Positions 1-60,965 of a DNA stretch of 60,965 nucleotides are shown here, one piece after another. A program made the translations under genes and the position numbers. This stretch comes from Gammaproteobacteria bacterium (GTDB taxonomy: Bacteria; Pseudomonadota; Gammaproteobacteria; DRLM01). Where the stretch lies: NCBI GenBank assembly GCA_023266095.1, contig JAHFRV010000014.1, forward strand, positions 1-60,965, written 5' to 3'. The notes below the pieces were generated by a model. The model saw only the letters and a program-made list of their open reading frames with translations, had not been told where the DNA came from and did not search any database. Each line of letters opens with the position of its first letter. Positions within the stretch are counted from its first letter, which is position 1.

Positions 1-117
1 GGCGTACACAGCGGCCAGCCGGCGCGCAGCAAGGAACCGTTGAAGCGGAAGGCATCGCGGCCTAGGCGCAGGCTGCAACGCCGGCCGGCGCGGGTCAGGA
101 AATATTTCCAGCATGAG
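1..117 (-). pseudogene. possible coding remnant at left edge
   Basis: The reverse strand is open from the left edge to about position 117 with natural high-GC codon use (GCC, CGC, GGC, CTG, TTC) and a protein-like composition, including LRLGRDAFRFNGSLLRAGWP. The frame is preceded by an in-frame TAG near 137 with no ATG, GTG or TTG between, so no start is visible. It may be a truncated or frameshifted gene whose body lies outside the window. The family is not recognised. Confidence 0.25.
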
Positions 118-564
118 AAGATCCGCTATGCCGCATAGCCGATACTTATTCTCGCCGGGTTAATAACCAAGGCAATGTCTATGATTCGATATTGGAAGCA
201 CTACTTACCCGAGCGGTAGCAACATGCAACCAATTCAATTTAAGTGCGACTCATCAGTTTTGAGGTCACCATTCGAATTTTCAGATAAGTTGTAATCAGT
301 TGTGTAGACATCATCCCGTCGCGAACGGCATCACAGTTCGACAATAAATTTTTAGCTAAAGTAATATATATATAGTCAAATTGACACATGATTCTCTAGC
401 TGGCCTCCGTCTCAGGCGTTACAATGCCTCGCCCATCACACCAGGTCGGGCTGATACTTCATCACCGCCGGCGCAATGACTCGAGGATTCAGCTTTCGCC
501 ATTACGAACTGAGGCGGGTTAACACGGATAGAACCCATTTTTCAGATGGACGAAATTAATTACG
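118..564. other. AT-rich intergenic region
   Basis: About 450 bases hold no convincing gene. The base composition is clearly poorer in GC than the surroundings, with an AT run of alternating TA near 364-374 and an isolated TTGACA at 381-386. No matching -10 box was found at the right distance. No inverted repeat of note was seen. It may be the scar of a past insertion next to the broken frame at the left edge; this is inference. Confidence 0.4.
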
Positions 565-1368
565 ATGCCAAAACCGCATTTCAAATTGGGCCAGCGCGGC
601 ACACAATGGGCAATGGCTGCATTATGTGGGTTGACTTTGACCGCATGCGCCACCCGACAACCCACCGTATCCAGCCTTCCCGTCGTTGCCAGTCCGACGC
701 CTCCGCCGATGGTATCTTGCGAAGACCCGCAACGTGAGATCGCCCGCTTACAGCAGTTATTAGAGCTAATTGATTCGTTGATTTACAACAATGCAGCGGA
801 CAAAGAAGCTGCGATAAGCATGCTGCGCGCTCGTCAACAGAACCAAAATAAGCTACTGCGGGAAACTACCAGCCAAGCGGCGCGCGCCGAAGTGAAATTG
901 CGCCGTTTCGCCACTGAAACCGACGCCGCATCGCTGCTCGCCGAGGTGGAGGTGGCCATGGACCAGCTACGCGCCACGCCCGGTGCGGAACAGTTTAATA
1001 CACAGAAAATGCAAGCGCAGCGCATACTGGACAGCGCCTCCAACGCTTTCGTGCAAGGCGATTATGGCCTTAGTGTCGAACTCGCCACACAGGCCCGGCA
1101 ATTCATCGATATGTTAGCGGGTTTGCCTATGGGTTCCGGTGCGGATAGACGCATGACCTCCGAGGTACCTTTCACGGTTGCCATTAATGTGCGCATGAAA
1201 GTCGATGGTAACCTGCGCCGTCAACCCCGCCCCAATGCCGCCGTCCTCGGCGTGCTGCAAAAAGCGACACCGATTTTCGCCCGCGCGTATCAGGGTGAAT
1301 GGCTGTGGGTGCAAACTGAGAACGGCAATTCAGGGTGGGTGTTGAGCAGTCTAGTTGAAGCGCGTTAG
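565..1368 (+). CDS. SH3-domain lipoprotein
   Basis: This 267-residue protein has a short basic N-terminus, a hydrophobic stretch and a lipobox LTAC with the lipidated cysteine at residue 28, so it should be anchored in the outer or inner membrane facing the periplasm. The middle part (about 50-190) is charged and helical and may be coiled. The last 70 residues look like a bacterial SH3 domain (NVRMKVDGNLRRQPRPNAAV, then a GEWLWVQ strand and GWVLSSLV), a fold that binds peptidoglycan or peptides. No good Shine-Dalgarno precedes 565, but the lipobox position supports this start. The exact role is unknown. Confidence 0.8.
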   Translation: MPKPHFKLGQRGTQWAMAALCGLTLTACATRQPTVSSLPVVASPTPPPMVSCEDPQREIARLQQLLELIDSLIYNNAADKEAAISMLRARQQNQNKLLRETTSQAARAEVKLRRFATETDAASLLAEVEVAMDQLRATPGAEQFNTQKMQAQRILDSASNAFVQGDYGLSVELATQARQFIDMLAGLPMGSGADRRMTSEVPFTVAINVRMKVDGNLRRQPRPNAAVLGVLQKATPIFARAYQGEWLWVQTENGNSGWVLSSLVEAR

Positions 1369-1416
1369 GCTAAGAAACACAAGTGTTACCCGCATAAATC
1401 CCGAGCACTCTGCTTA

Positions 1417-3045
1417 TCACGTCGCGCTGTGAACACGGTTGCGGCCGGCACGTTTGGCAGCGTACAGTTCCTGGTCGGCGCGTGCGACCACCGCGTCAGC
1501 CGTTGCATCTCCGGGCCGGCTGTGCGCCACACCGATGCTGATGGTGACCCGGCCATCGAATTGATAAGTAGCGCTTTGTACCCGGTCGCGTATGCGCTCC
1601 GCCATTTCAAGCGCGGCCGTGTTGTTGGTCTCCGGTAAAACAATCACGAATTCTTCGCCGCCGTAACGCGCCGCATAATCCACGCTGCGTATCGATTTCG
1701 TAAGGATGGCCGCCACGTTCACTAATACTTGATCACCGGCAAGATGGCCGTGGGTATCATTAAGTGCTTTGAAATGGTCGATATCGAGCATCAGTACCGT
1801 GAAAACGCGTTGGTTACGTTTGAAGCGTTCGAATTGATCGGCCAAAATATCATCGAGTTTCTTGCGGTTGAACAAACCCGTAAGGCTATCGGTGATGGAC
1901 AGGGTTTCCAGCAACGCGTTTTGTTTTTGCAAGGCTCGGCTGGCCGCTTCGAACTCCTCATGGCTATGGCGCAGATCATCGGTCATCCGATTGAATACTC
2001 GAGTCAAGTGACCAATCTCATCGTCTTGCGCCACGGGGAGTTGTACGGTCAGATCACCGGCGGCGATGCGATCCGCGGCGGCGGTCAGGCGTTTCAGTGG
2101 TGTGACGATGGAACGCCCCATCCGCCAGGTGAAAAACCCCACTAGCAGGGAGATGCTGATCACCAATGTCACAAACAGATCGCGGAAAACCACCCACGCT
2201 TGGTAAACCTCGACGCGGTTCCTTTCCACCAACACGACAAACGCCAAGTCGCGCGGTATCTCCACGAGTCCCAGCACCGTATGCCCACCGAACCCGGTAA
2301 AGCTTCTCGGTTTACCTGCGTCTTCGCGCAGTTCCCGCAATAGTTGCGAATCTATCGGTGTCAAAGGGCTCGTGGTGTGGTAGGTGCTCAACAATGGTCT
2401 GCCCGCCTGATCCAAGATGACTACCTCACCCGGTATCGAGCTCGTGGTGTACTTGAGTAGCGGCTGCGCGGGGCGCAGATCGAGTACCGCCGCCAACACA
2501 CCCAGAATACGGTTATCCATCGACAACACCGGCACGGCGACGGTGAGGGTGGCAGTAGCGTATTTTTCATCCCAATGTGGCGGAACTATGACCAGCCCCT
2601 CGCTGGCGGCCACCGGCGGCCAGTTCTGCCGCATTACCGGAAGCGCGGGCGCGGAGGCACTGCTGGCAACTACCTGGCCAGCTGGATCCAACACTGTCAG
2701 CTCCAGAAAGGGATCCAATTTTTCCTGCACTGCTCTCAGATATTGGGTCAGTGTCTGAGCGTGTTCCGCCGCGCTGCCCGACCGCGGCGCAGCACGGTGG
2801 GATAGTCCATCGATCACCGCGTCGGAACCGGCCAGCGCGCGTACGCCTTGCACCCGCTCCACGATCCAGCGTGCCAGCTCGCGGCTGGCGTCGCTCGCCA
2901 GGGTACGCAATTGGTGGGTTACATTATCGGTAATCAAGGCGTCGTTTTGCCGAAACGAAAATAGACCTAGGCCCAGCGATGGAATCAGCGTGACCATGAT
3001 CGTGAAAATCAATATCCGGCTTTTAATACTCTTTAGCGAACTCAC
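1417..3045 (-). CDS. membrane diguanylate cyclase (sensor-HAMP-GGDEF)
   Basis: This enzyme makes cyclic di-GMP from two GTP. The order is: one N-terminal membrane helix (about 13-32), a periplasmic PDC/Cache-like sensor region, a second helix (about 285-308), a HAMP linker containing DEIGHLTRVFNRM, and a C-terminal GGDEF domain. The active-site motif is GGEEF near residue 464, and an RSVD inhibitory site stands the canonical distance upstream, so product feedback is expected. The GTP-binding segment DSLTGLFNRK is also intact. ATG at 3051 has AAGG directly abutting it; the GTG at 3045 is better spaced from GAAGGA and is preferred. The ligand is not known. Confidence 0.92.
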   Translation of the reverse strand: MSSLKSIKSRILIFTIMVTLIPSLGLGLFSFRQNDALITDNVTHQLRTLASDASRELARWIVERVQGVRALAGSDAVIDGLSHRAAPRSGSAAEHAQTLTQYLRAVQEKLDPFLELTVLDPAGQVVASSASAPALPVMRQNWPPVAASEGLVIVPPHWDEKYATATLTVAVPVLSMDNRILGVLAAVLDLRPAQPLLKYTTSSIPGEVVILDQAGRPLLSTYHTTSPLTPIDSQLLRELREDAGKPRSFTGFGGHTVLGLVEIPRDLAFVVLVERNRVEVYQAWVVFRDLFVTLVISISLLVGFFTWRMGRSIVTPLKRLTAAADRIAAGDLTVQLPVAQDDEIGHLTRVFNRMTDDLRHSHEEFEAASRALQKQNALLETLSITDSLTGLFNRKKLDDILADQFERFKRNQRVFTVLMLDIDHFKALNDTHGHLAGDQVLVNVAAILTKSIRSVDYAARYGGEEFVIVLPETNNTAALEMAERIRDRVQSATYQFDGRVTISIGVAHSRPGDATADAVVARADQELYAAKRAGRNRVHSAT

Positions 3046-3051
3046 AAACAT

Positions 3052-3397
3052 CCTTCAATCTGATCGGCGTTATTGAGCCAGGCAAGCTCTGATTTATTTG
3101 TCAAAGAAAACATAACGGACTGTTCATCTTAAGAATGAGCGCTGGTTGGCAAAACCTATGGCGCGACGATCAGTCCGCTGCCGATGTTACGGCATTGTTT
3201 CACTCAGGTAGACGATGCTACTGTCGCACAGCAGTCCGGGACGCATTACCTTTCCACTATTTTTACAGGGCCAGCACCTCGATACCCAAGGTAATCACAT
3301 CACTTCGCTTTAGCAGCTACTGCGGCTCGCGACGGGCACGCTGACGAGAGAAAATCTCCAACATTGCAAGACCGATCCTTTCGTTGATGTCCCCGCC
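3052..3397. other. intergenic region without clear gene
   Basis: The 346 bases upstream of the diguanylate cyclase contain only short open frames with poor codon use. One of these on the reverse strand would encode a 15-residue peptide beginning MLEIFSRQ near 3363 and is not called. No hairpin terminator with a T-run was found. It presumably carries the promoter of the diguanylate cyclase, but no consensus box stands out. Confidence 0.35.
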
Positions 3398-3751
3398 TTA
3401 AACCAATACTTGGCGTGTCGTGGTAAAAAAACGCTGGATCCGCCGCTCCAAGTCCGGATCGATCATTACAGTGGGCCGTCTGCCACGGGGACAAGCGAGC
3501 CGCGGCGTCGTTCCGAACAGACGGCAGATCAGCGGGCGTTCCGCATAAACTTGGCAACCCTGGCCGCCAAGGTGAGGACAGCTGAGTTCGGCCAGCGCCG
3601 TCTCATGTTCCGCGGCGCTCTTGACGGGAAGCCGAGACATTTCTTCGCTGGAAGTGGTCACTGGACCGCAACAGTCGTGGCAACCCGGGACACACTCGAA
3701 CGCTGGAATCCGCCGGCGAAAAAACTGGATCTTCTGATCGTTGCTGGCCAT
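3398..3751 (-). CDS. YkgJ-like cysteine cluster protein
   Basis: The 117-residue protein carries the cysteine pattern of the YkgJ/CxxCxxCC family, proposed to bind iron or zinc: C20, C24, C27 and C28 (CVPGCHDCC), then CPHLGGQGCQVYAERPLICR and a final cysteine at LACPRG. Members are small cytosolic metal-chelating proteins with no firmly established reaction. The gene stands alone between two non-coding stretches. A ribosome site is not obvious, and the start is the first ATG of the frame. Confidence 0.82.
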   Translation of the reverse strand: MASNDQKIQFFRRRIPAFECVPGCHDCCGPVTTSSEEMSRLPVKSAAEHETALAELSCPHLGGQGCQVYAERPLICRLFGTTPRLACPRGRRPTVMIDPDLERRIQRFFTTTRQVLV

Positions 3752-4106
3752 CAGTGATTTCTCTGAGGAGTAAGAACGCGACGATTCGCTAACCTAGGCG
3801 TCGGATGACAGCTCACCGGTTATTGCCTCCCGGTTAGGCCGGCCGATGGTGAAATCAGAGTCACGGTTTCGCCGACAGGCAAGATGAATGATGTATTATC
3901 AAATGCGTAGGCAGCGCATGTCGCAATTGCTTTTTGAAAGTATAACAGCTTTCATCGGCCACTCGCATAGACCCGAAACCTTGGATCTGCCGCCGCTGGT
4001 GGCGCCGGGAGAGTCCGCGTGGCTTGCTCTACCGTTTGTAAGCTTGGTTTAAGTTTATCCGGGTAGATTACAAGGCCAGTTCGAAGCGCAACTTAAGGAG
4101 TCTGTC
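3752..4106. other. intergenic region upstream of cytochrome b561
   Basis: There are no credible genes here. A small hairpin GAAAG-TATAACAG-CTTTC lies near 3936-3953. The end of the region carries a strong Shine-Dalgarno AAGGAG (4094-4099) for the next gene. AT-rich stretches at 3885-3960 and 4040-4075 could hold promoters, but no well-spaced -35/-10 pair is evident. Confidence 0.35.
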
Positions 4107-4691
4107 ATGAAGCAAGCTAAGTGGGATTTGCCAACCCGTTACCTGCACATAGGCCTGGCCGCGACGGTGACTTTACAATTGACGATCAGTCTGCTCATGG
4201 AAGCACCCGATGAAGAGTCGGCCAGCGCGCTGGCCCGCGCCGCCTTTGAAGCCCATGAGGTGGTGGGCATCACGGCTTTGTTAATCGTCCTCGCCCATTG
4301 GCTGTGGACTTTGCGCAATCGCGCCGAGCATGGTTTGGCGCGGCTATTCCCCTGGCGCGGCGCGGCCTGGGCCGAGGTCAAGTCGGACCTGCGCGGGCTG
4401 CTGCACCGCCAACTTCCGCAAGGCGGTCCGCGCGGCGGTCTGCCGGGTTTGATCCACGGCCTCGGTTTACTGGCGGTGACCGGCATGGTAGCGACCGGCG
4501 GCCTGCTGTTTATTCTGTTTCCGGAAAGCGGCGAACCGGATGCCACCGTGGAATTTATCGCCGGCATACACGAATTCATCGCCACCTTGGTTTGGATCTA
4601 CTGGGGCAGCCATATCGCCCTGGGTATATCGCACAGCCTGGCGGGACATCGCACGATGCAGGACATGTTCAATCTGAAAAGCAATTCTTAG
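4107..4691 (+). CDS. cytochrome b561 family protein
   Basis: A 194-residue membrane protein with four hydrophobic helices (about 14-30, 48-64, 115-138, 155-175) fits the bacterial di-haem cytochrome b561 family. Candidate haem-ligand histidines are H14 (TRYLHIG), the one in EAHEVVGI, the one in GLIHGLG and that in WGSHIALG. These proteins pass electrons between quinol and other acceptors in the inner membrane. AAGGAG precedes the ATG by 7 bases. The redox partner is unknown. Confidence 0.85.
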   Translation: MKQAKWDLPTRYLHIGLAATVTLQLTISLLMEAPDEESASALARAAFEAHEVVGITALLIVLAHWLWTLRNRAEHGLARLFPWRGAAWAEVKSDLRGLLHRQLPQGGPRGGLPGLIHGLGLLAVTGMVATGGLLFILFPESGEPDATVEFIAGIHEFIATLVWIYWGSHIALGISHSLAGHRTMQDMFNLKSNS

Positions 4692-4867
4692 CCTGGCGAG
4701 TACCAACCATCGTAGAGTTCCTTTTGGTGGAAAAAAGACAGCGTGATCACACCCCGACAGGGAGAGCTGTCGAAAAAAAACGGCGATTCATTCCCGCTTC
4801 TAACCGTCCTTCGCTTTGCCTCATTCCCATCGGTGCAAAAGCGGAACCAAAAGCGCGGAGGTATATT

Positions 4868-6118
4868 ATGCCGGGTTTAAGTCATAACCCGGCCAGTTTA
4901 CCGACGCCTCACAATTCCGATCCTTTTCTGCACCGGCCATTGACTCACCGCAGTCTTGACGAACACGCGGCGCAAGGCGTAGCTTGCTGCCGAATACGAG
5001 AAGAAATCTTTTCTTTCACCCGCCAGGGAAATCTACCGTTGCAGTTGACTCATCGTATAGAAATGATCGCCGGGATGACCGTGCTCGGCCTGCTGGTGAT
5101 CGGCAGCATACTGGTACTGCGCCCGTTCATCGCTTCGCTGTTGTGGGCGGCGATTCTGGCCTATGCCACCTGGCCGGTTTATGAATGGCTGCACACCAAA
5201 TTTAACGGCCGCTCCGTCCCCGCCGCCGCCACCATGACGGTCTTGCTGCTGCTCGCCATCGTCGCCCCATTCGCCCTCATGGCCGTGAGTCTGGCCGACA
5301 GCGCCGCGAGCATGGTGCGCACACTGCGCGAAGTCATCGAACAACCGCCGCCGGCGTTGCCGTATTGGGTCGAGTCGTTGCCGGTGATCGGAAGTTACAT
5401 CAAAACGTGGTGGCTGACGACGATGCGCGAAGACGAAGGCGCCATCCTGTTGCAGCTCAAACAGTTTATGACCGAACTGCCGATCAAGGACATGGCAATA
5501 CAAGCGGGCGGCGCGCTGGTGCATGGCGTGGTGCTCATCGCCTTCAGCGTCGTCATCTGTTTTTTCTTTTATCGTGACGGCCCGGCCATTACCGCGCGGG
5601 TCCGCGCCGTCATGGAACGCCTGGCGGGACAGCGCGCCAAGGGCTTGCTCGAAGTCACTGCCGGCACCGTGTCGCGGGTGGTCAACGGCATACTCGGCAC
5701 GGCGCTCGCGCAATCCGTTCTCGCCCTGATCGGCTTCTGGATCGCCGGCGTCCCTGGCGCCGTACTGCTCGGCCTGCTGACTTTCTTCCTGTCGATCATT
5801 CCGGTCGGGCCGCCGCTGGTGTGGGTACCGGCGTCGCTGTGGCTGTTTTCCCAAGGCGAAACCGGCTGGGCGATTTTCCTCTTTATCTACGGCCTGGTGG
5901 TAATCAGCGGCGTCGACAATATCGTCAAGCCCTACCTGATCAGCCGCGGCGGCACCCTGCCGTTGCTGCTGGTATTCATGGGTGTACTCGGCGGTGTGCT
6001 GGCCTTCGGCTTCATCGGCGTCTTCATCGGCCCGGTGATTCTCGCCGTCGCATACACCCTGCTCTCGGAATGGATTAAACCGGCATTGAAGGCAGAGGAG
6101 CCGATGAGAGAAACCTAA
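4868..6118 (+). CDS. AI-2E family transporter (YdiK/PerM-like)
   Basis: This is a multi-pass inner-membrane permease of the AI-2E/UPF0118 superfamily. The conserved core starts at LTHRIEMIAGMTVLGLLVIG and includes SIIPVGPPLVWVPASLWL and the C-terminal VDNIVKPYLISRGGTLPLLL block typical of the family. The ATG at 4868 is preceded by GGAGG at 4857-4861, giving 416 residues with a roughly 60-residue hydrophilic extension. A TTG at 5045 would give the usual family length but has a poor ribosome site. The open frame continues further upstream but overlaps the b561 gene. The substrate is unknown. Confidence 0.85.
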   Translation: MPGLSHNPASLPTPHNSDPFLHRPLTHRSLDEHAAQGVACCRIREEIFSFTRQGNLPLQLTHRIEMIAGMTVLGLLVIGSILVLRPFIASLLWAAILAYATWPVYEWLHTKFNGRSVPAAATMTVLLLLAIVAPFALMAVSLADSAASMVRTLREVIEQPPPALPYWVESLPVIGSYIKTWWLTTMREDEGAILLQLKQFMTELPIKDMAIQAGGALVHGVVLIAFSVVICFFFYRDGPAITARVRAVMERLAGQRAKGLLEVTAGTVSRVVNGILGTALAQSVLALIGFWIAGVPGAVLLGLLTFFLSIIPVGPPLVWVPASLWLFSQGETGWAIFLFIYGLVVISGVDNIVKPYLISRGGTLPLLLVFMGVLGGVLAFGFIGVFIGPVILAVAYTLLSEWIKPALKAEEPMRET

Positions 6119-6175
6119 GCATAACCATGCCCCTGGGATTCATCGACGGCCCGGCTTATATAATCGGAGGTATCC

Positions 6176-6910
6176 ATGCGATACGAATTATTCTACTGGC
6201 CCTCCATACAAGGCCGCGGCGAATTCATCCGGCTCGCGCTCGAAGAGGCCGGCGCCGATTACCTGGACGTCGCGCGCGAGCGAGGACGCGGGCGGGGCGT
6301 TGCCGCGATGATGCAGCTACTGCGAGGATCGACACTCGCACGCCCGCCGTTCGCGCCGCCGTTCCTCAAGGCCGGCCAACTGCTCATCGCGCAGACCGCG
6401 AACATCCTCCAGCATCTCGGCCCGCGCCTGCGGTTGACGCCTCAGGCGGAAGCAAGCCGGCTGTGGGCGCATCAGTTGCAGCTCACCGTGGAGGATCTGA
6501 TCGTGGAGGTGCACGCCACCCATCACCCGCTGTCGAGCGATCTTTATTATTACGAGCAGAAGGCCGCGGCGCGCCGCCGCGCGCGCTACTTCACCGGGCA
6601 ACGCGCGCCGCAGTTTCTTCACTATTTCGAAGGCATGCTGACGGGTAATCAAACGGGCGTGGCTTACATGCTGGGACGCCGCCTGTCTTACATCGACTTG
6701 TCGATGTTCCAGATCGTCGAAGGCCTGCGTTACGCCTTTCCGAAAATGATGGCGCGCCTGGAGCCGGAGGTGCCCGCACTGATCGAACTGCACGCACGCA
6801 TCGCACAGCGGCCGAATATCGCGGCCTATCTCGCCTCGCCGCGGCGCATTCCGTTCAATGAGGACGACATCTTCCGGCACTATCCCGAGCTGGAGAAAGG
6901 GCGGAGTTAA
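6176..6910 (+). CDS. glutathione S-transferase family protein
   Basis: The 244-residue cytosolic protein begins like GST N-terminal thioredoxin-fold domains (MRYELFYWPSIQGRGEFIRL, with a candidate catalytic Tyr7 near the N-terminus). After an IAQTANILQHLG segment it continues into an all-helical C-terminal domain with RLSYIDLSMFQIVEGL, equivalent to the family's N-capping motif region. GGAGG lies 6 bases before the ATG. It converges with the LysM lipoprotein gene, and the two stop codons overlap by 4 bp (6907-6910). The substrate is not predictable. Confidence 0.85.
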   Translation: MRYELFYWPSIQGRGEFIRLALEEAGADYLDVARERGRGRGVAAMMQLLRGSTLARPPFAPPFLKAGQLLIAQTANILQHLGPRLRLTPQAEASRLWAHQLQLTVEDLIVEVHATHHPLSSDLYYYEQKAAARRRARYFTGQRAPQFLHYFEGMLTGNQTGVAYMLGRRLSYIDLSMFQIVEGLRYAFPKMMARLEPEVPALIELHARIAQRPNIAAYLASPRRIPFNEDDIFRHYPELEKGRS

Positions 6911-7884
6911 CGCGTATCCCGCAAATAGAGCTGGTCTGTTTGCTCCGCCACCTTCGCCGACCATTTTTCGCGCTGGACGGCATGCCGTACCGCGCGTGAA
7001 ATTGCTTCCTCACTGGGTCGAATGTCGATCTTCAGAACTTGGCCGGCCCGCAATAAATCGGCGTCGGCAATTTGCGCGTGGTTGGTGCTATAGATAAGCG
7101 GCCACCAGCGTGGATTACCGTATACGTCGGGCTTGGCCGCGATACTCCATAAGGTATCGCCGTGCATTACGCGGTATTCCTTGGTGACGGGAGTCGAGGG
7201 CGGGATCGCGACGGGGGGGGTGCGCAGCGCGGCCAGTAGCGCGGTAAAACGGTCGAAGGCGGCTTTACCTTGCTGGTTTTCATGGTTCGCGACGGCGTCG
7301 GCCAAGACGCGCCGCTGTTCATCATTCATCGATGCTTCAGCCCGTCTCGCCTCATCCAACAGCGGAGTGGCCTGTTCCAGCCACGAGCGGTTTTCTTGCT
7401 GTTCCTGCTGGCGTGATTCACGGGCGCGGCGCAAATCCTCCAAAGCTTGCTTCTTGGCGTGGGCCGCGGCGTTCACCGTTGCGTTTTCATCGCCGGCAGC
7501 CGCCGCCGCTTCCGCCCGAGTCAGCCAGTCGCGGGCTTCCTGTGATAAAGCTTTTTCCTGATCGGCCTCGGCCAACACTTGCTTGGCTTGGCTGATGGCC
7601 AGCGCCATATTGCGCGAGACGATGGCCTCGTGCCGGGCGGTCAGCGCATTGCCACGGGCACTCTTGTACTCGCGCGACGACAACCTTTTTTCGGCGCGCA
7701 GCAGGCGCTGTTCGGCTTCGCCATACCGTGTGGGTGCATAGGCGCCGGCATCCGCTTCCCGCGCCGCCTGCAAGGCCTGACGGGCATCACTCATTTCCTG
7801 CAAGGGCGCGCTGGCGCAGCCGGAAAGAACAGCCAGCATCAGCAGAGGGAGTATCCACAGGTAGGAACGCAGCTTCATCATCAC
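6907..7884 (-). CDS. LysM-domain lipoprotein with DUF4398-like region
   Basis: The protein has 325 residues. A signal with lipobox VLSGC places the lipidated cysteine at residue 23. Residues about 28-130 form an Ala/Glu-rich helical region like DUF4398 (ARQALQAAREADAGAYAPT). A further coiled stretch follows, then a LysM peptidoglycan-binding module (about 235-290: YRVMHGDTLWSIAAKPDVYG, then PRWWPLIYSTNHAQI). It probably attaches the envelope to murein. The gene converges on the GST gene. Confidence 0.85.
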   Translation of the reverse strand: MMMKLRSYLWILPLLMLAVLSGCASAPLQEMSDARQALQAAREADAGAYAPTRYGEAEQRLLRAEKRLSSREYKSARGNALTARHEAIVSRNMALAISQAKQVLAEADQEKALSQEARDWLTRAEAAAAAGDENATVNAAAHAKKQALEDLRRARESRQQEQQENRSWLEQATPLLDEARRAEASMNDEQRRVLADAVANHENQQGKAAFDRFTALLAALRTPPVAIPPSTPVTKEYRVMHGDTLWSIAAKPDVYGNPRWWPLIYSTNHAQIADADLLRAGQVLKIDIRPSEEAISRAVRHAVQREKWSAKVAEQTDQLYLRDTR

Positions 7885-8004
7885 TTCACATCTGCCATCC
7901 GGAGAAAGTCATAGCTTTGTTGCGCGGAAAACTTACTGTAGTTCAACAATATTTTCCGTGAAGCTAACAAGCGCCCCCTGGGCTGTCAAGGCGACAGCCT
8001 ATAG

Positions 8005-8634
<630 letters not shown>

Positions 8635-8756
8635 AACGCGTTGCGCAGCCAGCAGAATCGCGCAATCTCACCTCATTTTCGTTCGACCGATATTTTTTGG
8701 CGGCCTCGGCGGTGAATCATTCAGGGCACAAACGCGAAGTCCCATCCACGGCGAAC

Positions 8757-9482
8757 TCAAGTCGGCGGCGCATCCAGCACGGATTTGACGAAGGGCACGG
8801 TGAGTTTGCGCTGCGCCGCCAGGCTGGCGTGATCCAACAGTTCCAACAGCTCGAAGAGCGCATTCATCTCGCGGCGGCAACGGCGCAGTAGAAAAACCGC
8901 TACTTCGACCGGCATCTCCATACCGCGTTGGCGAGCCTGCAGGCGCAGCGCTTCGGCCTTATCCTCGTCACTCAATTCGTGGAGTTGCAACACCAGGCCC
9001 CAGGCCAGCCGCGAACGCAGATCGGGCAGATTCAGCGCCAGCGTAGCGGGATTACCGCGCGCCGCCATCAGCAAACGACCGCCCGTTTCGCGCACCCGGT
9101 TGTATAAATGAAACAGCGCAGTCTCCCAAGCGGCGTCACCGGCGATGTGATCGAGGTCGTCCAGCACCACCCACGGCAATTGTTCCAAACCGTCCAGCAT
9201 CGCCGGCGTGAAGTGCGCCGCCTCGGCGAAGGGCAGATAGGCCACCGGCGCGCCGCGCGCGGCAATGTCATGACAGGCGGCTTGCAGCAAATGGGTCTTG
9301 CCGGTGCCCGCGCCACCCCAGAGATACAGGCATGGCTCGTCGTCATCGCTGATCGCTTGTCGCACCAGCACCAGCGCCTCGCGGTTGGGACCGGGATGAT
9401 AATTGGCGAAGGCCGCCCCGGCCCGCAAACGCACACCGAGCGGTAATTGCGCGAACAAATTGGAATTACCGGGACGAGACAT
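8757..9482 (-). CDS. hda: DnaA regulatory inactivator Hda
   Basis: Hda is a DnaA-like AAA+ protein that, with the beta clamp, promotes hydrolysis of DnaA-bound ATP after initiation. The N-terminal segment NLFAQLPLGVRL agrees with the clamp-binding motif region. Walker A is WGGAGTGKT, Walker B is VVLDDLDHIAGD, and the arginine-finger and sensor 2 regions follow. At 241 residues it has the normal length and lacks the DnaA DNA-binding domain. It lies just downstream of perM on the same strand (11 bases). Confidence 0.93.
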   Translation of the reverse strand: MSRPGNSNLFAQLPLGVRLRAGAAFANYHPGPNREALVLVRQAISDDDEPCLYLWGGAGTGKTHLLQAACHDIAARGAPVAYLPFAEAAHFTPAMLDGLEQLPWVVLDDLDHIAGDAAWETALFHLYNRVRETGGRLLMAARGNPATLALNLPDLRSRLAWGLVLQLHELSDEDKAEALRLQARQRGMEMPVEVAVFLLRRCRREMNALFELLELLDHASLAAQRKLTVPFVKSVLDAPPT

Positions 9483-9493
9483 CGGCGCTCAGT

Positions 9494-10561
9494 TCAAACA
9501 CCGTCACCACCGGTGTACATCCGGCTGATCAGGTAACGCTCCTTGGCATAACGCAGCAACACCACCAGTACCGCCGTCACCGGCAAAGCCAGCAACACGC
9601 CGACGAAGCCGAACAATTGTCCGCCCGCCATCACCGCGAAAATCACGCCCAGCGGGTGCAAGCCGATGCGGTCGCCGACCAGCAGGGGCGTGAAGACGAA
9701 ACTTTCCAACACCTGCCCCACGCCGAACACCGCCAGCACCAGCAACAGGGGGAACAACTCTTGAAACTGCATGAGCGCCGCCACGCCCGCGAACAAAACA
9801 CCCAAGATAAAGCCCAGATACGGTATGAAACTCACCAACCCCGCGAACAAGCCGATGAGCAAAGCCAGGTCCAAGCCCACCAGCCACAAGCCCAAGGTAT
9901 ATACCGCTCCCAGGAGCACCATCACGGTGAGTTGCCCGCGCAGAAAACCGCCGAGCACCGCGTCACACTCCGCGGCCAGCCGGGTGACCACCGGCAGGTG
10001 ACGGCGCGGAACCAAGGCGCTGAGGCGCATGATCATCACGTCCCAATCGCGCAGCAGATAAAAAGTCACCAGCGGGATCAGCACCACGGTCGCCAGCCAC
10101 GCCATGACCGCCAGACCGGAACGGGTCACCGATCCCAATACGTCCGCCGCCACGCCGCCCACTTGCTGCCAATGCGTCATCAGTGCCTGCTTGATGCTCA
10201 CCAAATCAAAACGCAGTTCGGCGAACCCCAACTGCCGTTGCAACCAAGGCAGTGCCTCTCGCTCCAGCCAATCGAGATACCCCGGCAGTTTATCGATCAA
10301 CACTTCCACCTGCTGTTGTAACAGCGGCACTAGCACTACGAAGGCTGACGCCAGCACCGCCAGCATCACTGAGAACACCACCACCACCGCCGGGGTGCGC
10401 GGCAGGCCCTTGGCTTCCAGTCGGTCCACCAGCGGATCACCGAGATAAGCCAGACCTGCGCCGACTAAAAACGGCGTGAGCACCGGCCCCAACAAGTACA
10501 GCAACATGGCGGAGACGACGAAGCCCGCCAGCAGCAGCCATTTTTGGGTATCAGTCAACAT
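9494..10561 (-). CDS. perM: AI-2E family permease PerM
   Basis: A 355-residue polytopic membrane protein of the AI-2E/PerM family with about eight hydrophobic helices. It begins LTDTQKWLLLAGFVVSAMLL and contains the family's C-terminal QVLESFVFTPLLVGDRIGLH block. Its position next to hda and near purMN matches the usual gammaproteobacterial neighbourhood of perM. It is a paralogue of the transporter at 4868-6118. The substrate is not established. Confidence 0.88.
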   Translation of the reverse strand: MLTDTQKWLLLAGFVVSAMLLYLLGPVLTPFLVGAGLAYLGDPLVDRLEAKGLPRTPAVVVVFSVMLAVLASAFVVLVPLLQQQVEVLIDKLPGYLDWLEREALPWLQRQLGFAELRFDLVSIKQALMTHWQQVGGVAADVLGSVTRSGLAVMAWLATVVLIPLVTFYLLRDWDVMIMRLSALVPRRHLPVVTRLAAECDAVLGGFLRGQLTVMVLLGAVYTLGLWLVGLDLALLIGLFAGLVSFIPYLGFILGVLFAGVAALMQFQELFPLLLVLAVFGVGQVLESFVFTPLLVGDRIGLHPLGVIFAVMAGGQLFGFVGVLLALPVTAVLVVLLRYAKERYLISRMYTGGDGV

Positions 10562-10595
10562 ACTGCGGTTTCCGTTTCATCATTCATATGTCAAT

Positions 10596-11153
10596 TCATC
10601 GCGACGTCCGGCGGCTACGGTAAGCGCGTACGCCCCAAGTCCACACATAGTCGACGCCGCTCAGCACGGTGGTGATCAGCACCACGAAAATCAGGCCTTC
10701 CACGATACCCGCCAGCATGGGCAACAAACCCAGCGAAGCCACCGCCGCGACCGCGAGCACGATCTGCGTCACCGTATTGAATTTACTGATCCAGCTCGGT
10801 TCCATGTCGTAGCGGCCCACCAGCCAATGAAAAGCCAGGGCGCCGCTGAACAACAGAACATCACGTACCACCACCGTGACAACCAGCCACAACGGCAATA
10901 CCTCCAGCCAGCCGAGCACTAGATATGTGGTGACCAGTAACAGCTTGTCCGCCAGCGGATCGAGGATAGAACCCAGCCGGCTGCGCCAACCGAAGCGTTT
11001 GGCCAGGTAACCATCCACACCGTCGGAGATGCCAGCGATCAAAAAGGTGAGTAAGGCTTCCGTGTAGCGCTGGGTCAACAAGAACCAGGCCACTGGGACG
11101 ACCAGGACCATGCGCAGCATACTAATCGTGTTAGGGATATCACGCAGGTTCAC
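10596..11153 (-). CDS. CDP-alcohol phosphatidyltransferase (PgsA-like)
   Basis: A 185-residue integral membrane enzyme that transfers a phosphatidyl group from CDP-diacylglycerol to an alcohol. The catalytic signature DGVDGYLAKRFGWRSRLG followed by SILDPLADK keeps all the aspartates; the usual Arg of the AR pair is Lys here. Five to six hydrophobic helices surround it. The start is GTG and overlaps the end of the DUF2066 gene by 4 bp (GTGA), implying translational coupling. Whether it is the main PgsA or a second family member cannot be decided. Confidence 0.87.
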   Translation of the reverse strand: MNLRDIPNTISMLRMVLVVPVAWFLLTQRYTEALLTFLIAGISDGVDGYLAKRFGWRSRLGSILDPLADKLLLVTTYLVLGWLEVLPLWLVVTVVVRDVLLFSGALAFHWLVGRYDMEPSWISKFNTVTQIVLAVAAVASLGLLPMLAGIVEGLIFVVLITTVLSGVDYVWTWGVRAYRSRRTSR

Positions 11154-12193
11154 GGTGCTAATCGATATTGCAAAACATTGCCTGACGCCGGCACGGCCGC
11201 CACCGGCGTGAGCACCCGGCCGAGGGCCAAGGAGAGCGTGAGGCCCTGCAACTCGCCGCGCACCTGTACGCGGTACACCACGCGGGCGCCCTCGACCCGT
11301 TCCACGGCGACGCCGCCCACCGGGTCGAGTCCGCCGAGATAACGCGACAGCCGGGCGTAATCCTGAACATTCACCACATTATCCACCACCAGAGTCGCCA
11401 CGCTGCTCACCCCCGGCTTCAACACCAGGGCATAACGCTGGGCCATGTTCTCCGCGACTTGATTGAGTCCGGCCGCCACCACTTCGGCCAGTGAACCCTC
11501 GCCCGCCTCCCAGTGGGTGCTGCTGCCGCCCTGGCGGAGGCTCCACTGTCCGCGCCAGCGCTCCGGAGCAATCGAAAACACCCGGCCGAGCAATATCGCG
11601 TCGGCATGATAACGGACGGAAGCCTGTATCAGCGGCTCACTGAGCTGACCTCCCACATCGACGCTATTGACCGCGTTTTGGTCCTCGTCATCCAGCTTGG
11701 GCAAACTCACCGGCAGCCCCCGGCGTTGCGCCCGCTCTTGCACCACGACCTGGATCTCGGGCCGGTTTGCACCACCCACCAGCGTTCGCCCGCCACCGTC
11801 TTCGAGCACCAGCCACAACAAAATTCGGGGGCGCTCACGGTCCCACACCGGCAGTCCCGCATCATAAATACGTTGATTGATCGCCTGTCGGTCAAAACTC
11901 ACTTGCAGGGTGGGTCCTGTCTCCGCCGTGCGATAGCCATAACGCTGCATCGCCTGCTCGGCTTGCTGCAGCAAGGTTTTGAACTGGGGCTGGGCGGGGG
12001 CGGCCGCGCTGCCGGTCACCTTCACCAGCACCTCGGCCAGGGCGGCGCGACTGGCCACGGCACGGGCGGCAGCGCCTTGATCGGCCACCGGCACCTCGGC
12101 CTCATAAAGGTCGATCATCTCCACCGCCCACCCGGCGCGCGACGACAGCGCCAGCAGTGCGGCAAAAATGCAAACCATCACCCCTTGATTCAT
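11150..12193 (-). CDS. DUF2066 domain-containing exported protein
   Basis: A protein with a signal peptide ([19 protein letters not shown], cleaved near residue 24) and a DUF2066 body ([28 protein letters not shown]). The function of the family is unknown; it is typically found beside purM in gammaproteobacteria, as here. The ATG at 12193 is chosen because it precedes the signal peptide; the frame is open to 12289, but that part lacks signal character and reaches the purM promoter. It runs divergently from purM. Confidence 0.85.
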
Positions 12194-12270
12194 GATTCCG
12201 TAGACCCTTCGCAACACGCCACGTCCGGCGAAATGATACACGCTTCTCCCCGCCGCCGGGTACGCGACCG

Positions 12271-12299
12271 AGGACAAGGGCCGGCGCAACCGCTACAAT
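12271..12299 (+). promoter_or_regulatory. candidate purM promoter
   Basis: TACAAT at 12294-12299 stands 17 bases after AGGACA (12271-12276), a partial -35. Transcription would begin near 12306 and give a leader of about 35 bases before the purM ATG. No PurR box was recognised. Confidence 0.35.
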
Positions 12300-12340
12300 A
12301 CCCGCAACATTTTGCGAACCGACACGGCGAATACCATCCC

Positions 12341-13396
12341 ATGAGCACTACCCAGCCCCCCCAATCCGGCTTGAGCTACCGCGACGCCGGCGTGGACATC
12401 GACGCCGGCGACCGCCTGGTCGACCGCATCAAACCCATCGCCGCCCGCACCCGCCGTCCCGGCGTGCTCGCCGGTCTCGGCGGTTTCGGCGCGCTGTTCG
12501 AGATCCCCGCCGGCTACCGTCAGCCGGTGCTGGTCTCCGGCACCGACGGTGTCGGCACCAAACTCAAACTGGCAATGCAACTCGCTAAACACGACACGAT
12601 AGGCATCGACCTGGTGGCGATGTGCGCCAACGATATCGTGGTGCAGGGTGCCGAACCGCTGTTTTTCCTCGACTACTACGCCACCGGCCATTTGGAGGTG
12701 GACGTGGCGGCGGCGGTGGTGGGCGGCATCGGCCGCGGCTGCGAACTGGCCGGCGCCGCACTGGTGGGCGGCGAGACCGCGGAAATGCCCGGCATGTATC
12801 ACGGCGGCGACTACGACCTCGCCGGTTTTTGCGTCGGCGTGGTGGAAAAAGAACGCATCATCGACGGCAGCAAGGTCGCGGCGGGTGACGCGCTGATCGG
12901 CCTCGCCTCATCCGGTCCGCATTCCAACGGCTATTCGCTGATCCGCAAAATCATCGAAGTGAGCGGCGCCGATCTTTCGCAAGAGTTCCATGGCCGGAGT
13001 TTGGGCGAGACCTTGCTCGAACCGACCCGCATCTACGTCAAATCGCTGCTGGCGCTCTTGAACGAGGTGCCGGTGCATGCCCTCGCCCACATCACCGGCG
13101 GCGGCATCACCGAGAATCTGCCACGAGTGCTGCCCGAAGAGACCCAAGCCTTCATCAACACCACTCGCTGGCCACGCCCGCCGATATTCAGCTGGCTGCA
13201 AACACAAGGCAAGGTCGCCGACGACGAGATGTACCGCACGTTCAATTGCGGCATCGGCATGATCGTCTGCGTGCCCGCCGCCGAAGCCGAACGGGCGCTG
13301 CGCCGCTTGCGCGAACTGGGCGAGACGGCCTGGCGCATCGGCGAGGTGGCGGCGCGCCGCGGCGCCACTCATCAGGTGACCCTCACCGCCTCATGA
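12341..13396 (+). CDS. purM: phosphoribosylformylglycinamidine cyclo-ligase PurM
   Basis: PurM closes the imidazole ring, making AIR from FGAM with ATP, in purine synthesis. The 351-residue protein starts [20 protein letters not shown] and contains the signature [14 protein letters not shown], plus [27 protein letters not shown] and [14 protein letters not shown]-like blocks. Length is normal. The ATG at 12341 matches the start of known family members; the frame is open further upstream only as antisense of DUF2066. Its TGA overlaps the purN ATG (ATGA), so the two are co-translated. Confidence 0.97.
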
Positions 13397-14052
13397 GTGA
13401 CAGCATTCAGCGCGTGTCTATCGTCGTCCTCATCTCGGGCAACGGCACTAATCTGCAAGCCATCATCGACGCGGTGGCGACCGCTGACTTGCCGGTGGAT
13501 ATCCGCGCCGTCATCAGCAATAAACCCGAGGCCTACGGCTTGGAGCGCGCGCGCCGCGCGGCCATCCCGGCGCTGGTGGTGGATCACCGACGATACCCCG
13601 ACCGCGCCGCGTTCGACGCGGCATTGCAAACCGCGATAGATCAGTACCAGCCGCGATTAGTGGTGCTCGCCGGGTTCATGCGCATCCTCACGCCGGAATT
13701 CGTCGCGCATTATCACGGCCGCCTGCTCAACATACATCCGTCCCTGCTGCCCGCCTTTCGCGGCCTCGATACGCATAAGCGCGCGCTCGAAGCGGGGGTG
13801 AAGGAACACGGCGTCAGCATCCACTTCGTCACCGCCGAATTGGACGGCGGCCCGCTGGTGGCGCAACAAAAAATAGCCGTATTGCCCGGCGACGACGCAC
13901 TCAGTCTGGCGGCGCGCGCGCAACAGGCTGAACACATACTTTATCCGCAAGTGATACGCTGGTTCGCCGAAGGGCGGCTGATATTGCAGGCAAACCGGGC
14001 TATGCTCGACGGCGAACCGGTGCGGCTATCACATCAGACAACGAGCGGATAA
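13393..14052 (+). CDS. purN: phosphoribosylglycinamide formyltransferase PurN
   Basis: PurN formylates GAR using 10-formyl-tetrahydrofolate. It contains [17 protein letters not shown] at the phosphate-binding N-terminus, [13 protein letters not shown], and the folate-site block [30 protein letters not shown] with catalytic Asn, His and, further on, Asp in ELDGGP. The length of 219 is typical. It overlaps purM by 4 bp and is followed 5 bases later by the DUF3108 gene, likely one transcript. Confidence 0.97.
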
Positions 14053-14057
14053 AAACG

Positions 14058-14798
14058 GTGATATCCCTACGCAAACCAGGATGGTTATTTTTAGCGGGTT
14101 GGCTGCTGTGCTGGTGGGCAAGCCCCTCCGCACTCGCCGAAGAAGCGGCGCCCTTCCCCAACTTCAGTGCCGAGTACGTCTTGAAGCGCAACGGTCTGCC
14201 CTTGGGCAATGCCACCCGCAGCCTGCGTTCCATCGGCAACGGCCGCTACGTTTTCGAGTCCGTCACCTACGCCACCGGCATGATCGCCTGGCTGGTCAAG
14301 GACCGCATCGAAGAGCGCAGCACGTGGACTTACAGCGGCGGCCAATTGCGTCCTCTCGAATACAAATACGATCGCTACGGCGGCAAAAAAACCCGACGCG
14401 TCAAACTTAACTTCGACTGGGAACGCCGGGTGGTGACCAATAACATCGACGGCGACCCCTGGCGCATGGACATTCCGCCCAATGCGCAAGACAAGCTGCT
14501 CTATCAACTGGCGATCATGCAGGATTTGAAAAATGGCCGCGCCGGCTTGCAATACAACATCGCCGACGGCGGCCGTTTGAAGAATTACCAGTTCGATATT
14601 CTCGGCGAAGAAACGGTGACGACGCCGCTGGGCAAGCTGAAGGCCATCAAACTCGAACGGCTCGGTGATAAACGCGACACAACGGTCTGGTGCGCCCCGT
14701 CACTCAATTACCTGCCGGTGCGGCTGGAGCAGCAGGAATCGGACGGCAGCCGCCTGAGCATGGACATCCAATCGGTGAAAGGCTTGCCGGCGCGCTGA
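14058..14798 (+). CDS. DUF3108 exported protein
   Basis: A 246-residue protein with an N-terminal signal (WLFLAGWLLCWWASPSALA). The body matches DUF3108: FSAEYVLKRNGLPLGNATRS, the ATGMIAWLVKDRIEE segment and a C-terminal PLGKLKAIKLERLGD strand pair. Family members are periplasmic beta-rich proteins of unknown role, commonly found after purN. The start is GTG at 14058, 5 bases after the purN stop, suggesting co-transcription. Confidence 0.87.
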   Translation: MISLRKPGWLFLAGWLLCWWASPSALAEEAAPFPNFSAEYVLKRNGLPLGNATRSLRSIGNGRYVFESVTYATGMIAWLVKDRIEERSTWTYSGGQLRPLEYKYDRYGGKKTRRVKLNFDWERRVVTNNIDGDPWRMDIPPNAQDKLLYQLAIMQDLKNGRAGLQYNIADGGRLKNYQFDILGEETVTTPLGKLKAIKLERLGDKRDTTVWCAPSLNYLPVRLEQQESDGSRLSMDIQSVKGLPAR

Positions 14799-14820
14799 AC
14801 CCGCCGGGGACCGTATCAAT

Positions 14821-15387
14821 TCAAGCTTTGGGCAAGGTGACGCCGCGCTGACCTTGATACTTCCCGCCGCGATCCTTGTACGAGGTCTCACACACCTCGT
14901 CGGACTCCAGAAACAACACCTGCGCCACACCTTCGTTCGCGTAGATTTTCGCGGGCAGCGGTGTGGTGTTGGAAAATTCCAGCGTCACATGCCCTTCCCA
15001 CTCCGGCTCCAACGGCGTGACATTGACGATGATGCCGCAGCGCGCATAGGTTGATTTGCCGAGACAGATGGTCAGCACATTACGCGGGATGCGGAAATAT
15101 TCCACAGTGCGCGCCAAGGCGAAGGAGTTTGGCGGAATGATACAGACCGCAGATTTGATATCCACGAAGCTATTCGCGTCGAAATTTTTCGGATCGACGA
15201 TAGCCGAATTGATATTGGTGAAAATCTTGAATTCGTCGGCGCAACGGATGTCGTAGCCATAACTTGAAGTACCGTAGGAAATCAGGCGTTCACCGTTTCT
15301 CTCGCGCACTTGCTGAGGTTCGAAGGGCTCGATCATGCCCTGCTGTTCGGCCATGCGGCGGATCCACTTGTCTGACTTGATGCTCAT
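14821..15387 (-). CDS. dcd: dCTP deaminase
   Basis: Deaminates dCTP to dUTP, the main source of dUMP for thymidylate in gammaproteobacteria. The 188-residue protein shows [39 protein letters not shown] with the nucleotide-binding Ser/Arg, and [12 protein letters not shown] with the catalytic Glu. Length and C-terminus ([14 protein letters not shown]) are canonical for the deaminase rather than the bifunctional DCD-DUT form. It lies 80 bases after apbC on the same strand. Confidence 0.97.
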
Positions 15388-15466
15388 GAATAAACCTTCG
15401 TTTGATATCCATTGTTTTTTTGGAGACGTCGACTGCGGCGGAACATTGCGCCGCCCGAATCGCCTC

Positions 15467-16558
15467 TCAGGTATTTTGAATGACGATATTGGGAAACTTT
15501 CCGCTGTAATCCCGCGCGCGCAAGGCCAAGGACGCGGCCACCCGCCGCGCGATGTCGCGATAGAGGCGCGAGACTGGCCCGTCCGGATCGGCCACTACGG
15601 TGGGTTTGCCGCCGTCGGCCTGTTCACGAATGCGGATATCCAAGGGCAACGCGCCGAGAAATGCCACATCATATTGCTTGGCCATGCGCTCGCCGCCGCC
15701 CTCGCCGAAGATATGTTCGGCATGGCCGCATTGGCTGCAAATGTGAATGCTCATGTTTTCCACGATACCCAGCACCGGCACCTCGACCTTCTCGAACATC
15801 TTGAGGCCCTTGCGTGCATCCAGCAACGCGATGTCCTGCGGCGTAGTCACGATCACCGCGCCGCTGACCGGAATGCGCTGTGCCAGGGTGAGTTGAATAT
15901 CACCGGTGCCCGGCGGCAGGTCTACTACCAAATAATCCAACCCATGCCAATTGGTCTCACTTAACAACTGGGTGAGCGCCTGGGTGACCATCGGACCACG
16001 CCAAATCATCGGTGACTCTTCGTCGATCAGGTAACCGATGGACATGGATTGAATGCCGTGGGCCGTTATCGGCTCCATGGATTTGCCGTCTTTGCTCTCG
16101 GGGCGCCCGTCCGCGCCCAACATGCGCGGCTGGCTGGGGCCGTAGATATCCGCGTCGAGTATGCCCACCGTGGCGCCTTCCGCCGCCAAGGCCAAAGCCA
16201 GATTCACCGCGGTGGTGGACTTGCCCACCCCCCCCTTGCCCGAAGCCACGGCGATAATATTCTTCACTTCCTTGAGAGTCGCCACGCCGCGCTGCACGGC
16301 GTGCGCCACCACCTCCCACGAGAGGTGAATGTCGGCATGGGCAACGCCTTCGATGGCTTCCACCTCGGTTTGAAGTTCGGCGATCCATTGCGCACGCAGG
16401 CCCGCGACGGGATAACCCAGCACCACCTCCACCGTCACGCGGTCGCCACTGACCGCGATATTTTTGACCGCCTTACTGGCGACCAAGTCTTGCTTCATAT
16501 AAGGATCGGTGAAACTTTTCAGCGCCATTTCCACCTGGAGACGCGAGATGTCTGCCAT
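15467..16558 (-). CDS. apbC: iron-sulfur cluster carrier ApbC (Mrp/NBP35)
   Basis: A P-loop ATPase that binds and delivers Fe-S clusters. An N-terminal MIP18/DUF59-like domain occupies about 1-90. The deviant Walker [22 protein letters not shown] follows, then [13 protein letters not shown] and [13 protein letters not shown], and the cluster-binding [15 protein letters not shown] near the C-terminus. With the ATG at 16558 it has 363 residues; this start follows AGGGAG and begins [11 protein letters not shown] like family members, while a frame extension to 16603 is unsupported. It normally stands divergently next to metG, but here an extra gene intervenes. Confidence 0.94.
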
Positions 16559-16914
16559 TGCCCGTAACTCCCTAATTTTCAAATGTTGACAGTGAATTTT
16601 CACCTAATAGGCGCAAGGCGGAATAGTGTACACCATAGCCCACGCCAAAAAGCCCGAAACCCCGCGCAGCGACACCCAGTAAGTTATTCGGTCAAGATAA
16701 TCATAACCCGTTAAAATGAATAGCCATGGCTCTTCGCATTCAATGGGGCGACTAAAATATTGACCTTCGAGTAGTTTACAATTAATAATTAATATTGCGC
16801 GGCACATCTGCGATGTGCTCCGAACCCCACTTACACATAACGGTTGACTTTTGTTAGGCAACTACGTTAAAAATAGCGACAGGTGGGGGTACACACAACC
16901 GGTATAACCGGGGG
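16559..16914. other. lower-GC intergenic region upstream of apbC
   Basis: About 350 bases, clearly poorer in GC than the genes around, lie between divergent apbC and the exported orphan gene. The right part holds a candidate promoter. The only longer open frame (reverse, 16604-16861) has unnatural composition and is not called. The compositional break coincides with the orphan gene, so both may have arrived together; this is inference. Confidence 0.4.
16844..16873 (+). promoter_or_regulatory. candidate promoter for the orphan exported gene
   Basis: TTGACT (16844-16849) is followed after 18 bases by TAAAAA (16868-16873), or after 17 by TTAAAA. The -35 is close to consensus and the -10 is weak. 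It would give a leader of about 40 bases. Confidence 0.4.
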
Positions 16915-16923
16915 ATGAGGCTA

Positions 16924-17832
16924 ATGTCTAATTATAAAAAAGCACTTACCGTAGGTGTGAGCTTTTATCTGGTATTGGGGGCGTCAGCCAGCCAAGCGGA
17001 TTTTGCTCTCAATTGGGCTCGTATTGGGGATCAATTGGGTGGGGGTATCCCTCAGACAAATTGCAACCGCGGCGAAGGGGGTACTGCATGTACGATACAG
17101 TCCGCCTTAACCGAGGTTGCCGACCCTGACAAAACTCCATTCTTGCAAGAACGCATTATAGGCCCCGATGGTCAAGCCTATTATCACGTCGTGGTCGGCT
17201 TGCCCACTAGTGAATTTGCCCAGGAAACCTTCATTCGCGCCAACAGCACTGTACGTTGGGGAACGGGCTTTGTAGATGTTCTAGGCTCCTCCAGTGGAGG
17301 GAACATCACATTTCAAGGTTTTGGCCGTCGACCTGAACTTTTCGCTAACATGAAACCCCTGGATCCCGATGAAACCATTTCCGGCAATTCCACCGCGAAT
17401 CCCAAATTAGTGGAAATGCGCCAAGTCATCAATGTAACCAATAGCCAGGGTCAATTTGAGCAGGAGTTCTTAAAAGACAGCTTAAGCAACAAACCTCGAA
17501 TCACTCAGGAGTTGAACAGGACGGTTGCCAATGCGGAAATTAAAGCCTTCTTTCAGACTGACTTGCGCGCTTTGAATTATGACGATATGAATACCGCCGC
17601 TGCCGTGACCAATACCATGAGTCTGCCTGGTGGTGCGGGTAGCTTCAATATGGCGCTTGATGCTCAGTCCAGCCAAGTCACCGCCGGCCAATATCGCTGG
17701 GTACCGGGGACGGGTCCAGGCCAAAGCACGGGCACTTGGGAATACCTCGGTGGTGGTGGCTTTGATCCCTATCTAGAAAACTGGAAAGCCTTCCGTAGTG
17801 CAACTGAAAACCCAGTCGTTAAAATTCAATAA
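16924..17832 (+). CDS. exported orphan protein of unknown function
   Basis: A secreted protein of about 302 residues that I do not recognise. A signal peptide (KKALTVGVSFYLVLGASASQA, cut before DFALNW) leads into a Gly/Asn/Gln-rich body with two cysteines (QTNCNRGEGGTACTIQ), alternating strands and a Gly-rich tail (TWEYLGGGGFDPYLE). Candidate starts are ATG 16915 and ATG 16924; the latter has GAGG just ahead, though very close. GC content is visibly lower than neighbours. It has its own promoter candidate and a strong terminator, so it is an isolated unit inserted between apbC and metG. Confidence 0.7.
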   Translation: MSNYKKALTVGVSFYLVLGASASQADFALNWARIGDQLGGGIPQTNCNRGEGGTACTIQSALTEVADPDKTPFLQERIIGPDGQAYYHVVVGLPTSEFAQETFIRANSTVRWGTGFVDVLGSSSGGNITFQGFGRRPELFANMKPLDPDETISGNSTANPKLVEMRQVINVTNSQGQFEQEFLKDSLSNKPRITQELNRTVANAEIKAFFQTDLRALNYDDMNTAAAVTNTMSLPGGAGSFNMALDAQSSQVTAGQYRWVPGTGPGQSTGTWEYLGGGGFDPYLENWKAFRSATENPVVKIQ

Positions 17833-17839
17833 TTGAGAC

Positions 17840-17863
17840 AAAAGGGGCGGTTTCGCCCCTTTT
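17840..17863 (+). terminator. rho-independent terminator after the orphan gene
   Basis: A perfect 10-bp stem, AAAAGGGGCG and CGCCCCTTTT, closes a GTTT loop 7 bases after the stop codon and ends in a T-rich tail. Its symmetry would allow termination in both directions. Confidence 0.92.
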
Positions 17864-17914
17864 GCTTTATAGTCTCCACCTGCATGCGGTCCCTACCTAG
17901 CAAGCCTCGTTGCT

Positions 17915-17930
17915 TGAGCTATAATTGCGC
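17915..17930 (+). promoter_or_regulatory. candidate metG promoter -10
   Basis: A perfect TATAAT at 17920-17925 lies 34 bases before the metG ATG. The expected -35 place (about 17897-17902, CTAGCA) is poor, so an activator may be required. The position right after the terminator supports a fresh start here. Confidence 0.45.
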
Positions 17931-17959
17931 TCTTTGTTGTTCTGGATAAGCCATTGCAT

Positions 17960-19993
17960 ATGGACGCCACACGCCGCACCCTACTCGTCACCAGCGCACT
18001 GCCCTACGCTAACGGCCCCATCCATCTGGGCCATCTGGTCGAGTACATTCAAACCGACATTTGGGTGCGCTTTCAGAAGATGCGAGGGCATGAATGCCAC
18101 TATGTCTGCGCCGACGACGCTCACGGCACGCCGATCATGCTGCGCGCGCGGCAAGAAGGCATTTCGCCCGAAGTCTTGATCGCACGTATCGGCGAGGAAC
18201 ACCGCGCCGATTTCGCCGGGTTTGCCATCGCCTTCGACAATTACCACAGCACCCACTCACCGGAGAATCGTGAGCTGGCGACCCTGATTTATCAACGCCT
18301 GCGTCAGGCCGGCCATATCAGCACGCGGACCATCACCCAGGCCTTCGATCCGGAAAAACAGATGTTTCTGCCGGACCGCTTCATCAAAGGCGAATGTCCG
18401 CGTTGCGGCGCGGCGGATCAATACGGCGACAGTTGCGAGGTGTGCGGCGCCACTTACTCGCCTTCGGATTTAAAGAACGCGATCTCCGTTTTGTCCGGCG
18501 CCCGTCCAATCGAAAAAGAGTCCCTGCACTATTTCTTCAAGCTCAATGATTTCACCGACATGCTGCGCGACTGGACCCGCGGCGGCCACCTCCAGGTCGA
18601 GGTCACCAACAAACTCAATGAATGGTTCGAGGCCGGCTTGCAGGAATGGGACATCTCGCGCGACGCGCCCTACTTCGGTTTCGAAATTCCCGACGCCGAG
18701 GACAAATATTTTTATGTGTGGCTGGACGCCCCCATCGGTTACATGGCTAGCTTCAAGGCCTATTGCGAGCGCAGCGGCCTGTCGTTTGACGCCTATTGGC
18801 AAGAGGACAGCAGCGCGGAGCTTTATCATTTCATCGGCAAGGACATCGTCTACTTCCACGCTTTGTTCTGGCCGGCGATGCTGGAAGGCGCGGGCTTCCG
18901 CACCCCTACCGCGATCTTCGCCCATGGCTTTCTCACCGTGAACGGCCAGAAGATGTCGAAATCCCGCGGCACTTTCATCAAGGCCCGCAGCTATCTCGAC
19001 CATCTCAACCCGGAGTATCTGCGTTATTACTTCGCCGCCAAATTGAGCGGCGGCGTCGATGACCTCGATCTCAATCTCGACGACTTCGCCCAGCGCGTCA
19101 ACGCCGATCTGGTGGGCAAAGTAGTCAACATCGCCAGCCGCTGCGCGGGTTTCATCACCAAGCGATTTGAAGGACGGCTGGCCGCCGAGTGCCCCGATGC
19201 TGACTTGTATCAGGAATTCGTTGCCGCCGGCGAGTCCATCGCCGCCGGCTTTGAGAACCGCGACTACAGCCGCGCGGTACGGGAAATCATGGCTCTCGCC
19301 GACCGGGCCAATCAATACATCGACGAGAAAAAGCCCTGGCAAATCGCCAAAGAACCTGGCCGCGAGCAGGAATTGCACGCGGTGTGCAGCCTGGGCGTGA
19401 ATTTATTCCGGGTGCTGATCACTTATTTGAAACCGGTTCTGCCGCGCACCACCGCGCTGGCCGAAACTTTCCTGCAAGATGATGAACTGCGCTGGGACAG
19501 CCCGCAAACACCTTTGCTGGCGCACACCATCGCGCCCTATCAGGCGCTGATGACCCGTGTCGAACCCAACCAGGTACAAGCCATGCTCGATGCCTCCCGA
19601 GATAATTTGCAAGCCACCTCCCCCGCCGCCTCTACGACGGGTCCTTTGGTGCAAGACCCCATACAAGCGGTCATCAGTTACGATGATTTCGCCAAGATCG
19701 ACCTGCGCATCGCCCGCATCGTCGCCGCCGAGGCCGTGCCCGAGGCCGATAAATTACTGCGCCTGACGGTAGATCTCGGCGGCGAACAGCGCAACGTCTT
19801 CGCCGGAATCAAGTCGGCTTATTCCGCCGAACAGCTGGTGGGCAAACTCACCGTGGTGGTGGCCAACCTCGCACCGCGCAAAATGCGCTTCGGTGTTTCG
19901 GAAGGCATGGTGCTCGCCGCCGGTCCTGGCGGTAAAGAACTGTGGCTGCTCGAGCCAGACGTCGGCGCCCAACCCGGACTGCGCCTGAAATAA
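17960..19993 (+). CDS. metG: methionyl-tRNA synthetase
   Basis: Charges tRNA-Met, including the initiator. The 677-residue protein carries the class I signature HLGH at residues 22-25, a zinc knuckle region ([19 protein letters not shown]), the KMSKS loop in [12 protein letters not shown], an anticodon-binding helical domain, and a C-terminal tRNA-binding OB domain (about 570-677: [20 protein letters not shown]) that mediates dimerisation, as in the long bacterial form. The frame opens at a TTG two codons earlier, but the ATG at 17960 is preferred. rnfB follows after 59 bases. Confidence 0.97.
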
Positions 19994-20052
19994 ACACGCT
20001 CATGTCGAATTTCGTTGTGGGATACTTGGGCCCGTTCACCCGATAAGCCGCC

Positions 20053-20871
20053 ATGCTCACCGCGATCATCGCCTTTTCGCTATCGGCACTGCTCTTGGCG
20101 CTCGCGTTCCGCCGTGTTTCACGGCCTAGACCCCGGCCGACGGTGGACGAGCTCGACGCCGTGCTGCCGCAAACCCAATGCACCCGCTGCAACTACCCCG
20201 GCTGCCGGCCCTATGCCGATGCCCTGCTTCGCGGCGAAGCCGATATCAACCAATGCCCGCCGGGCGGCGAAGGCGGGGTCCGTGCCCTCGCCAGGCTGCT
20301 GGGCGTGCAACCCAAACCGCTCAATCCGGCCCACGGTTCCGTGCAAACGCAACCTATCGTCGCCGTCATCGATGAGCAGACCTGCATCGGCTGCACCCTC
20401 TGCATCCTCGCCTGTCCGGTGGACGCCATCCTGGGTGCAACCAAACAAATGCATACCGTCATCACCCACGAATGCACCGGCTGCGAATTATGCGTGGCGC
20501 CGTGTCCGGTCGATTGTATCCGCATGGTCCCGCTAGCGCAGCCCGCCGCGAACGCCCGGCCTCTCCTCGCCTGGTATCGCCGCGTGCCGACCCAACTCAG
20601 CGTACAGGCCGATCTGGCCCGCCGCCGCCATCAGGCCCGCCTGCAACGCCTGGCGCGCGAAAAACAGGAACGCACCGCACGCTGGCAACTAGCCAAAACC
20701 AGTACCGCGCTGCCGGCCGCCGCCGAACACGTCTTGCCGGTCCCGGTCCGTCCCTCACAAAACGAGATACGCGCCGCCATCGAACGGGCCCGCCTCAAAC
20801 GCGCCGGCAAAGACCACGCCGCGAGGCGGGCGCCGCTGCCGAACGACGACCAAGCGCGTAGCGATCACTGA
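20053..20871 (+). CDS. RnfB/RsxB-like ferredoxin
   Basis: A 272-residue iron-sulfur protein like subunit B of the Rnf/Rsx membrane electron-transfer complex. One N-terminal membrane helix (2-20) precedes the 4Fe-4S domain with spacing Cx2Cx4Cx16C (CTRCNYPGC, then NQCPPGG). Two ferredoxin motifs follow, [12 protein letters not shown] and [12 protein letters not shown], and a basic, helical tail of about 90 residues. No rnfA, C, D, G or E is nearby. Its place just before nth matches the order rnf-nth in related bacteria. The partner complex is unknown; it may deliver electrons to another system. Confidence 0.88.
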
Positions 20872-20997
20872 CCGCAAGCCCCGGCCGCGATGGCCAGAAC
20901 ACTGGGCCAAGGCTTACAATAGCCACGGCTTTTCATCCGGTTCCGCCGACCACAGTGTCCCATTGAGCACTGGCACCACATCGATACGATAGACCGC

Positions 20998-21639
20998 ATG
21001 ACGCCGAAAAAACGCCAGCTGCTCTTCGAACGCTTCAAAGCGGCCAAGCCCAAGCCGACCACGGAGTTGAACCACCACACGCCCTTCGAACTGCTGGTCG
21101 CCGTCATCCTCTCGGCGCAGGCCACCGACAAAGGCGTCAACAAGGCCACCGAAAAATTATTCAAGGTCGCCAACACACCCGCGGCCATTTTGAAATTGGG
21201 TGAATTGGGATTGAAACAACATGTCAAAACCATCGGCCTGTTCAACGCCAAGGCCAAAAACATCATCGCCACCTGCCGGATCCTGGTGGAGCAGCATCAC
21301 GGCGAGGTCCCCTCTACCCGCGAGGCGCTGGAGGCCTTGCCCGGTGTCGGCCGCAAGACCGCCAATGTCATACTCAACACCGCCTTCGGCCAACCCACCA
21401 TCGCGGTGGACACCCATATCTTCCGCGTCGCCAATCGCCTCGGCCTGGCACGGGGCAGCACGCCGCTGGCGGTGGAAAAAGAGTTGATGAAAACCGTACC
21501 CGATGAATTCAAACACGACGCCCATCACTGGCTGATTCTGCACGGCCGTTACGTGTGCGTCGCCCGCAAACCGAAATGCCCTGTCTGTCTGGTCCGCGAT
21601 CTCTGCGAATACCGCGACAAGACCCCGGCCGACGGGTAA
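20998..21639 (+). CDS. nth: endonuclease III
   Basis: A DNA glycosylase/AP lyase that removes oxidised pyrimidines. The 213-residue protein holds the helix-hairpin-helix LPGVGRKTANVIL, where the Lys is the catalytic nucleophile, then VDTHIFRVANRLG with the catalytic Asp, and a C-terminal 4Fe-4S loop with Cx6Cx2Cx5C spacing (CVARKPKCPVCLVRDLC). It follows rnfB on the same strand, 126 bases downstream, and precedes DUF1841 by 19 bases. Confidence 0.96.
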   Translation: MTPKKRQLLFERFKAAKPKPTTELNHHTPFELLVAVILSAQATDKGVNKATEKLFKVANTPAAILKLGELGLKQHVKTIGLFNAKAKNIIATCRILVEQHHGEVPSTREALEALPGVGRKTANVILNTAFGQPTIAVDTHIFRVANRLGLARGSTPLAVEKELMKTVPDEFKHDAHHWLILHGRYVCVARKPKCPVCLVRDLCEYRDKTPADG

Positions 21640-21658
21640 TTTAAGCGCGAGGATATCT

Positions 21659-22087
21659 ATGTTCTTTTCCCAAAACCGCGACGAGCTCCGGCAAATGTTC
21701 AGCGACAGCTGGCGGAAATTCCGCGAGGACCAGCCCATGCAACCCCTGGAACAATTGATCGCCCAGGCCATCAAGGCCCATCCGGAATATCACCCGTTGT
21801 TCGACGACCCAAAGGCCTTGCAGGACCAGGACTACACCCCCGAGATGGGACAATCCAATCCGTTTCTGCATTTGGGATTACACATTGCCGTGCAGGAACA
21901 AATCGCCGCCGACCGGCCGGCCGGTATCCGTGCTCTTTATCAGACCCTCGCGGCGCGCAGCGGCGACGCCCACGCCACCGATCACCGCGTCGCCGAGTGC
22001 ATGGCCGAAGCGATCTGGATCGCCCAGCGCAATAATGTCCTGCCCGACGAGGCGGCGTATCTCGAGTGTTTAAAGAAACAAATTTAG
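21659..22087 (+). CDS. DUF1841 family protein
   Basis: A 142-residue cytosolic protein matching DUF1841: MFFSQNRDELRQMFSDSWRK at the start, PEMGQSNPFLHLGLHIAVQE in the middle and HRVAECMAEAIWIAQRNN towards the end. The family is widespread in beta- and gammaproteobacteria and has no known function; histidines in FLHLGLH and HRVAEC could bind metal (inference). It probably shares a transcript with nth and DUF3465. Confidence 0.88.
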   Translation: MFFSQNRDELRQMFSDSWRKFREDQPMQPLEQLIAQAIKAHPEYHPLFDDPKALQDQDYTPEMGQSNPFLHLGLHIAVQEQIAADRPAGIRALYQTLAARSGDAHATDHRVAECMAEAIWIAQRNNVLPDEAAYLECLKKQI

Positions 22088-22109
22088 AGCGGTTGGAGAG
22101 CGCGTCGTC

Positions 22110-22568
22110 ATGAACGGAAAACTCATCACTGCGCTCTCCGCGCTGTTGCTCACCGCCGCATCGCTTTACTTCGCGTTGAGCAACGGCGAGGCACCTCGGC
22201 CCGTGCGGCCGACCACGGCGATCAGCGCGGACGGCGGCGATGCGTCGCTCGCCGCCGCCTGGCGCGAACGGCGTTCCGATATCCAAGTGGATATCCGCGG
22301 CACGGTGGTCAAACTCCTAGCCGATGACCGGCGCGGCGCACATCATCAGCGCTTCATTCTTCGCCTGGCCTCGGGACAAACCGTACTGGTGAGCCACAAC
22401 ATCGATCTCGCGCCACGCATCGACACACTGGCGGCGGGTGATGAACTGAGTCTGCGCGGTGAATATGAATGGAATGACCGCGGCGGCGTCGTCCATTGGA
22501 CCCATCACGATCCCCAGGGACGGCGGGCAGGCGGCTGGATCCGCCACGGCGAGCGGATATATCAATAG
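22110..22568 (+). CDS. DUF3465 exported protein
   Basis: A 152-residue protein with an N-terminal hydrophobic anchor or signal (LITALSALLLTAASLYFAL). Its OB-like body ends in the DUF3465 hallmark SHNIDLAPRIDTLAAGDELS and VVHWTHHDPQGRRAGGWIRH. The role is unknown; the His-rich end suggests nucleic-acid or metal binding only by analogy. The stop codon lies 11 bases before the MITE-like element. Confidence 0.87.
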   Translation: MNGKLITALSALLLTAASLYFALSNGEAPRPVRPTTAISADGGDASLAAAWRERRSDIQVDIRGTVVKLLADDRRGAHHQRFILRLASGQTVLVSHNIDLAPRIDTLAAGDELSLRGEYEWNDRGGVVHWTHHDPQGRRAGGWIRHGERIYQ

Positions 22569-22579
22569 GCAACCGCTTA

Positions 22580-22720
22580 GAACCTGTTCATGATCTCGCT
22601 GAAGGGCGCATCGCGGCGTTAAAATCGCCCTCAAAATGCTCACATACTCGGTGCATGCTGCGCTATTTCGATCGATTTTGCCTTGCGCTGCATCCCTTGA
22701 TCGAGATCATGAACGGGTTC
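22580..22720. mobile_element. MITE-like non-autonomous element with TTA duplication
   Basis: A 141-bp non-coding element has terminal inverted repeats of 19 bp, GAACCTGTTCATGATCTCG (22580-22598) and its complement at 22702-22720, with one mismatch. It is flanked on both sides by TTA (22577-22579 and 22721-22723), a plausible target-site duplication. Internal short inverted repeats (AAAATCG at 22621 and CGATTTT at 22673) allow further folding. There is no transposase frame. It sits between the converging DUF3465 and HIT genes and may also terminate both transcripts. Confidence 0.8.
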
Positions 22721-23161
22721 TTACAATTCCAGATCGGGCCGTCGCTGTCCCAAACCTTGTTGCAGCATATCGGTCAACAACGCGGCGAGCCGCATCGCAT
22801 CCACCTCGTGAGTAACACCGGCGCGCCGCGACGCCGACCATACCGAATCGGGAAAATGCGCGTCGTCTTCAAAGCGGGGTATGACATGCCAATGCAGGTG
22901 CGGCACTTGATTGCCGAGGGAGGCGAGATTGATCTTGCGAGGCCGCAGCAATTCGCGCTGCGCCGCTTCGACCGCCCACACCACGTTCATCAAATCCAGA
23001 CGTTGATTCGGCGGCAAGTCGGTCATTTCACCCACATGAGCATGCCACACCACCCGGCAGAAGGCCGGGTATTCGGCGCTGCCGGCGAGTATCACCCGAC
23101 ACTGTTCATCGCGCCATAAAACGATCTCCAAACCGGGGTTGCATAACGGACAAGCAAGCAT
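22721..23161 (-). CDS. HIT family hydrolase/transferase
   Basis: A 146-residue histidine-triad protein with NLASLGNQVPHLHWHVIPRF, where HxHxH carries the catalytic histidine that forms a nucleotidylated intermediate. The N-terminal CPLCNP is typical of the diadenosine-polyphosphate branch. It ends exactly at the TTA copy that flanks the MITE-like element, so its TAA stop is the duplicated target. The substrate is probably a nucleoside phosphoramidate or dinucleotide (family knowledge). Confidence 0.92.
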   Translation of the reverse strand: MLACPLCNPGLEIVLWRDEQCRVILAGSAEYPAFCRVVWHAHVGEMTDLPPNQRLDLMNVVWAVEAAQRELLRPRKINLASLGNQVPHLHWHVIPRFEDDAHFPDSVWSASRRAGVTHEVDAMRLAALLTDMLQQGLGQRRPDLEL

Positions 23162-23292
23162 GGATGAACCTCACTACTGACGACCACCAATCAAGACCAC
23201 CCTATCATAAACCGCCGGCGAGTGAGTGGTTGCGGGAACATCGTCCGACACTCGGCCGCTGGTAGGAACCGCGTCGCTTTTCACCAACTCAG

Positions 23293-23940
23293 TTACAAGG
23301 CGCGGCGGCGGAACCAGCCGGCAAAGCTGTGGCGACTCATGTGCGTGGGCAATACCTCGTGCTCGAAGACGCTGCTTAGAAAACACACCAAGGTACCCGC
23401 CCGCGGCGCGATGTCGCGTTGACCGCCTTCATCCGGCAGATACAAACGCAACTCACCGCCATCGCCCGGCGTCCAGTCGCGGTTGAGATAAAGTACACAA
23501 CTCAGCACCCGGCCGTCGCTGTCGTGATGTTGATCCAAATGTCGGCGGTAGAAGGCGCCGGGCGGGTATTCCGCCAGATGACCTTCGAAGTCGAACAGGC
23601 CTAAAAACAAGCTGCCGTTCAACACCTGGCGCAAGATTTCCAGTTCGCGCAAATAGTGCAGGGTGGCGTCGTTTTCATCCATACCATCCAGCCAGGCGAT
23701 GTGATCACGGCGCAACTCCGGGCGGACTTGCATGGTTTCACCTCGCCCCACTCCCGCGCGCCGGTAAGCGCCTGACTCACGCAAGCGCAGTGCTTCGATC
23801 TTCAGCGCGGCGGTCGATTCCCCATCCAGAAATCCGTCCTGCACGGACCAGCCTTGCCGTGCCACGTCAGCCGCGATGCGGGCATATTTATCACCTAGGG
23901 GCGGATCACCGTTGAAATCGAGCGGAGCGGAAACATTCAT
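23293..23940 (-). CDS. 2OG-Fe(II) oxygenase (prolyl-hydroxylase type)
   Basis: A 215-residue soluble dioxygenase. The iron ligands are visible as H134 and D136 (RRHLDQH) and H194 (FEHEV), and R203 (MSRHSFAGW) would hold 2-oxoglutarate; the spacing agrees with P4H-type enzymes. LYLNRDWTPGDGGELRLY is the conserved strand pair between. The substrate is unknown; free-standing bacterial homologues act on proteins such as ribosomal proteins or EF-Tu (family knowledge, not shown here). Confidence 0.88.
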   Translation of the reverse strand: MNVSAPLDFNGDPPLGDKYARIAADVARQGWSVQDGFLDGESTAALKIEALRLRESGAYRRAGVGRGETMQVRPELRRDHIAWLDGMDENDATLHYLRELEILRQVLNGSLFLGLFDFEGHLAEYPPGAFYRRHLDQHHDSDGRVLSCVLYLNRDWTPGDGGELRLYLPDEGGQRDIAPRAGTLVCFLSSVFEHEVLPTHMSRHSFAGWFRRRAL

Positions 23941-24076
23941 GGCCGCCGCTTACTCACAAGCGCGAGCGGGGCCGATGCAGTAGCGCAAGCGGTCCACCGG
24001 CTAGAAATGACTCGCCACGCAACATAAAAAACAGTCCACGATCGATCATGACCAGGCGAGCTCGCGCACTGCACGC

Positions 24077-24496
24077 TTATTCCGGCCATTCCAGCATATA
24101 GGGCACGGTCACCAAACGGGTGTCGGCGCCGCAACTCAGCTTGAACTCCAGCTCCCAATCGCCGCCCATGTGGAACTCGCTGCCCCGGGCGCGGAACTGG
24201 TCCTTGCCGATCCGTTTCATGTCGTGCCAGGTCTCATCCGCGCTCATTTCATGTTCGGGCATGAACTGCCGGAACTGCATCTGACAAGCGTCCAAGGACG
24301 AGTCGGGATTTTTGAATTGCGCCGTCACTTCGGCGTCTTCACCCACTTGCGGCGGGCTGGGATCGGTCGCCACCGTAATCTGGTAATTTCCCAAAGGAAA
24401 GGTTTGTGACATATCCCCCGCGCAGGCCGTCAAACCCGCCAGCATCCCCGCCGCCACTACCCCTTGCCAATTCCAAGCCGAACTTATTGTCGTCAT
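24077..24496 (-). CDS. YtkA/FixH-like lipoprotein
   Basis: A 139-residue lipoprotein with lipobox LTAC at about residue 25 (GMLAGLTACAGD). The rest is a small beta-sandwich resembling YtkA-like domains (NYQITVATDPSPPQVGEDAE, then MPEHEMSAD, then GDWELEFKLSC). Such proteins occur near copper and redox functions, and the Met/His loop MPEHEM could bind copper; both are inference. The gene stands alone on the strand. Confidence 0.72.
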   Translation of the reverse strand: MTTISSAWNWQGVVAAGMLAGLTACAGDMSQTFPLGNYQITVATDPSPPQVGEDAEVTAQFKNPDSSLDACQMQFRQFMPEHEMSADETWHDMKRIGKDQFRARGSEFHMGGDWELEFKLSCGADTRLVTVPYMLEWPE

Positions 24497-24562
24497 GATG
24501 ACTTCCTATTATTTTTTCGCTGCCGCGAAGCCGTCTTCAATCCAGCCGTCGCGCGCAGCGGC

Positions 24563-24946
24563 TCAACGGCCCTCGATCAATTCGAGTTTGTAACCGTCCG
24601 GATCCTCGACGAAAGCGATTACCGTAGTGCCGTGCTTCATCGGGCCGGGCTCGCGGGTGACCTTGCCGCCGCGTTGCTTTATCGCAGTACAAGTTTGGTG
24701 AATATCCGTCACGCCGATCGCGATATGACCGAAGGCATTGCCGAGTTCGTATTGGTCGACGCCCCAGTTGTAGGTGAGCTCGATGACCGCCTGCTCATTC
24801 TCGTCACCGTAACCGACGAAAGCCAGGGTGAACTTGCCATCGGGATACTCCTTGCGGCGCAGCAATCTCATGCCCAGCATTTCCGTGTAGAACTTGAGCG
24901 AACGGTCCAGATCGCCGACGCGGATCATGGTGTGCAAGATGCGCAT
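24563..24946 (-). CDS. gloA: lactoylglutathione lyase (glyoxalase I)
   Basis: Converts the methylglyoxal-glutathione hemithioacetal to S-lactoylglutathione. The 127-residue protein has all four metal ligands at the positions of the E. coli enzyme: H5, E56, H74 and E122. Its length suits the Ni/Co-type bacterial class. The ATG at 24946 ([14 protein letters not shown]) is chosen because the metal ligand is residue 5 there; the frame is open to 25003 through the repeat region. A hairpin repeat lies just upstream. Confidence 0.96.
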
Positions 24947-24965
24947 AACAACTCCATTAAGGCAG

Positions 24966-25245
24966 GGTGGGTTGGGTACGATTTCCGCACCGCAACCCAC
25001 CAAACGTCGCGCAGCGACTCATGGAAGCTCTGAATAATTCCATTCGGGAATTCTTCAGAGCGTGAAAAGCAAAAAAATGAGATTTTCGCTTCCCTTCATT
25101 TTCAATGGCTAACCGCCATTGAAAATGGCGGTACCTCCGTGTACCGCGGGAACCTCTGATTAAAGCACAGGTTCCTCAAATCAATCTTCATTAAGGAGCG
25201 CCTGACGGCGCGATTGGCGGGTTATGGCCTCCGGCCTAACCCGCC
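24966..25245. repeat. chain of hairpin repeats between gloA and argG
   Basis: This non-coding stretch is nearly all palindromes: GGTGGGTTG/CAACCCACC (24966-25001); a 15-bp stem with one mismatch at 25027-25061; CATTTTCAATGG/CCATTGAAAATG (25097-25127); GCGGTAC/GTACCGC (25128-25147); GGAACCT/AGGTTCC (25149-25175); GCGCC/GGCGC (25198-25211); GGCGGGTTA/TAACCCGCC with inner GGCC/GGCC (25216-25245). The first and the last two units and their linkers recur at 60255-60372. They look like REP/BIME-type units; the central ones appear to be another family inserted inside. Confidence 0.85.
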
Positions 25246-25254
25246 CTACATCTT

Positions 25255-26472
25255 TTATTTGCGGCCCTTCTTGGCTGCAATGCGCATGCGCAGCGCGTTG
25301 AGCTTGATGAAGCCGCTGGCGTCGGCCTGATTATAGGCGCCGGCGTCATCCTCGAAAGTGGCGATGTTGGCGTCGAACAGACTGTCGTCGGACTTGCGGC
25401 CAGCGACGCCGACATTGCCCTTGTAGAGTTTCAAACGTACCACGCCGTTGACCGCCGCCTGCGAGGCGTCGATCATCTGCTGCACCATCTTGCGCTCCGG
25501 ACTCCACCAGTAACCGTTGTAGATCAAACTGGCGTAGCGCGGCATCAATTCGTCCTTGAGATGCGCGACTTCGCGATCGAGGGTGATCGACTCGATGGCG
25601 CGATGGGCTTTCAGCATGATGGTGCCGCCCGGCGTCTCGTAACAGCCGCGCGACTTCATGCCCACATAGCGGTTCTCGACGATGTCGGCGCGGCCGATGC
25701 CGTGTTTACCGCCGAGTTTGTTGAGCGTGGCGAGCACCGTAGCCGGGCTCATGGCCTCGCCGTTGACGGCGACGATGTCGCCCTTGGCGTAGGTCAATTC
25801 AATATATTCGGCCTTGTCCGGTGCGTTCTCCGGCGACACCGACCAGCGCCACATGTCCGCTTCCGCCTCGGTCCAGGTGTCTTCCAGCACGCCGCCTTCA
25901 TAGGAGATGTGCAGCAGATTGGCGTCCATGGAATACGGCGAACGCTGGCCTTTTTTCTTTTCGATGGGAATACCGCGCTGTTCGGCGTAAGCGAGCAATT
26001 TCTCGCGTGAAGTCAAATCCCATTCGCGCCACGGCGCGATCACCCGCACATCGGGCTTGAGCGCGTAATAACCGAGCTCGAAGCGCACTTGATCGTTGCC
26101 CTTGCCGGTCGCGCCGTGGGATACCGCGTCGGCGCCGACTTGTTTGGCGATCTCGATCTGGCGCTTGGCGATCAACGGCCGCGCGATCGACGTGCCCAAC
26201 AAGTATTCACCTTCATACAGCGCATTGGCGCGGAACATGGGGAACACGAAGTCGCGCACGAACTCCTCGCGCAGATCGTCAATATAGATTTCTTTCACAC
26301 CCATCTGTTGGGCCTTGGCACGGGCCGGCTCCAGCTCCTCACCCTGACCGATATCGGCGGTGAAGGTCACCACCTCGCAGTCATAATTTTCCTGTAACCA
26401 GGTCAGGATCACCGAGGTATCGAGCCCCCCGGAATAGGCCAAAACCACTTTTTTAACCGACGATTGCGCCAT
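25255..26472 (-). CDS. argG: argininosuccinate synthase
   Basis: Joins citrulline and aspartate with ATP in arginine synthesis. The 405-residue protein starts with the N-type ATP pyrophosphatase loop [20 protein letters not shown], followed by [20 protein letters not shown] and [12 protein letters not shown]-like blocks (here [19 protein letters not shown]). Length is normal for the family. It has a good -10 box upstream and is followed immediately by a hairpin repeat rather than a classical terminator. Confidence 0.97.
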
Positions 26473-26510
26473 AGCAAGAATCCCATGCGACGTGAATGTA
26501 AGAGGCGTGC

Positions 26511-26538
26511 ATTATAACGAAAAGCGCCGGCCGGCGCT
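26511..26538 (-). promoter_or_regulatory. argG promoter with palindrome
   Basis: On the reverse strand a perfect TATAAT (26511-26516) lies 39 bases before the argG ATG. A perfect 16-bp palindrome, AGCGCCGGCCGGCGCT (26523-26538), covers the -35/spacer region, where no TTGACA is seen. It does not resemble an ARG box. It could be an operator or simply a hairpin. Confidence 0.5.
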
Positions 26539-26742
26539 CCGCTCCGTCCCGCTCTGGCCCCGCCCCGCGGACAATACCCTCAGACCGGGCAACACCGGGC
26601 CGGGATCGAATCGCCGATCCCGCCATTCAGCCGTCGGCGGCTGGTTTTTGACTATGCCATAAGCCAGCGCGCGCAATACGACACACAGGGGTGTATAGGT
26701 AATCAGCGCCGACAGGGGGAATAACACCAGCGGGATACCCAC
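26512..26742 (-). CDS. doubtful small membrane protein, possibly frameshifted
   Basis: A 76-residue frame begins with a hydrophobic helix (IPLVLFPLSALITYTPLCVV) and then turns Arg/Gly-rich. Just upstream in another frame is a plausible start, MPFIYDAELNAAPLW (26792 leftward), suggesting a single gene broken by a frameshift near 26740. The end overlaps the argG promoter. It is not recognised. The alternative is that the whole 26473-26882 stretch is non-coding. Confidence 0.25.
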   Translation of the reverse strand: MGIPLVLFPLSALITYTPLCVVLRALAYGIVKNQPPTAEWRDRRFDPGPVLPGLRVLSAGRGQSGTERSAGRRFSL

Positions 26743-26882
26743 AGCGGTGCGGCATTCAACTCGGCATCATAGATGAAGGGCATATTGACTCGTCTCTACC
26801 CTGCGCCGTTCCAGAGTGAGCGGGGAAACGGCAGGTTAATGTCCGCTTAACCGAGAAGGACGCCATCCCAGGCCGCCGCCTT

Positions 26883-27476
26883 TTACAACAACACCGCCAA
26901 CGCCGCATTAATGGCCTGCAAGTTTGCCGTGTCCCCTCCGCGATCGGGATGATGTTCCATCACCAAACGGCGGTAGGCCTGCTTGATGGCAGCGTCGTCC
27001 ACCGGATCCGTCAAACCCAGCTGCGCCAGGGCCTCGGCGCGGCGGTCGCGGTTTTGCAAGCGCATCCAAAACGAGGCCAGCAGCTCATCTACGTCGCGCG
27101 CGGTAGTCGCCTGCAAATTGGCGAGATCGAGATAATAGGCACGCAAAGGATCTGGCCGCACCAACCCGCCTTCAGCGGCTCGATAGGGCTGCCAGCGGAT
27201 TTTGAGTGGAGTGATGTCGAGCCGTGCCCGCTGCGTACGATAGGCATCGTCGCGCAGACGATACAGCGCGTGAAACAACAGGAAATGCGCGCAAAACAAT
27301 TCGTGGTGCGGCACCGGCGAGGGACCCATGAAGGAAAAGTAGCCTTCCGCGCGCAAGGCCGTCAGCAAGTCATATTCACTCACCCCCGCGGGATGATGTT
27401 CCAGCTCACCCGCCACCGCAGCGAAGAATTCTTCACCAATGTGCTGATCGGAGATGAGCCGGGACTCGCTGTTCAT
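26883..27476 (-). CDS. DnaJ-related protein
   Basis: A 197-residue protein with an N-terminal DNAJ-related domain (GVSEYDLLTALRAEGYFSF, CAHFLLFHALYRLRD) and a C-terminal J domain, LVMEHHPDRGGDTANLQAIN, which keeps the HPD needed to stimulate Hsp70 ATPase. The J domain is at the C-terminus, unlike DnaJ. The ATG at 27476 is chosen because upstream codons lie antisense in the GIY-YIG region. It probably acts as a DnaK co-chaperone. Confidence 0.88.
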   Translation of the reverse strand: MNSESRLISDQHIGEEFFAAVAGELEHHPAGVSEYDLLTALRAEGYFSFMGPSPVPHHELFCAHFLLFHALYRLRDDAYRTQRARLDITPLKIRWQPYRAAEGGLVRPDPLRAYYLDLANLQATTARDVDELLASFWMRLQNRDRRAEALAQLGLTDPVDDAAIKQAYRRLVMEHHPDRGGDTANLQAINAALAVLL

Positions 27477-27507
27477 TATCGACAACACTCCAAATCCACC
27501 AGCGCCA

Positions 27508-27777
27508 TCACTCCACCTCGCCGCCCAAACCGGCCAGCCGTAATTTCGCCGCCGGTCGTAGGCGTTTGATTGCGCATTCGCGCCGCAACGCCGCACCATG
27601 GTCCTGGTGCGGCTCGTGGTAGATCAACACCACCGGCCGCCGTCCCCGCGTGTATTTCGCGCCTTTGCCCGCATTGTGTGTGGCGATACGGGCCGCGAGA
27701 TCGGTCGCGATGCCGGTGTAGAGGCTGTCGTCGGCGCAACGCACCATGTAGACGTACCAGGCTGTCATGTCCATCAT
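27508..27777 (-). CDS. GIY-YIG endonuclease domain protein (YhbQ-like)
   Basis: An 89-residue single-domain protein with WYVYMVRCADDSLYTGIATD, the GIY-YIG fold's two motifs (YVY and YTG) and the catalytic Arg in LAARIATHN. It resembles the UvrC N-terminal-like YhbQ/UPF0213 family. The physiological substrate is unknown. Alternative starts ATG 27774 and ATG 27768 exist. Confidence 0.88.
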   Translation of the reverse strand: MMDMTAWYVYMVRCADDSLYTGIATDLAARIATHNAGKGAKYTRGRRPVVLIYHEPHQDHGAALRRECAIKRLRPAAKLRLAGLGGEVE

Positions 27778-27839
27778 TCATCCCCGGACTGAATCCCATC
27801 AGACAATCAACATCTGCACGATCACGGCCCTCGTCATTG

Positions 27840-28229
27840 TTACTTTTTATCCTTCAACATATCCTTGAGACTGGCGAAGGGGTTATGGGTGGCGCGCGGA
27901 CCGTCCTGGCCGGCCGGCGTCGCCGTCCCGCCGCCTTGACGGGCGGCCTCGGTCAACCGCGAGTGTTCGTTGTCATGGCAATAAATACACAGCAGTTCCC
28001 AGTTGCTGCCGTCGGGGGGATTACGGTCGTGGTTATGGTCTTTGTGATGAACCGTCAGCTCCCGGAGATTTTCCCGGCTGAATTCGCGGCTGCAACGCCC
28101 GCAGATCCACGGATAAAGTTTGAGGGCTTGCTCCCGGTAATCCCGTTCCCGCTGCTCGCGGTTGCGCTGCGCATCGGCCACGATGCTGTTCAAACGGTCG
28201 GCGCCGCTGGGCGGCTTTTTTGGTGACAT
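27840..28229 (-). CDS. yajD: HNH nuclease YajD
   Basis: A 129-residue protein with a zinc-supported HNH fold: CGRCSREFSRENLRELTVHH, then KDHNHDRNP and CIYCHDNEH. The two CxxC pairs and the HH of the beta-beta-alpha motif are intact. YajD is widespread in gammaproteobacteria; its target is not established. It ends 63 bases before the GIY-YIG gene begins, on the same strand. Confidence 0.92.
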   Translation of the reverse strand: MSPKKPPSGADRLNSIVADAQRNREQRERDYREQALKLYPWICGRCSREFSRENLRELTVHHKDHNHDRNPPDGSNWELLCIYCHDNEHSRLTEAARQGGGTATPAGQDGPRATHNPFASLKDMLKDKK

Positions 28230-28335
28230 AAAGCGATCCTTCGATTTTTAAATCGGCAAGCCCAGCATAACCGAGTCGCCCATCATTATAAAACAGCCGT
28301 TTCCGGCCGCGCTGCCTGCCGAAAAACCCAGCGCG

Positions 28336-28352
28336 ATAGCGTATAATCCCCG
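28336..28352 (+). promoter_or_regulatory. candidate deaD promoter -10
   Basis: A perfect TATAAT at 28342-28347 lies 70 bases before the deaD ATG. The -35 position has only CCGAAA. The resulting leader of about 60 bases would be shorter than the long cold-shock leaders known for deaD in enterics. Confidence 0.4.
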
Positions 28353-28417
28353 ACTATTCTCCGCGCGCCGCCTCACCGCCATATCCTCGGGGGGCATCTT
28401 CAACCACAGGTCCATGC

Positions 28418-30211
28418 ATGTCTACTGAAGTCATCACCCATTTTGCGCAACTCGCGCTGTCCGCGCCCGTGCTGCAGGCCGTCAACGAAATAGGTTACGA
28501 GTCGCCCTCGCCGATCCAGGCCCAAGCCATTCCACCGCTGCTGGCGGGCCGCGATCTGCTGGGCCAGGCCCAAACCGGCACCGGCAAAACCGCCGCCTTC
28601 GCCCTGCCCATTCTGAGCCGGCTCGACATCGGCCTCGCCCAACCCCAAGTGCTGGTGCTTACCCCCACCCGAGAATTGGCCATACAAGTCGCCGAGGCCA
28701 TGCAGACCTACGCCCGTCATTTGAAAGGCTTTCACGTGTTGCCGATCTACGGCGGACAAGGCATGGATACGCAATTGCGTGCGCTGCGGCGCGGCGTGCA
28801 CGCGGTGGTGGGCACACCCGGCCGCGTGCAAGACCATCTGCGCCGCGGTACGTTAAAACTGGACCGCCTCACCACCCTGGTGCTCGACGAAGCCGATGAA
28901 ATGCTGCGCATGGGATTCATCGACGAGGTGGAACAGATCCTCCAACACACGCCCGCCGAGAAACAGGTGGCGCTGTTCTCCGCTACCATGCCCGCCGCCA
29001 TCCAAAAAGTCGCGCAAAAATACCTACGCGATCCGGTGGAGATCAAGATCAAAAACAAGACCAGCACGGTGGCGGCGATCAGCCAGCGCTACTGGGAGGT
29101 CACCGGCCTCCACAAACTCGATGCACTCACCCGCATCCTCGAAGTGGAAGAGTTCGATGCGATGATCGTCTTTGTCCGCACCAAAACCGCCACCGTGGAA
29201 CTGGCGGAACGTCTGGAGGCGCGCGGTTTTTCCTGCTCGGCGCTGAACGGCGACATGAATCAAGTTTTGCGCGAACGGACCGTCGAGCGTTTGAAAAAAG
29301 GCAGTTTAGATATCGTGGTCGCCACCGACGTGGCGGCGCGCGGTCTCGACGTGGAACGCATCAGCCACGTCGTCAATTACGACATTCCCTACGACACCGA
29401 AGCCTATGTCCATCGCATCGGCCGCACCGGCCGGGCCGGCCGCAAGGGCGAAGCGATATTATTCGTCGCGCCGCGCGAAAAGCGCATGCTGCGTGCCATC
29501 GAAACCGCGACCCGCCAGCCCATCACCCCGATGCAGCTACCCAGCCACGCCGACATCGCCGATCGCCGAGTTACACAATTCAAGCAGACCATCAGCGCAA
29601 CCCTCGCGGCGCAGGAACTGGATTTCTTCGAAAAGCTGATCACGGATTATCAACGGGAACATGACGTCACCGTCGATAAAATCGCTGCGGCCCTGGCCTA
29701 CCTCGTCCAAAAAGAACGGCCGTTGCTGCCCGCCGCCGAAAAATCCACCGCGCCGGCCGCCGCGCGCGCGGACCGCGCGGAACGGCAGGAAAAACCGCGC
29801 GGCCGTGACGAAGCACGGCGCGGCCACACGGCGGAACGGTCCGTCGAAGCGGGCATGGTGCGTTATCGTATGGAAGTCGGCCGCGATCACGGCGTACAGC
29901 CCAAGAACATCGTCGGCGCGATCGCCAACGAAGCCGGCATGGACAGCCAGAACATCGGCCACATCAAACTCTATGACGACTTCAGCACCGTGGACCTTCC
30001 CGCAGGCATGCCCAAGGACATCTTCAAGCATTTAACCAAGGTCTGGGTGTGCGGCCAACAGCTGCGCTTGAGCGTGCTGTCCGGCGACGGCCAACAAGGC
30101 GAGCATAAATCCGCTGCTGCGCCCGCGCCGCGCAAAGACCAACCCAAACACGCTAAACCGCATCCGAAAAAATCGGCCAAACCAAAACCGAAAGTGAAAA
30201 TGAAAAAGTAA
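28418..30211 (+). CDS. deaD: DEAD-box RNA helicase DeaD/CsdA
   Basis: An ATP-dependent RNA helicase for ribosome assembly and mRNA turnover, especially in the cold. The 597-residue protein has the Q motif (GYESPSPIQAQAIPPLL), Walker A AQTGTGKT, DEAD (LVLDEADEML), SAT, and HRIGRTGRAGRKG. From about 480 there is a DbpA/CsdA RNA-binding domain (VRYRMEVGRDHGVQPKNIVG, IGHIKLYDDFSTVDLP). The tail is basic and Lys/Pro-rich. Its length is near that of CsdA. Confidence 0.96.
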   Translation: MSTEVITHFAQLALSAPVLQAVNEIGYESPSPIQAQAIPPLLAGRDLLGQAQTGTGKTAAFALPILSRLDIGLAQPQVLVLTPTRELAIQVAEAMQTYARHLKGFHVLPIYGGQGMDTQLRALRRGVHAVVGTPGRVQDHLRRGTLKLDRLTTLVLDEADEMLRMGFIDEVEQILQHTPAEKQVALFSATMPAAIQKVAQKYLRDPVEIKIKNKTSTVAAISQRYWEVTGLHKLDALTRILEVEEFDAMIVFVRTKTATVELAERLEARGFSCSALNGDMNQVLRERTVERLKKGSLDIVVATDVAARGLDVERISHVVNYDIPYDTEAYVHRIGRTGRAGRKGEAILFVAPREKRMLRAIETATRQPITPMQLPSHADIADRRVTQFKQTISATLAAQELDFFEKLITDYQREHDVTVDKIAAALAYLVQKERPLLPAAEKSTAPAAARADRAERQEKPRGRDEARRGHTAERSVEAGMVRYRMEVGRDHGVQPKNIVGAIANEAGMDSQNIGHIKLYDDFSTVDLPAGMPKDIFKHLTKVWVCGQQLRLSVLSGDGQQGEHKSAAAPAPRKDQPKHAKPHPKKSAKPKPKVKMKK

Positions 30212-30278
30212 TGCAAACGACATCACCGCGCATGCGGCGCGGCCTAATTTTTCATCGCTTACCAGCCTGAGCAAACGC

Positions 30279-30821
30279 ATGGCCCTCAAAGCAACCATCT
30301 TCAGAGTCGAGCTGCAAATCGCTGACATGGACCGGCACTACTATCAGGCCCACAGCCTGACCCTCGCCCGCCATCCCTCGGAAACCGACGAACGGTTGAT
30401 GCTACGGGTGCTGGCCTTCGCCCGTCACGCCCATCCTGATCTCGCTTTCACCAAAGGTCTCAGCAGTCAGGACGAACCGGATCTCTGGCAAAAAGATTTG
30501 ACCGGCGCCATCGACAGCTGGATAGAACTGGGGCAACCGGAGGAGAAGCGCATCCGCAAGGCCTGCGGCCGCGCCAGTCAGGTCTACGTTTACAGTTACG
30601 GCGGCCACGCCGCCGAATTGTGGTGGGAGAAAAACCGGCCGCAGCTGGAGCGGTGCAAGAACCTGACGGTGATCAATCTACCGCGCGCCGTCAGCGCGTC
30701 CCTGGAAAAGCTGGCGCAACGGAATATGCGGCTCAACTGCACCGTGCAAGAGAAACAGCTGTGGCTGACCGACGAAACCAACAGCGTCGAAGTGGAAATG
30801 GCTATCTGGCAACAGCCTTAG
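30279..30821 (+). CDS. yaeQ: YaeQ family protein
   Basis: A 180-residue protein that matches YaeQ along its length: MALKATIFRVELQIADMDRH, HPSETDERLMLRVLAFARHA, LWQKDLTGAIDSWIELGQP. YaeQ has a PD-(D/E)XK nuclease-like fold, here with D and E residues in SWIELGQPEEKRI. No activity has been firmly assigned. It follows deaD on the same strand. Confidence 0.93.
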   Translation: MALKATIFRVELQIADMDRHYYQAHSLTLARHPSETDERLMLRVLAFARHAHPDLAFTKGLSSQDEPDLWQKDLTGAIDSWIELGQPEEKRIRKACGRASQVYVYSYGGHAAELWWEKNRPQLERCKNLTVINLPRAVSASLEKLAQRNMRLNCTVQEKQLWLTDETNSVEVEMAIWQQP

Positions 30822-30910
30822 GCAGCCGCCCGGTTCGGTCTTCGCTCGCCGGGTTGCGATGATTTTGATCTACGGGGAACGGCTAGCGTAACAAACCGCG
30901 CCTCGCCGCA

Positions 30911-31357
30911 TTATTTCGGCCGGGCCGGCGCGGCGGCGCAGGCGCGGACACGGTTACCGCGCAGGGTATATTTGATTTGCATGCTCTCATCGCCGCCGGC
31001 CTTGCTCACCAGCATATCCATCGCGCCGCTGAAGGTCTCGCCGGCATAAGTCACTTTGCCGGTGCCCGCCATGCTGGCCTGGTCGTCGCGGCATTCGACC
31101 CGCCAACTCACGTCGTTGCCCGCCACGACACGGTCTTTTATCTGACAGCGCATATTCGATTGCGCATTGGGAATCGGGTCATCCCGCGTCAGGCAGCGGC
31201 TGGACTTGATGGCCGGAATGGGAAAATTGCCGCCTTTCATCTGGACTTGCACGATGGTTTCCCAATGGCCTTCCACCATATTGAGTTCCGCCGCCGCCGA
31301 CAGCGGCGCGATTATCAGCAACGCCATGCCGAGCCGGCTCTTACCCCATGACTTCAT
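30911..31357 (-). CDS. DUF3617 exported protein
   Basis: A 148-residue periplasmic protein with a signal peptide (GMALLIIAPLSAAA, cut near residue 23). The DUF3617 body has VEGHWETIVQVQMKGG, cysteines in SSRCLTRDDPIP, MRCQIKD and VECRDD that probably form disulfides, and a C-terminal beta-rich TYAGETFSGAMDML. Function unknown. It converges with yaeQ. Confidence 0.87.
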   Translation of the reverse strand: MKSWGKSRLGMALLIIAPLSAAAELNMVEGHWETIVQVQMKGGNFPIPAIKSSRCLTRDDPIPNAQSNMRCQIKDRVVAGNDVSWRVECRDDQASMAGTGKVTYAGETFSGAMDMLVSKAGGDESMQIKYTLRGNRVRACAAAPARPK

Positions 31358-31399
31358 CGCCTCACCTCATCGCCGCCTTAGAATAGGCCGGGCAGTTTA

Positions 31400-32173
31400 T
31401 CACAGCGCCAGCCGCTGGACGCCGCTGTCGATACGCCCATCGTCATGCAGGCGCAACCAGCGGTAGCCGGGCGGGCGGGTGTCGATCACGCAGTCCGCGG
31501 CGTCGGGCAGGAACTGTACGCAAGTCGACGGCGTGCCGAGCAGCCGCACGCCCCGCCATTCCGCCTGGTATTCCTGATGAGCATGGCCCCACACCACGCC
31601 GCGCACCTGCGGAAATTCAGCTGCCAGCTCAAGCAGCTCGGCGCCGTTTTGCAAAGCGATGGCGTCCAGCCACGCGCTGCCGATCGGCACAGGCGGATGA
31701 TGCAGACACAGCAGGGCGAAATGGCCGGGCCGGCGACCCAGACTCGCGCGCGCACGCGTCAACTCGCGGGCGGTCAAATAGCCCGCCACCTGATCGGGCT
31801 GAGCGGTAGTGAGCAACAACACTAACCAGCGGCCCGCCACCCATTCGTCCGCGTACTGCGCCACACTCCCGCGTAAGGCCTCGCGCATCAGTGCCGGGTC
31901 GTCGTGATTGCCCGGCAGGCAATATACCGGCGCGTTCAATCCGGCCAGGGTGTCCGCCAATAATCGATAGCCGGCGGCGGATTCGTCGTGCACCAGATCA
32001 CCGGTGGCGATCACCGCATCGAGTCGCGGGTGGTCTTGACGCGCCGCCGTGACCACCCGCCGCAACGAGGCCAACACCTCGACACCCATCAAGGTCGCGG
32101 CCGGATCGGCAGCGAGGTGGGTATCGGTCAATTGCAAAACATGCAGGCTTGGATTGGGCATATAGGGGATCAT
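31400..32173 (-). CDS. cpdA: 3',5'-cyclic AMP phosphodiesterase CpdA
   Basis: Hydrolyses cAMP to AMP. It is a calcineurin-like metallophosphoesterase of 257 residues showing all metal motifs: QLTDTHL, ATGDLVHD, LPGNHDD, CLHHPPVP and VWGHAHQEYQ. Length and motif spacing agree with E. coli CpdA. A second ATG at 32161 could be used. DUF3617 follows on the same strand, 42 bases downstream. Confidence 0.93.
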   Translation of the reverse strand: MIPYMPNPSLHVLQLTDTHLAADPAATLMGVEVLASLRRVVTAARQDHPRLDAVIATGDLVHDESAAGYRLLADTLAGLNAPVYCLPGNHDDPALMREALRGSVAQYADEWVAGRWLVLLLTTAQPDQVAGYLTARELTRARASLGRRPGHFALLCLHHPPVPIGSAWLDAIALQNGAELLELAAEFPQVRGVVWGHAHQEYQAEWRGVRLLGTPSTCVQFLPDAADCVIDTRPPGYRWLRLHDDGRIDSGVQRLAL

Positions 32174-32381
32174 CCCGCTGGAAAAACGCGAACACTGCTG
32201 GATGGTGGATTGTAAGCCAAAACTTACTTATGCAGCGGCCTGGCTAAGACATCGCTCCGCCTTCCGTGGCCTCATCAGCCTAAAAGCGTGAGCTGCGGAT
32301 GATAAGGCCGTGATGCGATGAAGAGAATATGACCTCAGCATTAATACGCCAAGGGGAAAAGTGGAATTTGCCGCGGGCGAT

Positions 32382-32858
32382 TCAGCCCGGCGTGATTGCT
32401 TCGAAACACACTTCCACGAAAAAATCGCCGGCCTCGGTGACAAACGGCACGATTACCTTGGGACCGTGGAATTTATGCATGATCTTATGATTCTTACCCG
32501 CGACGACTGCCGGAATGGCGAGGTCGAAGTCATAACCTTGATCCGCGAGGAGACGCTTCGCCCCGCCGGTGACCATGTTAGTGATCTCACCCACCAGATC
32601 GGTCACCGTGGCATCGATTTCATTACTCTCCTCGCCCAGCATGCGTTTACTGATATCCAGGATCGCCGCTTCGGAAAAAGTAATCGCCAGAGACCCTTTG
32701 GCCTGCGCGCTGGTCATGCCGATCACACCGGTCACATCGCCGCACGCGACATCATCCTTTTTGATCATGGGCCGGCCAGGCTTAGCCTCGAGCTGCGCCA
32801 TGGTGTTCAATACATTCAGTATCGATTCGAGGAAGGGATTGATAAACGCGACGTTCAT
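32382..32858 (-). CDS. cheX: CheX-like chemotaxis phosphatase
   Basis: A 158-residue protein of the CheX/CheC class. The active helix ATVTDLVGEITNMVTGGAKR has the ExxN pair (Glu and Asn) that dephosphorylates CheY-P. N-terminal MNVAFINPFLESILNVLNTM and C-terminal FFVEVCFEAI agree with CheX. AAGGAG precedes the ATG. No other chemotaxis gene is in the window, so its response-regulator partner is elsewhere. Confidence 0.9.
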   Translation of the reverse strand: MNVAFINPFLESILNVLNTMAQLEAKPGRPMIKKDDVACGDVTGVIGMTSAQAKGSLAITFSEAAILDISKRMLGEESNEIDATVTDLVGEITNMVTGGAKRLLADQGYDFDLAIPAVVAGKNHKIMHKFHGPKVIVPFVTEAGDFFVEVCFEAITPG

Positions 32859-33103
32859 TATAGTGCGGTCTCCTTTGGCGATTTATCGGTCCCCATCCTT
32901 ATCGGTCCAGCCAGGCATATTCTACAATTCCGAATTGCCTGACCAAAATGCCTGCCGAAGCAACTCCTTCTGGTACTGGAAAAATATCTTCAAAAAAGAT
33001 AATCCGCTTGAAGATGAGGCGAAGCAAGCCTGGCTTTGTATCGCGTGGACAGAAAGAAGCCGAGAGCGGGTCAATAAATCTATCGGCCTGCCCATCATCG
33101 ACT

Positions 33104-33391
33104 TCACTCACTCATTTGATCGGAATGGCCTAGCGATTTTCCCGGTGTGATGCAATCACGCACCCGTTGTTTCAGTTCCTTCATTTCGGGAAAGCGTCCT
33201 TCGATATGCCGCGACCACAACGTCTCACCCTGCACACGGACTTCGAAGATGCCGCCGCTCCCCGGCACCAAGGCCACTTCGCGCAATTCCTCAGTGAAGG
33301 TCAGCAACAACTCCTGCGCCATCCACGCCGCCCGCAGCAGCCAGCGGCATTGCATGCAAAACTCGATTTCAATTCGCGCTTTTGTTTCCAT
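33104..33391 (-). CDS. SelT/SelW/SelH-like thioredoxin-fold protein
   Basis: A 95-residue protein whose N-terminus IEIEFCMQCRWLLRAAWMAQ carries the redox CxxC at residues 12-15 in the place where selenoprotein W has Cys-x-x-Sec. GIFEVRVQGETLWSR with RFPEMKELKQRVRD completes the Rdx fold. It is a cysteine-only homologue, probably a small thiol oxidoreductase. The gene is separated from cheX by a 245-base gap with no confident gene. Confidence 0.9.
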   Translation of the reverse strand: METKARIEIEFCMQCRWLLRAAWMAQELLLTFTEELREVALVPGSGGIFEVRVQGETLWSRHIEGRFPEMKELKQRVRDCITPGKSLGHSDQMSE

Positions 33392-33421
33392 CCTATCGCT
33401 CCTGCGCCGCGGACACGTCCC

Positions 33422-34102
33422 TCAGCGCTGCTTTACCGCCACCTCATCGCGCAGATACACCGGCGCCGCCAGTTCCGCACGCATCGTTTCACCGCGGCGA
33501 TAAGCGGCCACGCCGAGGGCCGCGACATCATAGGCCCGCGGATTCCGTTCCGCGTCGATCTCCAGCAGTTGCCCCGACAAGCTCGTCCGCAAAATGTCGT
33601 CATGGATTTTCCATGCCGAGCCGGCGCCATACCAATCGCCGCCGTCGGGTAAGGCTATTTCGCCCGGCGAGATCAGAAGCTCTTTGCCACGCAACACCAT
33701 CAGGCCGGCCGCGTCCGCCTCATAGCTTCCCCAGTATATTTCGCCGATGCGCGCATCGATGGCCGCCAACACCCGCGCCGCGCCGCGCTCGCGGTACAGG
33801 CCCTGCGCCAGCGCCGCCAGCGACGACACCGCCACCACCGGCAGCTCGGCGCCGAAAGCGATGCCCTGCGCCACCCCCGCGGCGATACGCAGGCCGGTGA
33901 AGGCGCCGGGCCCGCGGCCGAAGGCCACCGCGTCCAATGCGCCCGGCGAGAGATCGGCTTCACGCAGCAGCTCGTCCACCATCGGCAAAATCAAACGCGC
34001 GTGCTCGCGCGGCGCCAATGCGTAGCGTTCGCTCAGCGCGCCGTCGAGATACAACGCGGCGGAACAGGCCTCGCTGGCGGTTTCGATGGCCAGCAACTTC
34101 AT
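33422..34102 (-). CDS. tsaB: tRNA threonylcarbamoyladenosine protein TsaB
   Basis: TsaB is the scaffold partner of TsaD and TsaE in making t6A37 of tRNAs. The 226-residue protein begins KLLAIETASEACSAALYLDG with the ASKHA fold and includes AFGRGPGAFTGLRIAAGVAQGI and VLAAIDARIGEIYWG. The ATG at 34102 is chosen by homology and because its ATGA overlaps the stop of yoaA by 4 bp, implying coupling. Confidence 0.95.
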   Translation of the reverse strand: MKLLAIETASEACSAALYLDGALSERYALAPREHARLILPMVDELLREADLSPGALDAVAFGRGPGAFTGLRIAAGVAQGIAFGAELPVVAVSSLAALAQGLYRERGAARVLAAIDARIGEIYWGSYEADAAGLMVLRGKELLISPGEIALPDGGDWYGAGSAWKIHDDILRTSLSGQLLEIDAERNPRAYDVAALGVAAYRRGETMRAELAAPVYLRDEVAVKQR

Positions 34103-36057
34103 TTGATCTCCTCCGCGCGGCGCGGGACGCTGGCCTGATTCATCGCGTCTTCGCCGGCGAAGAAGTCTTGCACATCGGCCAGCACGCGCGTGCGGCGCAT
34201 GGCGGGCAAACTGTCGAGAAACACCTTGCCGTAGGATTTCGAGCTCAGACGCGGGTCGCACAACATCAATACGCCGCGATCATCCACGTCGCGGATCAAA
34301 CGGCCGACGCCTTGTTTCAAAGTGATCACCGCTTCCGGCAATTGCGCATCGCGAAACGGTTCGCCGCCGCGGCGGCGCAACGCGTCCAGCCGCGCCTGTA
34401 ACACCGGATCGCCCGGCGAGGCGAAGGGCAGCTTGTCGATGATCACCACCGACAAGGCCTCGCCACGCACGTCCACCCCTTCCCAAAAACTGCTGGTGCC
34501 CAATAACACCGCATTGCCCAGTTCGCGGAAACGGTGCAGCAAGTCGCGACGCGGCGCCGTGCCCTGCACCAGCAAGGGATAGCGTAATACATCGCGCAAA
34601 CGCTGCGCCGCCTCTTGCAACGCGCGATGACTGGTGAACAACAGAAACGCCCGTCCACCGCTGGCCTGCAACACCGGCAAGGCCGCCGCGATCACTGCCG
34701 CGGTGTAGTCGGGCGCGGCGGGCAACGGCATGCGCGGCGGCAGATAGAGCAAGGCGTTGCGCTGATAATCGAAAGGGCTGTCCCAACGCGCGGTGTGCGC
34801 GTCGTTCAAACCGAGGTGCGCGCAAAAATGGCTGAAATCGTCGCCCACCGCCAGCGTCGCCGAGGTAAATATCCAGGCGGCCTTGAAACGGCTCATCTGA
34901 TTTTGAAAGGTCTCGCCCACTTCGACCGGGGTGAGGTGCAGGGAAAAACTGCGAGTATAGGTCTCGAACCATTGCACGTGGTCGGCCTGTCCCGGCCCGT
35001 TGAATACCGCCAGCCGCTCGGCCAGAACGACGCTGCGCTGCCAGCATTGATTGAGACCCGCGCCGCGCACCGCGGCCTCGCGCAATAAATCTTGCAGCCG
35101 GGCCAGCGCGGTTCCGGTGGCCGCCAAGGCCGTGGTCACCGCCGCTTGCGCCGCCGCTTCTTGCCACGCCGCGCGGCGGCTGGTAGGCCCCAGTGCGATG
35201 CGGGTGTCGGCGATGGCGTGATCCAATATGTCGGCGGCGCGCGGCAAATCCGCCATGTCACCGGCCTCGCGAGCGTGTTCGGTGACGACGTCGCGGCTCA
35301 ACTCGGTGAGTTGCCGACTGCTCAGGGTGGTGCCGAAAAATTGCAGCGCCACCTCCGGCAATTGATGGGCCTCGTCGATGATGAAGGCGGCGGCGCCGGG
35401 CAATAGTTCGCCGAAACCTTCTTCCTTGAGCGCCATGTCGGCGAGCAGCAAATGATGATTGACCACCACCAGATCGGCTTCCTGCGCCGCGCGCCGTGCC
35501 TTGAGTACGAAACACTCGGAAAAACGCCGGCACTCCTGGCCCAGGCAATTATCAGCAGTGGAGGTGACCCACGGCCAGATCGCCGCATCTTCGGCGACGT
35601 CGTCCACCTCGGCGATGTCACCGCGGCGGGTGCGGCCCGCCCAACGGTTGACCTTGGTCAGATCCGCCACGTCGGCGCGGGTCGGCAAACGGCCGTCACT
35701 CACCGCCAGATCGAGACGATGGAGACAGAGATAATTGGCGCGGCCCTTGAGCAAGGCCGCGTTCACCGGCAGCTTGAGCGCATCGCGCAGCACAGGCAGG
35801 TCACGGTGGAACAATTGATCCTGGAGATGTTTGGTGCCGGTGGAAACGATGACCTTGTTATTGAACAACAGAGCGGGCACCAGATAGGCGAAGGTCTTAC
35901 CGGTGCCAGTGCCGGCCTCGGTCACCAGTACCTCGGGGCGCGCCATGGCGGCGGCCACCGCCTCCGCCATGGCCTGTTGCGGCGCGCGCGGCGCGAAGCC
36001 GGGCAAGTGCCGGGCAAGCGGGCCGTCGGCGCCGAGTATGTCAACGGGACTGATCAT
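34099..36057 (-). CDS. yoaA: ATP-dependent DNA helicase YoaA (DinG/XPD family)
   Basis: A 652-residue superfamily 2 helicase. Walker A is TEAGTGTGKTFAYLVPALL; an Fe-S region follows with cysteines in NYLCLH, NCLGQECRRFSECF; then NHHLLLADMAL and the DEAH box FIIDEAHQLPE. The C-terminal half has GTSSFWEGVDVRGEALS and LKQGVGRLIRD. YoaA works in repair of stalled forks with the HolC subunit (family knowledge). It overlaps tsaB. Confidence 0.95.
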   Translation of the reverse strand: MISPVDILGADGPLARHLPGFAPRAPQQAMAEAVAAAMARPEVLVTEAGTGTGKTFAYLVPALLFNNKVIVSTGTKHLQDQLFHRDLPVLRDALKLPVNAALLKGRANYLCLHRLDLAVSDGRLPTRADVADLTKVNRWAGRTRRGDIAEVDDVAEDAAIWPWVTSTADNCLGQECRRFSECFVLKARRAAQEADLVVVNHHLLLADMALKEEGFGELLPGAAAFIIDEAHQLPEVALQFFGTTLSSRQLTELSRDVVTEHAREAGDMADLPRAADILDHAIADTRIALGPTSRRAAWQEAAAQAAVTTALAATGTALARLQDLLREAAVRGAGLNQCWQRSVVLAERLAVFNGPGQADHVQWFETYTRSFSLHLTPVEVGETFQNQMSRFKAAWIFTSATLAVGDDFSHFCAHLGLNDAHTARWDSPFDYQRNALLYLPPRMPLPAAPDYTAAVIAAALPVLQASGGRAFLLFTSHRALQEAAQRLRDVLRYPLLVQGTAPRRDLLHRFRELGNAVLLGTSSFWEGVDVRGEALSVVIIDKLPFASPGDPVLQARLDALRRRGGEPFRDAQLPEAVITLKQGVGRLIRDVDDRGVLMLCDPRLSSKSYGKVFLDSLPAMRRTRVLADVQDFFAGEDAMNQASVPRRAEEIK

Positions 36058-36279
36058 GGATTACCCAGGGCGAGCGGCCGATGCGCTCGATGCTCAGAAA
36101 TAGGTGGCCAAGTATAACGCGACTGACATCGGTAATTTCATCATACGCAAGCTCATGAGCACGCAAGACGCGATCAGGACCGGCATCGCCACGGGCAGCA
36201 ACTACCGCGACTCCATCGGCCCGCTGATCGGAGATGATGGGCCGGCAATAAGATTGGGGTGATATCGGCAGTAGGGCGT

Positions 36280-36786
36280 TCAGCGGCGGACCTGATTGTC
36301 CCACACCTCGTCGTCTTCAGCGCCGTTTTCGCGGGTCCACACCAGACGCGCGATGGCCTTGAAACGGGCCACCGACACGGCGCCACGCTTGCCGCGATTG
36401 CTGCTGGTCTTGTCCACCGCGCTCAGCACGTCCTCGCGTTCGCCTTCATAAATTTCATAAGGCTCGTAACTTTCATCCATGAGCACCAGCAGCACGCTGT
36501 CCCATTCCTGTTCGGTTTTGAGCTGGCCGATACGTTGTCCGCTCTTGCCTTCGTCAAAGATGGCGCGGCCTTTGATCTGCACGCGTTTACCCTCGCGTCG
36601 GCCGCGGCCGACGGCGTCATAACCGCCGACACCCGCCGGCGCCGCCTCGAGTTCGAGTAAACGACAGGCGTCGTGCACCGCCAGTTCGGCGCTGATACCG
36701 GGCAAGGGTTTACCCATGGCAAGGCGGTAGTCCCGCGCCAGCCGGCGCGCTTCGCCCATGAGTTTGTCGACTTGATAAAGCCCCAC
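36280..36786 (-). CDS. DUF6998-like, possible PD-(D/E)XK protein
   Basis: A 168-residue cytosolic protein. SAELAVHDACRLLELEAAPA with GGYDAVGRGRREGKRVQIKG has the E...D...QxK layout of restriction-endonuclease-like folds, where E, D and K would bind metal. I believe this matches DUF6998, but the assignment rests on memory of the motif G-x-DA...VQIK. No methyltransferase is adjacent, so a restriction role is not supported. A 220-base gap separates it from yoaA. Confidence 0.65.
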   Translation of the reverse strand: MGLYQVDKLMGEARRLARDYRLAMGKPLPGISAELAVHDACRLLELEAAPAGVGGYDAVGRGRREGKRVQIKGRAIFDEGKSGQRIGQLKTEQEWDSVLLVLMDESYEPYEIYEGEREDVLSAVDKTSSNRGKRGAVSVARFKAIARLVWTRENGAEDDEVWDNQVRR

Positions 36787-36854
36787 CGCCGTCCCCCACC
36801 TGTCGCATCGCTGATTTTGGTTATTATGCCCGCAACCCAGGGCTCGTGCCGCCG

Positions 36855-37463
36855 TTACTGAGCCGCCGCCTGCCCACGTGCCGCGCGCGCGCCGGCCTTG
36901 TCACCCAGCCGATCGCGGGCCTTGGCGATCAACGTCCAATTGAGTCGGCGCAAGTCGGGATCCGTCCCGGCCAGGCTATTGGACTTGGCCGCCAGGTTGG
37001 CCGCCGCCTGCCATTGTCCTTGCGCCAACCGCACGCGCGCCAAACGATACCATACGGTGGCATTGCGGGGGGCCACGCGCAAGGCCCGCTCCAGCGTGGC
37101 CGCGGCGCTTTCCAGTTGCCCACCCTGCTCCTGCCGTCCGGCACTGTCGAGCAGCGCGACCACCGCCGGGGCACGCGGTGCCGGCACAACAGGGGAAGGA
37201 ATGGGTTGCACGGTAGTATCGGCCGGCGGCGGCAGGGGCGCCGTGATGGCGGGCGGCACGTCGGGCACGGGTTCCATTGCGGGCGGGGAATGCGGCGCCG
37301 TCTCGGCCGGCCTCGGCGGGGTGGGTTCGGGTTTAATCAACGGCGCGGGCGACGCGGGCGGTTTACGTACCGCGGCGGGCGGCAACACGCCGCAACCCGC
37401 GAGTAACAGCACTATCATGCCATACGGTATCAGCCGGGTTTTGATCTTACTCATCAAGCTCAT
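36855..37463 (-). CDS. LpoP-like TPR lipoprotein, PBP1b partner
   Basis: A 202-residue lipoprotein with lipobox LLAGC (C24), a Pro-rich linker (about 30-95) long enough to cross the periplasm, and a TPR pair (about 100-195: ALLDSAGRQEQGGQLESAAA, ATVWYRLARVRLAQGQWQAA). Its ATG overlaps the stop of mrcB by 4 bp. In Pseudomonas aeruginosa the TPR lipoprotein LpoP, encoded with ponB, activates PBP1b; the same layout and architecture here suggest the same job. This is inference from context and domains. Confidence 0.75.
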   Translation of the reverse strand: MSLMSKIKTRLIPYGMIVLLLAGCGVLPPAAVRKPPASPAPLIKPEPTPPRPAETAPHSPPAMEPVPDVPPAITAPLPPPADTTVQPIPSPVVPAPRAPAVVALLDSAGRQEQGGQLESAAATLERALRVAPRNATVWYRLARVRLAQGQWQAAANLAAKSNSLAGTDPDLRRLNWTLIAKARDRLGDKAGARAARGQAAAQ

Positions 37464-39781
37464 TCAAAGAGACCTTTCAACCAATCCACGGATCGCTGAA
37501 TTGGATCTTCCGCCCCCAGCCCACAGGGTGCCGATTCCGTGGGCGCCGAACCGGTACTGAACGGCCATTGCCGGGCCCCCTCGCAATCGGCCTGGCTGAG
37601 CAAGCCGGTGGCGGGATCGATCCACACCCACGCCACGCCCGCCGGGGTTTCCAGTGCCAAAGGACTGGTTTCCAGCGCGGCGAACAAGTCGCCCCATACC
37701 TGCATGGCGCCGCTCGCGCCGGTGAAACCGGCCGAGGCATTGTCGTCGCGGCCGACCCAGGCCACCGCCACCCGGTCGCCGCTGAAACCCGCGAACCAAC
37801 TGTCGCGCAAATCGTCGGTAGTACCGGTTTTACCCGCGACCGTGAGCCCGACGGGCAACCGGGATAGCAGACCCTGCGCCGTACCTTCGGTCACCACTTC
37901 CTGCATAGCGGTGGTGAGTAAATAAATACTCGCGGCATCCACCGCCTGATCGAGTTGCAGGGAATAGCGCTGCAAAGGCGTGCCTTGGACACTTACCACC
38001 TCGCGGATCGCCCGCAGCGGCGTATGGAATCCGCCGTTGGCGATGGTTTGATACATCTGGGTGACCTCGAAGGGCGTGAGGCTCATGGCGCCCAGCAGCA
38101 TGGCCGGATAAGGGTCGATCTTCCGCTCGATGCCGAGCTGGCGCAAGGTCTCCAATACCCGCTCGATACCGACGTCGATACCCAACCTCACCGTCGGTAC
38201 ATTGTAGGATTGGGCCAATGCCATGTGCAGCGGCACCGTGCCATGGAATTGCTTGTCGTAATTTTGCGGCCGCCACAGCTTGCCGCGCGGCCCTTTTATT
38301 TCCAGAGGCGTATCGTCCAAAGGCGTCACCAAGGTGTACTTGGCCGGGCGTTCCAGTGCGGTGAGATACACCGCCGGTTTCACCAGCGAACCGACTTGCC
38401 GCTCGGCGTCCAGCACCCGGTTGAAGCCAGCAAACCGCGGATCGCGGCCACCCACCGCCGCCAGCACCTCGCCGCCGCTGGCATTGGTGACCACCACCGC
38501 TCCTTCGAGGCTGCCGGGTTTGTAACGACGCTGCTTTTCCAAAGCCGCCACCCGCCGGCTCACCGCCTGCTCGGCGGCGGCCTGGACCAGGGGATCGAAT
38601 GTCGTGAATATCCGCAGTCCTTCCGAACGGAGGTCTTCCTCCCGGTAATCACTGCTCAATTGGCGGCGTACCAAATCGAGGAAGGCGGGATAGTTCGATA
38701 CGCCCGCCGGGCGCGCCGCCACATCCAAGGGCTGCTTGCGCGCGCGCGCCGTCTGCTCGGCGGTCAACAGCCCGGCCTCCGCCATCACCGCCAATACCAC
38801 ATTACGCCGGGCCAAGGCCCGTTGCGGATGACGGCGCGGATCGTAATACGACGGTCCCTTCACCAGGCCGATGAGCAGGGCGATTTGGTGGGGCTGTAAA
38901 TCCGCCAAAGGCTGGCCGAAGTAAAACTCGCTGGCCAACCCGAAACCGTGGATGGCGCGCTGAGCGTCCTGGCCCAGATAGATCTCGTTGCAATACGCCT
39001 CAAGGATCTCCTCCTTGGTGTAATCGGCGTCCAGCAACACCGCCATCAAGGCCTCGTTGAGCTTGCGCGCCAGGGTCCGTTCATTGGTGAGAAAGATGTT
39101 CTTGACCAATTGCTGGGTGAGCGTACTGCCGCCCTGCACCACCTCACCTTCGCGCAGATTGGCCCACAGCGCCCGCAGCACCGCCAGCGGGTCCACGCCC
39201 CAGTGGCGATAGAAATGTTTATCCTCGACCGCTTGCAAACCGTCGCGCAATAGGCCGGGCACCTGCTCCAATTTCACCAGCACCCGGTCTTCGTGATGGG
39301 CAGGGTAAATGCGGCCGATCACCACCGGATCCAGCCGCGCCAAGTCGAGGGAGCGTCCGTCCTTGACGGCGGTCAGCACCGCCAGATCCCCGCCGTTGAA
39401 GTGCAGCTCGATGTCGGCGGCCGGCTCCTTGCCGTCCCAATAAGTGAAAGGGCGGGTGAAAACCCGCACCGTATCACCGCGCCGCTGATAAGCGCCGGGC
39501 CGCAGCGCACCGTTGAGCGGTTGGTAAGCGAGTAGACGCAATTCCTTTTCCAAGGCATCCGCGGACAGGCGCGCGCCGGGGAACAGCTCCAGGGAACGGG
39601 CATAGACATAGGCCGGCAAGGCCCAGCGCCGGCCTTCGAATTGATCGCGGATGGTTTTATCGAGATACACCAGATAGGCGGCCAAACCCAGCAGCGCGAC
39701 GATGGGCAAACCCCACAGCGCGGTGCGCCAGAGTGAACGGCCCGGCTTGTGTTGGCTGCGGCGGCGGAAAAGGGAGAACAT
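37460..39781 (-). CDS. mrcB: penicillin-binding protein 1b
   Basis: A bifunctional class A PBP that polymerises and crosslinks peptidoglycan. The 773 residues comprise a cytoplasmic stub and membrane helix (about 21-40), a UB2H-like region (about 60-150), the glycosyltransferase with catalytic Glu186 (AVEDKHFYRHWGVDPLAV, GGSTLTQQLVKN), and the transpeptidase with SLVK, SYN and KTG (VAGKTGTTDDLRDSW). The ATG at 39781 precedes the basic segment FSLFRRRS; the longer frame to 39922 has no such support. The LpoP-like gene follows directly. Confidence 0.96.
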   Translation of the reverse strand: MFSLFRRRSQHKPGRSLWRTALWGLPIVALLGLAAYLVYLDKTIRDQFEGRRWALPAYVYARSLELFPGARLSADALEKELRLLAYQPLNGALRPGAYQRRGDTVRVFTRPFTYWDGKEPAADIELHFNGGDLAVLTAVKDGRSLDLARLDPVVIGRIYPAHHEDRVLVKLEQVPGLLRDGLQAVEDKHFYRHWGVDPLAVLRALWANLREGEVVQGGSTLTQQLVKNIFLTNERTLARKLNEALMAVLLDADYTKEEILEAYCNEIYLGQDAQRAIHGFGLASEFYFGQPLADLQPHQIALLIGLVKGPSYYDPRRHPQRALARRNVVLAVMAEAGLLTAEQTARARKQPLDVAARPAGVSNYPAFLDLVRRQLSSDYREEDLRSEGLRIFTTFDPLVQAAAEQAVSRRVAALEKQRRYKPGSLEGAVVVTNASGGEVLAAVGGRDPRFAGFNRVLDAERQVGSLVKPAVYLTALERPAKYTLVTPLDDTPLEIKGPRGKLWRPQNYDKQFHGTVPLHMALAQSYNVPTVRLGIDVGIERVLETLRQLGIERKIDPYPAMLLGAMSLTPFEVTQMYQTIANGGFHTPLRAIREVVSVQGTPLQRYSLQLDQAVDAASIYLLTTAMQEVVTEGTAQGLLSRLPVGLTVAGKTGTTDDLRDSWFAGFSGDRVAVAWVGRDDNASAGFTGASGAMQVWGDLFAALETSPLALETPAGVAWVWIDPATGLLSQADCEGARQWPFSTGSAPTESAPCGLGAEDPIQRSVDWLKGLFE

Positions 39782-39966
39782 GTTAGCGAATGACGACCGG
39801 CTGCAAGCGCATGGTTGAAGTGAATCGGTAATAACCGCGTAAGACAAAGGATCGCCGCGATTATACACGTTCGCTGCCGCGCGATGACGGCCGCGATGGA
39901 AAATAAGGCTTGCGGCGCCCACCGCATCGGCAATAATGATTCTGTACCCACCGTAGCGACTGGATC

Positions 39967-41502
39967 ATGCCTGAGGACGCGAGTATCAAACTGATCGAGG
40001 CCTTGCAAAATCCGGCCTGCTACCCTCACCCGGTGACCGGTGTGCGGCGGATGGAAACCCACATTTCCTGGGTACTGCTCACCGGTGACTACGCCTACAA
40101 GATCAAAAAGCCGGTGAACTTCGGTTTTCTGAATTATTCCAGCCTGGCGCAACGCCGCCACTACTGTGAGGAAGAGCTGCGCCTCAACCGCCGTCTGGCT
40201 CCCGAGCTTTATCTCGCGGTGCTGCCCATTACCGGCACAGCGGCCTCGCCCCGCCTCGGCGGCACGGGCGAGGCCATCGAATACGCGGTGCAGATGCGCG
40301 AGTTTCCCCAAGAGGCGCAGCTCGACCGGATCTTGGCCCGCGGCGAACTCGGCGCCGCGCAGCTCGGCGCCCTCGCCGAGACCCTGGCCGTATTTCACCG
40401 CGCCGCCGCGGTGGTGGAAGACGGCGCGCCCTATGGTTCCGTGGAAGCAGTGTGGCGGCCGGTCGCGCAAAACTTCGCGCAGATCCGCCCGCGTCTGCAA
40501 GCGCACGATGAACACGAACGACTCGACGCCCTGCAACACTGGAGTGAAACCACCTTCAGCACATTGCAAAGCGTGTTCACTCAGCGCCGACAAACCGGGC
40601 ATATCCGCGAATGCCACGGCGACGCCCATCTCGGCAATATCGCCTGGCTGGACGATAAACCGGTACTGTTCGATTGCATCGAGTTCAATCCCGAACTGCG
40701 TTGGATCGACGTGATGAGCGAGCTCGCCTTTCTCACCATGGACCTCCACGACCGCGGCCGCCCCGACCTCGCCCAGCGCGTCTTGAACGATTATTTGCAA
40801 CACACCGGCGATTATTCGGGTCTGCGGGTATTGCGTTTCTACCAGGTATATCGCGCCCTGGTGCGCGCCAAGGTGGCCTGCCTGCGCCTCGCGCAAGAGG
40901 GCTTGAGCGAAGAACAACGCGTCGCGTCGCGGCAACACGTCGCCGCCTATCTGCGTCTCGCCGCGCGTTTCACCGCGGCGGCGCCCACTCCGCTGATGAT
41001 TACCCATGGCCTGTCCGGCTCGGGCAAGACCACGCTGAGTGACGGCGTACTGGAATCCCAAGGCGCGATACGGCTGCGTTCCGACGTGGAACGCAAACGG
41101 CTGTTCGGCCTGGCCGCCGATGCGCGCAGTGCTTCCACGATCAACAGCGGCCTCTACAGCGCCGAGGCCGGCGCGCGCACCTATCGACATCTCGCTGAAC
41201 TGGCGGAGACCGTGCTCGACGCGGGTTTCCCCGTCATCATCGACGCCGCGTTTTTAAAACGCGCGCAGCGTAGGATGTTCCATCAACTCGCCGAACGCAT
41301 GAAAGTTCCTTTCGTGATTTTCGCTTGCAAGACGCCGCCGGAACAATTACGCGACCGCGTCGCCGAACGCGCGGCCCGGGGCCGCGACGCCTCGGAAGCC
41401 GACGTCGCCGTGCTGGAACAGCAACTCGAACACCAGGAAGCGCTGGACCGCGACGAAACCCTGTTGATTTTCACCGTCCAGACCGGCGCCGCGCCCCAAT
41501 GA
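39967..41502 (+). CDS. aminoglycoside phosphotransferase-like/AAA kinase fusion
   Basis: A 511-residue two-domain protein. Residues 1-330 resemble COG2187, a kinase-like fold of the APH family (YAYKIKKPVNFGFLNYSSL, IRECHGDAHLGNIAWLDDKP with the catalytic HGDxHLGN, LFDCIEFNPELRWID). Residues 335-511 are a P-loop kinase of the AAA_33 type: MITHGLSGSGKTTLSDGVLE, RSDVERKRLFGL, VIIDAAFLKRAQRR. Such fusions are known as uncharacterised ATPases. It overlaps the NUDIX gene by 4 bp. The substrate is unknown. Confidence 0.87.
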   Translation: MPEDASIKLIEALQNPACYPHPVTGVRRMETHISWVLLTGDYAYKIKKPVNFGFLNYSSLAQRRHYCEEELRLNRRLAPELYLAVLPITGTAASPRLGGTGEAIEYAVQMREFPQEAQLDRILARGELGAAQLGALAETLAVFHRAAAVVEDGAPYGSVEAVWRPVAQNFAQIRPRLQAHDEHERLDALQHWSETTFSTLQSVFTQRRQTGHIRECHGDAHLGNIAWLDDKPVLFDCIEFNPELRWIDVMSELAFLTMDLHDRGRPDLAQRVLNDYLQHTGDYSGLRVLRFYQVYRALVRAKVACLRLAQEGLSEEQRVASRQHVAAYLRLAARFTAAAPTPLMITHGLSGSGKTTLSDGVLESQGAIRLRSDVERKRLFGLAADARSASTINSGLYSAEAGARTYRHLAELAETVLDAGFPVIIDAAFLKRAQRRMFHQLAERMKVPFVIFACKTPPEQLRDRVAERAARGRDASEADVAVLEQQLEHQEALDRDETLLIFTVQTGAAPQ

Positions 41503-41918
41503 ATGACCCGCGCGCCTATCCGGCCGAACCCCGGCTGGGCGTTGCGGTGATGGTGATGCGTGACAGGGAAGTATTGCTGGTGCGGCGCGGCCGTCCGCCC
41601 AACGCGGAATGGTGGACGCTGCCCGGTGGCGCGGTGCGGCTCGGCGAGACGTTGTCGCAAGCGGCAGAGCGCGAGGTCCGCGAGGAAACCGGCGTGACGG
41701 CGCGCGCCCGAGAGGTGTGCCACGCCTTCGAGGTGATCGACCCCGATGAAACGGGGCGCATCCGCTATCACTACGTGGTGGTGGTTCTGCTCGCCGAGCA
41801 TGTGAACGGTGAAGCTGTTGCCGGCGACGATGTACGGGAGGTGCGCTGGCTCAGCCTCACCGCGCTGGACGATCCAAGGGTGCACCCGGAGACACGCGCC
41901 TTGCTGCGGCGACTCTAG
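41499..41918 (+). CDS. NUDIX hydrolase
   Basis: A 139-residue hydrolase of nucleoside diphosphate derivatives. The Nudix box is complete, GGAVRLGETLSQAAEREVREETGV (shown here as GGAVRLGE, then REVREETGV), with the metal-binding Glu residues. It is most like ADP-ribose or MutT-type small NUDIX proteins. The ATG overlaps the preceding stop (ATGA), so it is co-translated with the kinase fusion, which hints at a shared nucleotide substrate (inference). Confidence 0.92.
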   Translation: MNDPRAYPAEPRLGVAVMVMRDREVLLVRRGRPPNAEWWTLPGGAVRLGETLSQAAEREVREETGVTARAREVCHAFEVIDPDETGRIRYHYVVVVLLAEHVNGEAVAGDDVREVRWLSLTALDDPRVHPETRALLRRL

Positions 41919-41977
41919 ACAACGCGCCGCTTCGCTTCATCTATGGACAGCCGCGGCGGCGCGACTACACTTTAAGG

Positions 41978-42065
41978 GGAACACTGATAATTCCATCGTG
42001 GAATTCTCAGCGCGTGACACGTCCTGATGTGGCGGGAATGTCACAATACATCAGAGATTCCTTAA
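41978..42065. repeat. hairpin repeat related to the gloA-argG array
   Basis: CTGATAATTCC (41984-41994) pairs with GGAATTCTCAG (42000-42010), leaving a T/C mismatch at the same place as in the hairpin at 25027-25061 (CTGAATAATTCC with GGAATTCTTCAG). Both are followed by GCGTGA-like sequence and bounded by a GGGAACCTCTGAT or GGGGAACACTGAT motif. It is a second member of a dispersed family lying upstream of the CPXCG gene. Confidence 0.6.
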
Positions 42066-42098
42066 TCTTAGGCAATCAACGGCGGTAAATTCGAGATC

Positions 42099-42356
42099 AT
42101 GGATGATCAACCCGACAAACGACCAAAACCCAAGACCGGCAAGTCTTTCCTGGCTGGCGACATCCCCTTACTGCATGAAAGGGCGGTGGAATGCCCTTAT
42201 TGCGGGGAAACTTTCACTATCAACGTGGACGGCTCGGCGGGCGACCAGGCTTATTACGAAGATTGCGAAATCTGCTGCCGTCCCATTCTGTTTCACAGCG
42301 AGGTGGACAGCGACGGCAATCTGCTCCGCCTCGGCGTCGCGCGGGAAGACGATTAA
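42099..42356 (+). CDS. CPXCG cysteine-rich protein
   Basis: A small 85-residue protein with the CPXCG motif (ECPYCGETFTINVD) and a second pair, CEICCRPILFH, building a zinc ribbon. The family is common in gammaproteobacteria and uncharacterised. The N-terminal 25 residues are charged and may be flexible. Confidence 0.88.
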   Translation: MDDQPDKRPKPKTGKSFLAGDIPLLHERAVECPYCGETFTINVDGSAGDQAYYEDCEICCRPILFHSEVDSDGNLLRLGVAREDD

Positions 42357-42466
42357 CTGGTTACGTTTGCACTCGGGAATTCCCGTACTTGCGCAGGGGG
42401 AGAATCGCGCCCCGCGCCGAGAACGCCACATCCGCTCCGTAACGGACGGGGAAGATCACAGCTCGT

Positions 42467-44059
42467 TTATTCCACGCCCTGACTGCGCAAATAATCATCG
42501 TAACTGCCGTTGAAGTTCACCAGACCCTGCGGCGTCATTTCGATGATGCGGGTGGCGAGCGACGAGACGAATTCCCGATCGTGGCTGACGAAGATCAAGG
42601 TGCCGGGATAATTTTCCAGCGCGGTGTTGAGCGACTCGATCGACTCCATGTCCAAATGGTTGGTGGGTTCGTCCATCACCAGCACATTGGGCTTCAACTG
42701 CATCAGTTTGCCGAACAACATGCGGCCCTGTTCGCCGCCGGAAAGATGCTTCACTGATTTTTTGATCTCGTCCTGGGAAAACAGCAGTCTACCCAAGGTA
42801 CCACGTATCACTTGCTCATCCTCGCCCGGCTGCTGCCACAGACTCATCCAGTCGAACAGGGAGGTGTTGTCGGCGAAATCGGCGGCATGATCCTGAGCGA
42901 AGTAACCGACGCTGGCGTTCTCCGACCATTTCACGAGGCCGCTGTCCGGCGCGAGTTCGCCGACCAGGGTTCGCAACAAGGTGCTTTTGCCGATGCCATT
43001 GGGTCCGATCACCGCGATGCGCTCGCCCACTTCCACCATTAAATCCAGCCCGCTGAACAGCGGCGTGGCGCCGTAACCTTTGCTCAATTCTTTTACTTCC
43101 AAAGCCAGGCGATACAATTTTTTCGCCTGCTCGAAACGGATGTAAGGGTTGACCCGGCTCGAAGGCTTCACGTCCTCCAGTTTGATCTTGTCGATCTGCT
43201 TGGCGCGCGACGTAGCCTGTTTGGCTTTGGAGGCATTGGCGGAAAAGCGGCTGACGAAAGTCTGCAAATCGGCGATCTGGGCTTTTTTCTTGGCATTGTC
43301 CGATAACAGACGATCGCGGACCTGACTGGCGGCGGTCATGTATTCGTCATAGTTACCCGGATACACGCGCACTTCGCCGTAGTCCAAATCGGCCATGTGG
43401 GTGCACACGCTGTTCAGGAAATGGCGGTCATGGGAAATGATGACCATGGTGCTGGTGCGGGCGTTGAGCACACCTTCCAGCCAACGGATGGTGCTGATGT
43501 CGAGGTTGTTGGTGGGCTCGTCGAGCAACATGATGTCCGGGTCGGCGAACAACGCCTGCGCCAGCAACACCCGCAGCTTCCAGCCCGGCGCCACCGCGCT
43601 CATCGGACCGGTATGTTGTTCGATGGGAATGCCCAAGCCCAGCAGCAATTCACCGGCGCGCGACTCGGCGGTGTATCCGTCCATCTCGGCGAAGACGACT
43701 TCCAGGTCGGCCACCTTCATGCCGTCATCATCACTCATCTCGGGCAATGAATAGATGCGATCGCGCTCCTGCTTGACCCGCCACAACTCGCCGTGCCCCA
43801 TGATCACCGTATCGAGCACCGTGAAATTCTCGAAAGCGAATTGATCCTGGCGCAGCTTGCCGAGCCGTTGGTTGGCCTCGAGGCTCACCGAGCCGGCACT
43901 GGCCTCCAGGTCGCCGCCGAGTATCTTCATCAAGGTGGACTTGCCGCAACCGTTGGCGCCGATCAAGCCGTAACGATTGCCGCCGCCGAATTTGACCGAG
44001 ACGTTTTCAAAAAGGGGCTTGGCCCCAAACTGGATAGCGAGGTTGGCTGTAGAGATCAA
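42467..44059 (-). CDS. ybiT: ABC-F ATPase YbiT
   Basis: A ribosome-associated ABC-F protein of 530 residues with two ATP-binding cassettes and no membrane part. It shows [20 protein letters not shown] with [19 protein letters not shown] (the unusual first signature is shared by YbiT), LDEPTNNLD, then [35 protein letters not shown] and [10 protein letters not shown]. The linker [20 protein letters not shown] is basic. The start is TTG at 44059; no in-frame ATG fits the family N-terminus. Confidence 0.94.
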
Positions 44060-44384
44060 GGTACTGTTCCAAAAGAAGGTTACTACAAGGGCGCTACTTA
44101 ATAATGAATGGCGATCAGACGGGCTTGACTGCCGGGGTAGGCTGCTGTCCCATATGACTCATAATTGCGTGAGATCAGCCGTGGCCGCCCGCGATCGCCG
44201 CGCATTCTCTCACAAATTCGCCCGCCAAGGCGAACGCTGTCACCACGGCAAAGTCGGCACGGGCCGACGGCGGGAAAGGAAAGATCGGGAAGAACAGGGC
44301 GAAACACAGGGCTCTTGGTCGAACCCTCCCGCATGAGCTTACTGCATTGTCGCGGAAAATATGCGCTTCGCCCCACCCGGATCG
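44060..44384. other. intergenic region between ybiT and the Ala/Lys-rich gene
   Basis: The 325 bases have no credible gene; frames in both directions have Arg/Ser/Cys-rich shadow composition. A GGTCGAACCC sequence near 44314 recalls a tRNA T-loop, but no cloverleaf could be folded around it. It should contain the ybiT promoter. Confidence 0.35.
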
Positions 44385-44840
44385 TTACAGGGGTTTTTTA
44401 GCCCGGCGACGCTTTTTCGGTTTCGCGGCCTTGGCCGCCAGCTTTTCCGCCGCCTTCATCGCACCGGTCAAGGCTTTGTCGATCAGCTTGAACAATTTAG
44501 CATCCGCCTGGGCGGCGGCTTGCGAGATGCGCAGGGTACTCAGCTCGGCGGCGGCCGCCGCCAACTCGCTCAGCACCTGCTTGCGCGCATCACGGGCCTT
44601 GAGCTTGGCCGCCGGACCTCTGGCATTCTTCACCCGAGCCAGCGCCTTGGCCGCCCGCGCCTTGAGCGCGGCCGTCTTTTTAGCGACGGCGGCGTATTCC
44701 TTATCGGTCACTGCTACGGCGGCGGCGATGCTCTTCGCCCATTCCGCATGCGCTTTCACCGCCAACGCTTCGGCGGCTTGTATCGCTTTCACCGCGGCCG
44801 CGCCACGCGCACCGACGACGGACTTATTTTTTTCTACCAT
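44385..44840 (-). CDS. Ala/Lys-rich basic helical protein
   Basis: A 151-residue protein of extreme composition. It is almost wholly alpha-helical (VKAIQAAEALAVKAHAEWAK, AALKARAAKALARVKNARG, LSELAAAAAELSTLRISQAA) and ends in a histone-H1/AlgP-like tail, AAKAAKPKKRRRAKKPL. The ATG at 44840 has GGAG 10 bases ahead. It may bind DNA or polyphosphate, or be a phasin-like granule protein; the tail favours nucleic-acid binding. It is not assigned to a family. Confidence 0.72.
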   Translation of the reverse strand: MVEKNKSVVGARGAAAVKAIQAAEALAVKAHAEWAKSIAAAVAVTDKEYAAVAKKTAALKARAAKALARVKNARGPAAKLKARDARKQVLSELAAAAAELSTLRISQAAAQADAKLFKLIDKALTGAMKAAEKLAAKAAKPKKRRRAKKPL

Positions 44841-45296
44841 TTGGTTTGCTCCATATATAAAATATAAATTCCACATTCCGACTTCGCACGGGAAACCCAT
44901 TCCCCTGCTTGCTCGCATGCCAGTATCGCGATACTTGCCACATTGAGCGTTCCCATCGACATTATCCAAATTAAAAACCCGCGCAGTATAACACCAGGCT
45001 GGCGCACTGGCTTGTTTGCATGTATCGCGTTTCATCATCCGCCAGGACGAAAGTAAAATTAACGGCTACAACCAGCCGTGCTAGAGCGGCGTCGAATCGG
45101 GCGCACGGGTGAAAATAACCGATTAATTCAGCGTATTCATGACGCCAAGCACGTAGTATCGGAAAACGCGAGCGCGTCCTTGTGCAAATCGACTTGCGGC
45201 GGGAGCGAGCTGGCTTTGGCCATAGCCGCCTTTGGCAGCCTAACTACCAGCCAGCTCAAATCGGGAGAGGTCCCAAGAAATTAATCAGAGGCGGCA
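44841..45296. other. non-coding leader region of the Ala/Lys-rich gene
   Basis: About 450 bases without a convincing gene. On the reverse strand an extended -10, TGTTATACT (44985-44993), could drive the Ala/Lys-rich gene and leave a leader of about 140 bases. A short inverted repeat ACGGCTACAACCAGCCGT lies at 45061-45078. Nothing resembling a riboswitch class was recognised. Confidence 0.4.
44985..44993 (-). promoter_or_regulatory. extended -10 promoter candidate
   Basis: The reverse-strand sequence TGTTATACT fits TGnTATAAT with one change. No clear -35 is present, as is acceptable for extended -10 promoters. It would transcribe the Ala/Lys-rich gene. Confidence 0.35.
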
Positions 45297-45614
45297 TTAA
45301 TCGGAGTCGGCCGCGATTTCCTGCACTAATATCCACGGCGCGACAACGACCGCCCATAACTGAGCGTCACGCGCGGCCCACTGTTGCGCCTGCATATCGT
45401 CGGCGCGGCTCACCTCGCCGGCGCGCAGCCACGTCTCAAAAGCGGCCTTATCATCCAGCGTCAAACGCAAAGCCACTTCCACTAAATCCAAATTACCGGC
45501 CACTTCGATCACCACACCACGGGCATAATGGCTTTGCAATTCCCGCCAAGCTAATTTGCCGGTTTCGCCGTTGAGCGTAGCGCGCAGCTCGGCATGACCC
45601 TTGGATTCAATCAT
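45297..45614 (-). CDS. DUF2288 family protein
   Basis: A 105-residue protein matching DUF2288: ATLNGETGKLAWRELQSHYA, GVVIEVAGNLDLVEVALRLT and WVVVAPWILVQ-like end (LWAVVVAPWILVQEIAADSD). Cytosolic, function unknown. It follows recQ on the same strand by 12 bases, so both probably share a transcript. Confidence 0.88.
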   Translation of the reverse strand: MIESKGHAELRATLNGETGKLAWRELQSHYARGVVIEVAGNLDLVEVALRLTLDDKAAFETWLRAGEVSRADDMQAQQWAARDAQLWAVVVAPWILVQEIAADSD

Positions 45615-45626
45615 GACGGAAGTTTT

Positions 45627-47756
45627 TCACCAACCGGCCCGCACTAAGGATATCTCGTGGTCGGCGACCGAGGCCGGCAAGGCACCGCGCAGATGCTCCC
45701 ACGCCGCCTCGTCACCCAAACGCGTCAAGGCCGCTTCGATGAGCTGGTATTTGTTTACCGAGATCAAACGCTCGGCAACCACCGGCTGACCCAGCTCCAT
45801 CAAACGCAGCAAATGTCCGGCGGCCTCAGTCAAGGGTAACCCGCGCCGGCTGGCGATGGCATCGAGGTCCAGACCTTCCTGATAAGCCAGCCAGGTATCG
45901 CGCAGTTGCGGGTCCATGGCCACACCGCGCGCGCCGTTCGCCAGGCAATAGTCGGCGATGGCGTCCAAGAAATCGTGGCCGTATTTTTCGAGCTTGTGTT
46001 GCCCCACCCCCACCACCGCCAGCAGTGCGCCTTCGTCGAGGGGTTTATCGCGAGCCATCTGCGCCAGGGTGGCGTCGCCGAACACGATGTACGGCGGCAC
46101 ACCCTGTTCATCGGCGAGGCGTTTGCGCAAGGCGCGTAATTGATCGAATAGCGTTTCATCATAGCCGCCGGACCCCGCGTCGAGCTTGGAGCGTTTCTTT
46201 TTGATCTGTTCGTGTATCCGCGGCTTGGCCAGCCGCAGACTCTGCTCGCCGCGCAGCAGCGGACGCGCCGCCTCGGTGAGTTGCAGCACGGAGTAATTGG
46301 CGATGTCTTGCGTCAGATAACCGTGATGTATCAATTGGCGGAGGATGGAGGTCCACTCCTGCTCGCTTTTGTCGCTGCCCACGCCGTAGGTGGACACCCG
46401 CTGATGGCCCAACGAACGGATCCGTTCGTTGTCGGCGCCGCGCAGCACGTCCACCACATGCCCCACCCCGAAGCGTTGACCGACGCGATAAACACAGGAC
46501 AAGGCCTTTTGCGCGTCGAGGGTTGCGTCGAATTGCGCCGGCGGATCGAGACAGACGTCGCAATTGCCGCAGTCGTCGCCCAGCCGTTCGCCGAAATAAT
46601 TGAGCAATACCCGCCGCCGGCAGGTCACGCTCTCGGCCAAGCCGACCATGGCATTGAGTTTGTGCAATTCGATACGGCGCTGTTCGGGATTCTCGATGGC
46701 GTCGATGAAACGCCGCGCGGTGGCGATATCCTGCGCACCGTGCAATAACAGCGCGTCGGAAGGCAGTCCGTCGCGGCCGGCGCGGCCGGTCTCCTGATAA
46801 AAACCTTCGATGTTTTTAGGCAGATCGTAATGCACCACGAAACGCACATTGGGTTTGTCGATACCCATGCCGAAAGCCACCGTGGCCACCACCACCTGCA
46901 ACTCGTCGCGCAGAAACGCCTCCTGTGCCGCCTGGCGCTGCGCGCCGGGCAGTCCCGCGTGATAGGCCGCGGCACGCAGTCCGCCGGCGCGGAGTTTTTC
47001 GCTGAGTTCTTCCACCCGCTTGCGGCTGAGGGCGTAGACGATGCCGGCCTGGCCGCGTCGCGCGTCGAGAAACTGCATGAGTTGCTCGAAGGGTTTGTGT
47101 TTTTCCAGAACGGTGTAGCGGATGTTGGGGCGATCGAAGCCGGTGACGTAATGTTTGGCCTTTTGCAGGCCGAGCACCCGCACGATGTCCTCGCGGGTCT
47201 GGGCGTCGGCGGTGGCGGTGAGCGCCACCAAGGGCACTTGCGGAAACTCCGTGCGCAACATGCCGAGCTGAGCATATTCGCGGCGGAAATCATGGCCCCA
47301 TTGCGACACGCAATGGGCCTCGTCGATGGCGAACAAGCCGATGTCGATCTCGCGCAGGCGTTCGAGAAAACCGCCGCTCAGCAAGCGCTCCGGGCTGATA
47401 TATAACAGATTCAGTTCGTGACTATGCAGCTGCGCCAACACCCGCCGCGCCTCTTCGGCGCCGAGGGCCGAGTTATAAAAGGCCGCGGCCACACCGTTGG
47501 CGCGTAAAGCGTCGACCTGATCCTTCATCAGCGAAATCAAGGGCGACACCACCACGGTCACACCTTGCCGGTGCAGCGCGGGAATCTGATAACACAGCGA
47601 TTTACCGCCGCCGGTGGGCATCAAGACGAAGGCGTCATCTCCCGCGAGCACGCCCTCGATGATCTCGCGTTGGTGGGGCCGGAACGCCGGGTAACCGAAC
47701 ACCCGGCGCAACGTGGCGCTGATGTCGTGGATATCGAGGATCGCTGGAGTCGTCAT
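45627..47756 (-). CDS. recQ: ATP-dependent DNA helicase RecQ
   Basis: A 3'-5' helicase acting at forks and in the RecF pathway. The 709-residue protein has FRPHQREIIEGVLAGDDAFV, Walker A MPTGGGKS, DEAHCVSQWGHDFR, and VAFGMGIDKPNVRFVVHYD. The zinc domain is CRRRVLLNYFGE with CGNCDVC, followed by a winged helix and a C-terminal HRDC domain (about 525-605). About 100 more residues follow, a helix-turn-helix-like extension (GLDLDAIASRRGLPLTEAAG). The ATG at 47756 is chosen by homology; the frame is open further upstream over the rhodanese gene. Confidence 0.95.
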   Translation of the reverse strand: MTTPAILDIHDISATLRRVFGYPAFRPHQREIIEGVLAGDDAFVLMPTGGGKSLCYQIPALHRQGVTVVVSPLISLMKDQVDALRANGVAAAFYNSALGAEEARRVLAQLHSHELNLLYISPERLLSGGFLERLREIDIGLFAIDEAHCVSQWGHDFRREYAQLGMLRTEFPQVPLVALTATADAQTREDIVRVLGLQKAKHYVTGFDRPNIRYTVLEKHKPFEQLMQFLDARRGQAGIVYALSRKRVEELSEKLRAGGLRAAAYHAGLPGAQRQAAQEAFLRDELQVVVATVAFGMGIDKPNVRFVVHYDLPKNIEGFYQETGRAGRDGLPSDALLLHGAQDIATARRFIDAIENPEQRRIELHKLNAMVGLAESVTCRRRVLLNYFGERLGDDCGNCDVCLDPPAQFDATLDAQKALSCVYRVGQRFGVGHVVDVLRGADNERIRSLGHQRVSTYGVGSDKSEQEWTSILRQLIHHGYLTQDIANYSVLQLTEAARPLLRGEQSLRLAKPRIHEQIKKKRSKLDAGSGGYDETLFDQLRALRKRLADEQGVPPYIVFGDATLAQMARDKPLDEGALLAVVGVGQHKLEKYGHDFLDAIADYCLANGARGVAMDPQLRDTWLAYQEGLDLDAIASRRGLPLTEAAGHLLRLMELGQPVVAERLISVNKYQLIEAALTRLGDEAAWEHLRGALPASVADHEISLVRAGW

Positions 47757-47864
47757 GGCCGGGATTGTACCTGGATTCTCCCCCGGCTTGGACGCCCACG
47801 GCGTCTTGCCGCCTTTTGTCGCGCGGAGGATAATCATTTCATCTCGATCATCAAGGAGCCGCCC

Positions 47865-48263
47865 ATGCACATCACCCATTTTCGGGGTTCCCGGTTCTGC
47901 TGGCTCGCGGTTGTCGCCCTGCTGCAATTGAACAGCGGCATCGCCGAGGCCGACACTATCAGCCAACAACAATTATTGCAGCGGCTCGACACCGCCAATG
48001 CGCCCTTGGTACTGGACGTACGCACCCCCAAAGAATTCGGCGAGGGTCATGTACCGGGCGCCGTCAATATTCCCCATACCGAACTGGCCGCGCGTCTGGC
48101 CGAGGTGCGCAGCGGCGGCAAAGACCAAGTGGTGGTGTATTGTGAAAGCGGACGGCGCGCCGGCATGGCCGAAGCGATATTGCGACAAGCCGGTTTCAAT
48201 AATGTGCTGCATCTGGAAGGCGATATGGCCGCCTGGCGCAAACAACGCTTGCCTCAGCAATAA
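47865..48263 (+). CDS. exported rhodanese-like protein
   Basis: A 132-residue periplasmic single-domain rhodanese. The signal peptide (FCWLAVVALLQLNSGIAEA) is cut near residue 29. Then come VLDVRTPKEFGEGHVPGAVN and the active loop VVYCESGRRAGMAEAIL with the sulfur-accepting Cys. AAGGAG precedes the ATG. It is divergent from recQ. Possible roles are sulfur transfer or cyanide detoxification (family knowledge). Confidence 0.9.
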   Translation: MHITHFRGSRFCWLAVVALLQLNSGIAEADTISQQQLLQRLDTANAPLVLDVRTPKEFGEGHVPGAVNIPHTELAARLAEVRSGGKDQVVVYCESGRRAGMAEAILRQAGFNNVLHLEGDMAAWRKQRLPQQ

Positions 48264-48340
48264 GCAGTCTCGCCGTCGGCCAGTAGCCGTCACCGCTGTT
48301 GTGGAAGGACCGGCGAGCCAATTGCACCCAGCTCACGCTC

Positions 48341-48631
48341 CTACTCCCCCTCGCCCACTTCGGCCACATAAAAATTCAATTTTTGCCGCGCCTCCTCATC
48401 GCCCCATTCCAAGACCGAGTCGCCCGCAACGGTGGGCCAGCGCCGGCTGCCGGCCAGGCCGGGGTGCCACATCAACGGCTCCAGCCAACCCTGCTCATCA
48501 CGCCGAAACGCGGTCGGCAGCCGGCCTTCGATGAGCGCCTTCACCATCGCACGTTGTGGACTGTCCGCCTCGACGATGGCGGTGCGTTCAACCGGGGGAT
48601 AATCGTATAAGGCGGTAACGCGATAACGCAT
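48341..48631 (-). CDS. hypothetical small protein
   Basis: A 96-residue acidic protein starting MRYRVTALYDYPPVERTAIV and ending RQKLNFYVAEVGEGE. Predicted beta-rich, cytosolic, no known motif. Coding bias matches the genome. The frame is open to 48688, but the ATG at 48631 begins the regular composition. Not recognised. Confidence 0.6.
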   Translation of the reverse strand: MRYRVTALYDYPPVERTAIVEADSPQRAMVKALIEGRLPTAFRRDEQGWLEPLMWHPGLAGSRRWPTVAGDSVLEWGDEEARQKLNFYVAEVGEGE

Positions 48632-48817
48632 GGCCTGCGCTCTTCTTGGTATCGTCCCAATATAAACCGCCTGCCGCGCTGTTGTCATGCCGGGATAGAC
48701 CGTCCAGTGACTGCGGCCTCATACTCTCCCCGCATCTAACCGGGCGCCAAGCTGTGTTATCTTGTGCTCGCAATTAACTTACGGCCGAACCCGGCCTGCA
48801 ATACGCCGGAATACCCA

Positions 48818-49663
48818 ATGAGCCGGAAAAAATTTACAGCCAAACCACCGCGCGCCACGCCGCCGGCGCTCAAAGAAACCCGTAAAGAACTTAAATATTA
48901 CGGCACCGCCGCCTGTCTCGCGCTGTGGCAGCGGCGGCCGCACGACGTCATCCGCATCTATCTCGAAGAGGCGCGCCTGCCACAATTCGCCGCCATGCTC
49001 AAATGGGCGGCGGCGCAGCGCAAGGCCTATCACCTCGTCGGTGCCGATGATTTGGAAAAATTAACGGAGTCCGTCCATCATCAAGGCGTCTGCGTGCTGG
49101 CCCGTGAGCGCATCGCCCTCTGCTTCAACGAATGGCTGCCCTTGCTGCGCGATGAGACCGATCCGCAACTGCTGTTGTATCTCGACGGGGTGGAGAATCC
49201 GCACAACCTCGGCGCCCTGCTGCGCACCTGCGCCCATTTCGGCATCCGTTACGTGCTGGGCACGGCCGACCGCCTACCCAGACTTTCGCCCTCGGCCTGC
49301 CGGGTGGCGGAAGGCGGCGCGGAACAAGTGATGCTGGTGCATCTGCCGCAGGCGGCGCGCCAATTGCGCCATCTGCAAGAGATGGGTTATCAACTGCTCG
49401 GCACCAGCGTGCGGCAAGGCACGCCGCTCTACGCCCATCACTTCGGTGCGCGTAGCGTCCTCATCCTCGGCAGCGAGGTGGACGGCGTCGCCCCCGCGTT
49501 GGCCAAGAGCGCCGACGCGCTGCTCACCGTGCCCGGCAGCGGCCAAGTGGAAAGCCTCAACGTCTCGGTGGCCTTCGGTGTGATGGCGGGAGAATATTTC
49601 CGGCAACAGGGCTCGCGCTCTACCGTCAAAGCGCCGCGCAAACCGCCCGGCCGGCGCCGCTGA
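48818..49663 (+). CDS. SpoU/TrmH family RNA methyltransferase (YfiF-like)
   Basis: A SAM-dependent 2'-O-ribose methyltransferase of 281 residues. A basic N-terminus and a substrate-binding domain (about 25-110: RKELKYYGTAACLALWQRRP) precede the knotted SPOUT domain with LDGVENPHNLGALLRTCAHF, LSPSACRVAEGGAEQV, LILGSEVDGVAP and SLNVSVAFGVMAGEYF, the three family motifs. It most resembles YfiF. The target nucleotide is unknown. Confidence 0.88.
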   Translation: MSRKKFTAKPPRATPPALKETRKELKYYGTAACLALWQRRPHDVIRIYLEEARLPQFAAMLKWAAAQRKAYHLVGADDLEKLTESVHHQGVCVLARERIALCFNEWLPLLRDETDPQLLLYLDGVENPHNLGALLRTCAHFGIRYVLGTADRLPRLSPSACRVAEGGAEQVMLVHLPQAARQLRHLQEMGYQLLGTSVRQGTPLYAHHFGARSVLILGSEVDGVAPALAKSADALLTVPGSGQVESLNVSVAFGVMAGEYFRQQGSRSTVKAPRKPPGRRR

Positions 49664-49736
49664 TCCGGCCGGCAAAACAGGGCTTTTTCGTGCAAGGGAT
49701 TTTGCTGCTCGGCGTCTTGGCGGTTAAGCAGATTTT

Positions 49737-51323
49737 TCAGATCGCCGGCGTGTCCTTCACCGCATGCTTGATTTCCTGCGGCGCGGGGGAGACGCGTTCC
49801 CAGACATGCTCCGCGAAACCGACACCCACTTCGTCGTAGTAGTAATACACCTCATCGGCGCCGGCGGCGGTGATCACTTTCACCTCCTCGGGATAAATCG
49901 CGGTGGCGCTCACGAAGCCCGCATAACCGGCACGGCGCAATTGGCGGGCGGCGATGACATTGGCCTCCCGGTCGGGCATGGCCAATAACACCGCACGCAC
50001 GCCGTCGAGGTCGATGTCCTGCCATAAACCCGGATCCTCGGCGTCGGCGTACAACACCCGCCGGCCCTGCCCGGCATGGCCTTCCACTTTGCCCGGATCG
50101 GAGTCGAGACCGAGCACCCGCTGTTTACGTTTGGTGAGAAAATCGTAGGCGCTGGTACCGACCCGCCCCATGCCCATGATGAGGATAGTGGATGAACCCA
50201 CGTGCACGGGCGTATCGTCGGGATGCCGCCGGCTGGATTCGGCGCGTATCAAATAACGCTCGAGCAGGCGATACAGGTCGTGAGCGTAACGATTGAACGG
50301 CGCGGCGAAGACGAAAGACAAGGCCACCGCCACCGCCAGAATCACCAGCCATTCCACGCCGAACCAGCCACGCGCCACCGCCATACTCATCACGATCAAA
50401 CCAAACTCGCTGTAGGTGGCCAAGCTCAAGGCGGCGAGAAAGGAACTGCGCGCCCGCAAGCGGAACAACACCAATATGAAAAAAAACAGCAGCGCCTTGA
50501 GCGGCAGCAACAAAGCGAGCGCGACCGCCAGCCACCAGCCGTCCCACGACGGCAGACCGGCCATGCCGATCTGCAAAAAGAAACCAACGAGAAATACCTC
50601 CTTCAGTCCCCACAGGGAATTGGATAATTCCGAGGCGCGGCGGTGACCCGCCAACAGCCCGCCCATCAACAAGGCGCCCAATTCCGAACTCAGGCCCACT
50701 CTTTCAAAACCGGCACCGCCCACCACCAGAGCCAGCAGCAGACCGAACAGGATCAGCAGTTCATCATGCCCGCTCCAATCCAGCAGTCGGTGCACCGCCG
50801 GACGCAACAGCGGCAAAGCAAAAACGGCCAGCGCCCACGGCGTGGGCCCGCCGGTCCCGGCCACGCCCAAGATGGCGACGGCCAATAAATCCTGCACCAC
50901 CAAAATACCGATGGTCGCGCGGCCGTGAAAGGCACGTAATTCCTTTTTGCCCTCCAACACCTTGGCCGCCACTACGGTGCTGGAAAAAGCCAGGGCGATA
51001 GCCAGAAAGAAGGCCATGTTCCATTCCAAACCCAGCGCCCAGCGCAAGGCGGCGCCCATCACCACGCCGGTGATGACCACGTGTAGTAACGAACCGGCCA
51101 TGACCTCGGGACGCAGCAAACTCTTCAAACGCAGTTTGAGGCCGACGCTGAACAGCAATAGCAACACGCCGATATGGGCGACGTAAGATAAAGTCTCGCC
51201 GCCGTCTAAATCGAACGTGCTTAAAATAAATCCGGCCGCCAAATAGCCGATCAAGGGCGGTAAGCCGAGATGCTTTACCAAGATGCCCAGGCCGAACGCA
51301 AACGAAATCCAGACGGCTTCCAT
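49737..51323 (-). CDS. CPA2 cation/proton antiporter with TrkA-N domain
   Basis: A 528-residue KefB/YbaL-like transporter. About 12 membrane helices (1-360) contain the sodium/proton exchanger core, including ALAFSSTVVAAKVLEGKKEL and GILVVQDLLAVAILG with the conserved Asp. From about 390 a cytosolic Rossmann RCK/TrkA-N domain (ILIMGMGRVGTSAYDFLTKR) should bind NAD(H). No TrkA-C or ancillary KefF/G gene is seen. It probably exchanges K+ for H+. Confidence 0.9.
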   Translation of the reverse strand: MEAVWISFAFGLGILVKHLGLPPLIGYLAAGFILSTFDLDGGETLSYVAHIGVLLLLFSVGLKLRLKSLLRPEVMAGSLLHVVITGVVMGAALRWALGLEWNMAFFLAIALAFSSTVVAAKVLEGKKELRAFHGRATIGILVVQDLLAVAILGVAGTGGPTPWALAVFALPLLRPAVHRLLDWSGHDELLILFGLLLALVVGGAGFERVGLSSELGALLMGGLLAGHRRASELSNSLWGLKEVFLVGFFLQIGMAGLPSWDGWWLAVALALLLPLKALLFFFILVLFRLRARSSFLAALSLATYSEFGLIVMSMAVARGWFGVEWLVILAVAVALSFVFAAPFNRYAHDLYRLLERYLIRAESSRRHPDDTPVHVGSSTILIMGMGRVGTSAYDFLTKRKQRVLGLDSDPGKVEGHAGQGRRVLYADAEDPGLWQDIDLDGVRAVLLAMPDREANVIAARQLRRAGYAGFVSATAIYPEEVKVITAAGADEVYYYYDEVGVGFAEHVWERVSPAPQEIKHAVKDTPAI

Positions 51324-51494
51324 TCATTACACCATAATTCACATTTTTCTATTTAACCCAGCGGCACGCATACCGATAGGGTCCGTTACCCTGCCCGGAA
51401 AATCCCCGTTTCATACCCGGTTTCGCGGCATAGACCGCCCCGCCATTCTAACAGGAGAACAGCGTCAGCTCGCGCAGCGCGGGGCGAAGCAAGG

Positions 51495-52640
51495 TTAACG
51501 GGTAGGCGAAACAGGTGATGAGGGAGCAGCGCGGTCGGCGTAGGGCGCCAATTGCCGGCGTAAATTGTCCACTGCGGGCAGAGCCGCTTTTTTCTGAGCC
51601 TTTTGCACGAAACTGGCGTTATCGAGCTGCCGCAGCGCCTCGCCGACTTTGCCCTGCGCGCCGTCCAGCACCGCGAGATTGACCCGCGCATTGCCGTCGG
51701 CGGGGGCCATATTCACCGCCTGCTCGAGCTTGCTCCGCAGCTCGGCCAACGGCGCGCCTCGCCGCGCGGCGATCACCGCCTGCGCGGTGGGCACGGCGGC
51801 GTCGTAGGGATTGAGCTGGGCGGCCAGCTCGGCGTATCGACGCGCCGCGTTCAAATGATCCGTCACCCGCGCCGGTTCCGCGTCGGCCAAACGCACGTAG
51901 GCGCGGGCCAGATACAAATGGGCCTGGGACGCAGCACCGCGGTCCGCGCCCTCCGGCAAAGCGGCGATATAGGCCTTGAAATCGGCGACGCTGCCGTTCA
52001 ACCAACGCGCCGCTTCACCGCCGCCACGCACCGCGCCTTTGTAATAACGCGCCAGTCCGGAAAGATACAGCGTCAACGGCGCGATATCGTTTTCGACGGT
52101 ATTGAAATCGATACGCCATTGGGTGACCGGCGCGTCGATCACGCCGCGCACGTCCAGCGGAACACGATTGGCCTCCAGTTCGGCGAGCTTTTTATAATCG
52201 GCGCTGATGCCGGGCGGCGGTTCAACCAGCATCAAACGCGCGTTGATCAGCGGCGTGCCGGCGCGGTCCACCATGATCCGCCCCCACAGCACCATTTGCG
52301 CGTGTTGCTCCTTCGCCACCCGCTCGGCCTGTACCCGGTAATTCTCGATCTTCTGTCCCGGCGGGGTGACGAAGGTGATGATGGCGCCGCCGTGTAGATC
52401 ATGGATCTTGGCGAGAAATTGCTTGTGCAATTCCTTGGCGCGTTCTTTACCCCGTTGATCGTCGCCCACCGCCTCGAACTCGAAGGTCACCAGTTTGACT
52501 TCGGCCTTGGGGAAAATCACCGCCTGCTGCCGTTCGAAGAAACGCGGATCCCGCATCTCGACGACCATGCCGGCGTGCGCCGTATTCAACCAGCCTATCG
52601 CGATCCATAAAACCGCCCAGCCATAGCCGCGGGTCTTCAT
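51495..52640 (-). CDS. exported TPR-like protein of unknown function
   Basis: A 381-residue protein with a signal peptide (GWAVLWIAIGWLNTAHA, cut near residue 23). The N-terminal half is alpha/beta with VKLVTFEFEAVGDDQRGKER and AQMVLWGRIMVD. The second half is helical repeats of TPR type (QAHLYLARAYVRLADAEPAR, DHLNAARRYAELAAQLNPYD, GNARVNLAVLDGAQGKVGEA). It overlaps the stop of the upstream membrane protein gene by 4 bp. I do not recognise a family. Confidence 0.75.
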   Translation of the reverse strand: MKTRGYGWAVLWIAIGWLNTAHAGMVVEMRDPRFFERQQAVIFPKAEVKLVTFEFEAVGDDQRGKERAKELHKQFLAKIHDLHGGAIITFVTPPGQKIENYRVQAERVAKEQHAQMVLWGRIMVDRAGTPLINARLMLVEPPPGISADYKKLAELEANRVPLDVRGVIDAPVTQWRIDFNTVENDIAPLTLYLSGLARYYKGAVRGGGEAARWLNGSVADFKAYIAALPEGADRGAASQAHLYLARAYVRLADAEPARVTDHLNAARRYAELAAQLNPYDAAVPTAQAVIAARRGAPLAELRSKLEQAVNMAPADGNARVNLAVLDGAQGKVGEALRQLDNASFVQKAQKKAALPAVDNLRRQLAPYADRAAPSSPVSPTR

Positions 52641-53578
52641 GGCGTCAAACCCGCTTCGTTGAGGGACAGCTTGATCAAGTCGTCCACCTTGGCGCTGTAG
52701 AGCGTGCGTTGCAATATGGGATCGTCGCGGCGATTGTTGACCAGCTCGCGCGCCTTGTTAAGCTGCTGCACCGCCTGCAAAAATAACCGGCGGCGTTCGT
52801 CGCCGGCGGCCTGACCGGCCAGGCGGTGGGTGTCCAAAGCCATGCCGAGGGTGACCAGCCCCAACAAGCGGTAATAGCCGTCGCCGAACTGGTGTTCACG
52901 GCGAACATCCTGGCCAAAGGCAAAATCACGCAACGGGATGATGGTGTCGAGATCGTTGGCGAGCTGACGAGGGATACCCAAAAAGGCCTTGGCCTGATCA
53001 CCCTGCTCGTGGACATTACCCCACATGATCTCGAAGGCGTTGAGTTCGGTGATCACTTGATCGAAATTTTCCTGGCCGATACCTGCATGCCAAGGACTGC
53101 CGGAGGTGGGGATGCGCACCACCCGCGGCTGGCGGAAGTCCTGCGGCAAATCTTCCAGCAACACTTCCGACATGGCCGCCACCAGGTTTTCCATGCGGCC
53201 GAGATACTGCTGACGCAACGCATCATCGACGTTGGCCGGCAAGGCGAAATCAAACACCAGCAACCAGTGCTCGCCCACCGGCACCCGATGCTGAGTAATG
53301 AAAGCCGTCCGCGCCCGCTCCGCCTGCACCGAGCCGACATACTTGAGGAAGAAACCGCCGGAGGACAAAAATAGCAATAAGGTGCCCAACATCAAGGCGG
53401 CGGCCGACAGACCGGCTTGTTGTGTGCGTTTGCGATAGAAGTGCATGCCCAGCAACAAGGCGCCCGCCACCAACAACACAGCCAACAGCGGATAAGAAAA
53501 ACCACTGTATTCGTTCAACAGCTGCGGCAGCTTGGTCAGATAACCCCAGGCTGTGTCGGCACCGTCCACTGTCGGCAT
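52637..53578 (-). CDS. membrane-anchored protein of unknown function
   Basis: A 313-residue protein with two N-terminal membrane helices (about 28-46 and 60-82) and a soluble domain of about 220 residues, probably periplasmic or cytosolic by topology of the loops. HWLLVFDFALPANVDDALRQ and FDQVITELNAFEIMWGNVHE are distinctive, and the C-terminus has a short helical repeat (ALDTHRLAGQAAGDERRRLF, LQAVQQLNKARELVNN). It pairs with the TPR-like gene through a 4-bp overlap. No family is recognised. Confidence 0.75.
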   Translation of the reverse strand: MPTVDGADTAWGYLTKLPQLLNEYSGFSYPLLAVLLVAGALLLGMHFYRKRTQQAGLSAAALMLGTLLLFLSSGGFFLKYVGSVQAERARTAFITQHRVPVGEHWLLVFDFALPANVDDALRQQYLGRMENLVAAMSEVLLEDLPQDFRQPRVVRIPTSGSPWHAGIGQENFDQVITELNAFEIMWGNVHEQGDQAKAFLGIPRQLANDLDTIIPLRDFAFGQDVRREHQFGDGYYRLLGLVTLGMALDTHRLAGQAAGDERRRLFLQAVQQLNKARELVNNRRDDPILQRTLYSAKVDDLIKLSLNEAGLTP

Positions 53579-53684
53579 CCTTCAGTTGTAGGTTAATTTG
53601 AGACTAGAGAACATTCCGGCGGGATGCAAGGTGAATAATCACAGCTGCTGGCTTAGGGCAGAACAAAATGGCCGGCGCGCTGAA

Positions 53685-54029
53685 TCACTCTTGGCCGGAC
53701 GGGCGCGGCGCTTCGATCAAGTCATCGAAACGTTTGATGAGCACCAGCAAGTGCGTACTCTCGACGGCGGCGTGCGCCGCCCACTCTTCCGCATAGGCAT
53801 GGATGCCGCTGTGCGGAGGGTAAGGTCCGCCGGTCTCGACGAGGGCGCTCATACGCGCCAGGAACAGCCATTGCAACCACTGCGGAAATTGCAGAGTGTC
53901 ATAACAAAACGGCTGGGCGCTGAGCAGATCCCGAGCGGCGGGCGGCGCACCCTCCCACAGACCCAAGCGGCGCAGCTCAAGCGTTATTTCCGCTAACACA
54001 TCGCCGATCTGGCGAGTGAACCTATCCAT
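53685..54029 (-). CDS. yqcC: YqcC family protein
   Basis: A 114-residue protein from the ATG at 54029 (MDRFTRQIGDVLAEITLEL). The block PFCYDTLQFPQWLQWLFLAR and YAEEWAAHAAVESTHLLVLI match YqcC. Small helical cytosolic protein, function unknown; often beside truC in other genomes, but here it lies downstream of tex. An extension to 54044 is possible. Confidence 0.9.
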   Translation of the reverse strand: MDRFTRQIGDVLAEITLELRRLGLWEGAPPAARDLLSAQPFCYDTLQFPQWLQWLFLARMSALVETGGPYPPHSGIHAYAEEWAAHAAVESTHLLVLIKRFDDLIEAPRPSGQE

Positions 54030-54085
54030 ACGCAACCCCCGCATGCCATCACCGTCACACGACCAGCGCCATTAGCAGCTTGCTT

Positions 54086-56419
54086 TCAATGACTATTGCC
54101 TTTGAGTTTAGCGAAGGCCACCGCCATCGCGGTGGCCGGCGCCGGCTGTTTAGCGGGACGCGGGCCTTTAGCATTTTTATCCGCTGGCCGCGCACCGTCT
54201 GGCGTCTGCCGCGGCTTGGGCGGCGGCGCCGCGTCGGCGCCGCCGTCGCTGCGCATGCTGAGCGCGATGCGTTTCCGCGCCAGATCGACTTCGACCACCC
54301 GCACCCTCACGACATCGCCGGCCTTCACCACGCTGTGCGGATCGGAGACGAACTTATCCGCGAGTTGCGAGATGTGCACCAGGCCGTCTTGATGCACACC
54401 GACATCGACGAAGGCGCCGAAGTTGGTGACGTTGGTGACCACGCCTTCCAGCTGCATGCCGGGCTGCAAGTCCTTCAAGGTTTCCACGCCGTCCTTGAAC
54501 ACCGCGGTCTTGAATTCGGGGCGTGGATCGCGGCCGGGTTTGTCCAATTCGGCGAGAATATCCTTTACCGTCGGTTCACCGAAACGCTGATCGGTGAAAT
54601 CCTTGGGTGCAAGCTGACGCAGAAAAGCGCGATCGCCGATCAGCGATTTCACCGCGCGGCCGCTGGCGGCGCAGATGCGCTCCACCACCGGATAGGCCTC
54701 GGGATGGACCGCCGACGCATCGAGCGGATTATCGCCGTTCATCACCCGCAGAAAACCCGCCGCCTGTTCGTAGGCCTTGGGTCCGAAACGCGCAACGTTT
54801 TTGATTTGTTCGCGGGTGCGGAAGGCGCCGTGCTGATCGCGGAAGGCGACGATGTTGCCCGCAAGCGTGGTGTTGAGTCCCGCCACCCGCGCCAGCAACG
54901 GCGCCGAGGCGGTGTTGACGTCCACGCCCACCGCGTTCACCGCGTCCACCACCACCGTTTCCAGACTGCGCGCGAGACGCGTCTGGCTGACGTCGTGTTG
55001 ATACTGGCCGACGCCGATGGATTTGGGATCGATCTTCACCAGCTCGGCGAGCGGGTCCTGCAAACGCCGCGCGATGGACACCGCGCCGCGCAAAGAGACG
55101 TCGAGTTCCGGAAATTCCCGCGCCGCCAATTCGGAGGCCGAATACACCGAGGCGCCCGCCTCCGACACCATCACCGCGCTGAGCTTGAGTTCGGGATGGC
55201 GCTTGATCAACTCCTTCGCCAACTTGTCGGTCTCGCGCGAGGCCGTGCCGTTGCCGATGCTGATGATTTCCACCTGGTGTTTCGCGGCGAGCAAGGCCAA
55301 CAAATGCAGGGATTCGTCCCATTGATTCTTGGGCACATGCGGATAAATCGTCGCGGTGTCCACCAGCTTGCCGGTGGCGTCCACCACCGCCACTTTTACC
55401 CCGGTACGCAGACCGGGATCGAGACCCAGCGTGACGCGCGGTCCGGCGGGCGCGGCCAGCAATAAATCGTGCAGATTGCGGGCGAAGACCTTGATCGCCT
55501 CTTCCTCGGCCTGTTCGCGCAGGCGCAGATTCAATTCGGTTTCGAGATGCAACGAGAGCTTCACCCGCCAAGCCCAGCGCGCGGTGTCCAGCAGCCAGCG
55601 GTCGGCGGACCGGCCGCGATCCTCGATATTAAAATGACTGGCGATCATCACCTCGCCGCGGCTGCGCTCCGCCAGCGGCTTGCCGTTTTCGTCCAGCGCG
55701 TCGAGCAGCAGGCTTAGCTGCAACACGCCTTCGCTGCGGCCGCGAAACAAGGCCAGCGCGCGATGTGACGGTATGGTTTTGATCGGTTCGGCGGCGTCGA
55801 AATAATCGGCGAATTTCGCGCCGTCCTGCTCCTTGCCCGCCACCACCTTGGACACCAGCTTGCCCTCGTCCCAAGCGAACTCGCGCAGCTTGCCCACCAG
55901 CTCGGCATCCTCGGCGAAATTCTCCATGAGAATTTGCCGCGCGCCGTCCAGCGCGGCGGCGGCATCGGCCACGCCTTTATCGGCGTCCAGGTAATTTTGC
56001 GCGGTGGCTTCCGGTACGAGCGTGGGGTCTTGCAACAGCGCCAGCGCCAAGGGTTCGAGCCCCGCCTCGCGGGCGATCTGCGCCTTGGTGCGGCGCTTTT
56101 TCATATACGGCCGGTATAAATCTTCGAGGCGGGTCTTGGTGTCGGCCTCGTTGATGGCCGCCGCCAATTCGGGAGTGAGCTTGCCTTGCTCGTCGATGCT
56201 GCTCAGCACCGCGGCGCGGCGTTCTTCCAACTCGCGCAGATAACTCAGCCGTTCTTCCAATAGGCGCAACTGGGTATCGTCCAGACCGCCGGTGGCTTCT
56301 TTGCGGTAACGGGCGATGAAGGGCACGGTCGCCCCCTCGTCGAGCAGCGCCACCGCGGCGGTGACTTGGCTTTCCTTGGCGACGAGTTCCTGGGCTAAAC
56401 GGGCGTTGATACTGATCAT
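54086..56419 (-). CDS. tex: Tex (YhgF) RNA-binding transcription accessory protein
   Basis: A 777-residue nucleic-acid-binding protein. It begins [20 protein letters not shown] and includes [20 protein letters not shown], a YqgF/RNase H-like domain ([20 protein letters not shown]), helix-hairpin-helix repeats ([20 protein letters not shown]), and a C-terminal S1 domain ([36 protein letters not shown]). The end is basic and Pro-rich. The ATG at 56419 matches the family start; the open frame upstream to 56857 lies antisense to the OB-fold gene. Confidence 0.96.
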
Positions 56420-56660
56420 AATGGGATGATTTCCTGCGCTGCATGGTTCGCCGCAGCGGACGAGAATTAAAGAACGGTGATGACCGAGCGAGGGTGTGGC
56501 CGGCCAGGGCCTGCCATTGTAATCAAGCCCGCTGCACCGCGACACCCCTTGACGGCCGTGGCAAACAATGCGTAGCCTGCTCCCGCCGCCGCGCTCTATG
56601 CTGGCGCCGCCAAACATGGTAAAAAACCCTTTTTTCCATAGCACATAGCAGGAGCCTTTC

Positions 56661-57032
56661 ATGCAACGAAAATATCTAGGATTGATCGCGGGCCTGGCCT
56701 GCCTCGGCAGCGTCTCCGCCTTCGCCGCGGCGGCCGAGCAAAAAACCGTCGAGGCCTTATTCACCGAAAAGGCCAAACTCAGCGGCCATGAAGTGCAGGT
56801 GAAGGGCAAGGTGGTGAAGGTCAACAACGGCGTCATGAATCGCAACTTCCTGCACATTCAAGACGGCACCGGCAAACAAGGCAGCAACGACGTCACCGTG
56901 ACCAGCGACGAGACCGCCAATGTCGGCGATGAAGTGGTCGTCACCGGCACCATGGCGGTGGACAAGGATTTCGGCGCGGGCTACACCTATCCGTTGCTGA
57001 TTGAAAAAGCCAAGATCGCCAAGGCCAAATAA
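56661..57032 (+). CDS. exported OB-fold protein (NrfJ-like)
   Basis: A 123-residue periplasmic protein with a signal peptide ([20 protein letters not shown]). The body is an OB-fold: [60 protein letters not shown]. Such small proteins occur with c-type cytochrome and nitrite-reduction systems (NrfJ-like), but no such gene is near. GGAG precedes the ATG, and a terminator follows. Confidence 0.85.
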
Positions 57033-57051
57033 GCCAAACCTACCGCCCCAT

Positions 57052-57090
57052 AAAAAGCGGGGGCCGATCACCTCGGCCGCCCGCTTTTTT
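57052..57090. terminator. bidirectional rho-independent terminator
   Basis: AAAAAGCGGG and GGCCGA pair with TCGGC and CCCGCTTTTTT across a TCACC loop, with small bulges. The A-run and T-run on either side let it stop both the OB-fold gene and the converging beta-propeller gene. Confidence 0.88.
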
Positions 57091-57102
57091 ATTCATCACG
57101 TT

Positions 57103-58356
57103 TTACTGCGCCACCATCCATATCCGCGAATGCGGCACGCCCTCGGTGACCGCGATCGTGTCCAGCACCGTGTCTTCGCCGCCGTCCAGCACCACCAGCG
57201 CGCCGCTCTCGGGATCGGAGGAAAACACCAAACGGGTACGGCGGCCTACGCTGTGAAACGCCACCGAGCTGGACGACCCGACCTTGACCTCTTTGATCAG
57301 CTTGAGTTTGGGCAGCGCGGTCATGTCCAGCACCAGCAACACGTCGGTCTTGAGGTGTTGCAACTGCTCGGGACTGCCGGAGCTGGCGGTCGTGAAATAG
57401 AGCTTGCTGCCTTCCGGGTTGAAAAAATATTTGCTGAGATAGACGTCGCGCAGGTCGAGCGTGTCGACCAGGGTTTTACTCACCACATCGAGCACCGCGA
57501 ATTTACCGATGACATGTTCGGGATCGGACTTGCGGTCGGCGCCGCGGGCGATCAAATAACGCGGGTCCGGCGAGGCGATCAGATTGCTATAGCCTTTGCA
57601 GGCGATCCGCTCTTCGATGCGGTTGGACACGGCATCGATCACCGCGATGCTGCCGTAGCCGTTGTTGAGGTTGTAGATCTTGCCGGTGAGCGGCGAATAG
57701 GCCAACCCATGGGGGAAGGATTTATTGGGCACGCTGGTCTCGGCGCCCTCTTCTTTGTCCGGCTCGCACAAATCGATGGTGGTGATCACCTGTAAATAAT
57801 TGGCGGCGTCCAACGGATCGTTGCCGATCACCGAGATCGTGCCGTCGTTGAGACTGCTGATGTAGGCTCGGCGCGGCACCTGCGGCCTTTCCGGCGACGG
57901 GTAACTGAAGGCGGCCTGATGGTGGCCGCGACCCACGCAGATGGTCTTGAGAAAATACGCCTCTACGCTACCGGCGTTTTCGATGACGGTGACCGACGAA
58001 CCTTGGTCACCGCAATTGAGCGTATCGTTGCCGGTCGCTTTATCGCCGTCGTTCATGAACCAATCGCGGTCGGAATGCGGATCGCTGTAAATATGGGCGG
58101 GAAAGGCGTCGGCGGGAAAGGCGGCCTGCACCCGCAACTGCTTGCTCTGGGGATCGAGCAATATCACCTGCAGATCCTCACTCACGCCCGCCAGCATCGG
58201 TTTCAGGGCCGGCTCCAAGGCGCTTTCCGGTTGCACGGCCAAGGGCTGCACACTCACCCGTCCCGCGACGCAGCGCACCACCTTGATGGAACCGGTCTTA
58301 CGGTTGCCAGAATAATAGGCCACGGAAAAGTCAGCGTTGTCGAAGGTCTTGGTCAT
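57103..58356 (-). CDS. YncE-like beta-propeller protein
   Basis: A 417-residue protein of repeated beta-strand units: PRRAYISSLNDGTISVIGND, FPHGLAYSPLTGKIYNLNNG, YGSIAVIDAVSNRIEERIAC, KTDVLLVLDMTALPKLKLIK, SGALVVLDGGEDTVLDTIAV. This is the YVTN/lactonase-like seven-bladed propeller pattern. No signal peptide is seen (start MTKTFDNADFSVAYYSG), which is unusual for YncE relatives. ATG 58356 has GAGAG upstream and is preferred over 58368. The ligand is unknown. Confidence 0.8.
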   Translation of the reverse strand: MTKTFDNADFSVAYYSGNRKTGSIKVVRCVAGRVSVQPLAVQPESALEPALKPMLAGVSEDLQVILLDPQSKQLRVQAAFPADAFPAHIYSDPHSDRDWFMNDGDKATGNDTLNCGDQGSSVTVIENAGSVEAYFLKTICVGRGHHQAAFSYPSPERPQVPRRAYISSLNDGTISVIGNDPLDAANYLQVITTIDLCEPDKEEGAETSVPNKSFPHGLAYSPLTGKIYNLNNGYGSIAVIDAVSNRIEERIACKGYSNLIASPDPRYLIARGADRKSDPEHVIGKFAVLDVVSKTLVDTLDLRDVYLSKYFFNPEGSKLYFTTASSGSPEQLQHLKTDVLLVLDMTALPKLKLIKEVKVGSSSSVAFHSVGRRTRLVFSSDPESGALVVLDGGEDTVLDTIAVTEGVPHSRIWMVAQ

Positions 58357-58575
58357 AACGTCTCTCACTTTGAATTATTTGCTATCGCCGTATTATCGCG
58401 GCCGCGTTGGGCGGGAGCAATGCCGATCCGTCACACCGTCACACTCGGCGCCCATCTTTAACGGCCCACGCCGCACGCGTCCTACCTCCCCGTCTCTCCT
58501 CTTCGCAGGGTATCATAGCGCGCCGCCGGATCCCCGTCGGCGCATCCGCCTTATCCGCATAGCCGAGAACACGAC

Positions 58576-59760
58576 ATGAGCATAATCAGCCAACCTTCCA
58601 GCCCGCGCTCCAGCGTGGCCTATGTGGCCGCGCCCGAAACCCCGTCCGCCGAGGCACAAAACCTGGCATCGCAACAAGGCTGGGGCGAGGCGGTATTGTT
58701 ACGGCGGCGCGGCACGGCGCTGGCTTGGGTGGCGGAACGGCAGCGTCCCGTGATGCCCGACGTGGACAGCCTGCGCCAGGCCTGGCAAGCGGCGCAACCG
58801 ATGCTACTGCCCGATTTCGCGCCGGCGGAAGTACAGGCGCAGAGCGCTCACATCCGGCAGTCGCTGACGCTGGTGGAGGCGATACTGGACGGGGCCGAAG
58901 TGGCGGCATATTTCGAACAGTCGCCTTACGTCGAAAGACTCACACCCGGCTTCGAGATGCTGGCCGCCTTCGAGGACGAGGGCGACCCGCAAGAGATCGA
59001 GACTCTCGAATTCGACGCCGTGCAAGGTGATGAAGTCATCGCGGAGAATCTATGGGTGAAGGCCTCATGGCTGTCTTTCGAGGACGATGACGCCTCCTTG
59101 CGCTTTCGTTTTTCCTTCGGCCTCGTGGGCTACGAAGACGTGGCGGCCGACCCGGCCCGGCAACACTACGCCGCCGCCCTCACCGAGGCTTTGTTTCCCG
59201 AATCCGCGGTGATCAGCGCCAACTCCCGCCTTGCCGTCTTGTTGCAAACGGCCTTAGGCGTGGCGGGTTTGAATTATGTGGAGCGCATCGTTTATTTCAA
59301 CGCACCCAACGGCGGCGCGCAATTCCATCAAGACGTGGAGCGCGGCCACCTCGGCGTGGTGTTCGCCCAGGCTCACGGCGGCACCGGCTGGCTGACCTTG
59401 CCCAAACAAATCTTGATGAACGAGATTCAGGCGTTCGCCGCCGGCCCCGCGGGCGCGGCCGCCCTGGCCGAACTGCTGCTGCAAGCCAAACTCAGAAAAG
59501 AAGTATTGAACATCATAGGTGAGCGCGAGTCCCTGGCGCAAACCCTTGACGCAGGCGATCACGACGCGCTGGAAGCCCTGCTCAACCGCTGCCCCGCCTT
59601 CACCCGCCAACTGGTCGAACACGGTCATTGTTATTTATTGCGGCCGGGCGATCTGATTCTGCTACCGCAACACGACGCCGAACACTGCGCCTGGCACACG
59701 GTGTTTTGCCTGGATGAGTTCCTGGGCGAGGCATTGTCGTTCGCGGTGCGGGCGGCCTGA
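58576..59760 (+). CDS. JmjC/cupin-like protein of unknown function
   Basis: A 394-residue protein. The middle (about 230-380) shows a possible Fe(II)/2OG double-stranded beta-helix: H251 and D253 in GAQFHQDVERGHLG, K277 in WLTLPKQ, and H374 in EHCAWHTVF after LLRPGDLILLPQHDAEH. The insert between strands (280-345) is helical. The N-terminal 200 residues are acidic and have no recognised domain. It might hydroxylate a protein, but neither target nor activity is shown. No close family is recalled. Confidence 0.72.
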   Translation: MSIISQPSSPRSSVAYVAAPETPSAEAQNLASQQGWGEAVLLRRRGTALAWVAERQRPVMPDVDSLRQAWQAAQPMLLPDFAPAEVQAQSAHIRQSLTLVEAILDGAEVAAYFEQSPYVERLTPGFEMLAAFEDEGDPQEIETLEFDAVQGDEVIAENLWVKASWLSFEDDDASLRFRFSFGLVGYEDVAADPARQHYAAALTEALFPESAVISANSRLAVLLQTALGVAGLNYVERIVYFNAPNGGAQFHQDVERGHLGVVFAQAHGGTGWLTLPKQILMNEIQAFAAGPAGAAALAELLLQAKLRKEVLNIIGERESLAQTLDAGDHDALEALLNRCPAFTRQLVEHGHCYLLRPGDLILLPQHDAEHCAWHTVFCLDEFLGEALSFAVRAA

Positions 59761-59776
59761 GAACGAGCTTAGCCGC

Positions 59777-60216
59777 ATGCCAGTACGTCCTCCCGAGTAC
59801 GACCGGGTAGTGGAAGCGTTAGTGGCCGTGTTTAAGGAGTTGCCAGGCAAGCTCACGCCATCGACGGGCGCGACGGATCAGGTAAGACAACGCTTGGGCG
59901 TTTCCTTGCTTGGTACTTCAACGTCACTCTCGTCGAGACTGATCTATTCATACTTGACGAAAGTGGACCGACCTATCGGTTGGAAGAAATCAATCGCATC
60001 ATTGCTGCGCGTGTTGCGAAGCACCGGCCGGTTATCGTTGAAGGCGTTACTGTCACGCGTCTGCTGGCCCAACTCGGCCGCAATCCCGACTTCTTAATCT
60101 ACGTACGAAATTCAGAGTTCACTGGTAGCGAGACGCTCTCTGGAATGCTGAATAGTTACGAGGAAACACACGCACCAGAAAAGCGGGCCAATCTGATATT
60201 AGAGCTTGCACATTGA
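59777..60216 (+). pseudogene. frameshifted P-loop kinase-like gene
   Basis: Two frames join into one protein. The first starts at ATG 59777 (MPVRPPEYDRVVEALVAVFK). A single-base shift between about 59836 and 59857 is needed to continue in the next frame, which holds the Walker A IDGRDGSGKTTLGRFLAWYF, then VTLVETDLFILDESGPTYRL, VIVEGVTVTRLLAQLG, and ends at 60216. The layout resembles uridine-kinase-like or adenylate-kinase-like small P-loop enzymes. It is either a decayed gene or a sequencing error. Confidence 0.72.
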
Positions 60217-60254
60217 AGGCGACTAACCATGCCTTGCACCAGCATTTAAATGTG

Positions 60255-60372
60255 GGTGGGTTAGCCCGCAAGGGCGTAACCCACCAAACCGTTGCGTAGC
60301 GACTCCTCTATAAAATTTTTTCAAAGGGCGCCTGACGACGCGAGTGGGTGGGTTACCCTGCGCTAACACACC
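60255..60372. repeat. second copy of the bipartite hairpin repeat
   Basis: The left hairpin is GGTGGGTTA-GCCC-GCAA-GGGC-G-TAACCCACC (60255-60285). A linker CAAACCGTTGCGTAGCGACTC and an AT-rich spacer lead to GCGCCTGACGACGCG (60328) and a right hairpin GGTGGGTTA/TAACACACC (60347-60372). Order and linkers match the outer parts of the array at 24966-25245, which has a larger insert in the middle. Confidence 0.85.
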
Positions 60373-60429
60373 CTACATCGCTTGTTGGTGGTTTGGTGGG
60401 GCCGAGCATCGCACCCGCCAACGCCGGCG

Positions 60430-60615
60430 TTACGTCGCTTCGGTCTTGGTGATGCCGCAACGCGCGCAGCGGTAGGCGGTCACCAGCTTGCCCTGCTTCA
60501 CATCGAAGCGGCGCTCACTGAGCACTTCCCATTTATGAAAATTGCTGCGACATAAACCGCGGTTCTTGAACTTCTCGGAGGGAGTGGCTTTCTTGAACTG
60601 AAGTACTTCGCCCAT
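60430..60615 (-). CDS. small zinc-ribbon-like protein
   Basis: A 61-residue basic protein, MGEVLQFKKATPSEKFKNRG, with one cysteine and histidine in LCRSNFHKWEV and a CxxC in YRCARCGITK that may form a zinc site. VLSERRFDVKQGKLVTAYRC gives a beta hairpin. Homologues recur as hypothetical proteins in gammaproteobacteria as far as I recall. Function unknown. Confidence 0.75.
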   Translation of the reverse strand: MGEVLQFKKATPSEKFKNRGLCRSNFHKWEVLSERRFDVKQGKLVTAYRCARCGITKTEAT

Positions 60616-60935
60616 GGTTTAACCTCTTGGCCGTGGACTGGCCGTCCACCGCGGTTCGTGAACATGATAGTACTCTATTCGCCCGACGGCATGGGAGCCG
60701 TAACAAGCTCATCGCCCGGGAAATTTTTTTGGCGTTTCACCGGGATCGTAAAATCCGGGCTGACCAGGAAATAAATCGTAAGCTTAAGCCCTATCCCAGG
60801 AATAACCCATCAAACTCAATGTGTCGCGGGAAGCTCCGAATAAATCAGATGATATGGACACCGCCCTCCTATAACCGGCATCAAGGTGCCATAGTTGTAG
60901 GTGAAGCCATCAACTCAACCAGGAGGACGGTGTCC
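60616..60935. other. non-coding left end of an IS110-family element
   Basis: This region upstream of the transposase start contains no gene. It turns AT-richer after about 60720. The right part has a 17-bp inverted repeat, ATGGACACCGCCCTCCT (60854-60870) and its complement at 60921-60937, with one mismatch. The exact left boundary of the element is not visible, as IS110 elements lack classical terminal repeats. In IS110-group elements this region encodes the bridge RNA (family knowledge). Confidence 0.55.
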
Positions 60936-60937
60936 AT
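60854..60937 (+). promoter_or_regulatory. hairpin masking the transposase ribosome site
   Basis: In a transcript reading through, arms 60854-60870 and 60921-60937 pair at 16 of 17 positions around a 50-base loop. The right arm includes the Shine-Dalgarno AGGAGG (60921-60926) and the first bases of the ATG. Translation from external promoters would thus be blocked, a known way for insertion sequences to limit impinging expression. Confidence 0.65.
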
Positions 60938-60965
60938 GAAGAAGATTAGCGTAATCGGTCTGGAT
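60936..60965 (+). CDS. IS110-family transposase, N-terminal fragment
   Basis: Only ten codons are in the window: MKKISVIGLD. This matches the beginning of IS110 recombinases, where the Asp of GLD is the first acidic residue of the RuvC-like DEDD site. AGGAGG is placed 9 bases ahead. The rest lies beyond the right edge. Confidence 0.7.
   Translation, partial: MKKISVIGLD

What the first reader, a model, noticed from the sequence alone, without database searches (positions are those of the whole stretch)
60720..60965. IS110 left end: candidate bridge-RNA locus
The window ends ten codons into an IS110-type recombinase. Elements of this family use a structured RNA from the non-coding end, upstream of the gene in the IS110 group, to choose target and donor DNA. 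The gene-free, AT-richer stretch from about 60720 to 60935 is where such an RNA would lie. In the IS1111 group it would instead lie at the far end, outside this window.
Basis: partly seen in the sequence, partly recalled or inferred. Interest (0 to 1): 0.6.

Follow-up and report, generated by a model that had tools for sequence, protein, structure and literature searches.

The report
Left end of an IS1111 element
The window stops just inside a common kind of jumping gene whose guide RNA lies at its other end, so the stretch flagged here is half host DNA and half a short leader that probably folds to hide the gene's translation start.

Summary
The last ten codons of the window (60936-60965) do start a DEDD (IS110-family) recombinase gene, and the contig ends there. 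The bridge-RNA reading does not hold. The element begins at about 60847; 60720-60846 is host DNA ending in half of a multi-copy palindrome. The 89-nt left end carries a 13-bp subterminal inverted repeat (60854-60866). Its partner, with target DNA, ends three other contigs of this genome and closes a 79-bp deleted copy on a fourth. In 23 relatives both ends were read: short left end, transposase, then 240-395 bp holding a covarying RNA whose guides match each element's own flanks. A model of that RNA finds nothing in the window but matches this genome's right ends, cut by the contig edge. The left leader does fold strongly (60853-60938, -40 kcal/mol, z -6), pairing the terminal repeat with the Shine-Dalgarno and AUG; this pairing covaries across 31 relatives, so it is probably a translation brake. 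The element is a new member of a known kind; the shared leader is mildly novel.

The parts
60720..60819 (.). Host intergenic DNA included in the finding; not part of the element
   Evidence: No similarity to any copy of the element in own genome or 94 relatives; fold of 60720-60852 is no better than shuffles
60820..60849 (+). Left half of the target: one arm and loop of a multi-copy palindrome, TGTGTCGCGGGAAGCTCCGAATAAATCAGA (its last three bases can be assigned to host or element)
   Evidence: 35 sites in own genome with at most 3 mismatches, none for the reversed control pattern; intact sites read ..GGAACCTCTGAATAAATCAGAGGTTCCTTAA
60847..60853 (+). 7-bp left terminal extension AGATGAT; start of the IS1111-type element
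   Evidence: 7 bp left and 3 bp right extensions are the published IS1111 rule (PMC11187229); same register in the own C42 copy and in relatives
60854..60866 (+). Left subterminal inverted repeat ATGGACACCGCCC
   Evidence: Perfect partner GGGCGGTGTCCAT at the right ends on own contigs C42, C66, C71, C89
60853..60938 (+). Leader RNA hairpin: outer stem 60853-60870 / 60921-60938, inner hairpins 60877-60890 and 60893-60915; pairs the Shine-Dalgarno and the AUG
   Evidence: -40.3 kcal/mol, z -5.99, 0 of 200 shuffles as good; arms covary over 31 left ends, 0 of 50,000 permutations
60921..60926 (+). Shine-Dalgarno AGGAGG of the transposase gene, inside the 3' arm of the hairpin
   Evidence: Sequence; pairs with 60865-60870 in the predicted fold
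60936..60965 (+). First ten codons of the IS1111-type DEDD transposase (MKKISVIGLD...), cut by the contig end
   Evidence: similar starts in relatives

Best explanation
The window ends inside the left end of an IS1111-group element inserted in one copy of a genome-wide palindromic repeat. Target and donor choice is made by an RNA coded downstream of the transposase, at the right end, outside this window; the left end supplies donor DNA (7-bp extension plus inverted repeat) and the transposase leader. In the excised circle the joined ends form a promoter reading through leader, transposase and RNA. The leader folds so that the inverted-repeat arm pairs with the Shine-Dalgarno and AUG, keeping transposase translation low. 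Shown by sequence: boundary, inverted repeats, target, right-end RNA in relatives and its 3' part in this genome, guide matches in relatives, leader fold and its covariation. Inferred: that the unassembled middle holds an intact gene and guides, that the junction promoter works, and that the hairpin lowers translation.
For: Boundaries and inverted repeats: own C42 holds a 79-bp deleted copy with both ends, AGATGAT-ATGGACACCGCCCTCC..GGGCGGTGTCCAT-GTA, followed by AGAGGTTCCC. The same right end closes contigs C66, C71 and C89, each followed by AGAGGTTCC. Two left ends and four right ends fall at the same point of the palindrome; intact palindromes are abundant. Layout: in 23 relatives where both ends were read, the left repeat is about 70-95 bp before the gene and the right repeat closes a 240-395 bp downstream region. 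The downstream RNA has 14 of 23 consensus pairs with changes on both sides. Its model hits at 57-101 bits downstream of the gene in elements not used to build it (L048, L051, L057, L059, L060) and not in the window. Guides: the RNA repeats the last 5 nt of each element's left host flank, 93 of 105 positions against 31 when shuffled and a maximum of 54 in 5000 shuffles; it is complementary to the right flank, 72 of 126 against 40, maximum 57. Junction promoter: 9.25 of 12 mean consensus matches against 7.3 at the inserted left end; for this element TTGGCA-17-TAAGAT. Leader. Named IS1111 members IS4321 and IS5075 are 40% identical to the transposase of an intact relative, L025.
Against: The middle of this copy is not assembled, so gene integrity and the guide segments of this very element were not seen. 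The pairing of this left end with the C66/C71/C89 right ends rests on the identical repeat, the C42 copy and the common target, not on a continuous sequence. A donor-guide match to the 7-bp extension was weak in relatives (94 of 147, 34 of 5000 shuffles as good). The leader would still fold, though less strongly, if transcription began at the expected junction-promoter start, so it does not cleanly separate read-through from self-made transcripts. A few relatives (L041, L053) lack a good leader hairpin. Shuffling arms does not fully remove shared ancestry.
Confidence: 0.92

Rival explanations
1. One reading: an IS110-group element with its bridge RNA upstream of the gene in 60720-60935.
For: DEDD recombinase start at the window end; the left 89 nt are strongly structured; seekRNAs are 70-100 nt (PMC11187229), so length alone does not exclude it.
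Against: The element begins at about 60847. A 13-bp subterminal repeat is present, which the IS110 group lacks. The RNA model gives no hit. What is conserved in the hairpin is its pairing with the Shine-Dalgarno, not loops that match targets. In relatives the guides lie in the right-end RNA.
Confidence: 0.03
2. The leader hairpin acts at the DNA level (recombinase binding or end recognition by a third copy of the inverted repeat) rather than as an mRNA translation brake.
For: The Shine-Dalgarno arm is an imperfect inverted copy of the terminal repeat, and the repeats work as DNA at the ends. Gene-less hairpin copies with both arms exist in a relative (L021, G003:C27:11811).
Against: The copy sits on the Shine-Dalgarno next to the start codon in most of the 31 aligned leaders, and inner hairpins are kept, as expected of an RNA. 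A 5'-UTR that hides the ribosome site has been shown for ISPpu9 (PMC8450116).
Confidence: 0.25
3. The left end is an inert remnant or deletion derivative (as on C42) and not part of a full element.
For: C42 is such a derivative, and gene-less or broken copies occur in relatives.
Against: The reading frame is open to the contig end with an intact Shine-Dalgarno. The contig breaks inside the element, and three right ends break at the same place, as expected of a multi-copy repeat collapsed in assembly.
Confidence: 0.15

Closest known systems
IS1111 group of IS110-family elements (IS1111, IS4321, IS5075, ISEc11, ISPa11, ISKpn4)
   Same: 11-13 bp subterminal inverted repeats with 7-bp left and 3-bp right extensions, downstream non-coding region with a guide RNA, junction promoter in the circle, insertion at a fixed point of a specific target, in some members a repeated palindrome (PMC11187229, PMC11208160)
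   Different: Different target: a palindromic MITE-like repeat of this lineage. The full transposase of this copy was not seen.
ISPpu9 of Pseudomonas putida
   Same: Inserts in repeated extragenic palindromes; 5'-UTR structure that hides the ribosome site; orphan copies of the downstream RNA also occur in its genome (PMC8450116)
   Different: ISPpu9 has a long 5'-UTR with an antisense RNA (Asr9) and is described as IS110/IS492 without clear terminal repeats. Here the leader is 86 nt and its 5' arm is the terminal repeat itself. No promoter-like site was found on either strand of 60600-60965.
IS621 and the IS110 group
   Same: DEDD recombinase, guide-RNA logic, target in repeated palindromes
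   Different: The IS110 group has a long left end holding the bridge RNA and only 2-3 bp repeats (PMC11208160); the layout here is the reverse.

Membership tests
IS1111 group | Subterminal inverted repeats of 11-13 bp, perfect or nearly so | tested here: met
   ATGGACACCGCCC (60854-60866) and GGGCGGTGTCCAT on own C42, C66, C71, C89
IS1111 group | Terminal extensions of 7 bp (left) and 3 bp (right) outside the repeats | tested here: met
   AGATGAT and GTA fit the palindrome junctions in all occupied sites, with an AGA overlap that leaves the exact cut open by up to three bases
IS1111 group | Long non-coding region with guide RNA downstream of the transposase, short left end | tested here: met
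   Left end 89 nt; relatives have 240-395 nt downstream with a covarying RNA; in this genome only its last 60 model positions are assembled (27 bits)
IS1111 group | Guide segments matching both strands of the target, top-strand complement first | tested here: inconclusive
   Met in 21 relatives. For this very element the guide segments lie in the unassembled part and could not be read.
IS1111 group | DEDD transposase that groups with IS1111 over its full length | tested here: inconclusive
   Only ten codons of this copy; an intact relative (L025) is 40% identical to IS4321/IS5075 transposases over 98% of its length. No tree was built.
IS110 group | Long left end carrying the bridge RNA; no or very short inverted repeats | tested here: not met
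   Left end 89 nt with a 13-bp repeat; RNA model best score 2.1 bits in window 60000-60965; no Rfam match above its gathering score

The most novel reading that the evidence does not exclude
IS1111-group elements share an undescribed left-end leader: the terminal inverted repeat is mirrored a third time over the transposase's Shine-Dalgarno and start codon, giving a branched RNA hairpin that co-evolves with the DNA end and throttles transposase translation, so that changing the end changes the brake.
Probability: 0.5. Interest if true: 0.45.

Novelty: new member of a known kind. Interest (0 to 1): 0.25.

Why it matters
It settles where the guide RNA of this element lies (at the other end) and gives its target site, so the guide segments can be predicted before the missing piece is sequenced. 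The leader pairing, conserved across distant IS1111 elements, suggests a simple built-in brake on transposase synthesis that anyone using native IS1111 ends with seekRNA or bridge-RNA systems would want to know about.

Tried and rejected
Rfam scan of 58000-60965: two sub-threshold chance matches. DNA search of plasmids: no match. Exact-pattern scans of the 84,980-species collection and of 369 genomes of the class for the left end: nothing besides the window. The idea that the 30-bp repeat at 60820-60849 belongs to the IS was rejected: it is the end of a separate multi-copy palindromic element, also intact and in other genera. RNAalifold on the left-end alignment recovered only the inner hairpin, because the sequence aligner did not put the Shine-Dalgarno arms in register; the arms were therefore tested by duplex energies with shuffled partners. 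A promoter and terminator scan of 60600-60965 found nothing on either strand. Literature searches found no description of the leader hairpin in IS1111 elements, but most subscription papers are not held.

Full report
What is in the sequence. The window is the complete contig C11 of the genome. Its last 30 bases are ATG AAG AAG ATT AGC GTA ATC GGT CTG GAT (MKKISVIGLD), the usual start of a DEDD (IS110-family) recombinase, with AGGAGG nine bases upstream. The stretch 60720-60935 has no convincing gene and is less GC-rich than the window (0.481 against 0.603).

Where the element begins. Comparing the end of the window with the rest of the genome shows a boundary just before 60853. On contig C42 there is a short copy in which the first 32 bases of the left end are followed by a right end..GGGAAGCTCTGAATAATC-AGATGAT-ATGGACACCGCCCTCCTATAACCGG..AAACGGGCGGTGTCCAT-GTA-AGAGGTTCCC. 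The same right end closes contigs C66, C71 and C89, all breaking about 92 bases inside it, each followed by AGAGGTTCC. This is what an assembler does with a multi-copy element. The element therefore has a 13-bp subterminal inverted repeat, ATGGACACCGCCC / GGGCGGTGTCCAT, with extensions of 7 bp on the left and 3 bp on the right, and starts at about 60847. An AGA shared by element and target leaves the exact cut uncertain by up to three bases.

The target. The bases before the element, TGTGTCGCGGGAAGCTCCGAATAAATCAGA (60820-60849), are half of a palindrome that occurs at 35 places in this genome (the window's included) with at most three mismatches, and at none for the reversed control pattern. 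Intact places read ..GGAACCTCTGAATAAATCAGAGGTTCCTTAA. They form one end of a MITE-like repeat of roughly 165-190 bp, also present in two genomes of the same genus and in a few other genera. All six element ends seen (two left, four right) lie at the same point of this palindrome.

Relatives. A class-wide search with the transposase of an intact relative (L025, 341 aa) gave 30 loci. In 23 of them both repeats could be read: the left one about 70-95 bp before the gene, the right one closing a downstream non-coding region of 240-395 bp. The left extension (TAATGG-like or TGATG-like) and the right extension (ATA, ACA, AGA) follow the published IS1111 rule of 7 and 3 bp (PMC11187229). Named IS1111 members IS4321 and IS5075 are 40% identical to that transposase.

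The guide RNA. The downstream regions align into one RNA of about 140 nt with a consensus fold in which 14 of 23 pairs have changes on both sides. A covariance model built from 22 of them finds the RNA downstream of the gene in elements not used to build it (57-101 bits for L048, L051, L057, L059, L060) and, cut by the contig edge, in the right ends of this genome (about 27 bits over the last 60 positions). It finds nothing in window 60000-60965 with all filters off (best 2.1 bits). In 21 relatives the RNA repeats the last five bases of the element's own left host flank at 93 of 105 positions (31 on average with shuffled partners, at most 54 in 5000 shuffles). An earlier segment is complementary to the right flank at 72 of 126 positions (40 on average, at most 57; the register was chosen as the best). 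Top-strand complement before bottom-strand match is the order reported for IS1111 seekRNAs (PMC11187229). Thus target choice by this family is coded at the right end. For the element in the window the guide segments are in the unassembled part; they should read like ..ATAAATC and GGAACCTCT.

The left leader. The 89 nt between the element's start and the ATG are not a bridge RNA, but they do fold: 60853-60870 pairs with 60921-60938, enclosing two small hairpins; -40.3 kcal/mol, z -5.99, 0 of 200 shuffles as good. The 5' arm is the inverted repeat; the 3' arm holds the Shine-Dalgarno and AUG. In 31 left ends the own arms pair at -19.4 kcal/mol on average against -14.1 for arms of different elements, and no permutation in 50,000 reaches the observed sum; the same holds for 15 elements with distinct repeats. 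Shared ancestry is not fully excluded. The likely role is to hide the ribosome site, as shown by experiment for the different 5'-UTR of ISPpu9 (PMC8450116). Joined ends in the circle would make a promoter (TTGGCA-17-TAAGAT here; mean 9.25 of 12 matches in relatives against 7.3 at inserted ends). A transcript starting there would still fold, less strongly, so the leader would act as a general brake rather than only against read-through.

Verdict. This is the left end of an IS1111-group insertion sequence: ordinary as a kind, new as a copy. The flagged coordinates mix host DNA with a short leader, and the guide RNA lies outside the window. I did not find the leader pairing described for IS1111 elements, but the library held is incomplete.

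Noticed in passing
L121 (G000:C64:29603-29743) and L122 (G000:C56:7224-7361): Full-length right-end guide RNAs (121 and 116 bits) with a right inverted repeat nearby but no intact transposase next to them; reminiscent of the orphan ssr9 copies of ISPpu9.
   Followed up: partly
L021 1501-1592 (G003:C27:11811) and L015 1501-1587 (G003:C142:9370): Gene-less copies of the left leader in a related genus; the one on C27 is a near-perfect palindrome that includes the 7-bp extension on both sides, as if the leader hairpin moved or was copied alone.
   Followed up: no
window 60820-60849; L091, L096, L104 and other loci: MITE-like repeat of about 165-190 bp with TTAAGGAACCTCTGA-like ends, made of successive hairpins, at 35 sites in this genome and also in other genera; it is the target of the IS.
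   Followed up: partly
G000:C42:3776-3854 (L012): 79-bp deletion derivative of the same IS carrying only the two ends, inserted at the same target point.
   Followed up: yes
L009 (G000:C66) and L010 (G000:C26): Two other, different IS1111-type elements in the genome, one with an in-frame TAA and one with a broken frame.
   Followed up: no
window 60430-60615, minus strand: Small ORF of 61 aa with a CxxC motif (RCARCG) and an RBS-like stretch upstream, next to the element.
   Followed up: no
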